Shown here piece by piece: positions 1 to 60,448 of a stretch of DNA of 60,448 nucleotides (within the stretch, counting starts at the first letter, position 1; every line of letters begins with the position of its first letter). Made by a program: the position numbers and the translations under genes. The DNA is taken from the IMG/VR virus record IMGVR_UViG_3300021479_000021, positions 1 to 60,448 of that record. The stretch is one strand, 5' to 3'. The DNA is from a virus. The notes under the pieces were generated by a model. That model was not told where the DNA came from and ran no database searches. It worked only from the letters and a program-made list of their open reading frames with translations.

Positions 1-410
1 ATAACATTTTCTGAACAATATTCTATAAAATAATCAGTAGCAATTAGTTTATCTACAGCCTTAAATATCAATTCTTTTGTTAATATATTTGTATCTATAA
101 TAGGCTCTTCTACAACTGTAGTATCCTCTACAAATTTAGTCAAACTATCTTCAATTTGTTCTTTAATAAGAGTATCAGTAATTTCTTTATAAGCTGATAA
201 TTTATCATGTATTTCATTAAAATCTTCTAATGTTATTAGAGAACCAAACGCTTGTCGATCAATAGTAACAACAACAGAATTATCACTATATTTTTGTATA
301 TTCAATTTTATTTTGTAAATAAAAATAAGTTCATCCGTTAAATCGTTTATAACAACACCCTTTTCGATAACTTTATCAATGGTTTTAAATAATAGTTCTT
401 TTGTTAGCAT
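1..410 (-). CDS. Unknown protein with internal repeat, cut by window edge
   Basis: The reading frame opens at an ATG (408-410) and stays open to the left edge, giving at least 136 residues. The C-terminus is missing. The start (LTKELLFKTIDKVI) recurs about 112 residues later as LTKELIFKAVDKLI, so the protein contains a duplicated helical segment. The stretch between is acidic and predicted soluble; there is no signal peptide or membrane segment. I do not recognise a family. Confidence 0.6.
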   Translation of the reverse strand, partial: MLTKELLFKTIDKVIEKGVVINDLTDELIFIYKIKLNIQKYSDNSVVVTIDRQAFGSLITLEDFNEIHDKLSAYKEITDTLIKEQIEDSLTKFVEDTTVVEEPIIDTNILTKELIFKAVDKLIATDYFIEYCSENV

Positions 411-453
411 AAAATTCCGTTTCTTTTTATATAGGTTTATCAGGAAAAGTTTT

Positions 454-1149
454 TTACATCTTACTATTATAACCTTCCAAGATGCTATTATGTTTTTCGA
501 TATATTCTCGCTCCTTAGATATAACTAACTCTTCAATTTGTTGTCTATCATTCATATCTTTGGAAATACTAATTACTTCTACTACTTCAAACAACCAGTC
601 TGATATAGAAGAGTTCTTTATTTCCTCATGGAATTTAGAAGTTGTTGGATGATAAAAATGCTGGTACCATCTTAACGTAAATATTTGAGTTGTTTTACCA
701 ATATAACATTTAGCTGTCTTCTTATTAGTTATTTTATAAATTACCGGTTGGTCCCCATAATAATTAGTTCCATCCATTTTACGCATGTATTCTATATTAC
801 CAAAGTCCTCTTTACATCCATTTGAGCAAAATGTTTGACCACCTCCAGGATTACCGTGCTGATATTTCTCTATGACTTTAAATTGTTTCTTACAATGTTT
901 ACATTCAACTGGCTCAAATAATCTTTTAGTATGATAATCATTTTCTTTGATTTCTTCAAGTTTTAACAGAAAATCATTTAAATAAAATTTCTCCTTAATA
1001 ACTCTCTGAGGAAGATCTCTACCTAATTCTTCTTCTAATTTCTTCCGGGCTTCCTTCTTATTTTCGGCTTCAATTTTACCAGTAAACAATGGTGGCCAGA
1101 GCCAGCTCTCTCCAGCCTTACCTTTAATTTGATAATAGAATTCTAACAT
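454..1149 (-). CDS. GIY-YIG domain protein with zinc-finger-like segment
   Basis: The C-terminal half carries a GIY-YIG nuclease core: VIYKITN, then CYIGKT about ten residues later, followed by the Arg-containing helix LRWYQH. Upstream is a cysteine cluster (CKHC ... FCSNGC) likely to bind zinc. GIY-YIG enzymes in phages are often homing endonucleases or host-DNA nucleases. The frame extends upstream to 1230, but that start overlaps the divergent gene at 1225; the internal ATG at 1149 (MLEFYYQ) leaves a normal divergent intergenic space and is preferred. The terminal catalytic Glu could not be assigned with certainty. Confidence 0.75.
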   Translation of the reverse strand: MLEFYYQIKGKAGESWLWPPLFTGKIEAENKKEARKKLEEELGRDLPQRVIKEKFYLNDFLLKLEEIKENDYHTKRLFEPVECKHCKKQFKVIEKYQHGNPGGGQTFCSNGCKEDFGNIEYMRKMDGTNYYGDQPVIYKITNKKTAKCYIGKTTQIFTLRWYQHFYHPTTSKFHEEIKNSSISDWLFEVVEVISISKDMNDRQQIEELVISKEREYIEKHNSILEGYNSKM

Positions 1150-1196
1150 AAAGATTATTTTGTATACTTTTATACATGAGTTTATTGGTAAAGTTG

Positions 1197-1204
1197 TATC
1201 TTTG
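1197..1204 (+). promoter_or_regulatory. Bacteroidota-type -7 element
   Basis: TATCTTTG matches the TAnnTTTG -7 box of Bacteroidota promoters, 20 nt before the ATG at 1225. No clear TTTG -33 box is at the expected distance. Confidence 0.4.
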
Positions 1205-1224
1205 TAGCTGATATAAATTACCGT

Positions 1225-1575
1225 ATGCATGATTATTCAGAATTTTTAAGAAAAGAATTATATCCTCTTAGTCAGAGTTATATTGAAATACTTTTTGAAG
1301 CTGAAAGGACTATATTTAATAAAAAGCATTGGAAATTCTATAAAGAATTTACTTTCTTTAGAAATAAATCACGTTATTATAATGACTTTGATTATAAAAT
1401 ATCATATTGTGAACCCATCACAAATAATGACTACAGCATAATCAAATTTAAAGATTCAAAAATTATAATAACAAACAGTGTTAGTTATATTGATACTCAA
1501 AAGGTCTATTTTATATTTCAATCAATTCATCAAGAAATTCAAAAATATAAAATAAAAAAGAACAAATCAAAATAA
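1225..1575 (+). CDS. Unknown protein, member of a local paralog family
   Basis: A 116-residue protein of unknown function. Residues near 17-33 (SQSYIEILFEAERTIFN) are shared with the genes at 1692 and 2009 (YISVLLEAERTIF), so the three arose by tandem duplication. The rest is rich in Tyr, Lys and Ile with no transmembrane segment. The start sits 20 nt after a TATCTTTG box. It diverges from the GIY-YIG gene on the left. Confidence 0.75.
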   Translation: MHDYSEFLRKELYPLSQSYIEILFEAERTIFNKKHWKFYKEFTFFRNKSRYYNDFDYKISYCEPITNNDYSIIKFKDSKIIITNSVSYIDTQKVYFIFQSIHQEIQKYKIKKNKSK

Positions 1576-1691
1576 TGAATAGTAAAACATCACTATTGAT
1601 AACCTTGGTGCAAATGCTACACAATAGCTATCTGTTTATATGAAATTAAATACCTAATAATCATTTTATTATATATAATCTGCACCAACTT

Positions 1692-2015
1692 ATGAAGTAG
1701 AGCCAGAGTTATAAAGAACTATTAAAGAAGGCTAAAGATACTATCTTCAATGGAAGAATGGTAAGAAACTATAAAGAATTTTCATATAAAAGAAAAGCTG
1801 ATCAAAATATCGAATACGTTATTACTTATAGGGATATAGTAAAAAGAATTGATGTTAACTTATGTATTTATAATGGTGAAATATACCTTTATAGTAACAC
1901 ATTTAGGAAAATTTCTAAACCTGTTATAATACACAATCTTATGATTATGATCTATGAGAAGATAGAAAGATTTAAACACATCAAGAGACGTAAAAACAGA
2001 AAGCTTCCATGGTAG
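1692..2015 (+). pseudogene. Paralog with in-frame TAG after codon 2
   Basis: From ATG 1692 the frame reads M-K-TAG and then SQSYKELLKKAKDTIFN, which aligns with SQSYIEILFEAERTIFN of the gene at 1225. The next in-frame ATG is 1758, in the middle of the homologous region. Either the family start was lost to a nonsense mutation, or a shortened 85-residue protein is made from 1758. The C-terminus is strongly basic. Its stop overlaps the start of the gene at 2009. Confidence 0.55.
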
Positions 2016-2410
2016 AATTAAACTGGGATGAAACTCTCTTTGATAAAGAGAATACGCCTCTTTATGATCAGTATATAAGTGTTCTCTTAGAAGCAGAAAG
2101 AACAATTTTTAAAAATAGGAAAACTCTTGATATAAACAAAACCTGTAACATTGGATCTGGCTTATTTTATGAATCAAATACTGGTAAAGATTTTAATTAT
2201 CGCTTAAACTATCTTTATTGTATTTCTTGGTGGGATAATCGTACACACTATTATATGCGTATATTAAGACTTAGAGATGGTCGATATGCCATAGGTTGTA
2301 AGAATAGATTTTTAGATAAAACAATTCTTTATAAAAGCATTCTAGATATCTACAAAGCTATCAAAAATAGAAATAGTAACAAAAGAATAAGTATGCTTAA
2401 AATATCCTAA
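2009..2410 (+). CDS. Unknown protein, paralog of the gene at 1225
   Basis: A 133-residue protein of unknown function with the family motif YISVLLEAERTIFKNRK near residues 23-39. The middle holds a Tyr/Trp-rich stretch (YCISWWDN) and the end is basic. The ATG overlaps the TAG of the preceding paralog, so the two are probably co-transcribed and coupled. Confidence 0.7.
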   Translation: MVELNWDETLFDKENTPLYDQYISVLLEAERTIFKNRKTLDINKTCNIGSGLFYESNTGKDFNYRLNYLYCISWWDNRTHYYMRILRLRDGRYAIGCKNRFLDKTILYKSILDIYKAIKNRNSNKRISMLKIS

Positions 2411-2461
2411 CTATAAAATTAGGCAATTATTTACTTGAGTCCGGCAAATGTTATTTTACAA

Positions 2462-2770
2462 TTAATTCATATTTCGATAAACTACAAGAAAATCAGGTGT
2501 TAAAGCTTTTATCATTTGACCTGCTTCTAACATTATTTCCATACTAATTTGATCTGAAGTAAATTTTGAATCGATTGCATTTTCCGAAAAGTTTAAATCA
2601 ATTCGAATATATATGTCTTCTGCAACATTAAGACTTACAACTAATCTTTCCGGAGTATCTTCATTTTGTCTAATTTGTAAATCAAAAAGTGGGTTATTGA
2701 AATTTTCAAGATTATTTTCTCTTGCATATCTTCTAATAAGATTACGAATAACTTCTTCCATAGTAATCAT
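2462..2770 (-). CDS. Small unknown protein
   Basis: About 102 residues from ATG 2770 (MITMEEVIRNLIRRY). The frame extends to 2827, but those extra residues are a Phe/Leu/Lys-rich artefact-like stretch, so the internal start is preferred. It is predicted soluble, with an N-terminal amphipathic helix and beta-rich middle. No family recognised. It is convergent with the gene at 2009. Confidence 0.65.
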   Translation of the reverse strand: MITMEEVIRNLIRRYARENNLENFNNPLFDLQIRQNEDTPERLVVSLNVAEDIYIRIDLNFSENAIDSKFTSDQISMEIMLEAGQMIKALTPDFLVVYRNMN

Positions 2771-2933
2771 TTTAAATCTAAGTTTAAGTAATAAAAATAG
2801 GAATTTAATTTTATAAAAGAATCGCATAATGTACTAATTTTTAGAGTATATAGTATAGTTTGCTGTGACTGTAGATTCCATTATAAAATTATCAACAAAT
2901 TTGATATATACTATCAAATAATACTATCATTCA

Positions 2934-3131
2934 ATGAGTGATTTTGATACCTCTACATTAATCGGAAAACCGTTAGGGGAAGCTAAACAGATACTCAAAG
3001 ATACTGGCTTAATGATACGTATACTAAAAAGAAATGGTAAAGCCTTCCCACCTACATCTAATATCAAAGAAAATCGTTTAAATGTCAACCTAGAAGATAA
3101 TATTATAATAGAAATATTCGGTGTATACTAA
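2934..3131 (+). CDS. Peptidase inhibitor I78 / potato-inhibitor-I-like protein
   Basis: A 65-residue protein with the layout of I78-type inhibitors: GKPLGEAKQIL helix, a central strand (MIRILKRNG), an exposed loop ending in Thr-Ser, then the signature ENRLNVNLEDN and a final strand. In this family the loop binds serine proteases. No signal peptide is present, so the target would be cytoplasmic, in the host or the phage. The family call rests on motif pattern only. Confidence 0.5.
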   Translation: MSDFDTSTLIGKPLGEAKQILKDTGLMIRILKRNGKAFPPTSNIKENRLNVNLEDNIIIEIFGVY

Positions 3132-3132
3132 T

Positions 3133-3330
3133 ATGATAACTAAAGATAAACAAATAGAACAATTCAAAATTATAAGACAGACTCACGCAGCTGAAGGATT
3201 ACCTGTAGTGATTGGTAAAAATAATAGAATACTTTATTTGTATATTGATGATATAATCTTTGATATAACAGATCTCTCATCAGAAGAGAAGGAAAGAATA
3301 ATGGAAGAGAATAGATTTCGTAAACTTTAA
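3133..3330 (+). CDS. Small unknown protein
   Basis: About 65 residues from ATG 3133, one base after the stop of the I78-like gene; a GTG four codons earlier is also possible. It is probably in one operon with that gene. It contains a beta-hairpin-like stretch (RILYLYIDDIIFDITDL) and a charged helical tail. Function unknown. Confidence 0.65.
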   Translation: MITKDKQIEQFKIIRQTHAAEGLPVVIGKNNRILYLYIDDIIFDITDLSSEEKERIMEENRFRKL

Positions 3331-3361
3331 TATATTTACTGATATAAAAAGGAAACTATTT

Positions 3362-3922
3362 ATGGATAATAAACTATTAAACAAATGGGTACCTATTCTT
3401 AAATGTTTAGATATTGATCCCCTGAACTATACTAAGCTATCACAATTTTGTGAAACATATACTATAAAAAGAAGTGAAGAAATTGTTCCTACCGGCGATA
3501 GCTTACATCTAAATTCTGTAGGTGTACCCACTAATGTAGAAGGTGCTAATCTTAATCTTTTAGCTATGTGTATTAAAACTCTATCTAAATTAGATAATCT
3601 TGATCATATAATCTTCACTAATTTCATAAGTGATTTCGAAACATTAGAAACAAAAATAGTATGGTCGGTAGGTGAAATTTATATGATGACTGGTATAGAT
3701 ATGATAGAAAGTCAAGCTATGGAAGAAATATCTAAATTTCTATCAAAAGAAAACTTCAAAGATAATGAAAAAATATTAATAACATCCCCTATTGATGCTT
3801 GCACAATAGTAAAAAGTGATTCTAATCAACCCTTAGGATTTAAGTATTTGACTCGTTTCAAGAAAATAAATATTGATTATTCTACATCACAAACAGTGAT
3901 TGATACAAAAGAACAGGCTTAA
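3362..3922 (+). CDS. Unknown 186-residue protein
   Basis: A soluble acidic protein of unknown family, last gene of the rightward group starting at 2934. Its final codons run into a perfect inverted repeat that acts as the terminator. No catalytic motif recognised. Confidence 0.7.
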   Translation: MDNKLLNKWVPILKCLDIDPLNYTKLSQFCETYTIKRSEEIVPTGDSLHLNSVGVPTNVEGANLNLLAMCIKTLSKLDNLDHIIFTNFISDFETLETKIVWSVGEIYMMTGIDMIESQAMEEISKFLSKENFKDNEKILITSPIDACTIVKSDSNQPLGFKYLTRFKKINIDYSTSQTVIDTKEQA

Positions 3923-3934
3923 GCCTGTTCTTTT
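3907..3934. terminator. Bidirectional intrinsic terminator
   Basis: A perfect 28-nt palindrome (AAAAGAACAGGCTT and its complement) with A- and T-runs at its ends lies between the convergent genes ending at 3922 and 3945. It includes the stop of the left gene. Confidence 0.8.
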
Positions 3935-3944
3935 GTACTTAGTA

Positions 3945-4514
3945 TTACACAACAATATCTATCTTATTTTGTTTCTTTTCATATTTACTCATAACTTTCT
4001 CAATCTTTTTAATGATCTTTTTATGGGTACTAGTAAGATCCCGGCCTTCTTTTAGACCTTTAATAATATGTCTGGTCTCAACTATTTTATCCAGACGAAA
4101 TTTTTCATTCATACTATCCATGTCTTTGATATTATCATACCGGTCAACGAGTTTTATACATAGAGAATAACTGGACATCTCCAACATCTTTTCAAGCAGA
4201 TAAGGAGCTTTACCCTTCTTTTTTATCTCTTCTTTATCCGAAGTAAGATCTTGAACAATAGCTGCTACATGATGACCAAATTCCTCAGCTATTTCAGCTA
4301 AAGTTACACCATCTACATCTTCATAACTGTCGTGAGCCAAAGAAGCTATACTGAGAAGATAAATATTTTTACTCGCTTTGACTTCCATAAGAGTAATCAT
4401 AACTCTTATAGGATGTAGAATATAAGGTAGTTTATTCCCTTTACGTACTTGCCCAGTATGTTTTTCAGTAAAATAAATTATTGCTCTTTCTAAATCTTTA
4501 GATGTTAATTTCAT
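3945..4514 (-). CDS. HD-domain phosphohydrolase, (p)ppGpp hydrolase-like
   Basis: The sequence follows the HD_4/SpoT hydrolase pattern: YILHPIRV (first His), LAHDSYED (HD plus ED) near residues 58-65, and LVDRYDNI (distal Asp) near 120-127. Such small enzymes (Mesh1/SpoT hydrolase-like) remove pyrophosphate from alarmones or related nucleotides and act in the cytoplasm. The length of 189 residues suits a stand-alone hydrolase with no synthetase domain. A role in blunting the host stringent response is inference. Confidence 0.75.
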   Translation of the reverse strand: MKLTSKDLERAIIYFTEKHTGQVRKGNKLPYILHPIRVMITLMEVKASKNIYLLSIASLAHDSYEDVDGVTLAEIAEEFGHHVAAIVQDLTSDKEEIKKKGKAPYLLEKMLEMSSYSLCIKLVDRYDNIKDMDSMNEKFRLDKIVETRHIIKGLKEGRDLTSTHKKIIKKIEKVMSKYEKKQNKIDIVV

Positions 4515-4522
4515 ATTTGTAT

Positions 4523-4855
4523 TTAATCGTTTTCGTCTTCTCCATTATAAGCCCAGATCATATCGTCGCAATCACCATAAACGAGATCATAAGCCGGCAT
4601 AAAATCTTTTGGTATTGCTTTACCATGTATTATTTGCATTGTAAGAAATCCAGCACACTCTTTTGATTTATCAGTAGCAAGCATATTACCAGAATCGCTA
4701 CTTTCATCTGGCACAGTTGTTTTATGACAAGGAAAACTGTTATACTTATTGGTTGTAGCATATGCTAATTCTTCACCTCTTCTGGGACGAAGAAATGGTT
4801 TAACATCACTTCTAAAAGGACATCTGTCACACGGTTCTTTCATGAAATTAGACAT
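4523..4855 (-). CDS. Cysteine-rich CxxCPF protein, DUF6283-like
   Basis: About 110 residues from ATG 4855. It has CDRCPFR near the N-terminus, FPCHKT in the middle and ECAGF after it; three Cys groups plus His suggest a metal or Fe-S site. The pattern resembles DUF6283, a phage/actinobacterial family of unknown role (from memory). A relative lies at 40590-40889. The longer frame to 4891 would overlap the upstream gene and is less likely. Confidence 0.6.
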   Translation of the reverse strand: MSNFMKEPCDRCPFRSDVKPFLRPRRGEELAYATTNKYNSFPCHKTTVPDESSDSGNMLATDKSKECAGFLTMQIIHGKAIPKDFMPAYDLVYGDCDDMIWAYNGEDEND

Positions 4856-4856
4856 A

Positions 4857-5162
4857 TTATAACATTGTTTTAACAGAAGTGAAAAGTTCAATTTGATTGT
4901 TAATATACTCTTTTATTATCTTCTCAAGCGTTTTTTGTTCAATATCAGTAAATTTACGTTCACCAGTTATTTTGTGAAAAAATAAAGCTGTCGCTCTTGT
5001 AGTTTTTATTTTAGCAAGATCTGGATACATTCTTATAGCAAGATCCGTTTTATTTATGAAAGGTTTTTCCAAAATAGAATCAAGTTTAGGATTTATTGTT
5101 TTTAAACAATTCCTAAGTCTTCTTTCTTTAACTAAAACACTTTGTTTTGTATCATCAAACAT
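4857..5162 (-). CDS. Small putative helix-turn-helix protein
   Basis: A 101-residue, mostly helical, basic protein. The middle part (TDLAIRMYPDL ... KITGERKFTDIE) resembles a compact helix-turn-helix with a following recognition segment, but the match is weak. It starts six bases after the TAG of the gene at 5169 and in the same frame, so the two are co-transcribed. Confidence 0.55.
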   Translation of the reverse strand: MFDDTKQSVLVKERRLRNCLKTINPKLDSILEKPFINKTDLAIRMYPDLAKIKTTRATALFFHKITGERKFTDIEQKTLEKIIKEYINNQIELFTSVKTML

Positions 5163-5168
5163 AATATC

Positions 5169-5684
5169 CTATTTTAACAGTTCATTTAAATCTACATCTT
5201 CTCTACGAAAAGGATTCTCATGAACTCCTTTAAGATCAATCCTAAGCCGGTAAGCTTTATCATCATCAAAAGAGATAATGTAATTGGTCTCAATAGCATT
5301 GAGTATGGAATAAAGACCTTTGAATTCATGATAATAGTTAGATATCTCACGCTCAAGTGTATTTTCTATTTTCCCACTACCATCTATGTAAACAATACCT
5401 CTTATATCGTTTCTACCGGCAGCAATTAAAAAACTATATAATTGACCCAAAGAGTTATAATGGTTATGAGTATACATGCTCCAGGTACAGATACAATTGT
5501 TTGTATCAAACAGAAGCTTCAATGCATCATCCTTAGGAATAAAACTAAACTGAGAAATCAGATCCATTGTATCCACATAACTTTCTGGAAGCTTACCTCT
5601 GTACTCAAGATTATTTTTTACATAATCAGAATCCTCTTTAGCGGATTCAATCAAATCGTTGTCTATAAATATTAGCTTTTTCAT
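5169..5684 (-). CDS. Unknown 171-residue protein
   Basis: A soluble protein with no recognised motif; it begins MKKLIFIDND. It lies immediately upstream of the HTH-like gene and downstream of the array-associated gene at 5706, all on the minus strand. Its TAG stop is in frame with the next gene's ATG six bases later. Confidence 0.65.
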   Translation of the reverse strand: MKKLIFIDNDLIESAKEDSDYVKNNLEYRGKLPESYVDTMDLISQFSFIPKDDALKLLFDTNNCICTWSMYTHNHYNSLGQLYSFLIAAGRNDIRGIVYIDGSGKIENTLEREISNYYHEFKGLYSILNAIETNYIISFDDDKAYRLRIDLKGVHENPFRREDVDLNELLK

Positions 5685-5705
5685 TTATTATTACATCTTT
5701 TTAAA

Positions 5706-6056
5706 TTATGCTATAATCATCTTAGGTGTTTCTAACCTCCAATTGAGATGCTTCATCATCAGTACAGTGTATGGCCCACCTCTACCTATTGGTTTTGATA
5801 TTCTCCATTTTAAATGTTTCAATATCAGCATAGTTATAAAACTTTCGATCTCATAAGGCTGTAATCTATATTTCTTTTCAAAAACTGACCATATTGAATT
5901 ATAATCAACGGCTAAATATCCATTTTCTTTGTTATTATACATCACTACAAAATCATCCAAATCCTTAACCACAATATTACCTGGATTTTTAGAATCCAAA
6001 GATATAGATCCTAATTTAGATAAGAAAAACTCCTCCAATGATATTATTTTTTTCAT
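5706..6056 (-). CDS. Array-associated small protein, copy A
   Basis: A 116-residue protein related to the products at 15937 and 26333. Shared features are an N-terminal EEFFLSKLGSISL segment, PGNIVVKD, a VVMYN strand, the signature YNSIWSVFEKKYRL and a C-terminal LKHLKWR. The last part of the gene is also repeat-spacer-repeat DNA: repeat A1 begins at about residue 77 and the frame continues through a 30-nt spacer into repeat A2. The function is unknown; constant linkage to the arrays suggests a role in binding or making the array RNA (inference). Confidence 0.7.
   Translation of the reverse strand: MKKIISLEEFFLSKLGSISLDSKNPGNIVVKDLDDFVVMYNNKENGYLAVDYNSIWSVFEKKYRLQPYEIESFITMLILKHLKWRISKPIGRGGPYTVLMMKHLNWRLETPKMIIA
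5725..5826 (-). CRISPR. CRISPR-like mini-array A (two repeats, one spacer)
   Basis: On the minus strand a degenerate 36-nt repeat (5791-5826) is followed by a 30-nt spacer (5761-5790) and a better-conserved 36-nt repeat (5725-5760: GATGATGAAG ... CTCAATTGGAG ... AACACC). The geometry is exactly that of the other two arrays. The second repeat keeps the central stem through a G-U pair. I found no match of this spacer elsewhere in the window by eye. The array overlaps the 3' end of gene copy A. Confidence 0.7.
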
Positions 6057-6073
6057 TTTTAATTAGTAAATTA

Positions 6074-6616
6074 CTATTTCAATCTTACTATGAACAGTGT
6101 AAAGTTACTAAGATTTTTATTATTCACACTCATTTTACCATAACCCTGACTATCTGGATGTGAAGATAACAAAACATAACCGTTTTCATCTGTATCATAT
6201 AAAACGCCACAATGACCATTAATAAAACCGTCAGTGCTCCAGTATTGAACGATATCTCCTCTTTTAGCATTTTCTGGTTTTATCCAGGTAGCTTTACCAG
6301 TTTCAACCAGAGCCCAACACACGCCAGATACAACTGTAGAATCACCTCTTGATAGAAGCTTTTGTATTGTCAACATATCTTGTTTAATGTAAATTCTTTC
6401 TGAAGTCTTCTCGTCAATAAAAGCATACTCATGTAATAATATATCCATAAATTGAACACAGTTCGCTTTCTGATATGTAGGAGCAATTCTTTTACCGTTC
6501 TTTTGAAGATAAGTCAAGAACTCAATATTTCTATCAGGAATACCTTTAGACAAATCATATACTGTCGTGAAAGATACTAAGAGTACTGATAATAAAATTA
6601 AGATAAACTGTTTCAT
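6074..6616 (-). CDS. Exported papain-like (NlpC/P60 or CHAP-type) protein
   Basis: A signal peptide (MKQFILILLSVLLVSF) is followed by a papain-like amidase pattern: NCVQFMD holds the candidate catalytic Cys, GDIVQYW is the usual conserved strand and NGHCGVLYD holds the candidate His. Such enzymes cut peptidoglycan peptides. A host-envelope or lysis role is likely. The protein at 8071 has the same pattern without a signal peptide. Stop TAG is followed directly by TAA. Confidence 0.6.
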   Translation of the reverse strand: MKQFILILLSVLLVSFTTVYDLSKGIPDRNIEFLTYLQKNGKRIAPTYQKANCVQFMDILLHEYAFIDEKTSERIYIKQDMLTIQKLLSRGDSTVVSGVCWALVETGKATWIKPENAKRGDIVQYWSTDGFINGHCGVLYDTDENGYVLLSSHPDSQGYGKMSVNNKNLSNFTLFIVRLK

Positions 6617-6832
6617 ATTAGTTGTGTTTAATGAATTTCTATGGTTTTTACATTGGTAGCTTTTTCATAAGTTAAAATATCTTTCAATATTCCGCCGATT
6701 TTAGAAATTTACGATCAGCTCTACCAATGTCATCAAATCTACTTATAAGCTCTTGGCTCCTAATTTAAAGTCCCTTAAAGGTATACTGACTTATAAGTTT
6801 CCAGCCTTTGAACTGGATAGAACTTGAAATTT
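6617..6832 (-). other. Intergenic stretch with possible gene remnant
   Basis: No intact gene. On the minus strand short coding-like pieces occur in two frames (one containing LISRFDDIGRADRKF, the next GGILKDILTYEKATN ending at a stop near 6633). This is consistent with a decayed, frameshifted gene but is too short to identify. Confidence 0.25.
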
Positions 6833-7117
6833 TTAATGTATATTATCTTCTGGATAAGCATTACGAATAGAATCTCTGTCTATGTAAGCAATTTTTTCGT
6901 AAAGCTCGCCTCTGGCGTTACCCAAACTTCCAGTGTAAGACTCTTCGATTTTTACATCAGCATTATTAGCTGCTGTTTCTAATGATCTTTCAACGTGTAG
7001 TTTTGTAAATGCTATACCGATTTCATGTGCAGGTCTTACATTACCTTGCTCATCTTTACAGTTATCTTGGAAGAACTCCTCTGCTGATGGAATTTCGATA
7101 TATGTTTTGAAGCTCAT
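6833..7117 (-). CDS. Small unknown protein
   Basis: A 94-residue acidic protein, start ATG 7117, predicted mostly helical. No recognised family. It lies downstream of the exported protein at 7130 with a 12-base gap, so both are probably expressed from the promoter at 7436-7464. Confidence 0.65.
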   Translation of the reverse strand: MSFKTYIEIPSAEEFFQDNCKDEQGNVRPAHEIGIAFTKLHVERSLETAANNADVKIEESYTGSLGNARGELYEKIAYIDRDSIRNAYPEDNIH

Positions 7118-7129
7118 AATGGTTATTGT

Positions 7130-7393
7130 TTAAAATTGAAACTCTGAATGTGACACCATAATAGTATCTTTTTTTACCAAGAAAATACCATCTTCGTTTT
7201 TTCTGTAAAAACTTCTTTCAGATTCGTGAGAGGTATTAAAAATACTTTTCACTTCAAAATCTTTTTTCAGAAGAATTGTACTATCATTTAAATCATACAA
7301 ATCTTCATATGTCAGTGTTTTTGATGATGTAGAGTTTACAACGAAATTAGATATACTAAATATTACGAGAACACAGATGATTAAGTTTTTCAT
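7130..7393 (-). CDS. Small exported unknown protein
   Basis: An 87-residue protein that starts with a clear signal peptide (MKNLIICVLVIFSISNF) followed by a short charged mature part rich in Lys, Asp and Ser. No lipobox Cys is present. The phage promoter motif at 7436-7464 lies about 45 nt upstream of the start. Confidence 0.65.
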   Translation of the reverse strand: MKNLIICVLVIFSISNFVVNSTSSKTLTYEDLYDLNDSTILLKKDFEVKSIFNTSHESERSFYRKNEDGIFLVKKDTIMVSHSEFQF

Positions 7394-7435
7394 ATTTTTA
7401 GTGGTTAGTTGAACAATATATGAGTTTATACGGAT

Positions 7436-7464
7436 TTTATATCTAAATGTTTCAAAAAGTTTTA
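7436..7464 (-). promoter_or_regulatory. Phage promoter motif, copy 1
   Basis: Read on the minus strand: AAAACTTTTTGAAACATTT, two bases, then ATATAAAA. The same block occurs at 8060-8088 and 11120-11149 upstream of other minus-strand genes and in similar form at 34184-34212. It is placed about 45 nt before the start of the gene at 7130-7393. ATATAAA resembles the T4-type late -10 box. Confidence 0.6.
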
Positions 7465-7476
7465 GTTTTTTTACTA

Positions 7477-8013
7477 CTAAATTGTTAATTTCTCAAGCTT
7501 GTTAAGATAATCTTCTGTAACTCTTTTTTTCTCCTCCATTTGTAATAGATATTCCTTTATTTCCTTTATCAATGATGTTTCGTATTTTAGGAATCCCTTA
7601 TACTTGTTTATGGCATCAGCTACAGCTTCTTCTCTGGTTGGGAAAATATCACCTAAATAGTTTCCGTTTCTTTCAACATTTGGCATTTCAGGATCTACTT
7701 CAGCTTGTATAAGAACACCATCGGTTACACTAAACACAGTAATAGGATTTTCTATAACATCATCACCGTTAATAATGTCATGAATAACATCAGTTTTTAC
7801 GAGTTCTTTTAATTTAGCAAAAACTTGTGATTTTTCGCAGAAATCCACTTGATATGTAGCTTCTAGTGTTTTCTTATTTACAGAAAAAACAGCAGGCCAG
7901 TGTTTCTCTCCTACAGCAATATAATCAATCTCATCTTTGGTATAATTTCGTACTATATAATTTTCAGATCCTTTTTTTATGTCAAGAAGCTTTCTAAGTG
8001 TTAATGCTTTCAT
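7477..8013 (-). CDS. Unknown 178-residue protein
   Basis: A soluble protein of alternating strands and a C-terminal coiled-coil-like tail (EIKEYLLQMEEKKRV). No family recognised. It is preceded by promoter motif copy 2 about 47 nt upstream. It ends in a run of stops (TAG TAG TAA). Confidence 0.65.
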   Translation of the reverse strand: MKALTLRKLLDIKKGSENYIVRNYTKDEIDYIAVGEKHWPAVFSVNKKTLEATYQVDFCEKSQVFAKLKELVKTDVIHDIINGDDVIENPITVFSVTDGVLIQAEVDPEMPNVERNGNYLGDIFPTREEAVADAINKYKGFLKYETSLIKEIKEYLLQMEEKKRVTEDYLNKLEKLTI

Positions 8014-8059
8014 ATCCTTTAAGTAGTTTAGTTAAACAAATATATACATTTAAACGGAA

Positions 8060-8088
8060 TTTATATCCAAATGTTTCAAAAAGTTTTA
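8060..8088 (-). promoter_or_regulatory. Phage promoter motif, copy 2, overlapping a start codon
   Basis: The minus strand reads AAAACTTTTTGAAACATTTG then GATATAAAT, matching copies at 7436 and 11120, and lies upstream of the gene at 7477-8013. On the plus strand the same bases hold the ATG and first codons (MFQKVL) of the gene at 8071, so the DNA has two uses. Confidence 0.6.
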
Positions 8089-8877
8089 AGTTTTTCTGAA
8101 TTCATAAAAGAAAATGCAAATATAGCTAGTTCTATTTCAGCTAAAGGTCTGGAATTCACCAACAAAATTAAATCTTTAGATACTGGTAAACCGCAGTACA
8201 AACATATGCCTTGCTATGAATTTGTATACAAATTTATGAAAATGTATAAACCTGACCTTCCATCAGCTATATTAACAGATCTTAAAATGGCATACAAAAA
8301 GGATATTGGAACCCTTCCAGCTAAAGAATATCTTGAATTAACAAAGAAGAGCTTGCAGGTACCAAGTCAACCAGAAACAATGAGAGGCCTTGAATATGTG
8401 AATCAAAAATATGGTATTGGTAGAATAGTAACTGTTGACCAGGCCAAAATAGGTGATGCAATATCTTTTTGGGTTTATCAATTTATAGAGTTCTCAAGAA
8501 AAGAGAAAAACTACTCCTTCCCTACTACAGAAGCAAGTTTTAAACAGTATTTATTAAAGAACAAATTAGTTGAATCTACATTACCAGAATGGTTAATTGA
8601 AGGTGCACGAATAGAATATGGTCACTATGGTATTATCTCAGATATTGATTCAGAATATTTATACCTAACATCTTCCGGAGAAAAGAATGGTTGTAATGGT
8701 ATATGGAATGGTGTACCTAAATCAGAGTGCTCGGAAAATTTTACTAAAATAAGAAAAGCTGATTTAAAGAAATTTCAAAACAAATCATTTGATGATATGC
8801 TTTTCAGATCTACTGACGAACTTACAAATAAAAGGATTCAAATAATAATGAGAAGTTATATACTGAATTTTATATAA
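8071..8877 (+). CDS. Papain-like (CHAP/NlpC-type) protein with capsid-targeting-like N-terminus, frameshifted near the end
   Basis: The N-terminus (MFQKVLSFSEFIKEN) fits the T4-type capsid-targeting pattern seen in other proteins here. The body has the papain-like layout: MPCYEFVYKF (candidate Cys), KIGDAISFW and GHYGIISD (candidate His). There is no signal peptide, so it may travel in the virion. The frame stops at 8877, but a coding-like -1 frame (KLYTEFYISIDEDIKEILN and on) runs to TAA at 9048-9050. An indel in the AAAA run at 8830-8833 would join them, giving about 325 residues. Confidence 0.6.
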   Translation: MFQKVLSFSEFIKENANIASSISAKGLEFTNKIKSLDTGKPQYKHMPCYEFVYKFMKMYKPDLPSAILTDLKMAYKKDIGTLPAKEYLELTKKSLQVPSQPETMRGLEYVNQKYGIGRIVTVDQAKIGDAISFWVYQFIEFSRKEKNYSFPTTEASFKQYLLKNKLVESTLPEWLIEGARIEYGHYGIISDIDSEYLYLTSSGEKNGCNGIWNGVPKSECSENFTKIRKADLKKFQNKSFDDMLFRSTDELTNKRIQIIMRSYILNFI

Positions 8878-9051
8878 GTATAGATGAAGATATAAAAGAA
8901 ATTCTTAATTCGTATAAATGGGTTAAAGTTAAAAAATACACATTGGATGAATCTTTATCATGGGAAGAAAGATATAGAAAATTAGAGGAACATCACATTG
9001 AGGAAACAACATTTCTAATTAACAAGATTAGATCCATACTATCAAAATAAA

Positions 9052-9300
9052 CTACATCAATCTTTCAATTTCTTTTTTAAGTTCTTTGATAGTATCTCTT
9101 TGTTCATCAACAATCTCCTCTAGGTTTAATTTTTCATCAAGGACTCTTTTGTAGTTACCATTAATGTATTTTTTCTCATCCATTAAACCATTGATAACAT
9201 CAACCATAAGATTAATAAGTTGTTGTTCACCTTCCTGAATCTCGTAGTCTTTCGGTTTATCTTCTAAAAATTTCTTTACTATTTCCTTCTCGTAACTCAT
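9052..9300 (-). CDS. Small coiled-coil protein
   Basis: An 82-residue highly charged helical protein. The second half (LDEKLNLEEIVDEQRDTIKE) has heptad spacing typical of a coiled coil. The start lies one base from the end of the NUDIX gene, so it is in the same transcript. Confidence 0.65.
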   Translation of the reverse strand: MSYEKEIVKKFLEDKPKDYEIQEGEQQLINLMVDVINGLMDEKKYINGNYKRVLDEKLNLEEIVDEQRDTIKELKKEIERLM

Positions 9301-9301
9301 G

Positions 9302-9826
9302 TTACAAATATAATAATTGTTTGATTAACGGTTCAGAATTTTTTAACAAATCTTCCAGACCGAAATGTAAATCAAGTATTTCTATTTCCTCCAGAGTATA
9401 CCATTTGGCTTGTTCATTCTCCCAATCTAATATAGGTTTAAATTCTTCATCAACAATTCCGATATAGTTGAAATAAGTAAATTTATCATTAGCTGTTTTA
9501 AAAATATACGCAGGCACTAATTGTAGTGGTCCCAAATATCCAGTTTCTTCCTGAAGTTCTCTTAAAGCAACTACTTCAGGATCAAAATCAGTATAATCGT
9601 CTTCATCAAATTTACCACCAAAAACTCCCCAGGTGTGAGGTTCATTTACTTCAGCACTACGAAACCCAAGAAGTATCCTTTTAGTCTTTGTACATATAGG
9701 TAATACACCAGTACCATGATCACCGTAGAAAGCCTCCCCAGAACTATTATCATGAACCTCATACGATTCTTGTTCATTTCTTTTACCTAATTCAAAAGAT
9801 TCATACGTTTGAAAGTATTTCATCAT
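9302..9826 (-). CDS. NUDIX hydrolase
   Basis: A clear NUDIX box lies near residues 68-97: GGKF, a slightly enlarged spacer, then RELQEETGY, the core metal-binding helix. NUDIX enzymes cleave nucleoside diphosphates linked to another moiety; the substrate cannot be told from sequence. The N-terminus (MMKYFQTYESFELGK) matches the capsid-targeting-like motif shared by several proteins here, so it may be packaged in the phage head (inference). Confidence 0.85.
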   Translation of the reverse strand: MMKYFQTYESFELGKRNEQESYEVHDNSSGEAFYGDHGTGVLPICTKTKRILLGFRSAEVNEPHTWGVFGGKFDEDDYTDFDPEVVALRELQEETGYLGPLQLVPAYIFKTANDKFTYFNYIGIVDEEFKPILDWENEQAKWYTLEEIEILDLHFGLEDLLKNSEPLIKQLLYL

Positions 9827-9898
9827 TTATATATAAATCAAATGATATGAAGTTTAATTCTTAATAGTGATATATACTAAAAATAAAATAAGAACTTA

Positions 9899-10828
9899 AT
9901 GAAGAATTACGTTAAAACATTTGAACAGTTTGTAGCCGGTAAACTTGAAAAAATATACGAAGCAGATCTACCTATTAAACCAACTGGTGACAGTATTAAA
10001 ACTTCCGATGATGCTCTTAAAGCTCTTATTAAAGATCCAGAAATTAAAACATTTAAATTCATAAAGGATACACCTTATGAAAAAGTTATCGAGACTAAAA
10101 AAGCAATTGCTCCAGCGGTAACTTTTCCAGAAAGAGGTGGCGACCTTAATTATGCAGGAACTAATATTAATATAGACGATACAAATTTTGTAAAAGATTC
10201 CCAAGAGATTGAAAAGAAATTTCAATGGATCAAAAACAGACTTGAAAAAATTACACCAAACGAATTTGAAAGTAAATTTAAGGCTGTTCAGGAAGAATAT
10301 ACTAAAAGATTCAAAGATTCTGAACTTACTATAACAGACGATAATATCGAGTACAGCCACAAATTTGTTCAAAATGATAATATCGCTCAAAGGGATTATA
10401 CAACAGCTGATGGTAAGACAATCAAAAAAGGTGATAAAATACCACAAAATGCTAAAGTTCTTCACTTCTTAGTTGGTAAAGTTTCAAAACCTACCGAAGA
10501 GCCTGCTCAACAAGAAACATTTATTCAATTAGCAAGTAAAACAATAACAATAAAAGTACCTACTCTTAAGGAACCTATGCAGGCAACACTCGCTAAAATA
10601 AAAGAACTTCAAGAGGCAGGATTCCCTGTTTCTGGATCGGGAAATTTGAGAATTATCAATAAAACTCCTATGTGGATTAAGAAACAAGATTATATGAATG
10701 CTATAAATCTCATTAACAATGATATTCATGATACATTTGTACTAAACGATGGTAAAAGAATTGATGGGTTTATGGCTCCAGCCGACCCAGAACTTTCTAA
10801 ACAATATTTTGCAAATAAAGGACAATAA
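9899..10828 (+). CDS. Unknown protein with capsid-targeting-like N-terminus
   Basis: 309 residues, starting MKNYVKTFEQFVAGKLEKIY. This is the best local example of the T4-like targeting motif, and it is followed by IYE-A at residues 21-24, which fits the T4 prohead protease rule [IL]xE|[AG]. The body is Lys/Thr/Pro-rich and soluble with no recognised catalytic motif. It is likely an internal head protein (inference). A perfect palindrome terminator follows. Confidence 0.65.
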   Translation: MKNYVKTFEQFVAGKLEKIYEADLPIKPTGDSIKTSDDALKALIKDPEIKTFKFIKDTPYEKVIETKKAIAPAVTFPERGGDLNYAGTNINIDDTNFVKDSQEIEKKFQWIKNRLEKITPNEFESKFKAVQEEYTKRFKDSELTITDDNIEYSHKFVQNDNIAQRDYTTADGKTIKKGDKIPQNAKVLHFLVGKVSKPTEEPAQQETFIQLASKTITIKVPTLKEPMQATLAKIKELQEAGFPVSGSGNLRIINKTPMWIKKQDYMNAINLINNDIHDTFVLNDGKRIDGFMAPADPELSKQYFANKGQ

Positions 10829-10831
10829 AAC

Positions 10832-10859
10832 AAAAGGTGAGATTTAAATCTCACCTTTT
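10832..10859. terminator. Bidirectional intrinsic terminator
   Basis: A perfect 28-nt palindrome (AAAAGGTGAGATTT and complement) lies between convergent genes ending at 10828 and 10860 and is flanked by T- and A-runs. Confidence 0.8.
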
Positions 10860-11084
10860 TTATTTTAACTTATCGAATTCATCTAAAACTTCCTGATACT
10901 CCACCTCGGTTAGACCATATCTAACTTTATAATTGTTTTCTGGATCTCTAAAACTTTTCTCATTTAAAGACCAAAATTCCTTACGTCCAGAATCTTTATC
11001 ATGATCTAAGTTCTTCAAACCAATCATATTACTTTCATGTGATTTTGAAAAATGTGGCCTTTCGTTTATTATAATTCTGCTCAT
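10860..11084 (-). CDS. Small unknown protein
   Basis: A 74-residue charged protein containing HFSKSHESNMIG and a C-terminal helix (LTEVEYQEVLDEFDKL). No family recognised. It is preceded by promoter motif copy 3 about 40 nt upstream. Confidence 0.6.
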   Translation of the reverse strand: MSRIIINERPHFSKSHESNMIGLKNLDHDKDSGRKEFWSLNEKSFRDPENNYKVRYGLTEVEYQEVLDEFDKLK

Positions 11085-11119
11085 TTTATTTGATAGTTTA
11101 TTTAAACAACTATACGTAT

Positions 11120-11149
11120 TTTATATACAAATGTTTCAAAAAGTTTTAA
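11120..11149 (-). promoter_or_regulatory. Phage promoter motif, copy 3
   Basis: The minus strand reads AAAACTTTTTGAAACATTTG then TATATAAAA, almost identical to copies 1 and 2, located upstream of the gene at 10860-11084. Confidence 0.6.
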
Positions 11150-11150
11150 T

Positions 11151-11996
11151 TTAATAAAATTTATAGTCTGTTACCTTCTGACCCTTCATAATTGAAATCA
11201 TATAGTTTTGATATTTCTTCTGTGTCACGGTATAGTATATAGCATCCCTTCTATAAGTATCAAATTCTGGCTTATACTCATTATCTCTATCTTTACCGAG
11301 AACTATTATTATGTTATAGGCACCACCAAAATTCTTAACATAGAAACCAATATTATTCAAATCATATTTTAACAAACATGAGTGATGTCCAGGAGAAATA
11401 ATAAACTTAGCAGCCCAGTTGTACTTCTTATAATATTCAAGGGCCTCAGGACTATATTTGTTTCTCAACTTATCTGTACTAAATTCTCCGGTTACAATCT
11501 CTGTTACAATTTTAACATCTTTTTCAAAAGTTATATTCTTTTCAATTGTTTCACTTCTTTCTGATACACAATAAAACAGTTTAGAATTGATATAATGATT
11601 GATAGCAGAATTTGAATTAGATAGTTCTATACCATACATTTGATTATAATACTGACTTAGTTCGGCCTCAAGTGAAAGCTTCCTAGAATATTTAAGCTCT
11701 GTCATACCTTTACTTTGTCTATAATTATTTACAAATTCCATGATATTTTTATATTCATTCTGATATTGGATATTATTAGAATCAACATCTTTTATACGTT
11801 CATTCCAGAAATTAGTACTATCCTTCATTTGTTTCAAATAGTAATAATCCCATTCTTTATAGTTTTTAGGCTTTACAAGGACATTAAAATTAGCTTTATC
11901 AAATACCTTAGGATATTTAAGCCATTTCTTTACGGGACCCGTGAATGATATCAGGAGGCTGGTTATAAACAGAATGATTAGGATATACTTTTTCAT
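11151..11996 (-). CDS. Exported CAP/SCP-like protein
   Basis: A signal peptide (MKKYILIILFITSLLISF) precedes a 260-residue mature part. Residues around 88-120 (FVNNYRQSKGMTELKYSRKL then a helix rich in Ala/Leu) follow the opening of CAP (SCP/PR-1) domains, and HHSCLLKYDLNNIGFYV resembles the conserved His and IG strand near the domain's end. CAP domains bind lipids or peptidoglycan-related ligands outside the cell. The match is by pattern only. Confidence 0.5.
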   Translation of the reverse strand: MKKYILIILFITSLLISFTGPVKKWLKYPKVFDKANFNVLVKPKNYKEWDYYYLKQMKDSTNFWNERIKDVDSNNIQYQNEYKNIMEFVNNYRQSKGMTELKYSRKLSLEAELSQYYNQMYGIELSNSNSAINHYINSKLFYCVSERSETIEKNITFEKDVKIVTEIVTGEFSTDKLRNKYSPEALEYYKKYNWAAKFIISPGHHSCLLKYDLNNIGFYVKNFGGAYNIIIVLGKDRDNEYKPEFDTYRRDAIYYTVTQKKYQNYMISIMKGQKVTDYKFY

Positions 11997-12000
11997 AAGC

Positions 12001-12032
12001 TAAAACTAATAAATTTATTCAGATATAATAAC
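12001..12032 (-). promoter_or_regulatory. Shared upstream element of exported-protein genes, copy 1
   Basis: The plus strand reads TAAAACTAATAAA, then TTCAGATATAATAAC after a short gap. The same two blocks occur at 24997-25029, and in both places they sit just upstream of a minus-strand gene for an exported protein. Likely a promoter or operator. Confidence 0.4.
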
Positions 12033-12065
12033 AGTTTACGAAAAATTATGATAAAGGTTACAGTA

Positions 12066-12092
12066 CACAATAAACTAAGCTGGTTTATTGTG
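12066..12092. terminator. Hairpin between minus-strand genes
   Basis: A 10-bp inverted repeat (CACAATAAAC ... GTTTATTGTG) with a short loop follows the broken gene at 12119-12334. There is no long T-run on the minus strand, so terminator function is uncertain. Confidence 0.3.
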
Positions 12093-12118
12093 CATAAAAA
12101 TGTTTATTATATTGATTA

Positions 12119-12334
12119 TTAAGTATTTATAATTACTTTATTTAAAATATTGAAACTTTCTAATCTTCTATCAATAAGTTTTTCTACATCCCTTAAATAT
12201 GGAGCAAAATTAATAGGATATTTTGTTGTTGTTGAAAAACTAGCTTGGTAATATATACCACCAAAGAAATCAGTTTTTGTATGAATTTCTATACCTTTTT
12301 ATACTTTAAACAATACATTATCTTTATTCATCAT
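12119..12334 (-). pseudogene. Small gene interrupted by an in-frame TAA
   Basis: From ATG 12334, directly after the lysozyme gene, the frame reads 11 codons, TAA at 12299-12301, then 59 further coding-like codons (GIEIHTKTDFFGGIYYQ ... LRDVEKLIDRRLES) to TAA 12119-12121. The two pieces together would make a protein of about 71 residues. No family recognised. Confidence 0.45.
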
Positions 12335-12336
12335 AT

Positions 12337-12954
12337 CTACTTATTTTGAATGAGTTTTTTAGCCATATTAAGATCATCATTTAACCTTTTCTTCCAACCA
12401 TATTTATTATGCTCCCAATTACTTAAACGTTGTAGCCAGGTCAATCTTGTAAAATACAAAATTTCTACTGTAATATTCTTATCCTGATTTAAATGATTAA
12501 TGTTTTTATAACCAAGACTTCTTAAACCAGTAGCAGGACCGGAAATCCAGCAAGCCTCAGCTACCATCAATCTAATCGAAGGATCTTCAATTTTATTAAG
12601 TTCATAAGTTAACCAAAAAGACTTAGCTATAAATTTAGCTTCTCCCCATGTTAAAGACATTAATCCTTCTCTGGTTGGTTTTTTACCAACTATTTTATGA
12701 GCAGCGGTTTTCCAGTAATAATAAGTGATACCATGATTAGTCAATCCAGACGGATCTTCTACTTTTGCTCTTTCACCTATACCACCTTCCCATTTTGAAA
12801 CTAATTTAAACCATACAACAAAAGCTGTATCCTCTACTACTTTCTCTTTAACAATTACTTCAGATTCCGGGAATGAATAAATATCATTATCATATTCGAC
12901 AAAAGTAAAAGCTGTTGATATTAGTATAACAATTAATAATACAATGTGTTTCAT
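12337..12954 (-). CDS. Exported GH108-type lysozyme (endolysin)
   Basis: A signal peptide (MKHIVLLIVILISTAF) is followed by a glycoside hydrolase 108 pattern: KWEGG with the catalytic Glu near residue 54, DPSGLTNHGIT, LTWGEAKFIAKSFW and a late helix with SGPATGLRSLG. These enzymes cleave the glycan backbone of peptidoglycan. The N-terminal signal suggests Sec export, or signal-arrest release, during lysis. No holin was recognised beside it. Confidence 0.8.
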   Translation of the reverse strand: MKHIVLLIVILISTAFTFVEYDNDIYSFPESEVIVKEKVVEDTAFVVWFKLVSKWEGGIGERAKVEDPSGLTNHGITYYYWKTAAHKIVGKKPTREGLMSLTWGEAKFIAKSFWLTYELNKIEDPSIRLMVAEACWISGPATGLRSLGYKNINHLNQDKNITVEILYFTRLTWLQRLSNWEHNKYGWKKRLNDDLNMAKKLIQNK

Positions 12955-12996
12955 ATTAAAATTTTATTTTTATTTTACGTTAAAAATCACAGTTAC

Positions 12997-14250
12997 TTAA
13001 AGTATTATCAAATCCACAGTGGATTTGAAAGAATTTAAGCTTGAAGAACTACGAGATGAGTCGTAGAGAACTCTATAACTGTATAAGAGTTTCTTTTGTT
13101 TAAATGTATAATATAATTCTTTAAATGTGCTGAAAACCTCAGGTACCATTTCCTTCCAACGGGTAGGTACAAGATTCACACATTCTCTGTTTATACTATC
13201 ATATTCATTCAAACCTTTACTTAGAAGAAAACTTCTGTAAGTAATTTCTTTTGATGCAGCTACTGAATCGTAATCATTAATATTTTCTAACTGCCCAATA
13301 AAGGAGCTATATTCGGGCCTTACTTCTTTAAATTTAATATCATTCAAAGTAAGTCTTTTCTTTAAATTATTTACAAAATTATTACGGTTCCATGAGTTGA
13401 GTAATTTATTCAGTTTCTTACCTTTCTTATGATTCTTAGATTTCATATTTAAGTTTTCTAATCCAACACAAGATACCCTGTAGTGCTTACATAAGCTTAT
13501 TACATGTTTAGATATAGTAACGGTTTCATACAACTTTTTATTCGTTGAAGCTTCATTCAACTTTCTTAAATCAATGATCTCTTTATAAACTTCTTTCTTG
13601 TTATTATAATTAATATCCATAATAGAAAGACCTATGTAATTAGGATTTAAATCTAAACCTAAATATCTATTTCTCTTTGGTTCATATACTGATTTAGTGA
13701 GTAAAGAAGGATCATAACTGATCCATACATTACTATCTGAAATCATAAAGTTGAAATAAGCCTTCTTTTCTTTACAAAGTAATTGAATTTTATAAAGATT
13801 TGCTCTTTCACCTTTTGATAATTTTAATGGTATCAAATATTTAACACCACATTTAGGCTTGAATATCATCATATTATTTAAAATATCTAATTCAGCTTTC
13901 CTATTACCACAATGATCTAATCTACTCCCTCTAATTGAAATAGGAATATTTTTATTATAAGTATTTTTTCGCCCATATTTTTTATTAAAGAACTCTTTCT
14001 TACCACCAAAGTATATCTTTTCTTCTCTATTTAATTCAGATGCTATTTTAACAGCTTCTTTAATGAAGGAAGCATCAAGTAATTCAATATTTTTCATATT
14101 ATCTTTTACTAGCCATTCTAATTTCGAAACATTAGTTACTTTATCCTTCATGATTCTATTATAAGCAAACCTTACCACGGAACTATACTGCTCTATAAAC
14201 CTAATATCTTTAAATACACTTTGTGATTTCTTTATCGTTACTATTTGCAC
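12997..14250 (-). CDS. TnpB-like RuvC nuclease lacking the zinc finger
   Basis: 417 residues from GTG 14250. The three RuvC motifs are intact: LGLDLNPNYIGLSI (Asp), CVGLENLNM (Glu) and NDYDSVAASKEI (Asp, with the D-x-x-AA pattern). RPEYSSFIGQL corresponds to the TnpB stretch before the zinc ribbon, but the CxxC ribbon itself is absent, so RuvC-III follows immediately. TnpB enzymes cut DNA guided by an omega-RNA that overlaps their 3' end; the 3' end here is unusually rich in hairpins. No TnpA is near. It could be active or a repurposed regulator. Confidence 0.75.
   Translation of the reverse strand: MQIVTIKKSQSVFKDIRFIEQYSSVVRFAYNRIMKDKVTNVSKLEWLVKDNMKNIELLDASFIKEAVKIASELNREEKIYFGGKKEFFNKKYGRKNTYNKNIPISIRGSRLDHCGNRKAELDILNNMMIFKPKCGVKYLIPLKLSKGERANLYKIQLLCKEKKAYFNFMISDSNVWISYDPSLLTKSVYEPKRNRYLGLDLNPNYIGLSIMDINYNNKKEVYKEIIDLRKLNEASTNKKLYETVTISKHVISLCKHYRVSCVGLENLNMKSKNHKKGKKLNKLLNSWNRNNFVNNLKKRLTLNDIKFKEVRPEYSSFIGQLENINDYDSVAASKEITYRSFLLSKGLNEYDSINRECVNLVPTRWKEMVPEVFSTFKELYYTFKQKKLLYSYRVLYDSSRSSSSLNSFKSTVDLIIL
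13008..13093 (-). ncRNA. Candidate omega-RNA-like structured 3' end of the TnpB-like gene
   Basis: Three consecutive inverted repeats lie within the last 32 codons: 13068-13093 (GAACTC/GAGTTC-type stem), 13049-13066 (CTACGA/TCGTAG) and 13008-13028 (TCAAATCCAC/GTGGATTTGA, nearly loopless). The encoded peptide is a low-complexity Ser-rich tail, as expected if RNA structure constrains the DNA. In TnpB systems this is where the guide RNA scaffold lies, with the guide just downstream (about 12960-13007). Function is inferred. Confidence 0.35.
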
Positions 14251-14296
14251 TAAATACTTTATTCATTTCGATAAAGTATATATCTGAAATAATGTG

Positions 14297-14327
14297 TTTG
14301 ACTTATTAAATATTTTCGCTACTTTTG
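14297..14327 (+). promoter_or_regulatory. Consensus Bacteroidota promoter
   Basis: TTTG at 14297-14300, a 19-nt spacer, then TACTTTTG at 14320-14327. This is an exact fit to TTTG-N19-TAnnTTTG. There is no start codon for a sizeable gene within the next 260 nt. Confidence 0.6.
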
Positions 14328-14333
14328 TATATA

Positions 14334-14404
14334 AAATATAACACCTGATAAAATTTATATTCAACTGTTGTAACACTAAATGAAAAATAAAAGGTTTTCA
14401 TTTT
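14334..14404 (+). ncRNA. Candidate small RNA
   Basis: The transcript expected from the promoter at 14297-14327 would run about 70 nt to a hairpin (AAATGAAAA/TTTTCATTT stem, 14378-14403). The hairpin ends in T's but is AT-rich and so a weak terminator. The region includes CAACTGTTG. It could also be only a long leader for the operon at 14599. Confidence 0.3.
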
Positions 14405-14540
14405 AATGATTTCAGCTTTCTTAAGTATTAGGGTATATTTTTAAGAGAGCAATTGTAATAAACAACATTTCGTAAATCATATTTAAAACAAATATACAAA
14501 ATTTATATAGATTTTCTATATTTTGTTTTGAATAATTCAT

Positions 14541-14548
14541 TATATTTG
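14541..14548 (+). promoter_or_regulatory. -7 box upstream of the ATPase/array operon
   Basis: TATATTTG fits TAnnTTTG, about 50 nt before ATG 14599. Upstream TTTTG boxes are present but closer than the usual 19 nt. It likely drives the operon running into array B. Confidence 0.4.
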
Positions 14549-14598
14549 CCTCAGATTAGAACAAATATATTTCATTAACATTCAAAATTATATAGTAA

Positions 14599-14880
14599 AT
14601 GCCTTACCTTACAGCCATTATAATTATATGTTTCATTATCTTTTTACTTCAAAAACGCAAAAAAGGAGATAAATTAAGTGATAAAATAAAATTGTTCATG
14701 GAAAATAATCCAGATGATAATGTAACAATCCTTGCAGCTAAAATAGCAAAGAGTGAAGATTTTAACTTTATCCCTTTTAATGTGGCTGAAGAATATTGTT
14801 ATCTTATAAATGACGATAAACCTGTTGATCATTTGGATGAAGAGTATGATATCAGTATTAACCTAAACAGAAATGATTAA
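14599..14880 (+). CDS. Small membrane-anchored protein
   Basis: 93 residues with one N-terminal transmembrane helix (LTAIIIICFIIFLL) followed by a basic patch (QKRKKG) and an acidic cytoplasmic tail. First gene of the operon leading to array B; it overlaps the next gene by 8 nt. Function unknown. Confidence 0.65.
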   Translation: MPYLTAIIIICFIIFLLQKRKKGDKLSDKIKLFMENNPDDNVTILAAKIAKSEDFNFIPFNVAEEYCYLINDDKPVDHLDEEYDISINLNRND

Positions 14881-15658
14881 ACATATAAAAATAATCAATA
14901 ATAGAAAATCTCTACTCTGTACATTATGGGGTCCTAAAGAAATAAAACTTTCAGAAAATGTTAATATAATTTTCTCACCAAATGGTACAGGCAAATCTGT
15001 AATGTTAAAAGGTTTAGCTTATTTTACAAGTTGTCAAAAAGGTGGATGGTCCACAGGATTAGATCCATTAGAAGCTAAGCTAGAGGTATTTTCTCCTATG
15101 GAAATAGATTATGTTAAACTAAAAAACAAGAAATCTAAAATTGGAGCTATGAATATTGATTGGGATGGAACACCAACCTACTATTCTAAAGCCATGTTAG
15201 ATGACTCATCTCAGAATATGCAAAATGCTTTATTTGGAATGAATCAAGAAATGAGCCTTGAAGATGCTATAGTGATGCATAAACAAAACTTATCCCAAGG
15301 CCAAACTACAATAACACATTTAAATAACATATTCCAAAGTACCCTTCCTGATATAACATTAGAAAAACATACAGAATCTAATAATATCTGGCAGAAGGCC
15401 GGAAGAATTTTAAGTGATTATGTAAAAACATTACCAAGAGATGGTAAACCAACCATACTCTTAGATGAACCTGACAGAAGTTTTGACTTTATAAATCAAA
15501 GATTCTTCTGGGAAAATGTAAACAAGCTGGCCGAGAAGTTTCAACTGATCATAACTACACATAGTATGTTTGTGTTAACAGATATTGCTAAGGATTTCAA
15601 TATAATAGAAATCACTCCAGGGTATTATAAAAAAGCAAAAGAAATAATAAAAGTATAA
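14873..15658 (+). CDS. ABC/SMC-type ATPase
   Basis: A 261-residue nucleotide-binding domain. Walker A is FSPNGTGKSVML (near residue 40), the ABC signature is NLSQGQTTI (near 142), Walker B is TILLDEPD (near 198) and the switch His is TTHSMFVL. No transporter domain or long coiled coil, so it resembles stand-alone ATPases of the RecF/OLD type. Role unknown. A different frame continues after 15658 (NIEEFLNKNYNMVQLG ...) to a TGA at 15744-15746 that overlaps the next ATG; losing one A in 15649-15652 would make that the native C-terminus. Confidence 0.75.
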   Translation: MIKHIKIINNRKSLLCTLWGPKEIKLSENVNIIFSPNGTGKSVMLKGLAYFTSCQKGGWSTGLDPLEAKLEVFSPMEIDYVKLKNKKSKIGAMNIDWDGTPTYYSKAMLDDSSQNMQNALFGMNQEMSLEDAIVMHKQNLSQGQTTITHLNNIFQSTLPDITLEKHTESNNIWQKAGRILSDYVKTLPRDGKPTILLDEPDRSFDFINQRFFWENVNKLAEKFQLIITTHSMFVLTDIAKDFNIIEITPGYYKKAKEIIKV

Positions 15659-15742
15659 TATAGAAGAATTTCTGAATAAGAACTATAATATGGTTCAATT
15701 AGGAGCACCAGAATGGATAACAGGTAAAAGACCAGAACAATT

Positions 15743-15940
15743 ATGACAGATATATTTAAAAAAGATACCTTTTTGAAATTCAATTCAGAAGATAATAGAA
15801 TCGAACAAATCATTGATGTTGATAATGAAACACTCTTTACAAAAAAAAGTAATGATAAAGTCGTCAAATACAAAGAAAAAGATATTCGAGTAAAGATCTA
15901 CAATGGCCTTTGTACATTACATAAAAATTATCCAGTATGA
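15743..15940 (+). CDS. Small unknown protein
   Basis: A 65-residue charged protein between the ATPase and the array-associated gene. Its stop overlaps the next start as ATGA (15937-15940), so translation of the two is coupled. No family recognised. Confidence 0.65.
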   Translation: MTDIFKKDTFLKFNSEDNRIEQIIDVDNETLFTKKSNDKVVKYKEKDIRVKIYNGLCTLHKNYPV

Positions 15941-16284
15941 CAGCGGAGGATTTTTTGATATTGAAGTTAGGGAGTGTTTCTTTAGACAAAGAATATCCAG
16001 GTAATATCATTATTAAAGATTCGGAAGGATATACTGTGATGTACAATAGAAAAAATCGCTATTTAGAGGTTGATTATATAAATATATGGTCAGTTTTTGA
16101 GAAGCAATATAACATGAATTATACTGATATACAATTATTTATAACTAACATGATGTTGAAGCACCTCAATTGGAGGCCAGAAACACCTTGTTACCAGTGG
16201 GTATGGGAAAACTTTCCGATGTTGAAGCACCTCAATTGGAGGCCAGAAACACCTTTATCAATTGTAGATACACCAGGACCATAG
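15937..16284 (+). CDS. Array-associated small protein, copy B
   Basis: The unique part is about 71 residues: EDFLILKLGSVSL, PGNIIIKDSEGYTVMYN, YINIWSVFEKQYNM and DIQLFI. From residue 72 the frame enters the array; since a repeat plus spacer is 66 nt (22 codons), the peptide LKHLNWRPETP is read twice before a TAG at the end of the second spacer. The same gene family heads arrays A and C. The function is not known; RNA binding or array processing is inference from linkage. It is the last gene of the operon from 14599. Confidence 0.7.
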   Translation: MTAEDFLILKLGSVSLDKEYPGNIIIKDSEGYTVMYNRKNRYLEVDYINIWSVFEKQYNMNYTDIQLFITNMMLKHLNWRPETPCYQWVWENFPMLKHLNWRPETPLSIVDTPGP

Positions 16285-16450
16285 ATGTTGAAGCACCTCA
16301 ATTGGAGGCCAGAAACACCTTTATTGGCAAGTTTAATACCTTCTTCAATGATGTTGAAGCACCTCAATTGGAGGCCAGAAACACCACCATGTTCTCAGGC
16401 TTTAAAAGAAATGAGATGTTGAAACACCTCAAATGGAAAACACAAACAAG
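16152..16450 (+). CRISPR. CRISPR-like array B (four identical repeats plus a degenerate one)
   Basis: Identical 36-nt repeats lie at 16152-16187, 16218-16253, 16284-16319 and 16350-16385 (GATGTTGAAG ... CCTCAATTGGAGG ... AACACC), with a degenerate end repeat at 16415-16450. Spacers are unrelated to one another: three of 30 nt and a last one of 29. The repeat has a CCTC/GAGG stem and near-complementary ends (GATGTT/AACACC). The 36/30 geometry is that of type VI-B arrays. Spacer 2 (16254-16283) matches 19860-19889 perfectly. No cas gene is in the window. Confidence 0.85.
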
Positions 16451-16474
16451 AATATTATAATATCAATATATTCG

Positions 16475-16975
16475 TTAAATGTAATCCACCTCAGCTTCTT
16501 TCCCAAGAAGTTTAAATGCATCTGACTTAATACTTGGCCAATAAAATACAAGTTTATCGTTAACATTACTCATCTCATAACCCGGTAGAAACTTAGGAAA
16601 ATATCTCATATAAGTTTTTGTTCTTTTAGAAACTTCTCCAGTATCACTAGTATCTTTTCTTACACCATTGATAAAAATTATAGAGGTATAATACTCTTTG
16701 TTTAGTTTAATACATTTAAGAATTGCTTTACCTATTGTATTCAAAACTTTAGACATATTCCCTTTATTAGATACTTGAGAAGATGAACCGTTAATAAAGA
16801 AATAAAGCTCCAAATAATAAATATTACTACCTTCTACAACAATATTTTTAGGTACCAATTTAACCGTATACACATCACCAAATTCTGTTTTGAAAATCAT
16901 AGAAAAATTACTCTTCCTTAACGGATAAGTTTCGGATGATTCATTAAACTGCTCAAATGTTTTAAAATAATTCAT
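16475..16975 (-). CDS. Unknown protein with capsid-targeting-like N-terminus
   Basis: About 166 residues from the internal ATG 16975, which places MNYFKTFEQFNESSE at the N-terminus, in line with the shared targeting motif; the longer start at 16996 would bury it. The body is a beta-rich soluble domain with no recognised motif. It faces array B tail to tail. Confidence 0.65.
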   Translation of the reverse strand: MNYFKTFEQFNESSETYPLRKSNFSMIFKTEFGDVYTVKLVPKNIVVEGSNIYYLELYFFINGSSSQVSNKGNMSKVLNTIGKAILKCIKLNKEYYTSIIFINGVRKDTSDTGEVSKRTKTYMRYFPKFLPGYEMSNVNDKLVFYWPSIKSDAFKLLGKEAEVDYI

Positions 16976-17020
16976 TGATCTATATATTAGATACATTTAT
17001 AAACATATGCTATATACAGT

Positions 17021-17446
17021 ATGGTTTTAGACAAGATAGCCTTGGGTGAGAAATATATCAACTACTTAAAAAAAGTAGAAGAATTAATAATTCGAGACCT
17101 GGAGAATACATCAAAGGATTATATTCAAGATCATGAATTTTTCTTTAACAGAAAGGATGAACGAGATAATATACTGAACATGGGTCTGGAACAGCATTCT
17201 GTTTTATCAATGGGTGAGACTTATAGTATACTTACAAACATAGAAAATATGTTAGTGATTGTTATTATTTACAAATCAATTCTAAATAACTCAGCATATA
17301 CAGTCTGTTTAGGTAAAACCAGCAGATCTGGTAAAATAGAATATATCAGTGATACAAAAAAGCACGCCGGAATTATTTTCAAATTCTTTATAAAACTAAA
17401 TATGATTATGAAGAAGAGATATAAAATAGATATTAAGACTCTTTAA
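17021..17446 (+). CDS. Unknown 141-residue protein
   Basis: A soluble helical N-terminus (GEKYINYLKKVEELIIRDL) followed by a beta-rich part and a basic tail. It is perhaps distantly like the family at 1225-2410 but not convincingly. It overlaps the convergent gene at 17443 by 4 nt. Confidence 0.6.
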   Translation: MVLDKIALGEKYINYLKKVEELIIRDLENTSKDYIQDHEFFFNRKDERDNILNMGLEQHSVLSMGETYSILTNIENMLVIVIIYKSILNNSAYTVCLGKTSRSGKIEYISDTKKHAGIIFKFFIKLNMIMKKRYKIDIKTL

Positions 17447-18201
17447 TCTTTAAAAGCGTCTCTACTACCTATTGCTGCATGATACACACTTGCGAAGAAT
17501 AATTCTTTCTTAAGTTCTATTAACTTCTCTGTATGGACACCAAGCTCATTTAATTTATCAGCAAGTTCTGGCTTAAGGTAATAGGCATCTTGATATGAAA
17601 TAGTAGCTTCATGTTTAGAATTAAGTTTTACTTCAGCTAATATTAATCTTGACTTATTTGGAATACTGTATAATTTTTTACCAGCTGCTTCTTGTTTAGT
17701 ATATACTTCCCTTTGAACATTTATAGCATATTTACCACCAGAACCAGGAATAGGCCTAGCTCTCACTACAGCACTCTTATTATCAATCGAATCGTTTTCA
17801 ACATCTTCCAACAGCTTAGAAAACTTCGTAATATTTGTATTAATTGATTCCACAATCTCTGTTAAAGCTTCTGGAGAATACTCTACAATACCATCACCAA
17901 GAACTTTGGCTACATGTATAGGATCTTCACCAGCTTCATCATCGTGATCAACATCTCTATGTAAAACTTCCTCTATAGTCTCCAAATCATGATCCAGATA
18001 GGTATAACAACCATCTTTAGTTAATGGAACAACTTCACCCTCTGGAATACCATTTGTTGTATCACAAAAAACTATACCTTGTGATATAAGCTCTTCTAAT
18101 TCAGCATCAGAAACCAATATACTTGTACCAGATGGATTACCTATTATTTTCTTGTCATACCTGGTAATAAACGATTCAAAGGATTTTACGTACTGCTTCA
18201 T
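17443..18201 (-). CDS. Unknown protein with capsid-targeting-like N-terminus
   Basis: 252 residues starting MKQYVKSFESFITRYDKK. The rest is acidic and contains DHDLETIEEVLHRDVDHDD, possibly metal-binding, and a C-terminal helical part. No enzyme family recognised. Probably a head-packaged protein, judged only by the N-terminal motif. Confidence 0.65.
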   Translation of the reverse strand: MKQYVKSFESFITRYDKKIIGNPSGTSILVSDAELEELISQGIVFCDTTNGIPEGEVVPLTKDGCYTYLDHDLETIEEVLHRDVDHDDEAGEDPIHVAKVLGDGIVEYSPEALTEIVESINTNITKFSKLLEDVENDSIDNKSAVVRARPIPGSGGKYAINVQREVYTKQEAAGKKLYSIPNKSRLILAEVKLNSKHEATISYQDAYYLKPELADKLNELGVHTEKLIELKKELFFASVYHAAIGSRDAFKD

Positions 18202-18252
18202 TAACTTATTTCATTTTTGTTATATATTCGATAGTAAATATATCAAAATATT

Positions 18253-18285
18253 TTTGTAAATATCAAATATAAAATACTATCTTTG
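18253..18285 (+). promoter_or_regulatory. Promoter of the tRNA gene
   Basis: TTTG at 18253-18256, a 21-nt spacer, then TATCTTTG at 18278-18285. The tRNA starts 25 nt later. Confidence 0.6.
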
Positions 18286-18310
18286 TATCAACAAATTCTG
18301 AAAGGAATTT

Positions 18311-18384
18311 GGGCTTTTAGCTCAGGTGGTTAGAGCAACTGACTCATAATCAGTAGGTCCTTGGTTCGAGTCCAAGAAGGCCCA
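18311..18384 (+). tRNA. tRNA with CAU anticodon (Met or Ile2)
   Basis: A full cloverleaf: acceptor GGGCTTT with AAGGCCC (two weak T-G/T-A pairs), D arm AGCTCAGGTGGTTAGAGC, anticodon stem ACTGA/TCAGT with loop CTCATAA (anticodon 18345-18347) and T arm with GGTTCGAGTCC. CCA is not encoded. G1-C72 argues against initiator tRNA. With the very high ATA usage of this DNA, a lysidine-type tRNA-Ile2 is plausible. Confidence 0.9.
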
Positions 18385-18394
18385 CATAATTATT

Positions 18395-19762
18395 TTATCC
18401 AAAACCTAATTCAACATATTCGTGAAAATCTTCTTCAGTTAGAGATTCATCATCATTATCTAAACATGTTATGGAGAATTGTGGTTCTTCAGATAATTTT
18501 GAAATGAATGTATCAACAAAATGTGCAGCAATTTCTAAATCCTGTGCTAAGAAGTCCAAATCATATGTTATATCTAAAATATATTCTTGATCTACTGTGC
18601 CACTTTCATATCTAGTTTCAAAATCAGAAACATTCAATTCCAAATTTACAACTAAATCAGACTTTTCAACTTTCTTTAAAACACTAGGAAACTCATAAAA
18701 AGCTTCAATCAATCTTGGATATAATTCTCTTTTTTTATAATCATCTTCTAAAGCCTCTTCAACATCTTCTTTACTAAATCCAGACTCCTCAAATTCTTCC
18801 ATTGTCAAAAATGTATATTTGACACCAGATAAACGATAAGTTTTCATATTACTTAAATCAGCAGTTGATATAAAATATTTTCTCCATTTTTCTACATAAC
18901 TAACATCTACTTCTGAATCATTTCTAGCATGACAGGCTGAGATGTAACCGTTAGGAATCATCGTCACACCAATCATAGAAAGAATATCTTCTCTTTGTTT
19001 ACTTGTATCCCAAATAAAGAACTGTTTATTTACTTGTTTAACGTATTGTGTAAACAGTTCATCATCTTGTGCTATACACCAAGAAGTATCTTTACCGAGT
19101 TCTTTAGAAGCCTCAAAATTACTAATTAAAGCAATAACAATTGTATCATCTGAATGAATTAATTCGGCTCCTGGAGTATCTTTTACTTTACTAATGATAG
19201 TTTCTACATTAAACTCACCATCAACTCCTTCAATGAATCCCTTGATATGATTATATAATTCACCCACAGTCTTGTTACGAGAAATTTTACTAAAAAGAAC
19301 ATCTTTCAAATAATTTTCTGACAAATCTTTATTATCGGTAACCATTTTATGTAATAATAGAAACAAATTATAAAACTTATCTTCCTGTCCAGTCATAAGA
19401 TTACGAACTTGTTTAGGTACCATATTGATTAATTTCTTAACAGCACTATCGGATTCAATTTTTTCAAAGAAATCAAGTAGTTGCTCATACGTATCAAATT
19501 TAGTAATATCTATTCCAGACGATTGAATATTAAGCCTGTATTTAACAAGTAGATTAAATACCTTATCAAACCACATTTGAATAGACTTATCCTTAGAAGC
19601 TATTTTTATAAACATTGGTAGATATTTTGAATACATTCCACTTAATTTAGCAGCAATAAAACTTAATGAATAAATGTCTTTCGGATCAATATTTAAACCT
19701 CTAGCTATATCTTCGGCCTGTTTCATAGATTCAAACAAGGCGTATGTTTTAAAATATTTCAT
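18395..19762 (-). CDS. SWCI-domain protein with capsid-targeting-like N-terminus
   Basis: 455 residues starting MKYFKTYALFESMKQAEDIA. It shares with the proteins at 44230 and 49675 an N-terminal NxIDPxD segment and a central domain of pattern DTSWCIAQ, about 15 residues, QFFIWD, then IGVTM-x-x-NG-x-I and a region rich in His/Asn. The C-terminal part is acidic. The conserved Cys, Asp and Asn could be catalytic, but no activity is known to me. Together the three look like a family of injected effectors (inference). Confidence 0.65.
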   Translation of the reverse strand: MKYFKTYALFESMKQAEDIARGLNIDPKDIYSLSFIAAKLSGMYSKYLPMFIKIASKDKSIQMWFDKVFNLLVKYRLNIQSSGIDITKFDTYEQLLDFFEKIESDSAVKKLINMVPKQVRNLMTGQEDKFYNLFLLLHKMVTDNKDLSENYLKDVLFSKISRNKTVGELYNHIKGFIEGVDGEFNVETIISKVKDTPGAELIHSDDTIVIALISNFEASKELGKDTSWCIAQDDELFTQYVKQVNKQFFIWDTSKQREDILSMIGVTMIPNGYISACHARNDSEVDVSYVEKWRKYFISTADLSNMKTYRLSGVKYTFLTMEEFEESGFSKEDVEEALEDDYKKRELYPRLIEAFYEFPSVLKKVEKSDLVVNLELNVSDFETRYESGTVDQEYILDITYDLDFLAQDLEIAAHFVDTFISKLSEEPQFSITCLDNDDESLTEEDFHEYVELGFG

Positions 19763-19802
19763 TAATCAATATTGTTAATTTCTAGCCTTATATATTGACT
19801 AA

Positions 19803-20246
19803 CTACAATAACATTCTATTAATCTCTATATCATTATATTCAGTATGTTGTTCGATCCATTTATCAATTGTAGATACACCAGGACCATACCGGCCAATTT
19901 GTAAAGGAATATAATCAATCCGGTAGTCTTCAAAAAACAAAGCTTCATTGTTTAATAATACAAATAAATCATTTTCACCTATATTACCAGTATATTCAAT
20001 TAAAATATCAATATCAGAATTAGATCTGTAGTTACCAATAACTCTACTACCAACAAGAGCTACCTCAAGCACTTTTATACCAGAAGATAACTCCATATCC
20101 AAGACATGTTCTAAATGTACAATTATCTCATCAAAAATTATATCACAATTTTCCAGTGTATCTAAATCCGGATCCGAAATAATTTTATTAGGTTGCGACT
20201 CCTTACGATCAAAATCTTCATCAAATGAATCATTAAAAATCTCCAT
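19803..20246 (-). CDS. Minimal nucleotidyltransferase; contains the array-B spacer match
   Basis: 147 residues with the polymerase-beta-type signature VGSRVIGNYRSNSDIDILIE (near residues 65-84), the GS and DxD metal-binding core. Proteins with this core transfer nucleotides to proteins, RNAs or small molecules, and many are toxins (MNT type) or phage modifiers. The second conserved Asp is likely in YRIDYIPL. Bases 19860-19889 (codons for about GPGVSTIDKW) are identical to spacer 2 of array B, so that spacer RNA is complementary to this mRNA. Confidence 0.75.
   Translation of the reverse strand: MEIFNDSFDEDFDRKESQPNKIISDPDLDTLENCDIIFDEIIVHLEHVLDMELSSGIKVLEVALVGSRVIGNYRSNSDIDILIEYTGNIGENDLFVLLNNEALFFEDYRIDYIPLQIGRYGPGVSTIDKWIEQHTEYNDIEINRMLL
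19860..19889 (+). promoter_or_regulatory. Site identical to array-B spacer 2
   Basis: All 30 bases equal 16254-16283 in the same orientation. The flanks do not match the repeat, so identity ends exactly at the spacer limits. The gene here is on the minus strand; an array transcript would pair with its mRNA about 30-40 nt before the 3' third ends. Confidence 0.85.
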
Positions 20247-20290
20247 AATTTTTATATGATAAAAGTACTTAAAGTTTAAAAATTATTGTT

Positions 20291-20298
20291 TACTTTTG
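20291..20298 (+). promoter_or_regulatory. -7 box upstream of the PTH2-like gene
   Basis: TACTTTTG fits TAnnTTTG, 30 nt before ATG 20328. A GTTT at 20274 is the only candidate -33 element and lies too close. Confidence 0.4.
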
Positions 20299-20327
20299 TA
20301 TAAGTTAATAACATACAAAATTTAAGC

Positions 20328-20795
20328 ATGGCAACATTAAGACAAAGAATGTATATACTAGTACCCTATAATTTAAGTAGTATTCAGAAATCAATTCAAG
20401 CCCTTCATGCTGTAGTTAGGTATCAACTTAAATATGGTCGTTCAAAAGAATATAAACAGTGGGCCACAAAAGACGAAACGGTAATAATTCTTGATGGTGG
20501 GACAAGTAATAAAAAAACTGGTTCTTTAGATAATCTACTAAAAGATCTTAAAAATAGAGATTATAATGTAGAAGCTTTCTACGAACCTGATGCAAATGAT
20601 ATGCTTACCGGTGTAGCAATATTAGCTGATGAAAGAATATGGGATCAAGATAATTATCCAAATTTTGTAAACGAAAATAAAGAAGTATATAATTATAAAA
20701 CAACCAAAGAATATCTTTCATGGGTTAAAGATATAGGTGGTGAAAAAATTGTATATCTACGTGATGTATTAAATTATAAAAAATTAGCCAACTAA
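20328..20795 (+). CDS. Peptidyl-tRNA hydrolase 2 (PTH2)-like protein
   Basis: 155 residues following the PTH2 plan: an opening strand RMYILVPYNLS, the helix SIQALHAVVRY (compare the family's AQxAHA), QW then a strand VIILDGG, a helix LDNLLKDLKNR, a strand VEAFYEP and the loop MLTGVAILAD (family LTxxxxGP). PTH2 frees peptidyl-tRNA. The usual Lys and Gln of the active helix are altered, so a changed substrate or a non-enzymatic role is possible. Followed after 3 nt by the gene at 20799. Confidence 0.5.
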   Translation: MATLRQRMYILVPYNLSSIQKSIQALHAVVRYQLKYGRSKEYKQWATKDETVIILDGGTSNKKTGSLDNLLKDLKNRDYNVEAFYEPDANDMLTGVAILADERIWDQDNYPNFVNENKEVYNYKTTKEYLSWVKDIGGEKIVYLRDVLNYKKLAN

Positions 20796-20798
20796 ACT

Positions 20799-21035
20799 AT
20801 GTGTCAGATAAAACTAAAATATCATACGTATGAACCAGAAAATGGTGATGAACATAATGATTCTAAACTAATAAAATCTCTTCTAGCTGATATTGATATC
20901 GAAGTTGATATTAAAACAGCAGCATCATTATGGAAGAAAAATTCTGATAATAATGATAGTGGATGGTTATTTCTACCCAGCGATGACGAGAGTATTAGAA
21001 ATGTTATGAAATCTGTTATAAGGGATTTAATATAA
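20799..21035 (+). CDS. Small acidic unknown protein
   Basis: 78 residues, acidic, predicted soluble, second gene of a two-gene unit with the PTH2-like gene and followed by a strong terminator. No family recognised. Confidence 0.65.
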   Translation: MCQIKLKYHTYEPENGDEHNDSKLIKSLLADIDIEVDIKTAASLWKKNSDNNDSGWLFLPSDDESIRNVMKSVIRDLI

Positions 21036-21037
21036 AA

Positions 21038-21063
21038 AAAAGACCGGTATAATCCGGTCTTTT
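21038..21063 (+). terminator. Intrinsic terminator
   Basis: Stem AAAAGACCGG/CCGGTCTTTT with loop TATAAT, directly after the gene ending at 21035. The A/T ends would allow function in both directions. Confidence 0.8.
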
Positions 21064-21105
21064 CGATTACTACTATGGGAGCCTAGTATCAATCATGAAT
21101 GAATA

Positions 21106-21705
21106 TTATAGGTTACCAACTTCTCCTTGTGGTACTTCGCTGGTAGGTATTTCACCAACATTATCTAATACTATTTCAGGGATAGGAACATTTGTTACAA
21201 GAAAAGTCTCTCGAATATTTTCCTTATCATAAACGGCAGGACTCTGGAATATGATTATAATTGTTTGCTTCAAATAATCAAACGCTTCCTGAGCTGAACT
21301 TCTACTATAACCTTTTATTTTCAATTCTGGTAATTCAGCTAAGAAGAAATCATAGTCTTTGTACATTTTTATAGGAAACACATATGTCTTATCACCATCT
21401 TTCCCATCAAATTTACCATCACCAATAAATTCACGATTTGGTGCGTAGTATGGTTTTTTATCCCCTACTATAAAATAATCAACCTCATTCAATCGACCCT
21501 GTGACTCAAGGAAATTCATAAGGCCATACACAGGACCATCTATTCTTTCAAGAGCATCATCAAAGGATACATTACTCTTAGAGATCAATTGTAATTCTTT
21601 GATTGTAACAGAAAAAATTTCAGGACTCTCCTGAGGCAGATCTTCTACAGGAAACTTGTATGTGTTACCACGAAAATCCCATGCTAAATATTTATTCTCA
21701 CTCAT
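21106..21705 (-). CDS. Unknown protein, possibly with a HicB-like domain
   Basis: 199 residues. The stretch MYKDYDFFLAELPELKIKGY followed by a helix (SAQEAFDYLKQ) resembles the HicB-type ribonuclease-H-like half domain, but weakly. The tail (SEVPQGEVGNL) is like the N-terminal ELPQGEV linker of the protein at 32805. Upstream DNA has a promoter-like AAAAACTTTTTGA block. Function unknown. Confidence 0.55.
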   Translation of the reverse strand: MSENKYLAWDFRGNTYKFPVEDLPQESPEIFSVTIKELQLISKSNVSFDDALERIDGPVYGLMNFLESQGRLNEVDYFIVGDKKPYYAPNREFIGDGKFDGKDGDKTYVFPIKMYKDYDFFLAELPELKIKGYSRSSAQEAFDYLKQTIIIIFQSPAVYDKENIRETFLVTNVPIPEIVLDNVGEIPTSEVPQGEVGNL

Positions 21706-21793
21706 ATTAAAACTATTTTTTATTTGTGATAGTCTGTTTTTATCAAAAAGTTTTTATAAACTAAACTTTTTTTGAAAAATGTATATAATTATC

Positions 21794-22318
21794 ATGGTAA
21801 CTAAACAATTAAGTAAAAGAGTTCTTCGACTTTTAATAGAGTTCTGTAAGCAAGTACATGAAAAAAGAAAAGATAGAGATAATAATAACAATGATTCCGG
21901 ACCACATAGATTAGATAGAGAACTTGTAGGTAAGATTGGTGAACTTTGTTATGCCTATAAACTAGACCTTATGCATTTATGTGATATGACAATTTATGAG
22001 AGAGGTCAAGTAAAATTAGGAGGAGACTTAGGCAAACATATACATGTTAAAACTTGTCACATAAAATATAAGGGTACAGATTTTGATTCCTGGTTAGTTG
22101 ATATAAATGATGCTATCTATCTTAAACCTTCAGAGGAAGATTTAATTTATCTTGCTTATGCGAATGAAGAAGGTTATTGTGAAATGATTGGTCATGTCAA
22201 AGCCACAGATGTATATAATCGCTGGGAAAAAAGTAAAAAATTAGCTCATAAAAGAGCTATTTACTTAGATGATATTAAAGATCTCATACATGAATTTAAT
22301 TTAAAAACAAATGCTTAA
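21794..22318 (+). CDS. Putative PD-(D/E)XK-like nuclease
   Basis: About 174 residues (an upstream ATG at 21779 is possible). The order GKIGELCYAY (Glu), GGDLGKHIHVKTCH (Asp, then xVK) and WLVDINDA fits restriction-endonuclease-like folds, with His in place of the usual Glu/Asp before VK. A DNA-cleavage role is plausible but not proven. The C-terminus is basic. Confidence 0.45.
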   Translation: MVTKQLSKRVLRLLIEFCKQVHEKRKDRDNNNNDSGPHRLDRELVGKIGELCYAYKLDLMHLCDMTIYERGQVKLGGDLGKHIHVKTCHIKYKGTDFDSWLVDINDAIYLKPSEEDLIYLAYANEEGYCEMIGHVKATDVYNRWEKSKKLAHKRAIYLDDIKDLIHEFNLKTNA

Positions 22319-22334
22319 AGAAGACTTAAATAAA

Positions 22335-22853
22335 CTAAACAAATAAATCTTTTGTAATTTTTACCAGACCACTTTCAATACCATCCTTGAATTGGCAGCG
22401 TCTAGTCATTTGATATACGCTATGATATTCTATAACATCATATAAACGGCTATTCATTTCTTCTTTGAATTTTTTATTTGAAGAATCGCTTTCATCACCA
22501 AGATCCTTTGGACTAAAATCACATTCGTACTTATCAATGTAATCCTTTAAAATCTCAGGAAGTATTGGGTTGTAAATGTACAAACTTATTGGTTTGTTTA
22601 CCTTCTTAAATTTATACAAAAGATTTATCAAAAGTTCCATTTGTTGGTAATCAACAAAGGTATGTTCACAGATTATATTAGAACCTTCTTTTAGATCCAT
22701 GAATTTTTTTATTGTTACTGATTCATTTTCCGGCCAAAAAGCTTCATTGAACCAGTACCAAATCTCACGTTCCTCTTTGAAATTATGTTCGAGTATTTTA
22801 GTAAGGGTCTCAGGAAAATCTTGAGGCCCATCATTATCAATGACTAAATTCAT
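22335..22853 (-). CDS. Unknown 172-residue protein
   Basis: A soluble, acidic protein with aromatic-rich EIWYWFNEAFWPE near residue 30. No family recognised. First of a minus-strand group with the genes at 22862, 23210 and 23448. Confidence 0.6.
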   Translation of the reverse strand: MNLVIDNDGPQDFPETLTKILEHNFKEEREIWYWFNEAFWPENESVTIKKFMDLKEGSNIICEHTFVDYQQMELLINLLYKFKKVNKPISLYIYNPILPEILKDYIDKYECDFSPKDLGDESDSSNKKFKEEMNSRLYDVIEYHSVYQMTRRCQFKDGIESGLVKITKDLFV

Positions 22854-22861
22854 TATAGTGA

Positions 22862-23188
22862 TTATGATTTAATTACTTTTATATTATTCTGTAAATGTTT
22901 CTCAAATCCCTGTAGTAAGGTTCTATGAAACTTCTCTTCATCTATTAATGATACTAAATTTGTATCTTCCATTTTAGTAAGTTGAGGATAAACTTTAATC
23001 TTATCTACGAAGAAATTAGTTTTACCAAAACAATTTTTATCAAATGTGAGTGTATAATTATCTTTTAACCGTATAATAGAAATGGGCTCTTTAAATAACT
23101 TCTCATTTATATTAACTACTATAAACACCCAATACCATTTTCTACGGTACCTCTTCTTATAGAATTTATATTCAAATAACTTCTCCAT
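22862..23188 (-). CDS. Unknown basic protein
   Basis: 108 residues with a strongly basic aromatic N-terminus (YKKRYRRKWYWVFI). Predicted beta-rich then helical. No family recognised. Confidence 0.6.
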   Translation of the reverse strand: MEKLFEYKFYKKRYRRKWYWVFIVVNINEKLFKEPISIIRLKDNYTLTFDKNCFGKTNFFVDKIKVYPQLTKMEDTNLVSLIDEEKFHRTLLQGFEKHLQNNIKVIKS

Positions 23189-23209
23189 AAGTCTTTTATT
23201 CGTAGTAGT

Positions 23210-23443
23210 TTATATTAACGATTTAATTTGTTTCTCTGAAAAACCCTCCATACATAAACTATAAATATTGTTATATAAAGATCTACTTCCTAATGAACCG
23301 GTAGTCAACTTAACGAAAATCTTCATCGTTTTTTGTTCTACTCTCTTTTCAATTAAAGAAATAAAAGCGTTAGCTGTAGAATAGAAAGATAGATCTTTCT
23401 CGGATTCTTTGATGAAGTCTATTTGTTGTTTTGGTGTTTTCAT
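23210..23443 (-). CDS. Small unknown protein
   Basis: 77 residues, helical and basic. It ends 4 nt upstream... that is, it follows the BACON/T9SS gene at a distance of four bases relative to that gene's stop, so it is in the same transcript. No family recognised. Confidence 0.6.
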   Translation of the reverse strand: MKTPKQQIDFIKESEKDLSFYSTANAFISLIEKRVEQKTMKIFVKLTTGSLGSRSLYNNIYSLCMEGFSEKQIKSLI

Positions 23444-23447
23444 ATCT

Positions 23448-24962
23448 CTATAGTATAACTAATTTCTTAACGGCTCTTCTACCGTTTTGTTTGATAACTT
23501 GAACAAAGTATATCCCGGTAGATAAATCAAAATGTTGATCCTCAGATGTATTCTGTGAAGAAATTGCTGTACCCTTTTCGTTAAAGACACTTATAGATTG
23601 TACATTCGTTGTTGATACATTGAATGAACCACTTGACGGATTTGGATATATTACAAAGTCTTCTTGCGTTGATAATCCATCATTGATCCCAGTAGTAACA
23701 GATTCAGCTGTTTGTGTAATTGTATACTGAGCCGTAACACTACCAGATGTAAGCGTAATTGTCGCCGTTCTATCATATGCTGTATTGTTTAGACTTCCAG
23801 GAACAATAGATAACAATTGATTACCATTAAGGGTAAAACTAGACAGTGATGAGAAATCTAACCAAGAAATATTTATACCAGTAATTGTCCAATTATCATT
23901 TGAAGTAACTTGAACACTTTGTGTGTTAGCCACAATTGATGTCTGATTATATGTAAATGCAACACTATTTGTTGAGACAACCAATGTAGCTACTATAGGC
24001 TGAGCCTTCTGTGTAATGTTAATAGTGATATTTGTTAATCCTGGCGAAGATAGAGTTATAGTTGTAGTTCTATCAGTATTTGTAGTGTTGTCATTTAGTG
24101 TACGAATCCAAAGGATAGTATCGTTAGAGAAAGCTGTACCGGCTAAGATAGTACCAGAACCGTTTTCTATATTTAACCAAGAAGCATCTGTTATAGCCAT
24201 GGACCAATTTGTATTAGAGCTTACCTGAATTTTATTAATATAGGTTGAGCCGTTTATTGTATCACGAGCATTTGAAGCAAAAGTAAGAGCTGTTACAGTT
24301 GTAGTTAAATAAGGTGTTACAGCAACATCTTGCTGGGTAACAGTAAGTGTTATCGTGGTTACACCTGCACTTATTGATATGGTACCAGTTCTTGGTGCTC
24401 CTGTTGTATTATTATCTACATAGAAAGTTATAGAAGTTGTACCAGATAGACCAGAGAGAGTATATGTACCACCAGCTATACCGAATCTCAACCACCCACC
24501 TGTAGAGGTAGCTGTAGCATTCCAATCAGCATCTGAAGTAACAGCTTCTGTATATGTATTCTGTATTGATGATATACTTTTAGTATATTCAACCAAACTC
24601 ATAGTTGCCGGAGAAGCAGTTTGAGTAACAGTTATATCCGTTGAGCTTGCCCCACCGTTAAAGGAAACTGTTATAACACCACTTCTGGAACTTGTTAGAG
24701 AGGGATTAACGGTAACAGCTGACACCGTTACACTTCCTGAACCTGTCCCAGATGGTACACCTGATAATGTTACCCAAGACGGCTTTACGGTAATCGTCCA
24801 TGGCATACCAACAGGTACTGTTATACTGATAATCTGACCCGCCACTCCAGGCGATGCATATGATAAACTACTAGGCAAAACGCCTATCGATACTGCGAAA
24901 CTCGATAATGCTGTCATAAGCATCAGAGACATAACTAATAATATTCTTTTCATGTTTTTCAT
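23448..24962 (-). CDS. Exported BACON-repeat protein with T9SS sorting domain
   Basis: A signal peptide (KRILLVMSLMLMTALSSFA) is followed by about four BACON-like immunoglobulin-type repeats of 95-105 residues, each ending in a TITVTQ-type strand. The last 75 residues are a type A T9SS sorting domain: VIYPNPSSGSFNVS at its start and LSTGIYFVQV near the end, with a basic final KKLVIL. BACON domains bind glycans; T9SS exports host proteins to the Bacteroidota surface. The phage thus seems to place a glycan-binding protein on the host surface through the host's own secretion machine. Confidence 0.85.
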   Translation of the reverse strand: MKNMKRILLVMSLMLMTALSSFAVSIGVLPSSLSYASPGVAGQIISITVPVGMPWTITVKPSWVTLSGVPSGTGSGSVTVSAVTVNPSLTSSRSGVITVSFNGGASSTDITVTQTASPATMSLVEYTKSISSIQNTYTEAVTSDADWNATATSTGGWLRFGIAGGTYTLSGLSGTTSITFYVDNNTTGAPRTGTISISAGVTTITLTVTQQDVAVTPYLTTTVTALTFASNARDTINGSTYINKIQVSSNTNWSMAITDASWLNIENGSGTILAGTAFSNDTILWIRTLNDNTTNTDRTTTITLSSPGLTNITINITQKAQPIVATLVVSTNSVAFTYNQTSIVANTQSVQVTSNDNWTITGINISWLDFSSLSSFTLNGNQLLSIVPGSLNNTAYDRTATITLTSGSVTAQYTITQTAESVTTGINDGLSTQEDFVIYPNPSSGSFNVSTTNVQSISVFNEKGTAISSQNTSEDQHFDLSTGIYFVQVIKQNGRRAVKKLVIL

Positions 24963-24996
24963 AGACTTTTTTGTTTGTTTATATTGTATTTAACGT

Positions 24997-25029
24997 TAAA
25001 ACTAATAAAAGGTTTTCGGATATAATAAC
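24997..25029 (-). promoter_or_regulatory. Shared upstream element of exported-protein genes, copy 2
   Basis: The plus strand reads TAAAACTAATAAA, a short gap, then TTCGGATATAATAAC, matching 12001-12032 in both parts. It lies upstream of the BACON/T9SS gene. Confidence 0.45.
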
Positions 25030-25083
25030 TTTTTTGATATTTTTTCACAAAAATTATATATAATAGTAAATTTCATAGCTTCT

Positions 25084-25443
25084 ATGACTACCGAAAGTGA
25101 AGACAAATATAAGAAAAATCCTGAAACAAACAAAATAATAAAAAATAGAAACTCCTTATATTCAGATAAAATACGTATTTATAATGCCTTAAAACAATTT
25201 GTAATATCACCATTATTCTATTTTTGGTCAGAATTCGATAATTTTAAGGTGAAAGATAGTAAAGGTGAAATATGTGGTTACTATAATGTATACACAGATA
25301 ACAAAAAGACAAAATACTTAGTTATATCAAATGATAAAGTACTGGCTTATATAAGCCTGGAGATTCTCGATTTTGATAAAGCTATTAATATCTCTGAAAT
25401 AGATCCAGAGAAATATAACGAATGGAAAAATGTAATTGAATAA
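25084..25443 (+). CDS. Unknown 119-residue protein
   Basis: A charged soluble protein; a strand-turn pattern with KDSKGEICGYYNVYTDN resembles the IKDSEGYVVMYN stretch of the array-associated proteins, but the rest does not align. Function unknown. Confidence 0.6.
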   Translation: MTTESEDKYKKNPETNKIIKNRNSLYSDKIRIYNALKQFVISPLFYFWSEFDNFKVKDSKGEICGYYNVYTDNKKTKYLVISNDKVLAYISLEILDFDKAINISEIDPEKYNEWKNVIE

Positions 25444-25446
25444 ATA

Positions 25447-25920
25447 TCACTTTTTATAATTTGATAACAGTGCTATTAAAGTAATTAATGAAGTTCCACC
25501 CAAGAACCAAGCAAGAGTATCATCAGTATAAGGTTCTATAGTTTTAAATTCTTGTATATAGTTCTTTATCTCATTAACCGACGTTTCATGATTTTTTCTA
25601 TCAAACCGTATAACATTTTTTAGTTTTCCTTTTATTGTTACTGTTTTCTCTATCAATAATAAACTTGGAATTTTCACACTTCTTGCATATTTATAGTCTT
25701 TTATAACTTCTTCACGATTACTACCTTGTTTAGATATAAGACCAATAAAAAGATGTGAACTATTAATTTCATTAGTATAATAATAATTATCTAATATAGA
25801 CTTTTTAGAGCTTTTAAAAGTACAACTCAATATACATTCTATTTCAATCAATTGCATCGATAGAATCGAAATTATATATTTTTCAGTTTCACTTAATGAA
25901 CAAGAAACAAAAGTTCTCAT
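25447..25920 (-). CDS. Possible TIR-like protein with C-terminal membrane helix
   Basis: 157 residues. It opens FVSCSLSETEKYIISIL, then INSSHLFIGLIS, a DYKYARSVKIPSLLLIE segment, and a final hydrophobic helix (WFLGGTSLITLIALLSNY). The order of strand, helix and surface Ser/Cys loop recalls TIR or SLOG/deoxyribosyltransferase-type folds, but catalytic residues are not certain. Membrane anchoring is well supported. Confidence 0.4.
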   Translation of the reverse strand: MRTFVSCSLSETEKYIISILSMQLIEIECILSCTFKSSKKSILDNYYYTNEINSSHLFIGLISKQGSNREEVIKDYKYARSVKIPSLLLIEKTVTIKGKLKNVIRFDRKNHETSVNEIKNYIQEFKTIEPYTDDTLAWFLGGTSLITLIALLSNYKK

Positions 25921-25954
25921 ATCTTATATAGTAAATGCACTGATTACACAAAAA

Positions 25955-26242
25955 TTACATAATTGATGATAAAGAAGAACTACCAGGAGTGATTGCTGTA
26001 ATACATTCAGAAGTCAAACACTCAGGACAAACATTAGCATTAATATCCATGGGTCCCTGATAGTTACAATTTGTACAAACTATATCAACAGTATCATCTT
26101 CATTAGAATCACACCATAAACACATACCTGGATACGTTGAACTTTCTTCATTAGCATTCATGATCTTGTCTCCACAATGTTCACAATCTTTTGGAAATTC
26201 CATATCTTGTATAAAGCTTTCAAAATTCTTAACATAAGTCAT
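25955..26242 (-). CDS. Double zinc-ribbon protein with capsid-targeting-like N-terminus
   Basis: 95 residues starting MTYVKNFESFIQDMEFP. Two CxxC pairs (CEHC ... CLWC) form one ribbon and CTNC ... CPEC the second. No catalytic domain, so it likely binds nucleic acid or protein. The N-terminus matches the shared targeting motif. Confidence 0.65.
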   Translation of the reverse strand: MTYVKNFESFIQDMEFPKDCEHCGDKIMNANEESSTYPGMCLWCDSNEDDTVDIVCTNCNYQGPMDINANVCPECLTSECITAITPGSSSLSSIM

Positions 26243-26300
26243 AAATAACTAATTTATTTTTAGTATATATGAAATTAGAGCTTATTAAATTATAAGCTTG

Positions 26301-26384
26301 TTGAGGTGCTTCAAGAACTACCTTTTTTGCCGTTATACACTCCACGTAGGTTTTTCAGGCCTACAATTGAGGTGCTTCAAGAAC
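26301..26384 (-). CRISPR. CRISPR-like mini-array C
   Basis: On the minus strand: a 36-nt repeat (26349-26384, GTTCTTGAAGCACCTCAATT then TAGGCC ... AAAACC), a 30-nt spacer (26319-26348) and a second repeat of which only the first 18 nt (26301-26318) are intact. The 5' 18 nt of both copies are identical. The array starts inside gene copy C and ends in decayed sequence. No spacer match seen in the window. Confidence 0.65.
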
Positions 26385-26617
26385 ATATCTATTATAAACG
26401 TTTGAATGTCTTTATAATTCATACGATATTCCTTTTCAAAAATTGACCATACATGTTCATAATCAACATATAAGTAGCTATTTTTTCTATTGTACATCAC
26501 AACATATCCTTCACTATCTTTAATAATAATAATATTATCACAGTATCTTTCTTTTTTTATAGAAATAGTAAACTCACTTATTTTATTAATAAAAAATTCC
26601 TCAGCAGATTCTTTCAT
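26333..26617 (-). CDS. Array-associated small protein, copy C
   Basis: 94 residues, paralogous to the proteins at 5706 and 15937: AEEFFINKISEF, IIIKDSEGYVVMYN, YEHVWSIFEKEYRMN, DIQTFI and the terminal LKHLNCRPEKP encoded by the first repeat. The frame stops in the spacer. Copies B and C share 14 consecutive residues (IKDSEGY...VMYNRKN apart from one change). Confidence 0.7.
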   Translation of the reverse strand: MKESAEEFFINKISEFTISIKKERYCDNIIIIKDSEGYVVMYNRKNSYLYVDYEHVWSIFEKEYRMNYKDIQTFIIDMFLKHLNCRPEKPTWSV

Positions 26618-26621
26618 GATA

Positions 26622-26894
26622 TTATCTTATAAGTCCTGAACTCATAGCATATTCTGGATCAATATCCTTATTATCAAACCAAACATTTAATTGCTGGATA
26701 GCATGGTCTTCTTCAAGGAAATAATATTTATTACCTTCTTTATCTCTAACGAATCTTTTTTCGTGATAATCATACTCATCAAAACTTTGCATTGTAACAA
26801 CAGTAATTAGTTTATCTTCTCTTCGGTAGAGTCTGAAATAAACTTCATTTGAATTTTCAATATTACCGAGTAATGTTGTTGGTAGTGTCTTCAT
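26622..26894 (-). CDS. Small unknown protein
   Basis: 90 residues; charged, with FLEEDHAIQQLNVWFDN near the C-terminus. It lies 4 nt upstream of array gene C on the same strand and is probably its operon partner. Confidence 0.6.
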   Translation of the reverse strand: MKTLPTTLLGNIENSNEVYFRLYRREDKLITVVTMQSFDEYDYHEKRFVRDKEGNKYYFLEEDHAIQQLNVWFDNKDIDPEYAMSSGLIR

Positions 26895-26929
26895 ATTAAA
26901 TATTTTTTCTAAAATGCTAATATAAAAAG

Positions 26930-26955
26930 AAAGTCTGTAATTTACTACAGACTTT
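26930..26955 (-). terminator. Intrinsic terminator
   Basis: Stem AAAGTCTGTA/TACAGACTTT with a six-base loop, just after the gene ending at 26960 (minus strand), with flanking A/T runs. Confidence 0.75.
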
Positions 26956-26959
26956 TTAA

Positions 26960-27652
26960 TTATTTGGACTCAGTATTTTCATCTGGTTTATTCTTACCAG
27001 ATTTCTTTGCTTCTTTTTCATCAGCAATAGATTTAGCCTTTTCTTCTAAAAATTTATTAAGATCCTTCATAGAACCGCTAAAACCACCAGTTTTACTACC
27101 ATCTTTATCAAGTTTTTTATTCTCACGACCAAATTTAGGCATATCCTCAAAACCTAAATCAAATCTTAGTTTTCTATAAAAACTTTCCATAAGAGACAAG
27201 CTGTTACTAGCAGACTTATTTATTTTTTCTAACTCACCCATACCCTTGTATATGATTTCAAAATGTCTTGGTGATTGATCACCTTGCTCCATAAGATTAA
27301 GTTGCTTTAAAAGAACCTGCTGAGCTACAGAAGATAAAAAATCTAGAGAACCCTGATTTTTCGCATCTCTTTCTATACGACTTTTTATATACGATTGTTG
27401 AAGAACATTCTCATCACCATCAAGCCATAGAGAAGCAAGATTGTCTATTATTTCTTTACTATTTACTAAACAAATTGCTAATTCATCCTTATATTTAGAA
27501 ATCTCAGGTGTATCCAAATTATTAAGATCAGGAAAATCTGTTGCTGTAACCAACATACCTTTAGGATTATCACCAAGATCCTGTTCTTTAGCAGTTTCCT
27601 GTATATCATTCATTCTATCTTTAAAATTCTTTTTGTCCTCTTTATCAGGCAT
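26960..27652 (-). CDS. Unknown protein downstream of terminase
   Basis: 230 residues, highly charged and helical, with a Lys/Glu/Ser-rich disordered C-terminus. It follows the large terminase by 47 nt in the same direction. Position makes a small terminase or packaging accessory role possible, but no HTH or family motif is seen. Confidence 0.5.
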   Translation of the reverse strand: MPDKEDKKNFKDRMNDIQETAKEQDLGDNPKGMLVTATDFPDLNNLDTPEISKYKDELAICLVNSKEIIDNLASLWLDGDENVLQQSYIKSRIERDAKNQGSLDFLSSVAQQVLLKQLNLMEQGDQSPRHFEIIYKGMGELEKINKSASNSLSLMESFYRKLRFDLGFEDMPKFGRENKKLDKDGSKTGGFSGSMKDLNKFLEEKAKSIADEKEAKKSGKNKPDENTESK

Positions 27653-27699
27653 ATTTTTATTTTTATTTTTATCTATATTTCTTTAGTGTGTCTGTCAAT

Positions 27700-29928
27700 T
27701 TAATAACCGTTAAACTGATTACTGGAAGGGTTATTAAATGGATTATTTAATGCTTTAGCATAAGAAGCTAAATCATTAAAAGGTCCTAGTTTAATATTAT
27801 ATTTAGATGATTTGTTTACTCTGTTTACAGAATTATTACCTCTTAAAGCAGAGAATAATGATGAGTAGTCAGCCGTACTTATATTAGGATTATTACTTAA
27901 TCTCTCTTCTATTTCATTCAAAATATATGGTGTTTCTGAAAGTAAACTATCACATAAATTATGGAAGGTACTATTCTCAAAAGCTGTTGATAAATTAACA
28001 ATGGACATAACTATATCATCATGTCCTGATTCAGCAGCAAACTGAACACTACCAGCTTTACTTTCCTTTTTAATAAATGTAGACACTTCATGTAGAGTGT
28101 TTTCTTCATGTACAACAATATCAGAAAGTTTCATCCTTTTCTGGTAACTCTTAACAAGGGATTCTTTATTAAGATTGACTTTTAAACCAATACTTTTTTC
28201 TACAGCATCAGCTCTATGTTTGTATCTAAAAAAGACATGACTACTGTATTGATTTCTTCCAAGGAATAAATCTTTAATCTTAGTAGTCATTTCCGAACCA
28301 CCACTATTAAGCTCTAAAACAGCACCTACTTTATCAGGATTAAAAATTTCAAAAGCTATAAGATAAAATAATTCAGTTATTTCAGGCACAGAAATCATAT
28401 TACTTCTATAAAGTCCTATTTGTTCCATATAAAAGAAATCATAAAAATTATCTGGTCTTGTAGGCCATAAATCTTTAGGTTTTATCATTAATCTAAATAT
28501 ATTAAGTACAGAAAAATCTTGTCCTATACCAGTACCAAGATCTATTGAAAAAACAATATGATAATTTTTTATATTAGCTAAAGAAAATAAATTAGGTCTA
28601 TCCTTTATAAATGTTAATCCTGAATAATCTATCATTGTTCTTTGATCAAGTGTAGGTATTTTTAAATGTTCAAAATCAATTTTTCCATTAATGATTTTAT
28701 CCATGAACTGAGCATCAAATATCATTTTATTTCCAGCAAGGAATTGTAACCCGTACTCTTGATTAAATGAGTCTTCTGAACCAATATCAGCTATAGCATC
28801 TTCTTTCCAAGAAGATATATCAGCAATTTCTAACAATCTATATTTTTCTTCACCTCTTTCAAATGTACATTCTCTGAAATAATCTGAAACAGTATTATCA
28901 CCATCTTTTGATACATACGTTTCATTAAACCAGAAAGGTAAATCTTCATACCTATTCAGTATGTGAACAACACTATTACCTTTTAAATAATCATATTTTA
29001 AATTGGCTTTGAAACCTAAATTATTAACCCAATTTAAAATCTCTTCTGCTTTAATATTATATTTAGCACATATATTTTCATCTAATTTTAAATAAGTAAC
29101 AAATCTTCCAGGAACCTGATACCAATAAACTCTTTTAGCATTAAAGTTATTTTTTTTCTTGTCACCAACAGGGCGTTCAGCGTCTTGTAACAATTGGTGG
29201 AATAGATTTAGACCTCGGGGAGTACTTGTAATTATTATTTTAGAATTCTCAAATGAACTTACTGTTGGGTATGTTGTACGATAAAAATCCTCTTGAATAC
29301 TATTATCTACCAAACCAAACTCGTCCATATACAGAATATTTACACTACTTGAGGCCGAACTTGTCGCTGACGCTGAAAGTGTTTTTAGTCTGTTATTATT
29401 GTCGCTAAAAGTTATACTACCCTTTGCCCAGTTATTAACACCAGGTTTTAAAAACATAGGCAATCCAGTATAAATCTCTTTAAATTTAAAAACTATTTCA
29501 GCGATAGTTGTATGTAAGTTAGCGACAATTAAAATATTTCTATTGTTCTCAAAAATACAAGCATGTAATAAAAATATACAAGCTGTTACAGTTTTTGAAG
29601 ATTGCCTGGAAGCCATTATGATGTTGAACCTATTATCAACAAACATATCCAAAATTTCTGCTTGAAAATCCCGTAAAATAATATTTCCGATTGAGCTGTC
29701 TTCTTTTCTTAATAAACAATATGTCTCAGCAAAATATTTAACATCAAATTTACATTTGGTATATTCCATTAATTCCTCTTCTGTGAAATCAAACACCAAA
29801 CCCTCCTTTTTAACAAAAGGCATATTTTTATACCAATATTTTTCATGTCTTGGTATAACAAAACCTCTATCTAACCTATCAGCTATTTCTTTTATTTTTT
29901 CTGTACTAAAAGTTATTTGTTTAGACAT
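27700..29928 (-). CDS. Terminase large subunit (T4 gp17-like)
   Basis: 742 residues. ATPase half: Walker A-type MASRQSSKTVTA (near 106), Walker B ILYMDEFGLV (near 200) and the coupling motif TSTPRG. Nuclease half: IDLGTGIGQDFSV (first acidic site, near 465), VLELNSGG (second) and GHDDIVMS (third). It packages DNA into the prohead. The start overlaps the end of an endonuclease gene by 8 nt. The length is somewhat above the usual 600-700. Confidence 0.95.
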   Translation of the reverse strand: MSKQITFSTEKIKEIADRLDRGFVIPRHEKYWYKNMPFVKKEGLVFDFTEEELMEYTKCKFDVKYFAETYCLLRKEDSSIGNIILRDFQAEILDMFVDNRFNIIMASRQSSKTVTACIFLLHACIFENNRNILIVANLHTTIAEIVFKFKEIYTGLPMFLKPGVNNWAKGSITFSDNNNRLKTLSASATSSASSSVNILYMDEFGLVDNSIQEDFYRTTYPTVSSFENSKIIITSTPRGLNLFHQLLQDAERPVGDKKKNNFNAKRVYWYQVPGRFVTYLKLDENICAKYNIKAEEILNWVNNLGFKANLKYDYLKGNSVVHILNRYEDLPFWFNETYVSKDGDNTVSDYFRECTFERGEEKYRLLEIADISSWKEDAIADIGSEDSFNQEYGLQFLAGNKMIFDAQFMDKIINGKIDFEHLKIPTLDQRTMIDYSGLTFIKDRPNLFSLANIKNYHIVFSIDLGTGIGQDFSVLNIFRLMIKPKDLWPTRPDNFYDFFYMEQIGLYRSNMISVPEITELFYLIAFEIFNPDKVGAVLELNSGGSEMTTKIKDLFLGRNQYSSHVFFRYKHRADAVEKSIGLKVNLNKESLVKSYQKRMKLSDIVVHEENTLHEVSTFIKKESKAGSVQFAAESGHDDIVMSIVNLSTAFENSTFHNLCDSLLSETPYILNEIEERLSNNPNISTADYSSLFSALRGNNSVNRVNKSSKYNIKLGPFNDLASYAKALNNPFNNPSSNQFNGY

Positions 29929-31414
29929 TAATAGAAATTATATTTTTAAAATATTCGAATATTTTATCCTCTATATTTTCATTATATTTTATCCTCAACA
30001 AACCAATACCCTTATTTTTACAATATTCATTCTTTATAAAATCACGATGTTGATTATTTTTAAAAGCCTTTTGACCACCAAATATCTCAACTGATTTATA
30101 GTGTTGTTGACCATCATATTCTATAGCTACATTTAAAGAAGGTATATAAAAATCAAATATTAAAGGTCTTTTATTTCTACAATCAGAGAATTTATGTTGT
30201 TTAATAAACTCTACACCTAATTTCTTCAAAACTTTTTCAGATATTTTTTCACCCTTTGAATTTTTGCAATTAGGACAACCACTTCCTCTTAGGTGTCCAA
30301 TAGGCGTTTGTTTAAATTCCCCATGTTTGGGACAAACAATTATAACATTTTTTTTATTACCAACATATTCTACTTTATCATAAGAAAATAAATCACCATG
30401 AACTTTTCTAGCACCAGCAATAAATTCTTCTATTGGTTTAGGTTTTGGTTTCGGTGTACAGTTACTACAACCATATTTTCTACTTGTGTGTTTATTTGGA
30501 CTCTGTAAAAATTTCCCATGTATAGGACATATAATAATCACTTTTTTTATAGAACTAACATATTCTACTTTACTATAATCATATTTATTCTTATGTATAA
30601 TATTTGCTTCTTCTATAAATAATTCTGTTGGTTTCTTAAAATTAGTATTACAATATGTACAACCACAACCTCTCAAATGACTATTTGGAATTTGTTGAAA
30701 AATATTATTACAAGTATTACATTTTATGGATACTTTCTTTCTACTTTTTTTATAATCAACTAAACTATAATCATATTTTAATCCATGTTTATCAATAGCC
30801 TTTTTAATAAAAGTTTCGGTGTTTGATGTTTTTGTTTCATTTCTTCTCTCACAACCACATTTATTACAACCATATCCTTTTATAAGAGCACTTGGTTTAA
30901 TTAAAAAATTACCGTGCTTTTCACATTTCAATACAATCTTAGTTTTAAGATCAACAAAATTGATATTAGAGTAATCATATTTACTATTTACTATTTTTAC
31001 CTTTTCAAGAAAAGTATCTTTTGTATACTTTACATTTTTTGCACATTTTGGACAATTATATTTTAAATGTCCCTCAATTGTTTGTTTAAAATACCCGTGA
31101 ATTTCACAACCAATTTCAACTTTAGTTTTACTGTTTATAATGTAAACCCTACTATAATCATATAAATCACCATGAACTTTATAAGCCCTTCTCAAAAATT
31201 CTTCTTTATCAATTTTTTTGTTACCAGAACAAGCAGGACATCCTTGACCTCTCAAAAAATTGGATGGTTTAGACATAAAAGAACCATGCTCTTTACATAT
31301 AATTTCAACCTTAGTTCTATTATTTACATATATAACTTTACTATAGTCAAATTTATCACCAAATTTTTCTTTAGCCTTTTTTATAAAGACTTCTTTTATG
31401 TTACTAATTTCCAT
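29921..31414 (-). CDS. Tandem treble-clef / Vsr-like homing-type endonuclease
   Basis: 497 residues. Six or so repeats of about 65 residues, each of pattern F-x-x-KA-x-x-x-HG-x-x-YDYSKV then C-x-x-HG-x-F and GCxxC, make zinc-binding DNA-recognition units. The C-terminal 110 residues are a PD-(D/E)XK/Vsr-type nuclease: FDFYIPSLNVAIEYDGQQHY with the acidic residues and Gln. Such proteins are free-standing homing endonucleases that often sit beside essential phage genes; this one abuts and overlaps terL. Confidence 0.8.
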   Translation of the reverse strand: MEISNIKEVFIKKAKEKFGDKFDYSKVIYVNNRTKVEIICKEHGSFMSKPSNFLRGQGCPACSGNKKIDKEEFLRRAYKVHGDLYDYSRVYIINSKTKVEIGCEIHGYFKQTIEGHLKYNCPKCAKNVKYTKDTFLEKVKIVNSKYDYSNINFVDLKTKIVLKCEKHGNFLIKPSALIKGYGCNKCGCERRNETKTSNTETFIKKAIDKHGLKYDYSLVDYKKSRKKVSIKCNTCNNIFQQIPNSHLRGCGCTYCNTNFKKPTELFIEEANIIHKNKYDYSKVEYVSSIKKVIIICPIHGKFLQSPNKHTSRKYGCSNCTPKPKPKPIEEFIAGARKVHGDLFSYDKVEYVGNKKNVIIVCPKHGEFKQTPIGHLRGSGCPNCKNSKGEKISEKVLKKLGVEFIKQHKFSDCRNKRPLIFDFYIPSLNVAIEYDGQQHYKSVEIFGGQKAFKNNQHRDFIKNEYCKNKGIGLLRIKYNENIEDKIFEYFKNIISINV

Positions 31415-31473
31415 AATCTTTTATATATTATATATCAGAATCAACTTTTTCTCAAAGTCCGATATAACTTTAT

Positions 31474-32688
31474 ATGAGTATAAAAAAAGAACATAAATGG
31501 GTTGTAGGTGATAATCGATTTCATCATCCGGACTGGCAAATCGATAGATTGGACTGTTTGAGATTTTATTTAGATGAGAACAAAACCTTCCCCAACAGTT
31601 CCGAGTGGAACGGTGAAAAGGCTATAAGTTTAGATCTTATGTTAGAATTTCTAAACAAAGAAGATTTTGCTATTGTACAACAAAGAAATTTTTCAGCTGG
31701 TATAAGACAAATAATTCTTTGTAAGAAAGGATTAGTGATCAACATATTTTCTTATGCTAAGGATATTGATTATTTCTCAGATGTTCCCGAGTTTATCTCT
31801 ATTAAGAAAAACAGAAAAATAATCGTATCAACACGATTTGAAGTTTTACATGAGGAATTAAACAAACCAAAATTCATTGATAAACTGGTTAAATATTCAA
31901 CATTAAAAGAAAATTCTTCCAGACCAACAGTCAATATAATATCAAAAGATGCTCAAGGTTTCAAACTCGTAGAAGTAATTATTGATACAACCTACAATGG
32001 TGACTTTGATATTCATTATGGAAAAGGTTTCACTAAATTCCATAATACTTTAATAACAAAAATGAATAATACCCACAAAGGTATAGTCATATTTCATGGT
32101 GATCCCGGTACAGGTAAAACTTGTTATATTAGAAATCTTCTTTGCGAATTATCCAAATCCGGTAAGAAGAGAATAATTATATTACCAAACAGTACTATAA
32201 ACTATTTACTAGATCCAGACTTTACTGATTTTATTTTAGAACTTGTAGAAGAAATGAATTACGATGATGAATGGGGTGATGATATAATCAGTTATGGTGA
32301 GCAAAGTATTTTACTTGTTATTGAAGATGCTGAACCAATCTTAATGAAAAGAGATGATATGGTAGGTGGTAATCAAGGAACATCAAATATACTTAATATG
32401 ACCGATGGTATTATGAATGATATATTTGGTTTTCAAGTAATTGCTACCTTTAATACAGATCTTAAAAATATCGATCCTGCTGTACTAAGAAGTAAAAGAC
32501 TCATAGCTAGAAAGACATTCAATAAATTGTCTGTTGAGGAATCTCAAGCTCTTATAGATCATTTGAAAATAGAACATACAGCAACACAAACCTTAAGTGT
32601 AGCTGACATTTATGCTCTTAAAGAAAGTTCAGACAACACAATACTTATTGAGACTATTGAACCAAAACATAATAAGATAGGTCTTTAA
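31474..32688 (+). CDS. AAA+ ATPase with unique N-terminal region
   Basis: 404 residues. The N-terminal half is unknown. The C-terminal half is AAA+: Walker A GDPGTGKT (near 210), Walker B LLVIEDAEP (near 285), sensor 1 VIATFNTD and the arginine-bearing LRSKRLIAR. Closest in style to the proteins of the BCS1/AAA type. A relative is at 43115. Upstream DNA has a weak copy of the phage promoter motif. Confidence 0.8.
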   Translation: MSIKKEHKWVVGDNRFHHPDWQIDRLDCLRFYLDENKTFPNSSEWNGEKAISLDLMLEFLNKEDFAIVQQRNFSAGIRQIILCKKGLVINIFSYAKDIDYFSDVPEFISIKKNRKIIVSTRFEVLHEELNKPKFIDKLVKYSTLKENSSRPTVNIISKDAQGFKLVEVIIDTTYNGDFDIHYGKGFTKFHNTLITKMNNTHKGIVIFHGDPGTGKTCYIRNLLCELSKSGKKRIIILPNSTINYLLDPDFTDFILELVEEMNYDDEWGDDIISYGEQSILLVIEDAEPILMKRDDMVGGNQGTSNILNMTDGIMNDIFGFQVIATFNTDLKNIDPAVLRSKRLIARKTFNKLSVEESQALIDHLKIEHTATQTLSVADIYALKESSDNTILIETIEPKHNKIGL

Positions 32689-32699
32689 TCTAATATACA

Positions 32700-32740
32700 A
32701 TGCTCACGACATTAATGTCGTGAGCATCTTTTTTATTTTT
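32700..32740 (+). terminator. Strong intrinsic terminator
   Basis: A 28-nt perfect inverted repeat (ATGCTCACGACATT and complement, 32700-32727) followed by a T-run, 12 nt after the AAA ATPase gene. Confidence 0.9.
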
Positions 32741-32804
32741 AAAAGTATCATTTCTAAAATAACAGTAAACTTTTGATATATAATTCAAAGCTAAAATATT
32801 TATT

Positions 32805-33782
32805 ATGTTACCAAAATATAAACCATTTATTCCACATAAAATGAAAGTAGAAGAAAATATTGAAACTTTAGTCCCACCTTTGACTCCAGGTAGTCCAATT
32901 TTAGGAGAATTACCACAAGGCGAAGTAATACAAACACCAGAAGAAGTTCCCGTTCAGGAACCTTCTTATAAAGTTCTGTTTATTCATGGTGCTTCAGAAA
33001 ATGAAGAGGAAACTTTGGAAGTAGCAGAAGCTCTAAAAGAAAAATTCTCTAACTGTGAAATAAAAGATATTCATCTTTACGAACTTAACATCCAACCTGA
33101 AGAAGCTATTAAAGATGGTATGAGTCAAATATATCAGGCTCTTGAACAAAGTGATGTGATTGTATTAACTATGGATGCTGACAAATCAGATAGTCTTCAA
33201 GCCGTTTTAAAACGTATTATTAATAAGTATGTTGAGAACAAAGGTTTACAATATAAAAGTTTTTGCTCTATTGTAATGGGTGGTGATATAGACACTAAAG
33301 ATGAATTACTTAGTCTGGCCTATTGTCTTGGTATGATTGTTATGCCACAATCGATAATAATAGATTCAAATAGTTTGCCTGATGATATGACTTTACCATC
33401 CACTATATTATCTAATTTAAAAAACAACATAGTAACTACTGATAACGATACAGAAGAAGATATTATTGATTCAAATACTGGAGAACAAGTAGTTGATACA
33501 ACTACTGACGAGTCTGATCCTAATGAAACTTTGGAAGAAGGTGAGGATGAAAACACTGATGATTCTAATAAAGATGATGATACAGATGAATCAGATACTG
33601 ACGATGATAGTAATGATACTGAAGAAGAAAATGAAGAGACTGTCTTCAGTTATGAGGAATGGAAAAAAAGACAACCTTCTGAATCTATTATAGAAGCTAA
33701 AAAAATATTAGATATAAATGATTTTATAGCTCTTTATGAGAAAAAATATACACAACCATTTAATGATGCTGAAATACTTTAA
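32805..33782 (+). CDS. Flavodoxin-like domain protein with acidic tail
   Basis: 325 residues. After a Pro/Glu-rich linker, residues 56-190 follow a flavodoxin-like/NADPH-dependent FMN reductase plan (KVLFIHGASENEEETLEVAE, SDVIVLTMDAD, FCSIVMGGD). Residues 220-280 are almost purely Asp/Glu/Ser/Thr. The end has a separate helical segment (IEAKKILDINDFIALYEKK). The flavin-binding loop is not canonical, so a structural use of the fold is possible. It overlaps the protease gene. Confidence 0.55.
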   Translation: MLPKYKPFIPHKMKVEENIETLVPPLTPGSPILGELPQGEVIQTPEEVPVQEPSYKVLFIHGASENEEETLEVAEALKEKFSNCEIKDIHLYELNIQPEEAIKDGMSQIYQALEQSDVIVLTMDADKSDSLQAVLKRIINKYVENKGLQYKSFCSIVMGGDIDTKDELLSLAYCLGMIVMPQSIIIDSNSLPDDMTLPSTILSNLKNNIVTTDNDTEEDIIDSNTGEQVVDTTTDESDPNETLEEGEDENTDDSNKDDDTDESDTDDDSNDTEEENEETVFSYEEWKKRQPSESIIEAKKILDINDFIALYEKKYTQPFNDAEIL

Positions 33783-34185
33783 AAGACTAACCGAAATGGT
33801 AGTTGTTGGTTTAGATGAGAAAGTTGATTTTCCTGAATTTAATCTTACCGGCGTAGTAGCAAAAATAGATACTGGGGCCGATGGAACATCTTTACATTGT
33901 GACTATATTCAACAAAAAGATAACTTGATTGAATTTACGCCTTTGGATCCAAGTTATCCACAATACAAAAATCAAAAGATTGAGAAACCTATTCTTGGTA
34001 CTCAAGAAGTGATGAGTTCAAATGGTGAATCTGAAGACAGATTTTTTATTGAAACCACTATCATAATTAAGAATAAAGAATACATCACAAATGTTAGTTT
34101 AACAAATAGAGCTAAGATGAAAACACCGGTTTTAATTGGTAAGAATGTACTTAAAGGTGCATTCCTTGTTAATCCAGCATTATAA
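33763..34185 (+). CDS. Retropepsin-like aspartic protease
   Basis: About 140 residues. AKIDTGADGTSLHC holds the catalytic DTG, and KMKTPVLIGKNVLKGAFLVNP is the flap-distal ILG-type strand of the RimK-associated retropepsin family (PF05618-like). The start MMLKYFKRLTE overlaps the previous gene and resembles the targeting motif. It sits just before the giant structural gene, so a role in head or tail maturation is a reasonable guess, but no phage homolog is known to me. Confidence 0.7.
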   Translation: MMLKYFKRLTEMVVVGLDEKVDFPEFNLTGVVAKIDTGADGTSLHCDYIQQKDNLIEFTPLDPSYPQYKNQKIEKPILGTQEVMSSNGESEDRFFIETTIIIKNKEYITNVSLTNRAKMKTPVLIGKNVLKGAFLVNPAL

Positions 34186-34212
34186 AACTTTTTACAATTT
34201 CTGTATATAAAT
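34184..34212 (+). promoter_or_regulatory. Phage promoter motif, copy 4
   Basis: AAAACTTTTTACAATTT, a short gap, then GTATATAAAT. It matches the element at 7436, 8060 and 11120 and lies 55 nt upstream of the structural gene at 34268, with an inverted repeat (CTATACAGAG / CTCTGTATAAG) after it. Confidence 0.6.
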
Positions 34213-34267
34213 CTATACAGAGTCTCTGTATAAGAATAAATACTTCTTAAAATAGAATAAAATTTAG

Positions 34268-37200
34268 ATGGCAGGAAAATCAGTAATGGGTGGTGTTGTT
34301 ATGCCTTTACCAATAGTTCACTTAGAACTGGTTAACCCTGGGCCTACCATGAAGTTTGTATTCAAGATGTTTAAAGAGAATGGCCAGAATACACCATTAC
34401 TTATTCCATATATTGATAACCCATCAAGTATTCCGGTTCCTGGTATAGTTCAACTCCTTAAAGGGGATCTTGGTATTGCTGAAAAAATATTATCACCACT
34501 ATTACAAACAACATTACCTTTTTTTGCTAACCCTTCTGTTCCAGTATCTGGAACAAATAAACCAGGTTCTTATTCTTTTGGAACAAACAAGAATCTGAAT
34601 GCTAGTCAAAAAAATTATATAGACAGTACTGCCGGAACCAGAGTAGGCTTTAAAAGTTTTGAAATGACAGCTATTCAAGGTATGATGGAATCATTAAAAC
34701 CTTTGATGGAGATTGCATTAATTTTAATGGAACTTCTCGCTGTTATCGAAGATGTTATTTGTAGGAATAAAGCAACATCGATTAAAATTCCTGTAGTTGG
34801 TTGGATAGGTTTCCCATCTAGGAAACCAAAATATACTTATGGTTCATTAAATTATAATTTACAACATTTTAGAAAAGCTTTACAGAATGGTGTTAAAGCC
34901 TTTAATGCTGGTGACACATATCCAGCAATAGCAACAAGTACACCTGGTGGTAGTGCCCAACCACCAGATGACCAAGATCCAACTGGTGCGGATCCAAGAG
35001 ATTCTATTTATCTTGCTTATTTTGATGAAGACGGTAATGTTATAACACCTCCAGCCTGGGTGTTAAATTCTGGTAAATGGGGATTTTCTCCAGCACAGGC
35101 TGATATTGTTACAACAACTGGGGATAATCCAGAGAAAACTGGATTTCCACTTTTATCTGATACAATCATGACTGGTGTTAATCAACTTTACAAATACCAT
35201 TTAACTGTTATTAATCAGACACCTGCTTTAATTGTACAAAGTGATGCTTATGCAGCTAATCTTGATAGTAATACACCACCTACATATGTAAACCAATCTG
35301 ATATATTACAAGCACTCGGTACAGATTTTGATCCGAACAAACATATAAATGAAATAAATGGACAAGTTAATGAGTTACAAAATAATATAAGTGATACGGT
35401 TCGTCAGACTATACTTGGTGAGTATATAAACAAACATTTAAATTCACAATTAAAAAATAGATATATCGAGAAAGTATCTACTGGTCAGATTTTTCAAGCT
35501 AAAGATCTAAATTCTAATACAAACCCAGAAGATAGTAATAGCATTAATATAGTTTATCCAATATTTTCCTCAGTTGTTACTTTAACAGGGGATACAACAT
35601 CATCTACTTTAAGTGCAGAGGTATATGCTGTCCCTAAAGGTGGCACAGCTCAACAACTTACACCATATCCAAATGATTTCCGAATAAAAAATGATAATGG
35701 TAGTTATGTTGAATTAAGACAAAAAAATGATTCTAAAATATATTATGAAAAAATTACTTTAGTAGCAAATTTTCAAACAGTAGATACTATTGATGCTTAT
35801 TTTAATACAAATGCGAATCCAGCTTCTGTACCAGCAGATAAAATTATCGTACCCGAAAATACAACTAAATATAAAAACAATAAAATTCCAGGAATAGTAT
35901 TATCTTATTATTTACCTTTAGTATGGGAGGAAGTTCTTGTATATCAAATACAAAAAAATATTTTAACAACAGATTCTGCTGGTAACGCATCAAAACAAAC
36001 TGTTGTTATAGGAAATGAAACGGATACTATACAACATATAATAGAACCCGAATTAGATTATGAAATAAGACTTATTCAAGTAATAAATTTACCGATAATA
36101 TCAGATGGTTCAATAAATAATTTAGTTGCAGCTTTTCCGAAACCAAATTATTTAGTTGTCTTCAGAGAGGAATTTACCCAATCCAGTGTAATACCTATAC
36201 CGGTAACAAGTGCTGGTAGAATTGATAGACAGCCCTCTACTACAGTAAAACCACCACAAACAAAATATTTACAAATCTCAGAACTTACTTCAGATATACC
36301 AACGATAGCATATGTTGCTATAACTGTTAACGCTGATACCACAACAGATTTAAAAATGTATGACCCAATAGATCATACAATGCTTTTAAGATATATTAAT
36401 GATAACAATTTAGTTGTTGGTAATTATTACTACTTACGATATACTAATACAGAATTTGGTACAGAATCAGCTAATAACAATAATGATAACGGTGAATTTT
36501 ATCAGATAAGATCATTAAAGCAAAATTGGATTAAGGAAACTTTCACATCAAACTTTGATTCAAGAATGAATAATATAACAGGAGTTTTTCCTTCACCTCC
36601 TGTTATGATTGAAACAACAACCAATGATACAGAAACTATATTGTTCGATGCTCCGACACAGTCTATAAGAATACACAAAAGTAAAAACGTTATACCTTCC
36701 TACATAACCGATTCTACACAACCACAATTACAATTTTTGAGTGGTACTATTAATATAGGCATATTTTTCGTTTATAAAATTCAAACCTCTGGAGATTATA
36801 TAATTTACAATATAAATTCTACTTTGAGTTCTACTCTTATAAAATCAGAAAAAATTGCTGCTAATTATTATTTTACAAATGTTAATAGTGGTGTTATGCT
36901 TAATTGGACACCTGCTGTTGTAGCATTTCAGTATCTTGATTCAAATCAAATAGACTTACAAGGTAACTTGAGTGCTTATACGGGTAATATAGAACTTTAC
37001 GGTGTTAAACAATTAAGTGTTATAGATGATATCTTTACAAAGAAAGGTAATACAATATTCTTAGATGGTGTAAACACCGATCAAGATTATAGTAACCAGA
37101 CTAATCCTTTACAAGCTATACAAAAAGCAACTTCTTATTTAGCAAATCTTGATAAAATGATAGATGGTTTTTATACTGTAAATGGTATTAAAACAATAAC

Positions 37201-39100
37201 TACCGAAAAAGGTCTTAGTATTAATGTAATAGATCTTGACCCAAACGATTTATCTATTATCAATAATAGAACCGCTTACATATCAAATCCTGCTATATCA
37301 TGGTATAGACCTTTTAATATTACTGAAGCACCAAGTATTACAGATATAGAAGGTAATAATAATTTTCCTAATTATAATTCTCAAACAGGAACAGCCTTTT
37401 ATGAACCTACTTCTGTTGCTCCTACTTTTAGAATACCAGCGAAATATAAAGGTCAAAATTATGAGCATATAGTTCCTGCTATAAACATGGGTAATGACCA
37501 AGGTGAAGGTATTGTATTTCAAGGGTTAGATCCAAGATATGTTAGTAGAACAAAATGGAAAGTTTTCTGGCTTGTTGAAGCAATAAAAAAAGATACAGCA
37601 CCTATCATATTTGGTGAGGCTTCCATTGGTGCACCATCACCTTTACCTACAGATGTACCTACCTGGCAACTTCCGGATCCAGGACCAACACCAGATACTA
37701 GTCCAAGTGGACAAGAGTGGTATAGTTTAATTCATAAATTAACAGCTTTACCTTATCTTATATCAAAATTAGGTGTTCTTTTATTTGGTAAATTAATACC
37801 AGCTATTAAAAAATTAATACAATTAGCTTCAAACCCAACTAAAATTACGGATCTTCTTCTTCAGATAATAAAAACAAAGATTTCTAAAAATATGGAATTC
37901 TTTGACAATTCATTTACTCAAAATGATTTCAATCAATCTGTAAAGAGTTCTCAAGGTAGTTCAAAATATTTTTATACAGGAAAAACAACAAATCCTAGTA
38001 TGCCATCTACAGCTTCCTTTATTTTAGATGGTGCCGGTGTAGCAAAGTTTGGTGCCAGCTTAGGTCTTAATTTTCCATTTGGTGTAAAAGTATCCACTCT
38101 TAATCAGGGTAATAGTAATACAAAACCAACATATAATAGTAATTGGTTTAGTGCTGTTACCACTGACAATAGAACAGCAGCCGAAAAAGATCCAACAAAA
38201 TTTCAAACAAAAAGAGATCAACCAATAATTAAGATGATTCTTAACATCATTAAAATTCCTTTTGAAGTAATATTTTTGATTGCTAAATGGTTAATATGTT
38301 GGGTTAAGAAACTTACAAACCCAGCATTACTTTTATCAGCTGTAGAAGAATTATTATCGTTTAAATGGCTTCTTTGTATTATAAGTCCTATGACACTTTT
38401 AAAGATGGTGGGAGCTTCAACCAAACCAGCCGGTTGTGGATGTACTTCTGATGATAGTAGCTTAGGCCCTGATTTAGTAGCTCTTCTTGCTGCCTTTGAT
38501 ACGGATGCCGATAATATAGGTAAAAATGCTGCTCCTCAAGGTGCTCAAGCACTTATAGATGATTTAATCAAAGATATTGCTGGTATTGGTAATAATGATT
38601 TAGTTGAAGTTCTCGTTTACAATATCTACAAAAATGGTATATACGTATCCAGTGAACAAGATATAATACCATATAACCCCTTGAGTGATAGTGGTACACT
38701 CAATCCTAGTGTTCCTCCTTTAGATGCTAATGGTAATACGAATACACCAGCAGGGAATGCTGCTTCGGCTGCTGCTAATAGTCCTGTTCCACCTTCTGGT
38801 TGTGGACCTAACACATTTGATTTAAGTGGTCTTATCGCTATGCCTTTTGTTTCGAGTATGCCTTTATTAAATAAATGTCAAGTTATACAAGTATTTTTAA
38901 AACCACTTCAGATGATACTTGGTTTATTGACAACAATCCAGGAATTTCTCAATGCTTTTATAGGAATGCCTACAGCAATTTTTGGTTTAGAACCAACTTT
39001 ATCTGTACCAAAAATTGATGTTATAAGTAGTATCCAAGCCAAAATTACTAAATTGACAGCTACCTTAACACAAACCACACCAATGACTCCGGTTAAATAG
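34268..39100 (+). CDS. Giant candidate virion structural protein
   Basis: 1,610 residues, Asn/Thr/Pro-rich with many short beta-strand-like repeats, typical of tail, baseplate or fibre-associated proteins. It has its own copy of the phage promoter. Notable parts are amphipathic/hydrophobic stretches near 60-100, 1130-1160, and 1310-1385 (IIKIPFEVIFLIAKWLICWV) and a CGC motif after the last of these. The hydrophobic segments might insert into membranes. No family recognised, so the structural role is inferred from size, composition and neighbours. Confidence 0.6.
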   Translation: MAGKSVMGGVVMPLPIVHLELVNPGPTMKFVFKMFKENGQNTPLLIPYIDNPSSIPVPGIVQLLKGDLGIAEKILSPLLQTTLPFFANPSVPVSGTNKPGSYSFGTNKNLNASQKNYIDSTAGTRVGFKSFEMTAIQGMMESLKPLMEIALILMELLAVIEDVICRNKATSIKIPVVGWIGFPSRKPKYTYGSLNYNLQHFRKALQNGVKAFNAGDTYPAIATSTPGGSAQPPDDQDPTGADPRDSIYLAYFDEDGNVITPPAWVLNSGKWGFSPAQADIVTTTGDNPEKTGFPLLSDTIMTGVNQLYKYHLTVINQTPALIVQSDAYAANLDSNTPPTYVNQSDILQALGTDFDPNKHINEINGQVNELQNNISDTVRQTILGEYINKHLNSQLKNRYIEKVSTGQIFQAKDLNSNTNPEDSNSINIVYPIFSSVVTLTGDTTSSTLSAEVYAVPKGGTAQQLTPYPNDFRIKNDNGSYVELRQKNDSKIYYEKITLVANFQTVDTIDAYFNTNANPASVPADKIIVPENTTKYKNNKIPGIVLSYYLPLVWEEVLVYQIQKNILTTDSAGNASKQTVVIGNETDTIQHIIEPELDYEIRLIQVINLPIISDGSINNLVAAFPKPNYLVVFREEFTQSSVIPIPVTSAGRIDRQPSTTVKPPQTKYLQISELTSDIPTIAYVAITVNADTTTDLKMYDPIDHTMLLRYINDNNLVVGNYYYLRYTNTEFGTESANNNNDNGEFYQIRSLKQNWIKETFTSNFDSRMNNITGVFPSPPVMIETTTNDTETILFDAPTQSIRIHKSKNVIPSYITDSTQPQLQFLSGTINIGIFFVYKIQTSGDYIIYNINSTLSSTLIKSEKIAANYYFTNVNSGVMLNWTPAVVAFQYLDSNQIDLQGNLSAYTGNIELYGVKQLSVIDDIFTKKGNTIFLDGVNTDQDYSNQTNPLQAIQKATSYLANLDKMIDGFYTVNGIKTITTEKGLSINVIDLDPNDLSIINNRTAYISNPAISWYRPFNITEAPSITDIEGNNNFPNYNSQTGTAFYEPTSVAPTFRIPAKYKGQNYEHIVPAINMGNDQGEGIVFQGLDPRYVSRTKWKVFWLVEAIKKDTAPIIFGEASIGAPSPLPTDVPTWQLPDPGPTPDTSPSGQEWYSLIHKLTALPYLISKLGVLLFGKLIPAIKKLIQLASNPTKITDLLLQIIKTKISKNMEFFDNSFTQNDFNQSVKSSQGSSKYFYTGKTTNPSMPSTASFILDGAGVAKFGASLGLNFPFGVKVSTLNQGNSNTKPTYNSNWFSAVTTDNRTAAEKDPTKFQTKRDQPIIKMILNIIKIPFEVIFLIAKWLICWVKKLTNPALLLSAVEELLSFKWLLCIISPMTLLKMVGASTKPAGCGCTSDDSSLGPDLVALLAAFDTDADNIGKNAAPQGAQALIDDLIKDIAGIGNNDLVEVLVYNIYKNGIYVSSEQDIIPYNPLSDSGTLNPSVPPLDANGNTNTPAGNAASAAANSPVPPSGCGPNTFDLSGLIAMPFVSSMPLLNKCQVIQVFLKPLQMILGLLTTIQEFLNAFIGMPTAIFGLEPTLSVPKIDVISSIQAKITKLTATLTQTTPMTPVK

Positions 39101-39437
39101 AAACTTTCCTTTTTTCAATCATATTAAGAATTACTTGGTCAGGTGTTAGAATTTCTGTTTCACCTGAAGCTTTCTTTCCCCAGAACCAATTAGGTGTGCG
39201 ATTCCTCGGCCAATCTCTATCACCACTATTTTGTAAATTTTCTATAAAAAGAACCCAGGTATCTAAGGCCAATGATTTATTAGTATTTCTATGATTAAAA
39301 GATTCCGCATGTTCGGGTAGTTTTCTTCCGAGTTGTTTATTAACAAAAAAGAAGAAAGACTCTTTTTCTTTAACCGTTACGTTTTCGTAGGCCTTTCTAT
39401 TAGAAAAAATTACATTTACAAATTCTGTTAAATTCAT
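39093..39437 (-). CDS. Unknown 114-residue protein
   Basis: Helical protein with the segment FFFFVNKQLGRKLPEHAESF and a C-terminal PNWFWGKK. It overlaps the convergent structural gene by 8 nt and the upstream gene by 4 nt (ATGA). Function unknown. Confidence 0.65.
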   Translation of the reverse strand: MNLTEFVNVIFSNRKAYENVTVKEKESFFFFVNKQLGRKLPEHAESFNHRNTNKSLALDTWVLFIENLQNSGDRDWPRNRTPNWFWGKKASGETEILTPDQVILNMIEKRKVSI

Positions 39438-39763
39438 ATTTTAACTTCAGTAATATTAGTAATTGAAAAATCAGAATCATATTCACAGGATTCACCATCA
39501 AAACTGGATGTGTATAAAAAACTTATATCACATAGGTAGATACCACAAGCTAAATTTAAACTCTGGCTTTTCTGATATCCAAAATTATAATCAAAATCCA
39601 GAGCCTCTTCGATAGGTTGTTTATCTGGTTCGGATTCATTAGCATCTATCTGTTTTATAAAAATTATATCACGATCATAAAGAACAGCTATTATACATTT
39701 ATTGTATACAACATTATTTATTTTTTCTTTAAATTTATTTAATGAGTTATCCATATTAATCAT
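39434..39763 (-). CDS. Unknown 109-residue protein
   Basis: Acidic protein with alternating strands; start could be 39763 or 39754. It overlaps neighbours at both ends, so it belongs to a tight minus-strand operon (39093-41763). No family recognised. Confidence 0.6.
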   Translation of the reverse strand: MINMDNSLNKFKEKINNVVYNKCIIAVLYDRDIIFIKQIDANESEPDKQPIEEALDFDYNFGYQKSQSLNLACGIYLCDISFLYTSSFDGESCEYDSDFSITNITEVKI

Positions 39764-40010
39764 TATCTAATTTGAGTCTTAGAATATTAAATTTTGAATT
39801 TTCAATAATTTCTACATCTAAATTAAGAAATTTATTCTCTCTATATTCTTCTGGTATATCTTCTTGATAAATATCCCAAAGATTCCTACTTATTAAAATT
39901 CGTCTTAGCCGGCCACCGTTCCTGCATTGGCACATTATGGATTCCGTTGACAATTCCTTTAATCGTTCGGTAATATCTCTGAGTGTAATTTTTGTTTCAT
40001 CATTAACCAT
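39756..40010 (-). CDS. Small unknown protein
   Basis: 84 residues with MCQCRNGGRLRR in the middle, a possible nucleic-acid-binding loop. No family recognised. It is part of the same operon, directly after the gene at 40011. Confidence 0.6.
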   Translation of the reverse strand: MVNDETKITLRDITERLKELSTESIMCQCRNGGRLRRILISRNLWDIYQEDIPEEYRENKFLNLDVEIIENSKFNILRLKLDND

Positions 40011-40211
40011 CTACATATCATTTATAGTAAGACCATTTGTTTTCATTAAATCATTAATAGTCTCTGTGAAAATAGGATTATTATGTAATTCAAGAATAAT
40101 TGAGGTAAGTTTAGAATTAACATCTTTTAATAATTTAGCCTTCTCCAAAGCTTTATTAGCATTATTTAATGCTGTTACTAAATCATTTGTTATTTTTTCT
40201 TCTTCTGACAT
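40011..40211 (-). CDS. Small helical protein
   Basis: 66 residues, helical (DLVTALNNANKALEKAKLL), coiled-coil-like. The next gene begins at the adjacent base. Function unknown. Confidence 0.6.
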   Translation of the reverse strand: MSEEEKITNDLVTALNNANKALEKAKLLKDVNSKLTSIILELHNNPIFTETINDLMKTNGLTINDM

Positions 40212-40213
40212 AT

Positions 40214-40597
40214 TTATTTCCAGTCCCTTTTAAATTTCCATATCATTGCTGCCCAATCCAAAAATGTTTTATCATCAATACAGTAAACATAATTCTTTTC
40301 ATTTACAGCTTTCTTTTTTATTAAACCTTTTACAAAAAGTTGGTTTAAGGTAACCGAAATATTTTTACTTTCTACTTTAACCTTCCTTGCTAAATCACCA
40401 GATGACATTTCAGTAGCTCTTTCAGCCAGGATATAAATTATTTTTTGACTTCTTGTTGATAAGTTATCCAAGACACCTTTATAGAAAGGTGTTATTCTAT
40501 CCAACATATGTTGTTTATCTATTATTTCAGAATAATATTTTTTATAATGTTCTAAAGCTTCTTCTGTTATATGAATCATTGTATTCGTATTATTCAA
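40214..40597 (-). CDS. Winged helix-turn-helix regulator (MarR-like)
   Basis: 127 residues. LSTRSQKIIYILAERAT leads into the HTH (MSSGDLARKVKVESKNISVT, then LNQLFVKGLIKKKAV as the wing). It likely binds DNA as a transcriptional regulator or acts as a small packaging/replication factor. A start at the sixth or seventh codon is possible. Confidence 0.65.
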   Translation of the reverse strand: MNNTNTMIHITEEALEHYKKYYSEIIDKQHMLDRITPFYKGVLDNLSTRSQKIIYILAERATEMSSGDLARKVKVESKNISVTLNQLFVKGLIKKKAVNEKNYVYCIDDKTFLDWAAMIWKFKRDWK

Positions 40598-40889
40598 ATC
40601 TCGTTGCTAAATCTTCTTCTTTCCAAGAAACCCAGGGAGCATTTACCGTAGGTTCTACAATTCTTTTACCTGAACTCATATCTAAACCTAATTGTCTTTC
40701 TATATTTGTATCAATTAATCCTTGACATACTCTTTTATTATTGGAATGACAGGCCCAATTATTACCAGTTTCTCTTTTCATTTTTATAATATCAAACTGA
40801 CTTGGTAGACAACCATAGTATTGAGCATCATGAGATTCTTTTGTTACATTTTCATTAAAGGGGCAAGTTATACAAGCTTTTTTACTCAT
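40590..40889 (-). CDS. Cysteine-rich CxxCPF protein, DUF6283-like
   Basis: About 99 residues from ATG 40889. CITCPF, then YYGCLPSQ, NNWACHSN and RVCQG give the same Cys-CPF/CH/C-G order as the protein at 4523. Likely metal- or Fe-S-binding; role unknown. Confidence 0.55.
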   Translation of the reverse strand: MSKKACITCPFNENVTKESHDAQYYGCLPSQFDIIKMKRETGNNWACHSNNKRVCQGLIDTNIERQLGLDMSSGKRIVEPTVNAPWVSWKEEDLATRFE

Positions 40890-41763
40890 TGGAAAGTTCT
40901 TGTTTAAAACTTTGATACAACTCTTCACTCACACCAAGTCTTGAGAACCAATTCTTAAAATACTTCTGAAGTTCATTGGTTCTTGGATTTGTGTCAATAT
41001 GATACATTTCGAAGTCTTTTCTATTTTGTATTTTATCAGATATAAGCATTTGATTAACTTCCGGAAGTATACTTAATTCAATATCATTGATATTAGATAT
41101 ATTTCTCTGAGAAAGATAGTTATTAGCTACTCTTCTATATTCCATAGCAAGTATAAATGCGGAGGGATGGATTTCAAAATCATTGAAAGGATTAACTAAT
41201 AATTTGTCTGACAAATAATTCTCAGATAAACTTTCATCACTTTGTAATATAGGATGAAGACAATAAGCATCTTTGGTAATAACACTCACACCGATTTTAT
41301 TAAGAATGTAAAGACCTTCATCGATATGGTTCATAAGATAAATACCAGATCTTTTGGTTCTTATATCTTTATAGATGTTACTTATTAATCTATAAGCGTA
41401 TCTTTCAGAAGGACTTTCAATTTCCTCATAAACTATTTTATTTTTATTTAAATACCCGCTAATTCCACAATCTTCGATTACTAGTACAGTTTTACCTGAG
41501 GCTATAATATAAGGTTTATATAGACCTTTGTTACGATAGCTTTTATACACATAAACTGAAATAAAAGGTTTTACATAATCAATATATTCAATATCAACTT
41601 TCAAACCAAAGCCTATATCTTCATAATTTTTAAATGTAATACCGAATCTTTTGAGTTGTATCGCTCTATTTTTGAAATAATGTAAGGCTTGCTCATAAGT
41701 ATCAGCATCCATTTGAAATCTTTCTTGTAGTACCATATCACTACAAATATAAAAACTTTCCAT
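40882..41763 (-). CDS. Unknown 293-residue protein
   Basis: Start ATG 41763 (MESFYICSDM) is chosen over 41832, which would add a hydrophobic artefact and overlap the divergent gene. The C-terminal segment ILAMEYRRVANNYLSQ looks like a conserved helical motif and CLHPILQSDE precedes it, perhaps metal-binding. No confident family. Confidence 0.6.
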   Translation of the reverse strand: MESFYICSDMVLQERFQMDADTYEQALHYFKNRAIQLKRFGITFKNYEDIGFGLKVDIEYIDYVKPFISVYVYKSYRNKGLYKPYIIASGKTVLVIEDCGISGYLNKNKIVYEEIESPSERYAYRLISNIYKDIRTKRSGIYLMNHIDEGLYILNKIGVSVITKDAYCLHPILQSDESLSENYLSDKLLVNPFNDFEIHPSAFILAMEYRRVANNYLSQRNISNINDIELSILPEVNQMLISDKIQNRKDFEMYHIDTNPRTNELQKYFKNWFSRLGVSEELYQSFKQELSNE

Positions 41764-41830
41764 GAATAAACCATATAATTGATAGAAAACATTACAAAAT
41801 ATATACTGTATGAAAAACGATAAATAGAAC

Positions 41831-42421
41831 ATGAACGAACTTAAAGCTTACTCCAGTCAAAATTTTAAAAACAAAATAAGTTATTTACTTTCAAAACTAG
41901 ATTCATGTAGTCTATTAGATTTGAATTATTGCTTATATTTCTTAGACGAAGAGTCTATAAAAACTTCTGGAGTACCTTTCACCTGGCAAAGTTATAGAGT
42001 GTGTGAAATTGGTCCTATATGCAATAATTTACATATGGAGTTTATAGAAGGTATTCGATTTAAAAATAGAGGAGAAGCTCTTGGTCTCTCAGGATTTATA
42101 ACTTGTTCCGGATCTCGTTGGAAAAGTAAGGTATCCTTATCTGAAATGTATGAAGAAGATCCGTCAGAAATAGAAATATCATATTCAGACATGGAATTAA
42201 TTGATATTCTTTCAATTACTTTTAATGATAATATCAGAGATAATAGTTGGTTGTTTTCTCTTGTTGGAACTTTGTACCACAAATATTCCCAGGAACAACA
42301 TATATTAAATCAATGGGAAGCTATGATAGGTAGATCATATTCTATGATAAATTGGATTGAATATATTGATACACCAGCTAAAAAAATAGCTTATAAAGAT
42401 TCATTCATGGATATGTTATAG
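41831..42421 (+). CDS. Unknown 196-residue protein
   Basis: Soluble mixed alpha/beta protein with FTWQSYRVCEIGPICNNLHM near residues 50-70. It stands alone between two minus-strand groups. No family recognised. Confidence 0.6.
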   Translation: MNELKAYSSQNFKNKISYLLSKLDSCSLLDLNYCLYFLDEESIKTSGVPFTWQSYRVCEIGPICNNLHMEFIEGIRFKNRGEALGLSGFITCSGSRWKSKVSLSEMYEEDPSEIEISYSDMELIDILSITFNDNIRDNSWLFSLVGTLYHKYSQEQHILNQWEAMIGRSYSMINWIEYIDTPAKKIAYKDSFMDML

Positions 42422-42538
42422 TTCTGGATTCAAAATTTTATTAACAACTGATTTTCCATGAACATATTTTATTCTTCTGAGATACTTTAATTGTTCTTCT
42501 AATTTCTGTAGTTGTGTTTTCGGTTTTAATTTCATCAT
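42416..42538 (-). CDS. Short basic protein (40 residues)
   Basis: ATG at 42536-42538, one base after the stop of the gene at 42539, then KLKPKTQLQKLEEQLKYLRR and on to TAA 42416-42418. Lys/Leu-rich and helical. The end overlaps the convergent gene at 41831 by six bases. Confidence 0.5.
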   Translation of the reverse strand: MMKLKPKTQLQKLEEQLKYLRRIKYVHGKSVVNKILNPEL

Positions 42539-42988
42539 TTAATCTTCTATAAATTGTTCGTTTCCGCTATTGATGTTATTATAATATTGTTCCCAAATAT
42601 ACAAATCTTCATCTGAAATATTATTTAAAATATTTGAAGATATTATTTGATTGAAAACACTAACTAAGACAAAACTACCAAACATTTTAGTTTCAAACAT
42701 AGTAACTCTTAGATAATCTAAAAAACTTACACAGAACTGATCATAAGTGACTTTTTTAAATAAAACATCTTCAAGGTCAAGTCTGTTTACAATAGTCAAC
42801 ATTTTATTAACAATTGATGCATAAGGTGTATTAATATGTTTATCAACTAAATCTCTCCAGAATTCATAATTCTCAATAAATGTCTTTTCATAATTATCCA
42901 ATATTTTATCTATTTGATCATCACTGGTAATAGGGGTGAATTCGTCATCATAGTATATGTTGAAAAAAGGAACCATATCTGTGTCCAT
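42539..42988 (-). CDS. Unknown 149-residue acidic protein
   Basis: Acidic, helical, with repeated Asp/Ile/Leu. It is followed immediately by the 40-residue gene. No family recognised. Confidence 0.6.
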   Translation of the reverse strand: MDTDMVPFFNIYYDDEFTPITSDDQIDKILDNYEKTFIENYEFWRDLVDKHINTPYASIVNKMLTIVNRLDLEDVLFKKVTYDQFCVSFLDYLRVTMFETKMFGSFVLVSVFNQIISSNILNNISDEDLYIWEQYYNNINSGNEQFIED

Positions 42989-43114
42989 AGTTTTAAATTA
43001 TATATGTATTATATATTTTTTTACTAAAGTTTTAAATATTCAAATATTTTAAAATATTATTCAACTTTTATTAGGTATTAATCTATAACTATTACAAACC
43101 AAAGTTTTTGTATA

Positions 43115-44215
43115 ATGGGAAAAAAAGAAGCAAGTGAAATTAAATACAACCAATATGTTGTAGAAAAGGATAAATACTTTTACCCATCGGGTGAAATTGA
43201 AACAACAAGAATTTTACCACCTGGTTATTATGAGTTAAAATATGCTCAAAATACTGGTATCTATGCTATGCGTAGAGATGTTGTAACAGACGAATTAATA
43301 AAATTACCTTTAAAAGTATTTAACCAGGTTCTTACTGATATAGAAACTTTTTGGACCAAGCAAGAAAATTTTGATCGTTACGGGTTTGTCTTCAAAAGAG
43401 GTATTCTTTTACATGGCCCTCCAGGTGCCGGTAAAACTTGTTTAATTAAATTACTCGCTGATGATTTGATAAACAATCAAAAAGGTGTAGTTATAAGACT
43501 TTTTGATGGTCGTGACTTAAATCTATATGGTGATTTCATGGAAGAAATTTTCAGATCAATTGAGCCTGACAGACCAGTAATGACTATAATCGAAGATATC
43601 GATGGTTTATGTGATAGAGACGATCAAGAGACAGCCTTAATTAATATTTTAGATGGTATTACACAATCTAGGAAAGTTGTTTATGTTGCTACAACCAATT
43701 ACGTTGAAAAACTAAAAGCACGTATCACAAACAGACCAAGCCGTTTTGATAGAATTTATTCTGTAGATCTTCCAGATGATAAAATAAGAAGATATTATCT
43801 TGAGAACAGAATAAAACCTGAAGATATGCATAAAGTTGATATGGATCTTTGGGTAAAAGAAACAGATACTTTTACATATGCTCACTTAAGAGATTTAATT
43901 GTTTCTGTTCTTATGCTTGAAAACACATTCGAAGAAGCCATTACACATCTTAAAGCAATGAATAGTAGTAAACCTAAAACATCAGGTAAAAGAAAGGTTG
44001 GTATTGATGGTGATGAAACAAATTCTAAATATGCCGAATACGATAATAGCTTTGATGAAGACCATGATGATACAGAAGATGAATGTTTAGACTGTGAAGA
44101 TGAATCAGTAGACTATGAAGAAGAGTCTGATTATAGAGATACACCTGATGATGAACGATTCGATGAAAGATATGATGATGAACTTCCAGGTGGATGGAAG
44201 CCTCCACAAAACTAA
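43115..44215 (+). CDS. AAA+ ATPase with acidic tail
   Basis: 366 residues. Walker A HGPPGAGKT (near 106), Walker B MTIIEDIDGL (near 160), sensor 1 YVATTNY and RPSRFDRIYSVDLPDD (arginine finger and lid). This is a classic BCS1/FtsH-like AAA module. The last 60 residues are Asp/Glu-rich. A paralog-like ATPase is at 31474. Substrate unknown. Confidence 0.85.
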   Translation: MGKKEASEIKYNQYVVEKDKYFYPSGEIETTRILPPGYYELKYAQNTGIYAMRRDVVTDELIKLPLKVFNQVLTDIETFWTKQENFDRYGFVFKRGILLHGPPGAGKTCLIKLLADDLINNQKGVVIRLFDGRDLNLYGDFMEEIFRSIEPDRPVMTIIEDIDGLCDRDDQETALINILDGITQSRKVVYVATTNYVEKLKARITNRPSRFDRIYSVDLPDDKIRRYYLENRIKPEDMHKVDMDLWVKETDTFTYAHLRDLIVSVLMLENTFEEAITHLKAMNSSKPKTSGKRKVGIDGDETNSKYAEYDNSFDEDHDDTEDECLDCEDESVDYEEESDYRDTPDDERFDERYDDELPGGWKPPQN

Positions 44216-44217
44216 AT

Positions 44218-44247
44218 AAAAAAGGAGCTCTATTGGGCTCCTTTTTT
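44218..44247. terminator. Bidirectional intrinsic terminator
   Basis: AAAAAAGGAGC, a short loop, GCTCCTTTTTT lies between convergent genes ending at 44215 and 44230 and overlaps the stop region of the latter. Confidence 0.8.
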
Positions 44248-47200
44248 ATTTAGTCGTTCTTTCTGTTTAAGATCAACTTTAGCTTTTTTAATAGCTTCCT
44301 TCAAATATTCTCTTACATCATCTTCAAGATTTTTACCAGTCTTTAACTCATTGTAAATATATTGTGGATCAGCACCTTGTTGTTCAATTAAATATTTTGT
44401 TTTTTCTAGTGATGCAACCTGGTCACCACTCCAAGATTTTCTAGCTGCGTTAATACCAAGATCATTAATATTGATTATCTTACCTTTGTATTTATTAAAC
44501 AAAAATTCTAATCCTTCATCAGATTCACCATTATAAGCATATGATTCAACCAACTTATTTATTTCTTCATCTGTTAATTGTGGACCATTTTCTATCAGGT
44601 ATTTCATTATTTCATATGAGTATGTTGAGTATAACATTTGTTTAAATGTGTATTTAAACTTAAGATCCTCTACAAAATATTTAATGATTCCCATCATGTC
44701 ATTAATATTTTCATTGGATTGTTTTTTGACAGCCTCAGCAAAAGATGATATAATTATTTCAGATTTTTCTGATTTATTAAAATGATAACTTTTTGTTTCA
44801 ATGACTTTTCGATCCTTATAGTAGGCACCTTTACTTATAAGATATTTGACAAGTTCCAAATTACCACCTTTAATAGCACTTATTAAAGCAGTTCCGTTAT
44901 TAGATTCAAAACTTCTTGAACCAGAATTATATTTATTTAAGTCAACACCTAAACTTTCTAAAAATTTAACTATATCTGTATGACCATTGACTGAGGCCTT
45001 CAATAAATATAAGTTCAGATCTTTTTTATCTAATATATTATATTTCTGTCCTAACTTAAGAATATCTAAATGACCATTTGATGCAGCATATTCAAATATA
45101 GAATTACTTAAAATATTATCCTTAAATTTTTTGTACCCATTCTCAAGTGCAAAATTTAATATGTCAGTATAACCATTGTAACCAATCGTAAAATAATCTA
45201 AATCTTTTAAGGATGCACCATTATTAAATAATAATTTAACCATTTCTAAATCATCATTTTTACAAGCCTCATATATAGGAGCATGAGAATGTTTATCAGG
45301 TTCATTTACAGGACAACCATTTTTAATTAAATAAGCAACAAGTTTTGTATTATCAACAATTTTCTCTTCGTTTTCTTTACTATATTGGTCCTTTATTGCT
45401 TGAGTTATAGGAGCACTTCCAAGTTTCTTCAAATCAAGATTTTCTTTATCAATAAGTTTCTTTAATTGATCATATTTTTTATTTCTAATTGTATAACTTA
45501 CCCATTTATTTAAGGTATCCTTACATATTTCAGATAAATCATTATTTCTTTCATAAAAGAAATCCATGATCTCATGAACATCCTTATCACTTGCGTATTG
45601 TATTATTGAATAATTATTATCAGGAGAAACCTTTTCACCGTAGTTAGTTTTTTTTAAACCTGATGGTTCAGCACCAGCTTCAAGAAACATTAAAAGTATT
45701 TTATTATTTAGATCTGTTTCTTCATCATAACGACCTGGGATAGTTGATAGAAATATTGAATTAGAAGAATTTGGTAAATTTGGATTTGCACCTTTATCAA
45801 GTAAAAACTTAATTTTATCTATATCTTTTTCATGTACAGACATACCCAATAATTCACCACCATCAACATTTATATCACCACCTCTTTTTAAGTATTCATA
45901 AAATCTTTTTTCATCATTTAAATGGTAGAAGAATTTTAATTCGTCTATTTCCTTCTTGTCAGAATTTTCTTCATCAAAGCAAGGCTCCGCACCTAAATCA
46001 AACAATTTTTTAGCTAATTCTACATTGAAAGAAAAATCTGGATTATTGATTAATTTTACCGGAATAGCTTGTATAGTAATAAACATTGGTGTTTCTCTAA
46101 AACGATTATAACTTATATTCATATTCAAGACACTTTTATCAAAAGCTAAAAATTTATCAATAAGTTCTTCATTTTTAAGATTAATAACATCAGGAAAAAA
46201 GGCCTTTATAGTTTCTTTATCGAATTTATAATTTTCAATATAAAAATTAATAAGTGGTATTTGAATATCTTGGGTTATATTTTTATTTCTATTTTCAATA
46301 GATAATTGTGAAGCTATATTATTCTTATCTTCATCAGAGAGCTCTTTAATTAGATTAGGAAACTGTTTGGATAAAAACATGAACAGTTTTATAGCTTGTA
46401 CCTTAGAAGCATAAACAATTTGATTTTGTGTGCTTATGGCTTTATTTGGTCTGATATTTTTAATATCTGTTAATGCGTATACCTCATCACTTGATCTGTA
46501 ACCTTTAGTGAGCAAATATTTATAAAAATCAACATCATCCATAGCTATAGATAAAGTTAAAGGAAATTTATAGTTTGTATGAATATGACAACCTTTATCA
46601 TACAAAAAAATAATAAAATCTTTGTTTTTCTGTGTCTGCATGGCTACATAATCAATATATTCATAATTAACAGAATTAACTTCAATAAATCCGTCTATTT
46701 TATAACCATAATCATTTATTAATTTGTTAAATAGTTCTTCATCACAATTAACGAGGGCTAAATTCATTACAGCATTATCATCAGTAAATGGATTCAAACC
46801 GTTATCGAATAAATAAAATATTTTTTCATTATCACTTGTTCTTATAGCTGCCTTAAACTCATATAATAATTCAATCTCTTTTTGTTTATCTTCTTTCTCT
46901 GAGATACTCATTGGTTTTAAAACATTCAGTGGAATATTATACTGTTTAGCATATTGATCAAAATCTCTGATTTGAGTATCATCTTTAAAATGTGCAGCAT
47001 TATTATTGTTACTTGGTTTGTATACATTACCATCTTGATCAATTGTAACACCAACTCTTGTGTGAATGTCAGAGAAAGGTACAGCAAAATCCCATATAGA
47101 ATATTGGGCATTAAATTTATATTCAGCTCCTACATAAGTATCCCAGTGTGTTTTAGAATCTTTTATACACCAGGATGTATCACTTAGTAAAGCTTTAGAA

Positions 47201-47844
47201 GCTGTAAAAGTATAAATTCTTGCTATAAGTAATTCTCTTTCAGGATTAGCATAAACTAATTCTGCTCCTTGTGTATTAAGAATTTTGTTTTTTATAAGAT
47301 CATAATCCCATTCCTGATTAACAAAACCTTCAAGGCTTTCTATTAATTCTGTTAGTGTTTTATAACGTGCCAGCTTTTTAATAAAAGCTTGTTGAGTTTC
47401 CTTGGGTAGTTTATTTAATTCTAATGCTAAGTTATCTACTTTACTTTTAGTATTTGTGTCAGCATCTCTATACCAATTTTTTTGTGCTGGTAATAAAGCA
47501 TTAAAAAATAGTTTAGCTTTTCTGTAGCTTTGAAGATCCCTTAGATCATCTTCAAGTTCTTCAAAATTTTGATATTGTATAACCGGCTTAGGTAACTGTC
47601 CAAGTAAATCTTTTAATTCAAACAAATTATCACTGAGTCTTTCAAGATCAATCATAGGGATCTTATCATCAAATCTGAATTTGGTAAACAGACCTAAAAA
47701 TCCAGGTCTTTTTTTAAGCCAGACCTGTATTTGTAAAAAATCAGGATCCTTGGGATCAATATTATTTTTTGTAATAACCGACTTAGCTTTTTGCATATCT
47801 TCATTCATGAGGTTGAATGAATCAAAATTCAGTACAAATGACAT
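44230..47844 (-). CDS. Large ankyrin-repeat SWCI-domain protein
   Basis: About 1,204 residues from ATG 47844 (MSFVLNFDSFNLMNEDM, targeting-like motif). The N-terminal 300 residues hold the NxIDPxDPD segment and the SWCI domain (DTSWCIKDS ... IWDF ... VGVTIDQDG) shared with the proteins at 18395 and 49675. Then many ankyrin repeats follow, e.g. DKIKFLLDKGANPNLP, LELVKYLISKGAYY, LEMVKLLFNNGASL. Ankyrins bind proteins. A head-packaged effector that binds host proteins is a plausible role. Confidence 0.75.
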   Translation of the reverse strand: MSFVLNFDSFNLMNEDMQKAKSVITKNNIDPKDPDFLQIQVWLKKRPGFLGLFTKFRFDDKIPMIDLERLSDNLFELKDLLGQLPKPVIQYQNFEELEDDLRDLQSYRKAKLFFNALLPAQKNWYRDADTNTKSKVDNLALELNKLPKETQQAFIKKLARYKTLTELIESLEGFVNQEWDYDLIKNKILNTQGAELVYANPERELLIARIYTFTASKALLSDTSWCIKDSKTHWDTYVGAEYKFNAQYSIWDFAVPFSDIHTRVGVTIDQDGNVYKPSNNNNAAHFKDDTQIRDFDQYAKQYNIPLNVLKPMSISEKEDKQKEIELLYEFKAAIRTSDNEKIFYLFDNGLNPFTDDNAVMNLALVNCDEELFNKLINDYGYKIDGFIEVNSVNYEYIDYVAMQTQKNKDFIIFLYDKGCHIHTNYKFPLTLSIAMDDVDFYKYLLTKGYRSSDEVYALTDIKNIRPNKAISTQNQIVYASKVQAIKLFMFLSKQFPNLIKELSDEDKNNIASQLSIENRNKNITQDIQIPLINFYIENYKFDKETIKAFFPDVINLKNEELIDKFLAFDKSVLNMNISYNRFRETPMFITIQAIPVKLINNPDFSFNVELAKKLFDLGAEPCFDEENSDKKEIDELKFFYHLNDEKRFYEYLKRGGDINVDGGELLGMSVHEKDIDKIKFLLDKGANPNLPNSSNSIFLSTIPGRYDEETDLNNKILLMFLEAGAEPSGLKKTNYGEKVSPDNNYSIIQYASDKDVHEIMDFFYERNNDLSEICKDTLNKWVSYTIRNKKYDQLKKLIDKENLDLKKLGSAPITQAIKDQYSKENEEKIVDNTKLVAYLIKNGCPVNEPDKHSHAPIYEACKNDDLEMVKLLFNNGASLKDLDYFTIGYNGYTDILNFALENGYKKFKDNILSNSIFEYAASNGHLDILKLGQKYNILDKKDLNLYLLKASVNGHTDIVKFLESLGVDLNKYNSGSRSFESNNGTALISAIKGGNLELVKYLISKGAYYKDRKVIETKSYHFNKSEKSEIIISSFAEAVKKQSNENINDMMGIIKYFVEDLKFKYTFKQMLYSTYSYEIMKYLIENGPQLTDEEINKLVESYAYNGESDEGLEFLFNKYKGKIININDLGINAARKSWSGDQVASLEKTKYLIEQQGADPQYIYNELKTGKNLEDDVREYLKEAIKKAKVDLKQKERLNKKGAQ

Positions 47845-47897
47845 TAATTTTATTGAGTTTGAATTATATATCAAATTTTACTAATATACAATACAAG

Positions 47898-48545
47898 TTA
47901 TTTCTGAATATACAATTCACTCATGCTAACAATAAAAGTTTCATCAGGCGAATATTGTGGGTATACTAATATGTTTCTACCTCTTTTAGAAATAACAATT
48001 ACTTGAGTAAGTCGGCAATACCCAAAATTAGGACCTTGTTTATAATAAAGATGGGCACCTTCAAATACATTTTCGTCCATAACTTGTTTATGTGTATTAA
48101 GAATACCGTTTATGATAAGTGGTTTACGACCGGCGTTAATTCTTGAGAATATAATAAATTCAGATTTGTTTTCTGGATGTAGGTTCATACATACTCTTAA
48201 AGCAAACATATCAGCTTCGAGTTCTTCCTCTTTTTGTGTTAATCTTCTTTTTGGATTCCAATGAAATAATACATGTCCTACCTCATGAAAAAATACATAT
48301 AAATTATGAATTGTATCCATGGAACGAACATGGATTATCTTACCATCTGTTTGGCCCATTAAATCAATACCAGTTTCAACAGACCATAATTTCTCAGGAA
48401 GAACTTCTAATTTACAATTCAACATATCAGAAATTTTCTTAGCTAAATTCCAGTTAGTAAGATTTTTATCTTCTTCTAAATAAGAGTTCCAGGTTCTACT
48501 TACATTTGAAGCAGCCTTCTTTATCAAATGATTTATATTACTCAC
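47898..48545 (-). CDS. ImmA/IrrE-like metallopeptidase
   Basis: 215 residues. FFHEVGHVLFHW gives the HExxH zinc site (variant with V-G between) and EELEADMFALRVCM the downstream acidic ligand helix, as in ImmA/IrrE peptidases that cleave repressors. No HTH partner is adjacent. The start overlaps the end of the M28 gene as ATGA, so the two are coupled. Confidence 0.75.
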   Translation of the reverse strand: MSNINHLIKKAASNVSRTWNSYLEEDKNLTNWNLAKKISDMLNCKLEVLPEKLWSVETGIDLMGQTDGKIIHVRSMDTIHNLYVFFHEVGHVLFHWNPKRRLTQKEEELEADMFALRVCMNLHPENKSEFIIFSRINAGRKPLIINGILNTHKQVMDENVFEGAHLYYKQGPNFGYCRLTQVIVISKRGRNILVYPQYSPDETFIVSMSELYIQK

Positions 48546-49600
48546 AAAACAAGTTTCACTAATACCTTCTCAACAAATTCTTTCATATCATCATAGTTAG
48601 CCAAACCTATAGTATCCATTTTACCATGACAATAATTGATAAGTCCATAATTATTTTTACCATCTACTTTAGGTAATGTTGTAATAACACATGATTGTAT
48701 ACCTTTTTCATGAAGAATAGAAGCATCACTTCTAGCCATGGTATCATCAAATGGTTCACATTCAAAAGTCTCTCTGATGTAGTTAAAAAGACTATTTCTT
48801 TTTCTTCCAACTATAAAATTTGTACCACCAACAGCAGTCAGTTCTAAATTCACTACCCAGCGAATAGATCCATATTCACCGGCTTTAATCATTGTAGCTA
48901 ATCTGTCGGCTCCAATACCACCAAGTTCTTCACCATCAGTAAATACAATTGTAGTATCCGGCATTAAAAGCTTTAAAGCAATAAGATTTATTATACTGGC
49001 ACTGTTATCATTACAGTTATCAATATCAGGATTTTTAATATCATGGTGAGCAATAAGCATTGTACTGCTTTTACCTGGAAGAACTATGTTGTATAGTTTA
49101 TTTTCTTCCATTCTAAGCATTTTTTTCTTGAACCTCAAAACATCTTCATGGAAATTTAAATTCATTTCCAGTGTAAAAAATCTTTCTCTTAAGTCTTCAG
49201 GTATTTGATCACTAAAGAAAAATTCAACAGGTAAATGTATGCTTCTGGATGAAGTTTCTTGAAAAGACGTTTTTATAAGATTTCTAAGTTCTATAAACTC
49301 AGCTTTTACTTTCTCTGTTATATTTTCAATTTCGACTAAAGGTAGATTAAATAAAACAGATTCTTCTTTTGAGAAACCGAAAGAAATAGGATCTGTTGTT
49401 GAAGCCTGTGTGAAAGAATCTATTGTATACTCTATATTCAGAGACTTAAGCATATCCGTAATAAAATTCATTCTTGGTGTAGGCATATTACCATTCATAG
49501 TAGCATCACCAATATTTCTCACCTTACAGAATTCTTTTAATACAGTATAGTCAAAATTTCCCATTATATCGCTCTTTATAAAACTTATTACGTTTTTCAA
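48542..49600 (-). CDS. M28-like zinc aminopeptidase
   Basis: 352 residues. Metal site residues follow the M28 order: MLIAHHDIK (His), NCNDNSAS (Asp), FTDGEELGG (catalytic and metal Glu), a later SDAS (Asp) and YCHGKMDT (His). The N-terminal 120 residues are extra. Cytoplasmic, as there is no signal peptide. Likely trims peptides; the substrate is unknown. Confidence 0.75.
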   Translation of the reverse strand: MKNVISFIKSDIMGNFDYTVLKEFCKVRNIGDATMNGNMPTPRMNFITDMLKSLNIEYTIDSFTQASTTDPISFGFSKEESVLFNLPLVEIENITEKVKAEFIELRNLIKTSFQETSSRSIHLPVEFFFSDQIPEDLRERFFTLEMNLNFHEDVLRFKKKMLRMEENKLYNIVLPGKSSTMLIAHHDIKNPDIDNCNDNSASIINLIALKLLMPDTTIVFTDGEELGGIGADRLATMIKAGEYGSIRWVVNLELTAVGGTNFIVGRKRNSLFNYIRETFECEPFDDTMARSDASILHEKGIQSCVITTLPKVDGKNNYGLINYCHGKMDTIGLANYDDMKEFVEKVLVKLVL

Positions 49601-49639
49601 ATATAAAAGGTTTTAATGACAATAACAAAAACTTTTGAT

Positions 49640-49667
49640 TAAAAATAAAAAAGCCCGTTTCCGGGCT
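49640..49667 (-). terminator. Intrinsic terminator
   Basis: On the minus strand AGCCCG, a four-base loop, CGGGCT followed by a T-run, just after the gene at 49675. Confidence 0.8.
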
Positions 49668-49674
49668 AATTTAC

Positions 49675-51543
49675 TTAATTTGTTCTGTAAATATAATAGG
49701 TTTCACCTTCGAAATTTATTTCATGTTCTTTACCATCATAACGAGATAAACCGTGACCTCTACCATATTCATTAACACAATATTGAATGTAATCATCTTC
49801 ATTAATATATTTCATTAAAAATTTACCTGTTTTCTCATCAGGTCTTTCTTCTCCGTTTCTTTTAATAAAACGGATAAGATCTCTGTCTTCAAGAGCTTGT
49901 AAAGGATCATCTCTTAATTCAGAGTTATAATCATCAGCTTTATCCTCAATTTTCTCAGCTGTATATTCCCAATACATATCGTTATCAGTATCTTCCATAC
50001 CAGAAATTTTTGTATCTAAAATATCAATTTGATCCAGAAGTTTTTTATATTTAATTGTATTAGGTTTTAAACCACTCAATTGTTCTTCAAGATTTTGTTT
50101 TTCTATTTCCAGATTATCTTTTAACTCTTCAACACCAGGTTTCATTTCTTTTTCTACATCATAAGATTCTGGGTTTTCTGATACTTTACTATAATCCACA
50201 CCAAAATCACGTACAACAGCATCAGTATCAATATAATCAGATATCATCCATTTACTCCCACAAACACCTATTTCATCTAAAACTTGCTTTAAATACTCCT
50301 TTGCTGCTTTATCAGCTTCTTCATCGGTACCAATTGCATATTCAGCATTACCATAAGCAAATAATCTCAAACCGTAGTAATCATGATTTTCCTCTTCCAA
50401 AGCATACACATCATCAGATTCATCCATAACACCAGCATCTACTAAATATTCTCTTAAGGCATGTGCCATAGGATCATTTTCCCATTCATTATCTTCTCTT
50501 CTTTCAGCTAATCTCTCAGCACGTCTTTTCACCTTTTCAGCTTCCATTTTAGCTTGAAATTCAACTATCTTTGCTTGTCTTACTTTTGCATCCTTTTTCT
50601 TATCAGCAAGCTCTTTTTTAGTAAGACCGACAAATACATTAGTTTTTATACCATAAACTTTAACAAATTCTTTAAAGTCTGTAGCATTATTTTGTGCATC
50701 CTGACAGTTTCTTATTATACCATCTTGTTTAACAGTAACACCTACCTGATGTAAAGGATCAGATTTTTCACGCTTGAGATCCCAAGCAAAATACTGAACA
50801 TTTCCTTCTGTTTCAACGTATTGTTTCCAAGAGTCAATACCACCATCTTTACTGATACACCAGTTGTAACTACCCAAATAATAAGAATCTATAAATTCAC
50901 CAATTCTGGCCACAATTATACTATTTTCTAAATCTTCATAGACTACTTTACTAAATTCAGTACTTTGTATTTTATGTTTTACTTTAGTTAGTGTTTCATC
51001 TTGAGACATTTTCTGTATGAATAATTCCATATCCATTATAAGATCTTCGAGGTCTTTGGCCCTACTTAAAGATTTAGTAAATATTTTTACTTCCTTTTCA
51101 TCAAACTCTGATATTGTTGCTGCCAGGTCTATATAAGGTTGTAATTTATCAGGTTCTAGCTCAAATAATTCTCTTCTTAAATCACCTATTACAGAGTTTA
51201 ATATTCTTCGAGCATTTCTTTCTTTATCCAGTTTCTGAAGATCATCGTATAATTCATGGAAGTCTGTATATTCTAAAACCGGCTTAGGTAATTTAGATAT
51301 AGTACCTTTGTTGGCTGTAATAAAATGAATGATTTGACGAATTTGTTCTAAAGTTACATCTTGTTCAAACATAAACTTTGTAAATTGACCCAAGTAGCTA
51401 GGAGATTTTTTAAGTAAGTTATCTCTTAATTCAATGTAATCTGGATTGTTTGGATCAATATCATTTTCCTGTAATACTTTCTTAGCAATCATAGCGTTTT
51501 CATTAACACCGTAAATATCATCATATTTCTTAAAAAACTTCAT
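49675..51543 (-). CDS. SWCI-domain protein
   Basis: 622 residues starting MKFFKKYDDIYGVNEN, a looser form of the targeting motif. Then NDIDPNNPDY and LGQFTKF match the protein at 44230 closely, and the core YNWCISKDGG ... QYFAWD ... VGVTVKQDG corresponds to the SWCI domain. The C-terminal half is acidic with a coiled coil (EIEKQNLEEQLSGL). It has its own terminator. Confidence 0.7.
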   Translation of the reverse strand: MKFFKKYDDIYGVNENAMIAKKVLQENDIDPNNPDYIELRDNLLKKSPSYLGQFTKFMFEQDVTLEQIRQIIHFITANKGTISKLPKPVLEYTDFHELYDDLQKLDKERNARRILNSVIGDLRRELFELEPDKLQPYIDLAATISEFDEKEVKIFTKSLSRAKDLEDLIMDMELFIQKMSQDETLTKVKHKIQSTEFSKVVYEDLENSIIVARIGEFIDSYYLGSYNWCISKDGGIDSWKQYVETEGNVQYFAWDLKREKSDPLHQVGVTVKQDGIIRNCQDAQNNATDFKEFVKVYGIKTNVFVGLTKKELADKKKDAKVRQAKIVEFQAKMEAEKVKRRAERLAERREDNEWENDPMAHALREYLVDAGVMDESDDVYALEEENHDYYGLRLFAYGNAEYAIGTDEEADKAAKEYLKQVLDEIGVCGSKWMISDYIDTDAVVRDFGVDYSKVSENPESYDVEKEMKPGVEELKDNLEIEKQNLEEQLSGLKPNTIKYKKLLDQIDILDTKISGMEDTDNDMYWEYTAEKIEDKADDYNSELRDDPLQALEDRDLIRFIKRNGEERPDEKTGKFLMKYINEDDYIQYCVNEYGRGHGLSRYDGKEHEINFEGETYYIYRTN

Positions 51544-51622
51544 TTAAATACTTTGCTTTTTTGTATATATGATTAAACTAAGTTGGATTAAGAGGTATAA
51601 TAATTAATACAATAAATATATC

Positions 51623-52384
51623 ATGGAACATATTACAAAACCAACAATAACCGGTGGCCACACATTAGAATTAGATTATACAAATAATCATATAAGATTT
51701 GATTTCAATGATTTATATGTTGCAATGTCTGGTAAAAATATTGATTATATTGAAAATTTATGGGGAAATATTATACCATATGCTGATAAAATACCTTATA
51801 ATACAATATCTTATAGTAATGGATTTTACAATTTTCGAACAGAAAATTTAGAAAATGATTATTATAATTTTTTAGACTTAACGATTACAGTAAACTTACA
51901 AAAGTCGGAACTTGAATATTTACAAGAAATATATAATAATCAAAATATATTCACATTCACTTGGACAAGATTCATAAATATTGAATCAGTTAATACATAC
52001 AATTCACATCAAGCAAGAATCGCTAAATTTGAAATTGTATTCGAAGGAGAGGAAACAACTAAGGTAAAATTACGAATTATAATGCCTTGTTTCAATTTGT
52101 ATTTACATGATTTAACACCAGAAAAAGTTTGCTACTATAAAGCAGAATGGAAAACAATATTTAATAATAGATTCGATTTTGTACTTAAAACATATTTAAT
52201 CTATATTCTTCTACATCAAGCAAAAAATATTACAGATAGAGAATTACTTTCTGTTGGAGAATATTATACGAACTTGGGACTATTCGATAAAGTAAGCCAT
52301 ATTAATAATCCAACAGAAATAAAAATAATATTAACAGAGGGTGATCGAGATTTTAAATTTACCTATACCAAACCAAATATATAA
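51623..52384 (+). CDS. Unknown 253-residue protein
   Basis: Beta-rich, aromatic-rich, soluble protein, no signal peptide. It is followed 3 nt later by the gene at 52388, so the two form an operon. Possibly structural. No family recognised. Confidence 0.65.
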   Translation: MEHITKPTITGGHTLELDYTNNHIRFDFNDLYVAMSGKNIDYIENLWGNIIPYADKIPYNTISYSNGFYNFRTENLENDYYNFLDLTITVNLQKSELEYLQEIYNNQNIFTFTWTRFINIESVNTYNSHQARIAKFEIVFEGEETTKVKLRIIMPCFNLYLHDLTPEKVCYYKAEWKTIFNNRFDFVLKTYLIYILLHQAKNITDRELLSVGEYYTNLGLFDKVSHINNPTEIKIILTEGDRDFKFTYTKPNI

Positions 52385-52387
52385 TAC

Positions 52388-52747
52388 ATGAAGTATTTAG
52401 ATTCTTATGATCCCGATAATGATAATAGCGTAGACTCATTTGATGAGTTTATGATGAATGCTATAAATAAACGTCAAGCAGAAAATCCTACTCATCAAAT
52501 ATCCAAGAAAACAGTTCCAATTAAGAAAGAAATAAAACCTAAACAGGAAGTTAAACCATTAAAAGAAATAGCTAAGATTATTGTTTTTGATATATCAACC
52601 GGTATAATTGATATCTCATTATATGGTAAAAGAAGAAGATATGAAGGTGCCAGCCTTTATATAAAAGAAGAGTTAGAGAAATATATTAAGAATAACAGAA
52701 AAACTAAATTTTTTAATATACTCAAAGATCTTAAAACTATTTCCTAG
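52388..52747 (+). CDS. Unknown 119-residue protein
   Basis: Acidic N-terminus (SYDPDNDNSVDSFDEF), basic middle with a KKEIKPKQEVKP linker and a compact C-terminal domain. It overlaps the convergent nuclease gene by 4 nt. Function unknown. Confidence 0.65.
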   Translation: MKYLDSYDPDNDNSVDSFDEFMMNAINKRQAENPTHQISKKTVPIKKEIKPKQEVKPLKEIAKIIVFDISTGIIDISLYGKRRRYEGASLYIKEELEKYIKNNRKTKFFNILKDLKTIS

Positions 52748-53511
52748 TGAAGGAACCAAATACCATTTTCAACTTTTTGCTCTAAACTGTTTTCTAATGG
52801 ATCCGGGATATTTTTAAGAAAATCAATATTAGTCTTTAATTCAATAGCATCTATTGAAACAATATAGTCATTTAAATTGTAAACATTTATATCCTGATTC
52901 GGTATCAAAAAAGCAACAGTTTCGTAAATATTCAGATTCGCATCATAATGAACAATTATCTTATAGAATTCTTCCGGAACGGCTACAGAATCTTTTGATA
53001 TTGTCTTTAAGCCTGGTTTGAGAATACCGCCAGCGAATATAAATAGGTCACCTTTAGTATCAGACCATGTTCTACATTGGGTTTCTAATTTTTTCCATAT
53101 ACCTTTATTAAATCCAGAGACTTGTGGAGATATATTACTTAGAAAAAAACATTCTTCCATGGCCGTTTTATTAAAACACATATCAGCCTGACAAGCAAGA
53201 TGTCCTCTATCATAACCGTTATTCGTATAATCGGTTGTTTTGACATGTACACCTACAATTAAAGAATCTGGTACAAAATGATCTACTCTAGCTAAAGTAC
53301 ACTGAGACATGTCTTTTGTAAGATGATAATAAGAACAGAAGGCCTGTCTATATTGTTGAGAATAAAGAACCGAATAATATTTATGTTTAAGTGTTTGTGT
53401 CTTCTGTGCTGTATAAGGTTGAAGATATTCAACATCAACAACTGTTGGTGTTTGATAACCAAAATTAATTGATATTAGTAGAAATGATATTATAATTGAT
53501 AATTTTTTCAT
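52744..53511 (-). CDS. Exported DNA/RNA non-specific endonuclease (NucA/EndA type)
   Basis: 255 residues. A signal peptide (MKKLSIIISFLLISINFGY) is followed by the beta-beta-alpha-metal nuclease signature YDRGHLACQADM (DRGH with the catalytic His, near residue 100), and 30 residues later NISPQVSGFNKGIWKKLE with the metal-binding Asn. Such secreted nucleases degrade DNA outside the cytoplasm. A phage gene for it may help degrade periplasmic or extracellular DNA, or competing phage DNA. Confidence 0.85.
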   Translation of the reverse strand: MKKLSIIISFLLISINFGYQTPTVVDVEYLQPYTAQKTQTLKHKYYSVLYSQQYRQAFCSYYHLTKDMSQCTLARVDHFVPDSLIVGVHVKTTDYTNNGYDRGHLACQADMCFNKTAMEECFFLSNISPQVSGFNKGIWKKLETQCRTWSDTKGDLFIFAGGILKPGLKTISKDSVAVPEEFYKIIVHYDANLNIYETVAFLIPNQDINVYNLNDYIVSIDAIELKTNIDFLKNIPDPLENSLEQKVENGIWFLH

Positions 53512-53521
53512 TGTATATTTT

Positions 53522-53971
53522 TTAATTTTTAAAGGTACTTATATAATCACTACAGATACCATAAGCATTTATAATATCATAATCGAATCTTTCTGGAAGT
53601 ACACATATAGACATATCAGTAAGTTTTTTTCCTGGATATGTCCAAATGTATCCTTTAGACGTTAATGTAAAATCATCGTCTTGGTGCCAAAAATAATGAA
53701 TATTTTTATCATATAAAAATAATTCGTATAAAGATTCAATATTTTTTGCATGACACCATAACTTATCATTCATTAGAAAGGTTATATCTATTTCGTAATT
53801 AGGTTCGTCATGACCAAGGTACCATTTCTTATCTACATACCACACATCAATTTCTACTTCAAAACCAGCTTCTAATGCTGCCTGAATATATTCAGGACTG
53901 TTTTCGAGATCCTTTTTCTTTCCTTCTAAGTTTCCTCTATGAGATATTAATATCATTGATGTATTTGTCAT
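53522..53971 (-). CDS. Glycerophosphodiester phosphodiesterase-like (short)
   Basis: 149 residues. ISHRG then ENSPEYIQAALEAGFEVEIDV and YLGHDEP match the GDPD TIM-barrel opening (His, Arg, Glu, Asp, His residues in order). The barrel is about half the usual 240 residues, so it may be a truncated or specialised form. It is in the glycan gene cluster and overlaps the cupin gene. Confidence 0.7.
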   Translation of the reverse strand: MTNTSMILISHRGNLEGKKKDLENSPEYIQAALEAGFEVEIDVWYVDKKWYLGHDEPNYEIDITFLMNDKLWCHAKNIESLYELFLYDKNIHYFWHQDDDFTLTSKGYIWTYPGKKLTDMSICVLPERFDYDIINAYGICSDYISTFKN

Positions 53972-54272
53972 TTTCTACACAAGGTGTTTTTACAACTACT
54001 GTTACAGCATCTGTTATAGATGCAAAGTCTGTTGATTCGCCAGGCTCTATTGTTATTATTGAATCAGGCCCATAAAGAACATTATTCATTTTAACTGTTC
54101 CAGAAACTATTACAGTGATCTCTGTTGCTATTTTATGATGATGTCTTTCTTCTTTATCACCAGCTGTATACCTTTTTATAGCAGTTTCGAAGTCATTAGT
54201 TTTAAGCACTGATGGATTAAAGTTGCCAACGAACCATCCTCGGGTCATTTCGGAAAGATTATCTATTTTCAT
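53937..54272 (-). CDS. Small cupin protein
   Basis: 111 residues. EERHHHKIATEITVIVSGTV holds the cupin-1 motif with three His and a Glu, and PGESTDF starts cupin 2. Small cupins in sugar clusters often act as isomerases, epimerases or sensors. Overlaps the GDPD-like gene and precedes it. Confidence 0.75.
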   Translation of the reverse strand: MKIDNLSEMTRGWFVGNFNPSVLKTNDFETAIKRYTAGDKEERHHHKIATEITVIVSGTVKMNNVLYGPDSIITIEPGESTDFASITDAVTVVVKTPCVENDKYINDINIS

Positions 54273-54305
54273 GAGGATATATATGTGAAATAATAGGATA
54301 TTATT

Positions 54306-55667
54306 ATGTCAAATATAAAACTTGTGATTTTTGATTTAGATGGAACATTAATTGAGTCAACTAAAGAATTACATTACGAAGCTCTAAATAAAGCTTTATA
54401 TGAAATATCACCAAATTTTATAATTAATAAAAAAGAACATGAAGATATTTATGATGCTCTTTCAACTAAACAAAAACTACATTTGTTAACATTAAACAAA
54501 GGCCTTAATATAGATCATCATGATAAAATAAATAAAAGAAAACAAGAAATTACTTTTGAACTTCTAAAAAATCACATTTTCAATATAGACAGAACAGAAT
54601 TTCTAAAAGATTTAAAAAATGAAGGCTTTAAAATAGCCATTTGTACTAACTCAATTAAAAAAACTACTGGTATTATTTTAGAAAAATTAGGTATAACAGA
54701 ATTAGTTGATATTGTTTTTACTAATGAAGACGTTACTAAACCTAAACCAGATCAGGAAATATTCAATAAAGCAATTAATTATTTTAATATTGAACCTAAT
54801 GAATGTATAATATATGAAGATTCTAAATATGGTATTGAAGCAGCAGAAAAAACAGGAGCTTTTCTAAGAGTTGTTAAAGATGTTGATAAATTAAATACAC
54901 AGACCGTTAAAAAAGATATTAATGATTATAACATTAAAAATATGGAAATAAATATACTTATACCTATGAGTGGAAAAGGAAGTCGTTTCTTAGCAACACA
55001 TAAAGAACCAAAACCTCTTATAAAGATTAAAGAAAATTTGACCATGATAGAATTGGTCGTGAAAAATTTAAACATCAAAGGTAATTATATTTTTATAGTT
55101 CTTAAAGAACATTATGAAAAGTATGATTTACATAATGTGTTAACTAAAACTTCATCTAATGTAAAAATTGTAATCGTTGATTCAGTAACAGAAGGAGCTT
55201 GTTGCACATCCCTCTTGGCTAAAGACATAATAAATAATGATACACCTATATTCATAGCTAATTCAGATCAATATGTTGAAGATTGGAATCCAGAAGAATT
55301 TTTTTATAAAATACATTCAAATAATTTAGATGGTGGTATAGTTACCTTTAGAGACACTGATCCTAAATGGTCATTTGCAAAGATAGATGAAAATGGTATA
55401 GTAACAGAAGTTGCGGAAAAACGTCAAATTAGTGATATATCAACCGTGGGATTTTACTACTGGGTGAAGGGTTCTGATTATGTTAAGTATGCTGAACAAA
55501 TGATAAATAAAAATATAAGAGTAAACGGAGAATTTTTCATCGCACCTGTTTACAATGAAGCTATTATCGATAATAAAAAATTTACAACATTTGATATTAA
55601 AAAAATGTTCGGACTTGGCATACCAAACGATTTACAGATCTTTCTAAATTCTGGATTGATATACTAA
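54306..55667 (+). CDS. HAD phosphatase - nucleotidyltransferase fusion
   Basis: 453 residues, two domains. Residues 1-200: HAD phosphatase of the beta-phosphoglucomutase type (FDLDGTL, CTNS, KPKPD, YEDSKYGIEAA). Residues 215-453: sugar nucleotidyltransferase (LIPMSGKGSRF, then KEPKPLI and ANSDQYV). Together they could remove a phosphate and activate a sugar with a nucleotide in one pathway for capsule-like glycans. It is the only rightward gene in the glycan cluster. Confidence 0.85.
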   Translation: MSNIKLVIFDLDGTLIESTKELHYEALNKALYEISPNFIINKKEHEDIYDALSTKQKLHLLTLNKGLNIDHHDKINKRKQEITFELLKNHIFNIDRTEFLKDLKNEGFKIAICTNSIKKTTGIILEKLGITELVDIVFTNEDVTKPKPDQEIFNKAINYFNIEPNECIIYEDSKYGIEAAEKTGAFLRVVKDVDKLNTQTVKKDINDYNIKNMEINILIPMSGKGSRFLATHKEPKPLIKIKENLTMIELVVKNLNIKGNYIFIVLKEHYEKYDLHNVLTKTSSNVKIVIVDSVTEGACCTSLLAKDIINNDTPIFIANSDQYVEDWNPEEFFYKIHSNNLDGGIVTFRDTDPKWSFAKIDENGIVTEVAEKRQISDISTVGFYYWVKGSDYVKYAEQMINKNIRVNGEFFIAPVYNEAIIDNKKFTTFDIKKMFGLGIPNDLQIFLNSGLIY

Positions 55668-55747
55668 TCTTTAAACTTTCTTATCAAGGTTATTAGTTTT
55701 AAAAAATGTTTCTTTACCGTACTTATCAATCTTATAAACATCATTAC

Positions 55748-56395
55748 CTATATGTGTAGATGTAAATACAAATTATCATCATTTTCATATTTAACACAGC
55801 ACCATACAGGACTAAACTCTTCTTTAGCTTCGTTGAGAGTTTTCTCATCTGTTTTATATTTATTAACATCATCGATTAAAGGGTATTGTTCTTTATCGAG
55901 AAATTCTCCTTCACATTTTTTATTTAAATCATTGAAGTAATGCCACCGTTCACCTTTCTTTTTTACTGTAGACCACGAATTGTTATCATAATATGTATCT
56001 TCTATTCTTTGTGATAAAACTTTAGCACTATCTGGTACATTATTTTTAATAAGAAATTCCTTTAATTGACCTACATTTAAATTATGTTTATAACTTAAAT
56101 TTTCTTGATGTAATTGTTCAATTATCAAATCTTTAGCTGGTTTTGTCTTCTCAATCATTATCTCACAGATAACACCTAACGCTTCAGCTTTATTAAACAG
56201 AATATACATATCATCTTTACTCAAACAATTAATGACTACTTGAATATCATCTACTAAACAATCAACATTCTTTTTAGCTTGAGTTAGTGATAAACTACTA
56301 TGCTTACGAAGCAATTCCACAAGTGACACTTTTTGAAGACCTTCTTTCCATCCGGTAAAAACTACTCTGTATAATGTTTCAATTGCTAATTCCAT
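55748..56395 (-). CDS. Protein with L7/L12- or ClpS-like N-terminal domain
   Basis: 215 residues. Residues 10-75 (VVFTGWKEG, then LLRKHSSLSLTQAKKNVDCL and a later GV-x-CEI) resemble the C-terminal domain of ribosomal protein L7/L12 or ClpS. The remainder is charged and unknown. After the stop, another frame reads GNDVYKIDKYGKETFF to a TAA near 55672, as if two extra bases (TATA) broke the gene; the intact C-terminus might include it. Confidence 0.5.
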   Translation of the reverse strand: MELAIETLYRVVFTGWKEGLQKVSLVELLRKHSSLSLTQAKKNVDCLVDDIQVVINCLSKDDMYILFNKAEALGVICEIMIEKTKPAKDLIIEQLHQENLSYKHNLNVGQLKEFLIKNNVPDSAKVLSQRIEDTYYDNNSWSTVKKKGERWHYFNDLNKKCEGEFLDKEQYPLIDDVNKYKTDEKTLNEAKEEFSPVWCCVKYENDDNLYLHLHI

Positions 56396-56399
56396 TTGT

Positions 56400-56663
56400 T
56401 TATCTTCCTAATTTATCAATTTTATCTTTTTGATTTTTCTTATCGTTTTTATCAATATCATCGTAATAATAATCTTGTAATTCATATAAATAAAATATTA
56501 ATAATCCTACAAATCCACTAGCTGAAGATATTGTAATAATATGTATAAGTCTCATTTGATTTAAGAAAGGATCATTGAATGCTAATATAACTAGAAACAG
56601 CAATAAGCAAGTTAATGAAAAATATCGAACAAATATTATTAATATTTCAAGAACTTTTTTCAT
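56400..56663 (-). CDS. Small two-helix membrane protein
   Basis: About 87 residues from ATG 56663, with two transmembrane helices (YFSLTCLLLFLVILAF; IITISSASGFVGLLIF) and a charged C-terminal tail. A holin-like layout, but it is far from the lysozyme. Role unknown. Confidence 0.6.
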   Translation of the reverse strand: MKKVLEILIIFVRYFSLTCLLLFLVILAFNDPFLNQMRLIHIITISSASGFVGLLIFYLYELQDYYYDDIDKNDKKNQKDKIDKLGR

Positions 56664-56743
56664 GGTATATACATCATATAAAATTTTAAAAACATTTTGA
56701 CAAAATAACATATAAAAATTAAATTACCAAATTTTATTTAAAA

Positions 56744-57604
56744 TTATTTTCCCTTTCCACAGTCACCAGAGAACCTTCCTTCAAACTTTTCATAATTGAC
56801 ATCATGTAGAGATTTGTAAATACCATCGGTGTCTTTTATTTTATACTGCCCGGCTGAAGTATGCATATAAACAACACCATTCAAATTAAATTCAATATTG
56901 TTTATATTGTTCCTTTGTAATATCTTTTGTGAAAATATATGAGGACAAAATATTTTATCACAACTCAAGAATAAATCATACATGTATGTAAAAGCTTCAG
57001 TAAACTTTAAAATATTTTCGGCTGAAGAAATATGTAAATTATCACCGATACCACCAGAATACCCATTAATATGTCCGATATGATTTCTATGATACAAACT
57101 ATAGTAATTATTAAAATTACCAAATACGGGTAATTTATCATTAAATAAACAGAGATCTGGTCTAACCCTAACTATCACATCATATTCTTTACCACTGTTT
57201 TTTATGAGTTCACCACCACTATGTATTTTATAAAACATGGATAAGGTATTCTTCTTACGCACTAAACAATTAGAGTGGTTTATAGCTGGAATAAAAAACT
57301 CTTCGTATTGATCACTGAGTTGATCCAACCATGGCTCCTTTTCTATAAAATTTTCTAATAAGATATGTTCAGTTTTATATAACTCTTGAAGTTCATTTAA
57401 TTCAACCTTACCAGTCATTTCTATACCATGAGAAGAATCTTGAGATTTTATATCACCGGCCTGCCAATATCCAATTTGATCCCAGGTAGAAATAAAAATA
57501 TCTTCGTTTTTAATACCATAGGGATCCATGATATTTGTTTTGATTGATTCGAAAGCTGTTTTGTATTCACGAAGCATTCCTGTTAATAATAAAGCTACTC
57601 TCAT
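56744..57604 (-). CDS. Glycosyltransferase-like protein
   Basis: 286 residues. It shares with the protein at 58247 an opening VALLLTGMLREYKTAF, a DVFI-type ISTWD, SMFYKI and YDVIVRVRPDL. This pattern is typical of a family of putative viral glycosyltransferases with a nucleotide-sugar-binding fold. Likely adds sugar to phage or host surface. Overlaps the next gene by 4 nt. Confidence 0.6.
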   Translation of the reverse strand: MRVALLLTGMLREYKTAFESIKTNIMDPYGIKNEDIFISTWDQIGYWQAGDIKSQDSSHGIEMTGKVELNELQELYKTEHILLENFIEKEPWLDQLSDQYEEFFIPAINHSNCLVRKKNTLSMFYKIHSGGELIKNSGKEYDVIVRVRPDLCLFNDKLPVFGNFNNYYSLYHRNHIGHINGYSGGIGDNLHISSAENILKFTEAFTYMYDLFLSCDKIFCPHIFSQKILQRNNINNIEFNLNGVVYMHTSAGQYKIKDTDGIYKSLHDVNYEKFEGRFSGDCGKGK

Positions 57605-58230
57605 TCTATAAATCCTCTATATTTTTTTAAATGCTTCACTGTTGAAAATTGGTTCATTACATATCTATATTTTCTACGAGCGTTTAGCGAAAAAAGTATA
57701 TCCTCTTCTTCACCCCACACTCTGCTGATGTCTAAAGGTATATCAACCATTACATATTTCTTAGCCACCCAAAAACAGCCTGGTATATAGCTATAAGCTG
57801 CCAGGCTCGGATCATTATAATCAAATAGTTCATATCTTGGTATTGTTGGGTGATCCCAGGATATCCAGTCGTTGAACCTACGATTTTTAATATCTACCAC
57901 CTTATTCATGGCCACGTCCCAATCATTACCAAACTTTAAAAATCCTTCATACCAATCATCACAAAAAGAATAGTAATCATGAAAATAAACTACATTTTCA
58001 TACTTAGCTTTTTCTGTTATTAAATTCTTCTTTTTTGTAATCCAAGCATTTTTTATAGTTTCATCAAAGGGTATATGAACAACATCAGTATATTCTTCAT
58101 AAGTCTTCGTACCACCAACAATTATAAATTCATAGTTAGGAATATTTTGTTTCCTTATAGAATCAAGAATTTGTAGAATACGTTCTACTGGTGTATCATC
58201 TGTTGTTATTGTACCAAAAGTAAAATCCAT
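57601..58230 (-). CDS. Family-2-like glycosyltransferase
   Basis: About 209 residues from ATG 58230. FTFGTITTDD and YEFIIVGG open a GT-A fold, FHDYYSFCDDWYEGF holds a candidate DxD-like site, and PGCFWVAKK and WGEEEDILFSL match the acceptor and ED regions of GT2 enzymes. The longer start at 58284 overlaps the upstream gene. Confidence 0.65.
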   Translation of the reverse strand: MDFTFGTITTDDTPVERILQILDSIRKQNIPNYEFIIVGGTKTYEEYTDVVHIPFDETIKNAWITKKKNLITEKAKYENVVYFHDYYSFCDDWYEGFLKFGNDWDVAMNKVVDIKNRRFNDWISWDHPTIPRYELFDYNDPSLAAYSYIPGCFWVAKKYVMVDIPLDISRVWGEEEDILFSLNARRKYRYVMNQFSTVKHLKKYRGFIE

Positions 58231-58246
58231 ATGTTGTATATATTTT

Positions 58247-59011
58247 TTAAAATGCTTGCCTATAAGTTTCTCTATTATAACCATTAGGAATTACCCAATC
58301 TACCGGATATTCAAAGAAGAAAGGACTAACCGTATCTATAATTTTGAAATTATTTATAACAGTTAAATGATAACCCATTAAAGATTCCGGATGAAATATA
58401 CAACTTTGACAATATTCATCTAACCTAAGATAAATCTCTGAATACTTATTGATTATATTAGAATTTGAAATAGCAAACATATCTGTTAGAGCAAAAGAAT
58501 TAACATCTTTGAAATGCCAGTAAGTAGGCATTATTATATCACCCACTTTAGTATTGTTTAACTCATATTCAGTGAAGGATCTCTCAAAGAAACAATCCGT
58601 CCTCAATCGAATCACAATATCATATTTAACACCTGTTTTATATTCATGTTCTTTTTTAAGTTCATTACATTTATAAATTTTATAAAATTGATTAACGATA
58701 GAAAAAACACTCACTTCTGGTCTTTTATTATATGAATAAACAGGATTTGGAATAATTACTTGATTATCTATAATATAATTTATTGGATTGTAAAGTTTTA
58801 TTATATCTGTATCATCTTCATCAGGCGTACTACTTGATGAAACATATAAAAACACATCAGCATTTAAAGGTTCGATTACATATCTCCTTAGAAATTCTGC
58901 GGTATGCCTGAAATTTCTTAGTTTACCGGAAACACAAATAGCAACTTTGAAATTGTTTAAAGGCTTTAATACATCACCTTCTCTTAAGTCTTGTACAGTT
59001 TTATCAGTCAT
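58247..59011 (-). CDS. Glycosyltransferase-like protein
   Basis: About 254 residues. FKVAICVSGKLRNFRHTAEF, ADVFLYVS, YDIVIRLRTDCFFE are the equivalents of the motifs in the protein at 56744. Start ATG 59011 is chosen because the frame to 59053 would overlap the 3' extension of the HtrL-like gene. Confidence 0.6.
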   Translation of the reverse strand: MTDKTVQDLREGDVLKPLNNFKVAICVSGKLRNFRHTAEFLRRYVIEPLNADVFLYVSSSSTPDEDDTDIIKLYNPINYIIDNQVIIPNPVYSYNKRPEVSVFSIVNQFYKIYKCNELKKEHEYKTGVKYDIVIRLRTDCFFERSFTEYELNNTKVGDIIMPTYWHFKDVNSFALTDMFAISNSNIINKYSEIYLRLDEYCQSCIFHPESLMGYHLTVINNFKIIDTVSPFFFEYPVDWVIPNGYNRETYRQAF

Positions 59012-59153
59012 AATTGTATTTATTTCAAACAAAAATATATCTTTTATCATCAAAAGGTCTCATATCAGCATCACCATGTTTCGGATTTTCATAATAAGGC
59101 CATTTATTTGCTTTGATAGGAAAATATATTTTTTTAGACAAAAATTTCAGAAA

Positions 59154-59972
59154 CTAAGTTTGAATAAATCTTAAAAAATTATCATACCAATCTGCCTGGT
59201 AAGCTTCTATCTTATCCTTATTTTCAAGATATACAATAGCGAAAACGGATTGTTCACAATCAATAAGGTTTTTATTTAATGCCCGTTCTAAGACTTCTGT
59301 ACATTTTTCATCAAACCAATTAAAAGCTTCTGAAGTACCAGGTATACAACCGGCACCAAACCGGTTTGTATGAGATTTAAAAAACCATTCCAAATTCAAA
59401 TCTCTTTGCTCAGGAAGACTCCTACACAATAATCTTATCCTATTATCATCCAATATTTTTATCTTCTCATCATTAGGATAATAAGCATTTAAAAGAGTCT
59501 CTGGAAAATGTTGATGACATATACCAGCATCCACCCACATAAAATAGTTACTTTTAAATAAATTTTCTTTAATAACCTCACAAACAATAGGTACTTTAGA
59601 ATGAATTACTACACTATAATAAGGCGAGCAAACTTCAGGAACATCTGGTAGAACCAAACCATTTCTGAAATTAGGATCATACATTATCTCTTTTATTCTT
59701 TCAAAATACTTATATGCTGGTAAGTCAGGTATTTCTATTTGGACAATTTTAGTGTATTTTAATTCTGGATCAATCTTTAATCTTTCTTGCTTTACAAAAT
59801 CAATAGTTTTCTCCTGTACATAAATATACATAGAACATTTTAATGATAACATATTCTTAAAATATCTAAGATATTCTTCCCAGCTTCTTACATAATTACT
59901 CCATAGATGTCTATCAACATCGAATAAGCCGGTTACTATGGTACAGTTAGTATTAAACATTAAAAACTTCAA
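59154..59972 (-). CDS. HtrL/YibB-like putative glycosyltransferase, with in-frame TAG extension
   Basis: 272 residues. TIVTGLFDVDRHLW, a SMYIYVQEKT segment, SKVPIV, NYFMWVDAGICH and a late region with Asp/Glu follow the HtrL_YibB family found in polysaccharide loci. The TAG at 59154-59156 is followed in the same frame by 42 more codons (FLKFLSKKIYFPIKANKWP ... RPFDDKRYIFV) to TGA 59025-59027, with no start of their own. Readthrough or a recent nonsense mutation is likely. Confidence 0.7.
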   Translation of the reverse strand: MKFLMFNTNCTIVTGLFDVDRHLWSNYVRSWEEYLRYFKNMLSLKCSMYIYVQEKTIDFVKQERLKIDPELKYTKIVQIEIPDLPAYKYFERIKEIMYDPNFRNGLVLPDVPEVCSPYYSVVIHSKVPIVCEVIKENLFKSNYFMWVDAGICHQHFPETLLNAYYPNDEKIKILDDNRIRLLCRSLPEQRDLNLEWFFKSHTNRFGAGCIPGTSEAFNWFDEKCTEVLERALNKNLIDCEQSVFAIVYLENKDKIEAYQADWYDNFLRFIQT

Positions 59973-60448
59973 TAAATTTTTTCTATTTGATAATAATCAT
60001 CATAAAATTTGAATTTGAAATTTTTTGCACTTTTTTGTTTACCCTTAATAACTGCTGATATGTTACTTGATAAAATGTTTAATTCTTTACACGCTTCTGT
60101 GAACGAATCAAATATTTTTATAAAATTACCATTTTTATCCAATTGTATTATCTTCTTTCGAATACTTGAAGGTCGTTTATTATTAGCACATATAGGACAA
60201 CCACAACCTCTAGTTCTTACAGATACACTAGTTAAATATGGTGGATGATTTAAACCAGCTGGACAATCCCAATAAAACTTTTCTGTGACACCAAAAGTAA
60301 TACTATCTGGTGATACACTACCATTATGTTGACTATTCCATTGTGAAGCAACTTCTGGGTGTGTAAACACAATACTTTTTTCTTTTTTGCTAGTATTAAT
60401 AAAAATATTAGTTTCTTTTCTATCTTTTTCATAATCAAAATTAACAGA
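59969..60448 (-). CDS. Zinc-ribbon / NUMOD1 homing-endonuclease-associated protein, cut by window edge
   Basis: At least 159 residues; the frame is open beyond the right edge, so a GTG at 60370 is not necessarily the start. One treble-clef-type repeat is complete: HPEVASQWN ... WDCPAG-x-NHPPY ... RGCGCPICAN (DUF4379-like). The C-terminus (QLDKNGNFIKIFDSFTEACK, then NISAVIKGKQK) is a NUMOD1 DNA-binding helix-turn-helix. No nuclease core is visible in the part present. Overlaps the HtrL-like gene by 4 nt. Confidence 0.75.
   Translation of the reverse strand, partial: SVNFDYEKDRKETNIFINTSKKEKSIVFTHPEVASQWNSQHNGSVSPDSITFGVTEKFYWDCPAGLNHPPYLTSVSVRTRGCGCPICANNKRPSSIRKKIIQLDKNGNFIKIFDSFTEACKELNILSSNISAVIKGKQKSAKNFKFKFYDDYYQIEKIY

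Follow-up and report, generated by a model that had tools for sequence, protein, structure and literature searches.

Probable mini-CRISPR arrays with type VI-B-like repeats, joined to a small and apparently mobile phage gene, one of them with a spacer identical to part of another gene of the same contig

INTRODUCTION

What does a short repeat-spacer array do in a viral genome when one of its spacers is a perfect copy of another gene on the same contig? The window analysed here, by which we mean the whole stretch of DNA studied, is a linear metagenomic virus record of 60,448 b (IMGVR_UViG_3300021479_000021) with 29% G+C. Its phage-type genes include those for a T4-type terminase and for a BACON-domain protein that has a Por secretion tail; hence, a phage of Bacteroidota is the natural reading of its source. 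An earlier note on this DNA had drawn attention to the match and proposed that the array regulates phage genes as antisense or guide RNA, or carries spacers taken from phage DNA. Our analysis supports this interpretation in part. Two features had been overlooked: the repeats resemble those of type VI-B CRISPR systems, and a small gene has its coding end in the first repeat.

RESULTS

Spacer 2 of array 1 matches a nucleotidyltransferase gene

The match lies in array 1 (16152-16450, + strand). Its first four repeats are identical (GATGTTGAAGCACCTCAATTGGAGGCCAGAAACACC, 36 nt) and its fifth is decayed; the spacers between them measure 30, 30, 30 and 29 nt. Repeat 1 (16152-16187, 36 nt, coding) is followed by spacer 1 (16188-16217, 30 nt, unmatched within the window), repeat 2 (16218-16253), spacer 2 (16254-16283), repeat 3 (16284-16319), spacer 3 (16320-16349, 30 nt, which resembles antisense coding sequence and for which no match was found), repeat 4 (16350-16385), spacer 4 (16386-16414, 29 nt) and repeat 5 (16415-16450, decayed, with 8/36 positions different), all on the + strand. 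Spacer 2 is identical to 19860-19889 (+) at 30/30 bases. The flanks are unlike on either side (CACC before and GATG after the spacer, ATCCA and CCGG around the target). Hence, the identity stops exactly where spacer 2 stops, as the earlier note had stated. The target corresponds to codons 120-129 of a 147-aa nucleotidyltransferase-domain gene on the opposite strand (19803-20246, −; Pfam NTP_transf_2, E = 1.3e–7). Spacer 2 is antisense to the mRNA of this gene, and thus has the right strand for the pairing that the note expected of an array transcript.

Array 1 and its target are 3.6 kb apart on one contig, with open genes in between. The best own-contig match of 600 shuffled spacers never exceeded 25/30, which bears out the view that the identity is far beyond chance. 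When all window spacers were searched against the window, as had been suggested, only spacer 2 gave an exact match, and the remaining five matched at background level (18-21 of 30); the window may be a fragment, so phage targets outside the 60 kb fall beyond this search.

Each array begins with the last codons of a small gene

The note had counted three arrays, and all three exist. Array 2 (26384-26301, −) has a first repeat that differs from array 1 at 5/36 positions (26349-26384), a 30-nt spacer (26319-26348), and a truncated second repeat (26301-26318) followed by an inverted repeat. Array 3 (5826-5725, −) comprises repeat 1 (5791-5826, 12/36 different), a 30-nt spacer (5761-5790) and repeat 2 (5725-5760, 4/36 different). 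The distal repeats are degenerate in most arrays of the window and of the other carriers described below; array 3 is an exception, since its more diverged repeat comes first.

Small paralogous ORFs carry the three arrays at their 3′ ends (15937-16284, +; 26333-26617, −; 5706-6056, −). In copy 1 the gene end is repeat 1, which encodes the last codons (LKHLNWRPETP), and the frame continues to a stop codon that spans the junction of spacer 2 and repeat 3. The frame of copy 3 is open through the entire array 3. In most pairwise comparisons, with array 1 rows of the window left out, repeat 1 is more conserved at the nucleotide level than the rest of the gene. Rare codons are kept in repeat 1 (CTC and AGG account for 3.0% of Leu and 8.3% of Arg codons, respectively, in the carrier contigs), and CTC recurs in most repeat 1 copies. 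Taken together, this conservation and codon usage suggest that repeat 1 is constrained as nucleic acid as well as protein.

The small protein family gave no convincing score in Pfam, PHROGs, NCBIfam or PADLOC. Its AlphaFold model is of moderate confidence (pLDDT 71) and matched nothing in the PDB at E ≤ 0.001. Among 395 Bacteroidia genomes there was one borderline match to the small gene, which we judged to be due to chance.

The gene and its array recur on otherwise unlike contigs

We found the small gene in three further IMG/VR contigs, which brings the known carriers to four, all of them possibly fragments. G001 (3300021479_000006, 166.9 kb) has two arrays. In G002 (3300050821_023931, 75.6 kb) the gene is present twice; one copy has just one good repeat, and the contig end truncates the other. 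G794 (3300011102_000405, 51 kb) is distant (39% identity) and has two arrays. Since the window has almost no other gene in common with G001 and G002, the gene with its array behaves, as far as these contigs tell, as a mobile cassette.

Spacers differ in every array of all carriers. An exact search of IMG/VR found spacer 2 in no other viral contig, the nucleotidyltransferase target gene is present in none of the other carriers, and all spacers together gave only chance-level matches against 50,697 phage records. The comparison of spacer and target among relatives, which the earlier note had advised, thus yielded no shared spacers and no shared target in the few relatives available. We therefore rejected a conserved set of antisense guides: spacer 2 is absent elsewhere in IMG/VR, there are no cross-carrier matches, and hits in the phage records are at chance level.

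Two observations concern cassette surroundings. In the distant carrier (L057:460-1221 and 1155-2072) different N-terminal regions precede the small-gene domain in fusion with it, and the array of one copy lies within a longer ORF whose end encodes a hydrophobic segment. Separately, the start of ORF 12997-14250 contains a conserved stretch (TTTAGTGCAAATAGTAACGAT..AAGAAATCACA..), located in the window at about 14190-14270 (−) and again in G001 at about 115290-115390 (−), although these contigs have almost nothing else in common; it is possibly a mobile or regulatory element.

The repeats are related to those of type VI-B arrays

To characterize the repeats, we derived a two-copy pattern from the positions common to the phage repeats only and ran it blind on 84,980 bacterial and archaeal genomes. 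Only two loci matched, both in uncultured Prevotellaceae. Each is a CRISPR array in which 36-nt repeats (GTTGTAGAAGCCTGTCGTTTGGATGGGTATAACAAC) alternate with 30-nt spacers, and each follows a large protein that PADLOC identifies as Cas13b; the one locus scanned with NCBIfam scored 515 bits for Cas13b (cut-off 150). No Cas1 hit was obtained in these two genomes. We then gathered more cas13b loci and extracted their repeats. The mean identity of phage repeats to cas13b-locus repeats exceeds that of their own dinucleotide shuffles for all eight phage repeats (P-value at most 0.00065), and the closest phage/host pair is identical at 25/36 positions. The phage arrays share 36-nt repeats, spacers of about 30 nt and common repeat positions with VI-B arrays of Bacteroidota (L033/L034; F. 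columnare, where repeats are 36 bp and new spacers mostly 30 bp, PMC8092290).

Unlike VI-B arrays, the phage arrays lie on contigs without cas13b, their GTTGT/ACAAC stem is broken, their hairpin is weak, and a gene replaces the usual leader. The outer stem is imperfect, with positions 2/35 mismatched in window-type repeats, and predicted folding energies are –1.4 to –5.9 kcal/mol versus –8.3 to –15 kcal/mol for host repeats; the paired ends and strong inner hairpin of VI-B repeats are therefore lacking. In VI-B arrays a leader-repeat hairpin blocks repeat 1 (PMC13187072). Tests for such a hairpin gave no clear signal here (two of 12 were near P-value 0.02-0.07, the others were not). Cas13b and Cas1 are absent from the four carrier contigs, which may be fragments, and a search of the carriers for a phage-encoded Cas13 or adaptation module found none. 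Given the broken outer stem and weak folding, the phage repeats are, by their sequence, VI-B-like rather than faithful copies, and we do not file them as a VI-B system. TIGR-like arrays were considered and dropped because the 30-nt spacers here sit between whole 36-nt repeats.

Repeats with GTTGT..ACAAC ends are found on other viral contigs too: 35 stretches (L064-L098), several on contigs above 200 kb, have 36-nt repeats of this kind and 29-31-nt spacers. As 23 of 24 tested records with such repeats lack cas13b (one carries it), VI-B-style arrays on phages may be commoner than described.

Some spacers match the carriers themselves, on either strand

Three of the 15 cassette spacers, one in each of three carriers, match the carrier's own contig. 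Besides spacer 2, spacer 1 of G001 array 2 is identical to G001:160706-160735 (30/30, sense). This stretch belongs to a glutamate-receptor-like ion channel gene that lies immediately upstream of the other copy of the cassette. A spacer of G794 matches a prophage tail gene of its own contig at 28/30, also sense. These two cases back the proposal of the earlier note that spacers were taken from phage DNA. The channel gene itself (G001:159986-161107, −) encodes a glutamate-receptor-like ligand-gated ion channel with SBP_bac_3, Lig_chan and Ion_trans_2 domains.

For comparison, we read whole 10 other viral contigs with GTTGT..ACAAC arrays, chosen by their repeat ends and maybe not all VI-B. Their 86 spacers include no perfect self-match and three at 28-29/30, with mixed strands. 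Perfect self-matches are thus overrepresented in the cassette (2/15 versus 0/86, Fisher test, P-value = 0.02), although the numbers are small. The three near-self matches belong to G801 (3300003323_001224) and G804 (3300003322_000968); one of them is sense and has synonymous differences only, as expected for alleles of sibling phages.

Self-derived spacers of mixed strand fit DNA-based acquisition, and judged by their matches the spacers look like samples of phage DNA taken without choice of strand. VI-B arrays similarly have DNA-derived spacers from both strands (PMC8092290); those of F. columnare acquire 30-bp spacers in trans, many of which are self-targeting or not directed at mRNA (PMC8092290). 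Of the three protospacers, that of G001 alone has the F. columnare acquisition motif TTTANNNNN on its 5′ side, and we do not count the motif as evidence. A fixed codon phase or strand of spacers was considered and rejected: codon-use scores gave a hint of an antisense frame in some spacers that was not clearly beyond chance, and the self-matches found later are sense. Host VI-B spacers aimed at these phages were also sought; the best match (24/30) is an AT-rich background match.

DISCUSSION

Virus-borne arrays that may borrow host proteins

Overall, we suggest that these loci are probably virus-borne, cas-less, VI-B-like mini-CRISPR arrays that borrow host proteins. The suggestion builds on direct observations, namely the array anatomy, the VI-B similarity, the recurring self-derived spacers with their mixed strands, and contigs without Cas1 or Cas13b. 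In this scheme a small, mobile phage gene would end in repeat 1, its last coding part, and the repeat-spacer units would come after it; a coding first repeat explains why gene end and repeat are one sequence. Most likely, host Cas1-Cas2 would act in trans, inserting phage DNA behind repeat 1 and duplicating that repeat. The spacers would then be samples of about 30 nt, from either strand, of this phage or of a close sibling in the same cell, and spacer 2 would be such a sample of the nucleotidyltransferase gene. Transcription of VI-B arrays starts at the leader end (PMC8092290), which matches the order of gene, then array. If the phage repeat is accepted, host Cas13b may process the array RNA. 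The crRNA of spacer 2 (spacer plus repeat 3) would match the nucleotidyltransferase mRNA, and antisense spacers such as this one would direct Cas13b to matching mRNAs, those of siblings and here the phage's own, while sense spacers would be passengers. The arrays would presumably serve against sibling phages. Against this explanation, the repeats lack a perfect outer stem and fold weakly, no leader-repeat hairpin was detected, no host repeat found exceeds 25/36 identity, the two cas13b genomes gave no Cas1 hit, no source was found for most spacers, and the more diverged repeat of array 3 comes first; moreover, perfect self-targeting would be costly were Cas13b active.

We entertain, as a tentative and rather doubtful extension, that the 3′ coding end of the phage gene is a CRISPR landing pad and that the arrays are host-written, self-updating Cas13b guides against siblings and the phage's own mRNAs. 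If true, this would be the first type VI virus-borne array and a case of a protein gene fused to a CRISPR array.

Alternative explanations

The lack of a perfect outer stem and the weak fold make Cas13b recognition of the phage repeats only putative, and make a decoy role a serious rival. Here, weak repeats would bind Cas13b without productive processing: as an RNA anti-CRISPR, the repeats would mimic host VI-B repeats and occupy Cas13b or divert spacer acquisition, and spacer content would hardly matter. A host-type repeat copied in a phage without cas genes, sometimes as one good repeat only (G002, array 2), weak hairpins, and the fact that two of the three self-derived spacers cannot target mRNA are all in keeping with this, and such RNAs (Racrs) are established for other CRISPR types (PMC10651486). 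However, arrays of up to five repeats and varied spacers suggest acquisition on several occasions, for which a solitary-repeat decoy has no need, and the closest host repeat (25/36) is far below the 90% identity of the Racr survey (PMC10651486). We consider a decoy improbable on balance. Regulation, one of the two ideas of the earlier note, here in the form of an array moulded to reduce how much nucleotidyltransferase the phage makes, draws on the exact 30/30 match, its antisense strand and the location of both partners 3.6 kb apart on one contig. The strand fits for spacer 2, but as a general function regulation is weakened by the other self-derived spacers of the cassette (G001 and G794), which are sense; sense guides cannot pair with mRNA, so a purpose-built antisense regulator does not fit. 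Spacer 2 also occurs in no other viral contig and its target in no other carrier, and spacers differ among all carriers. Such regulation therefore seems unlikely to us.

An assembly mosaic would place the array in one strain and the target in a sibling strain of the same metagenome, the two never having shared one genome. The window is indeed a linear metagenomic record, viral mini-arrays in the literature are directed at siblings, with the corresponding locus of the carrier mutated (PMC6858448), and other viral arrays contain near-self matches of 28-29/30. Yet array and target are only 3.6 kb apart with the intervening genes open, and an unrelated contig (G001) has a second perfect self-match, which leaves a mosaic with a slim chance. 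Finally, the locus might not be CRISPR at all but a protein-coding tandem repeat that ends a phage gene: repeat 1 is coding, a unit of 66 nt leaves the reading frame unchanged, and several arrays contain no in-frame stop over their full length. That spacer 2 copies another gene at the nucleotide level and in antisense, that the blind pattern scan returned VI-B arrays only, that the rare CTC codon (3% of Leu) is in most repeat 1 copies, and that spacers of 29 and 31 nt shift the frame render this highly improbable.

Relation to known viral arrays

Cas-less mini-CRISPR arrays aimed at related viruses are known from the Sulfolobales viruses SPV1 and SPV2 (PMC6858448; review PMC11656645). Like them, the arrays described here are short, cas-less and viral, with repeats of a host type (closest host repeat found, 25/36) and spacers from the same virus group (3/15 here), often from near the array. 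VI-B-like repeats, a coding first repeat, several arrays per phage and a perfect self-match set the phage arrays apart. SPV loci are mutated so as to prevent self-targeting (PMC6858448). This is not so in the window and G001 (30/30 each), and the G794 match is 28/30. As with Racrs (PMC10651486), a host-type repeat is borne by a phage without cas genes, and some loci have a single good repeat. Unlike Racrs, which are solitary repeats close to a host repeat, these are mostly multi-repeat arrays with spacers and have low identity to any host repeat found. Huge phages carry compact CRISPR arrays with host-like repeats that are proposed to use host Cas proteins (PMC7162821), but the arrays here are VI-B-like and fused to a mobile small gene. 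Four points are new: the affinity to type VI, a mobile gene that contains the first repeat as coding sequence, the presence of several copies of the cassette in one phage, and self-matches that are perfect. The repeats point to the RNA-targeting Cas13b, and the Racr survey recorded solitary viral repeats for all CRISPR types but type VI (PMC10651486). It becomes testable whether host Cas13b serves phages as a weapon, as a regulator or as a decoy, and whether the adaptation proteins of hosts add sequence to phage genomes.

Other features of the window

An AT-rich 57-nt element with the core AAATGTTTCAAAAAGTTTTA occurs in three intergenic copies (7415-7471, 8039-8095 and 11099-11155) and may be a promoter or regulatory site of the phage. 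Close to the ends of genes lie perfect palindromes of 28-34 nt (3904-3937, 10832-10859 and 32700-32727), which are likely terminators. The product of the ORF at 44230-47874 (−) has 1214 aa and contains ankyrin repeats; in its N-terminal part it is similar to the 49675-51543 product, and both match the same G001 region.
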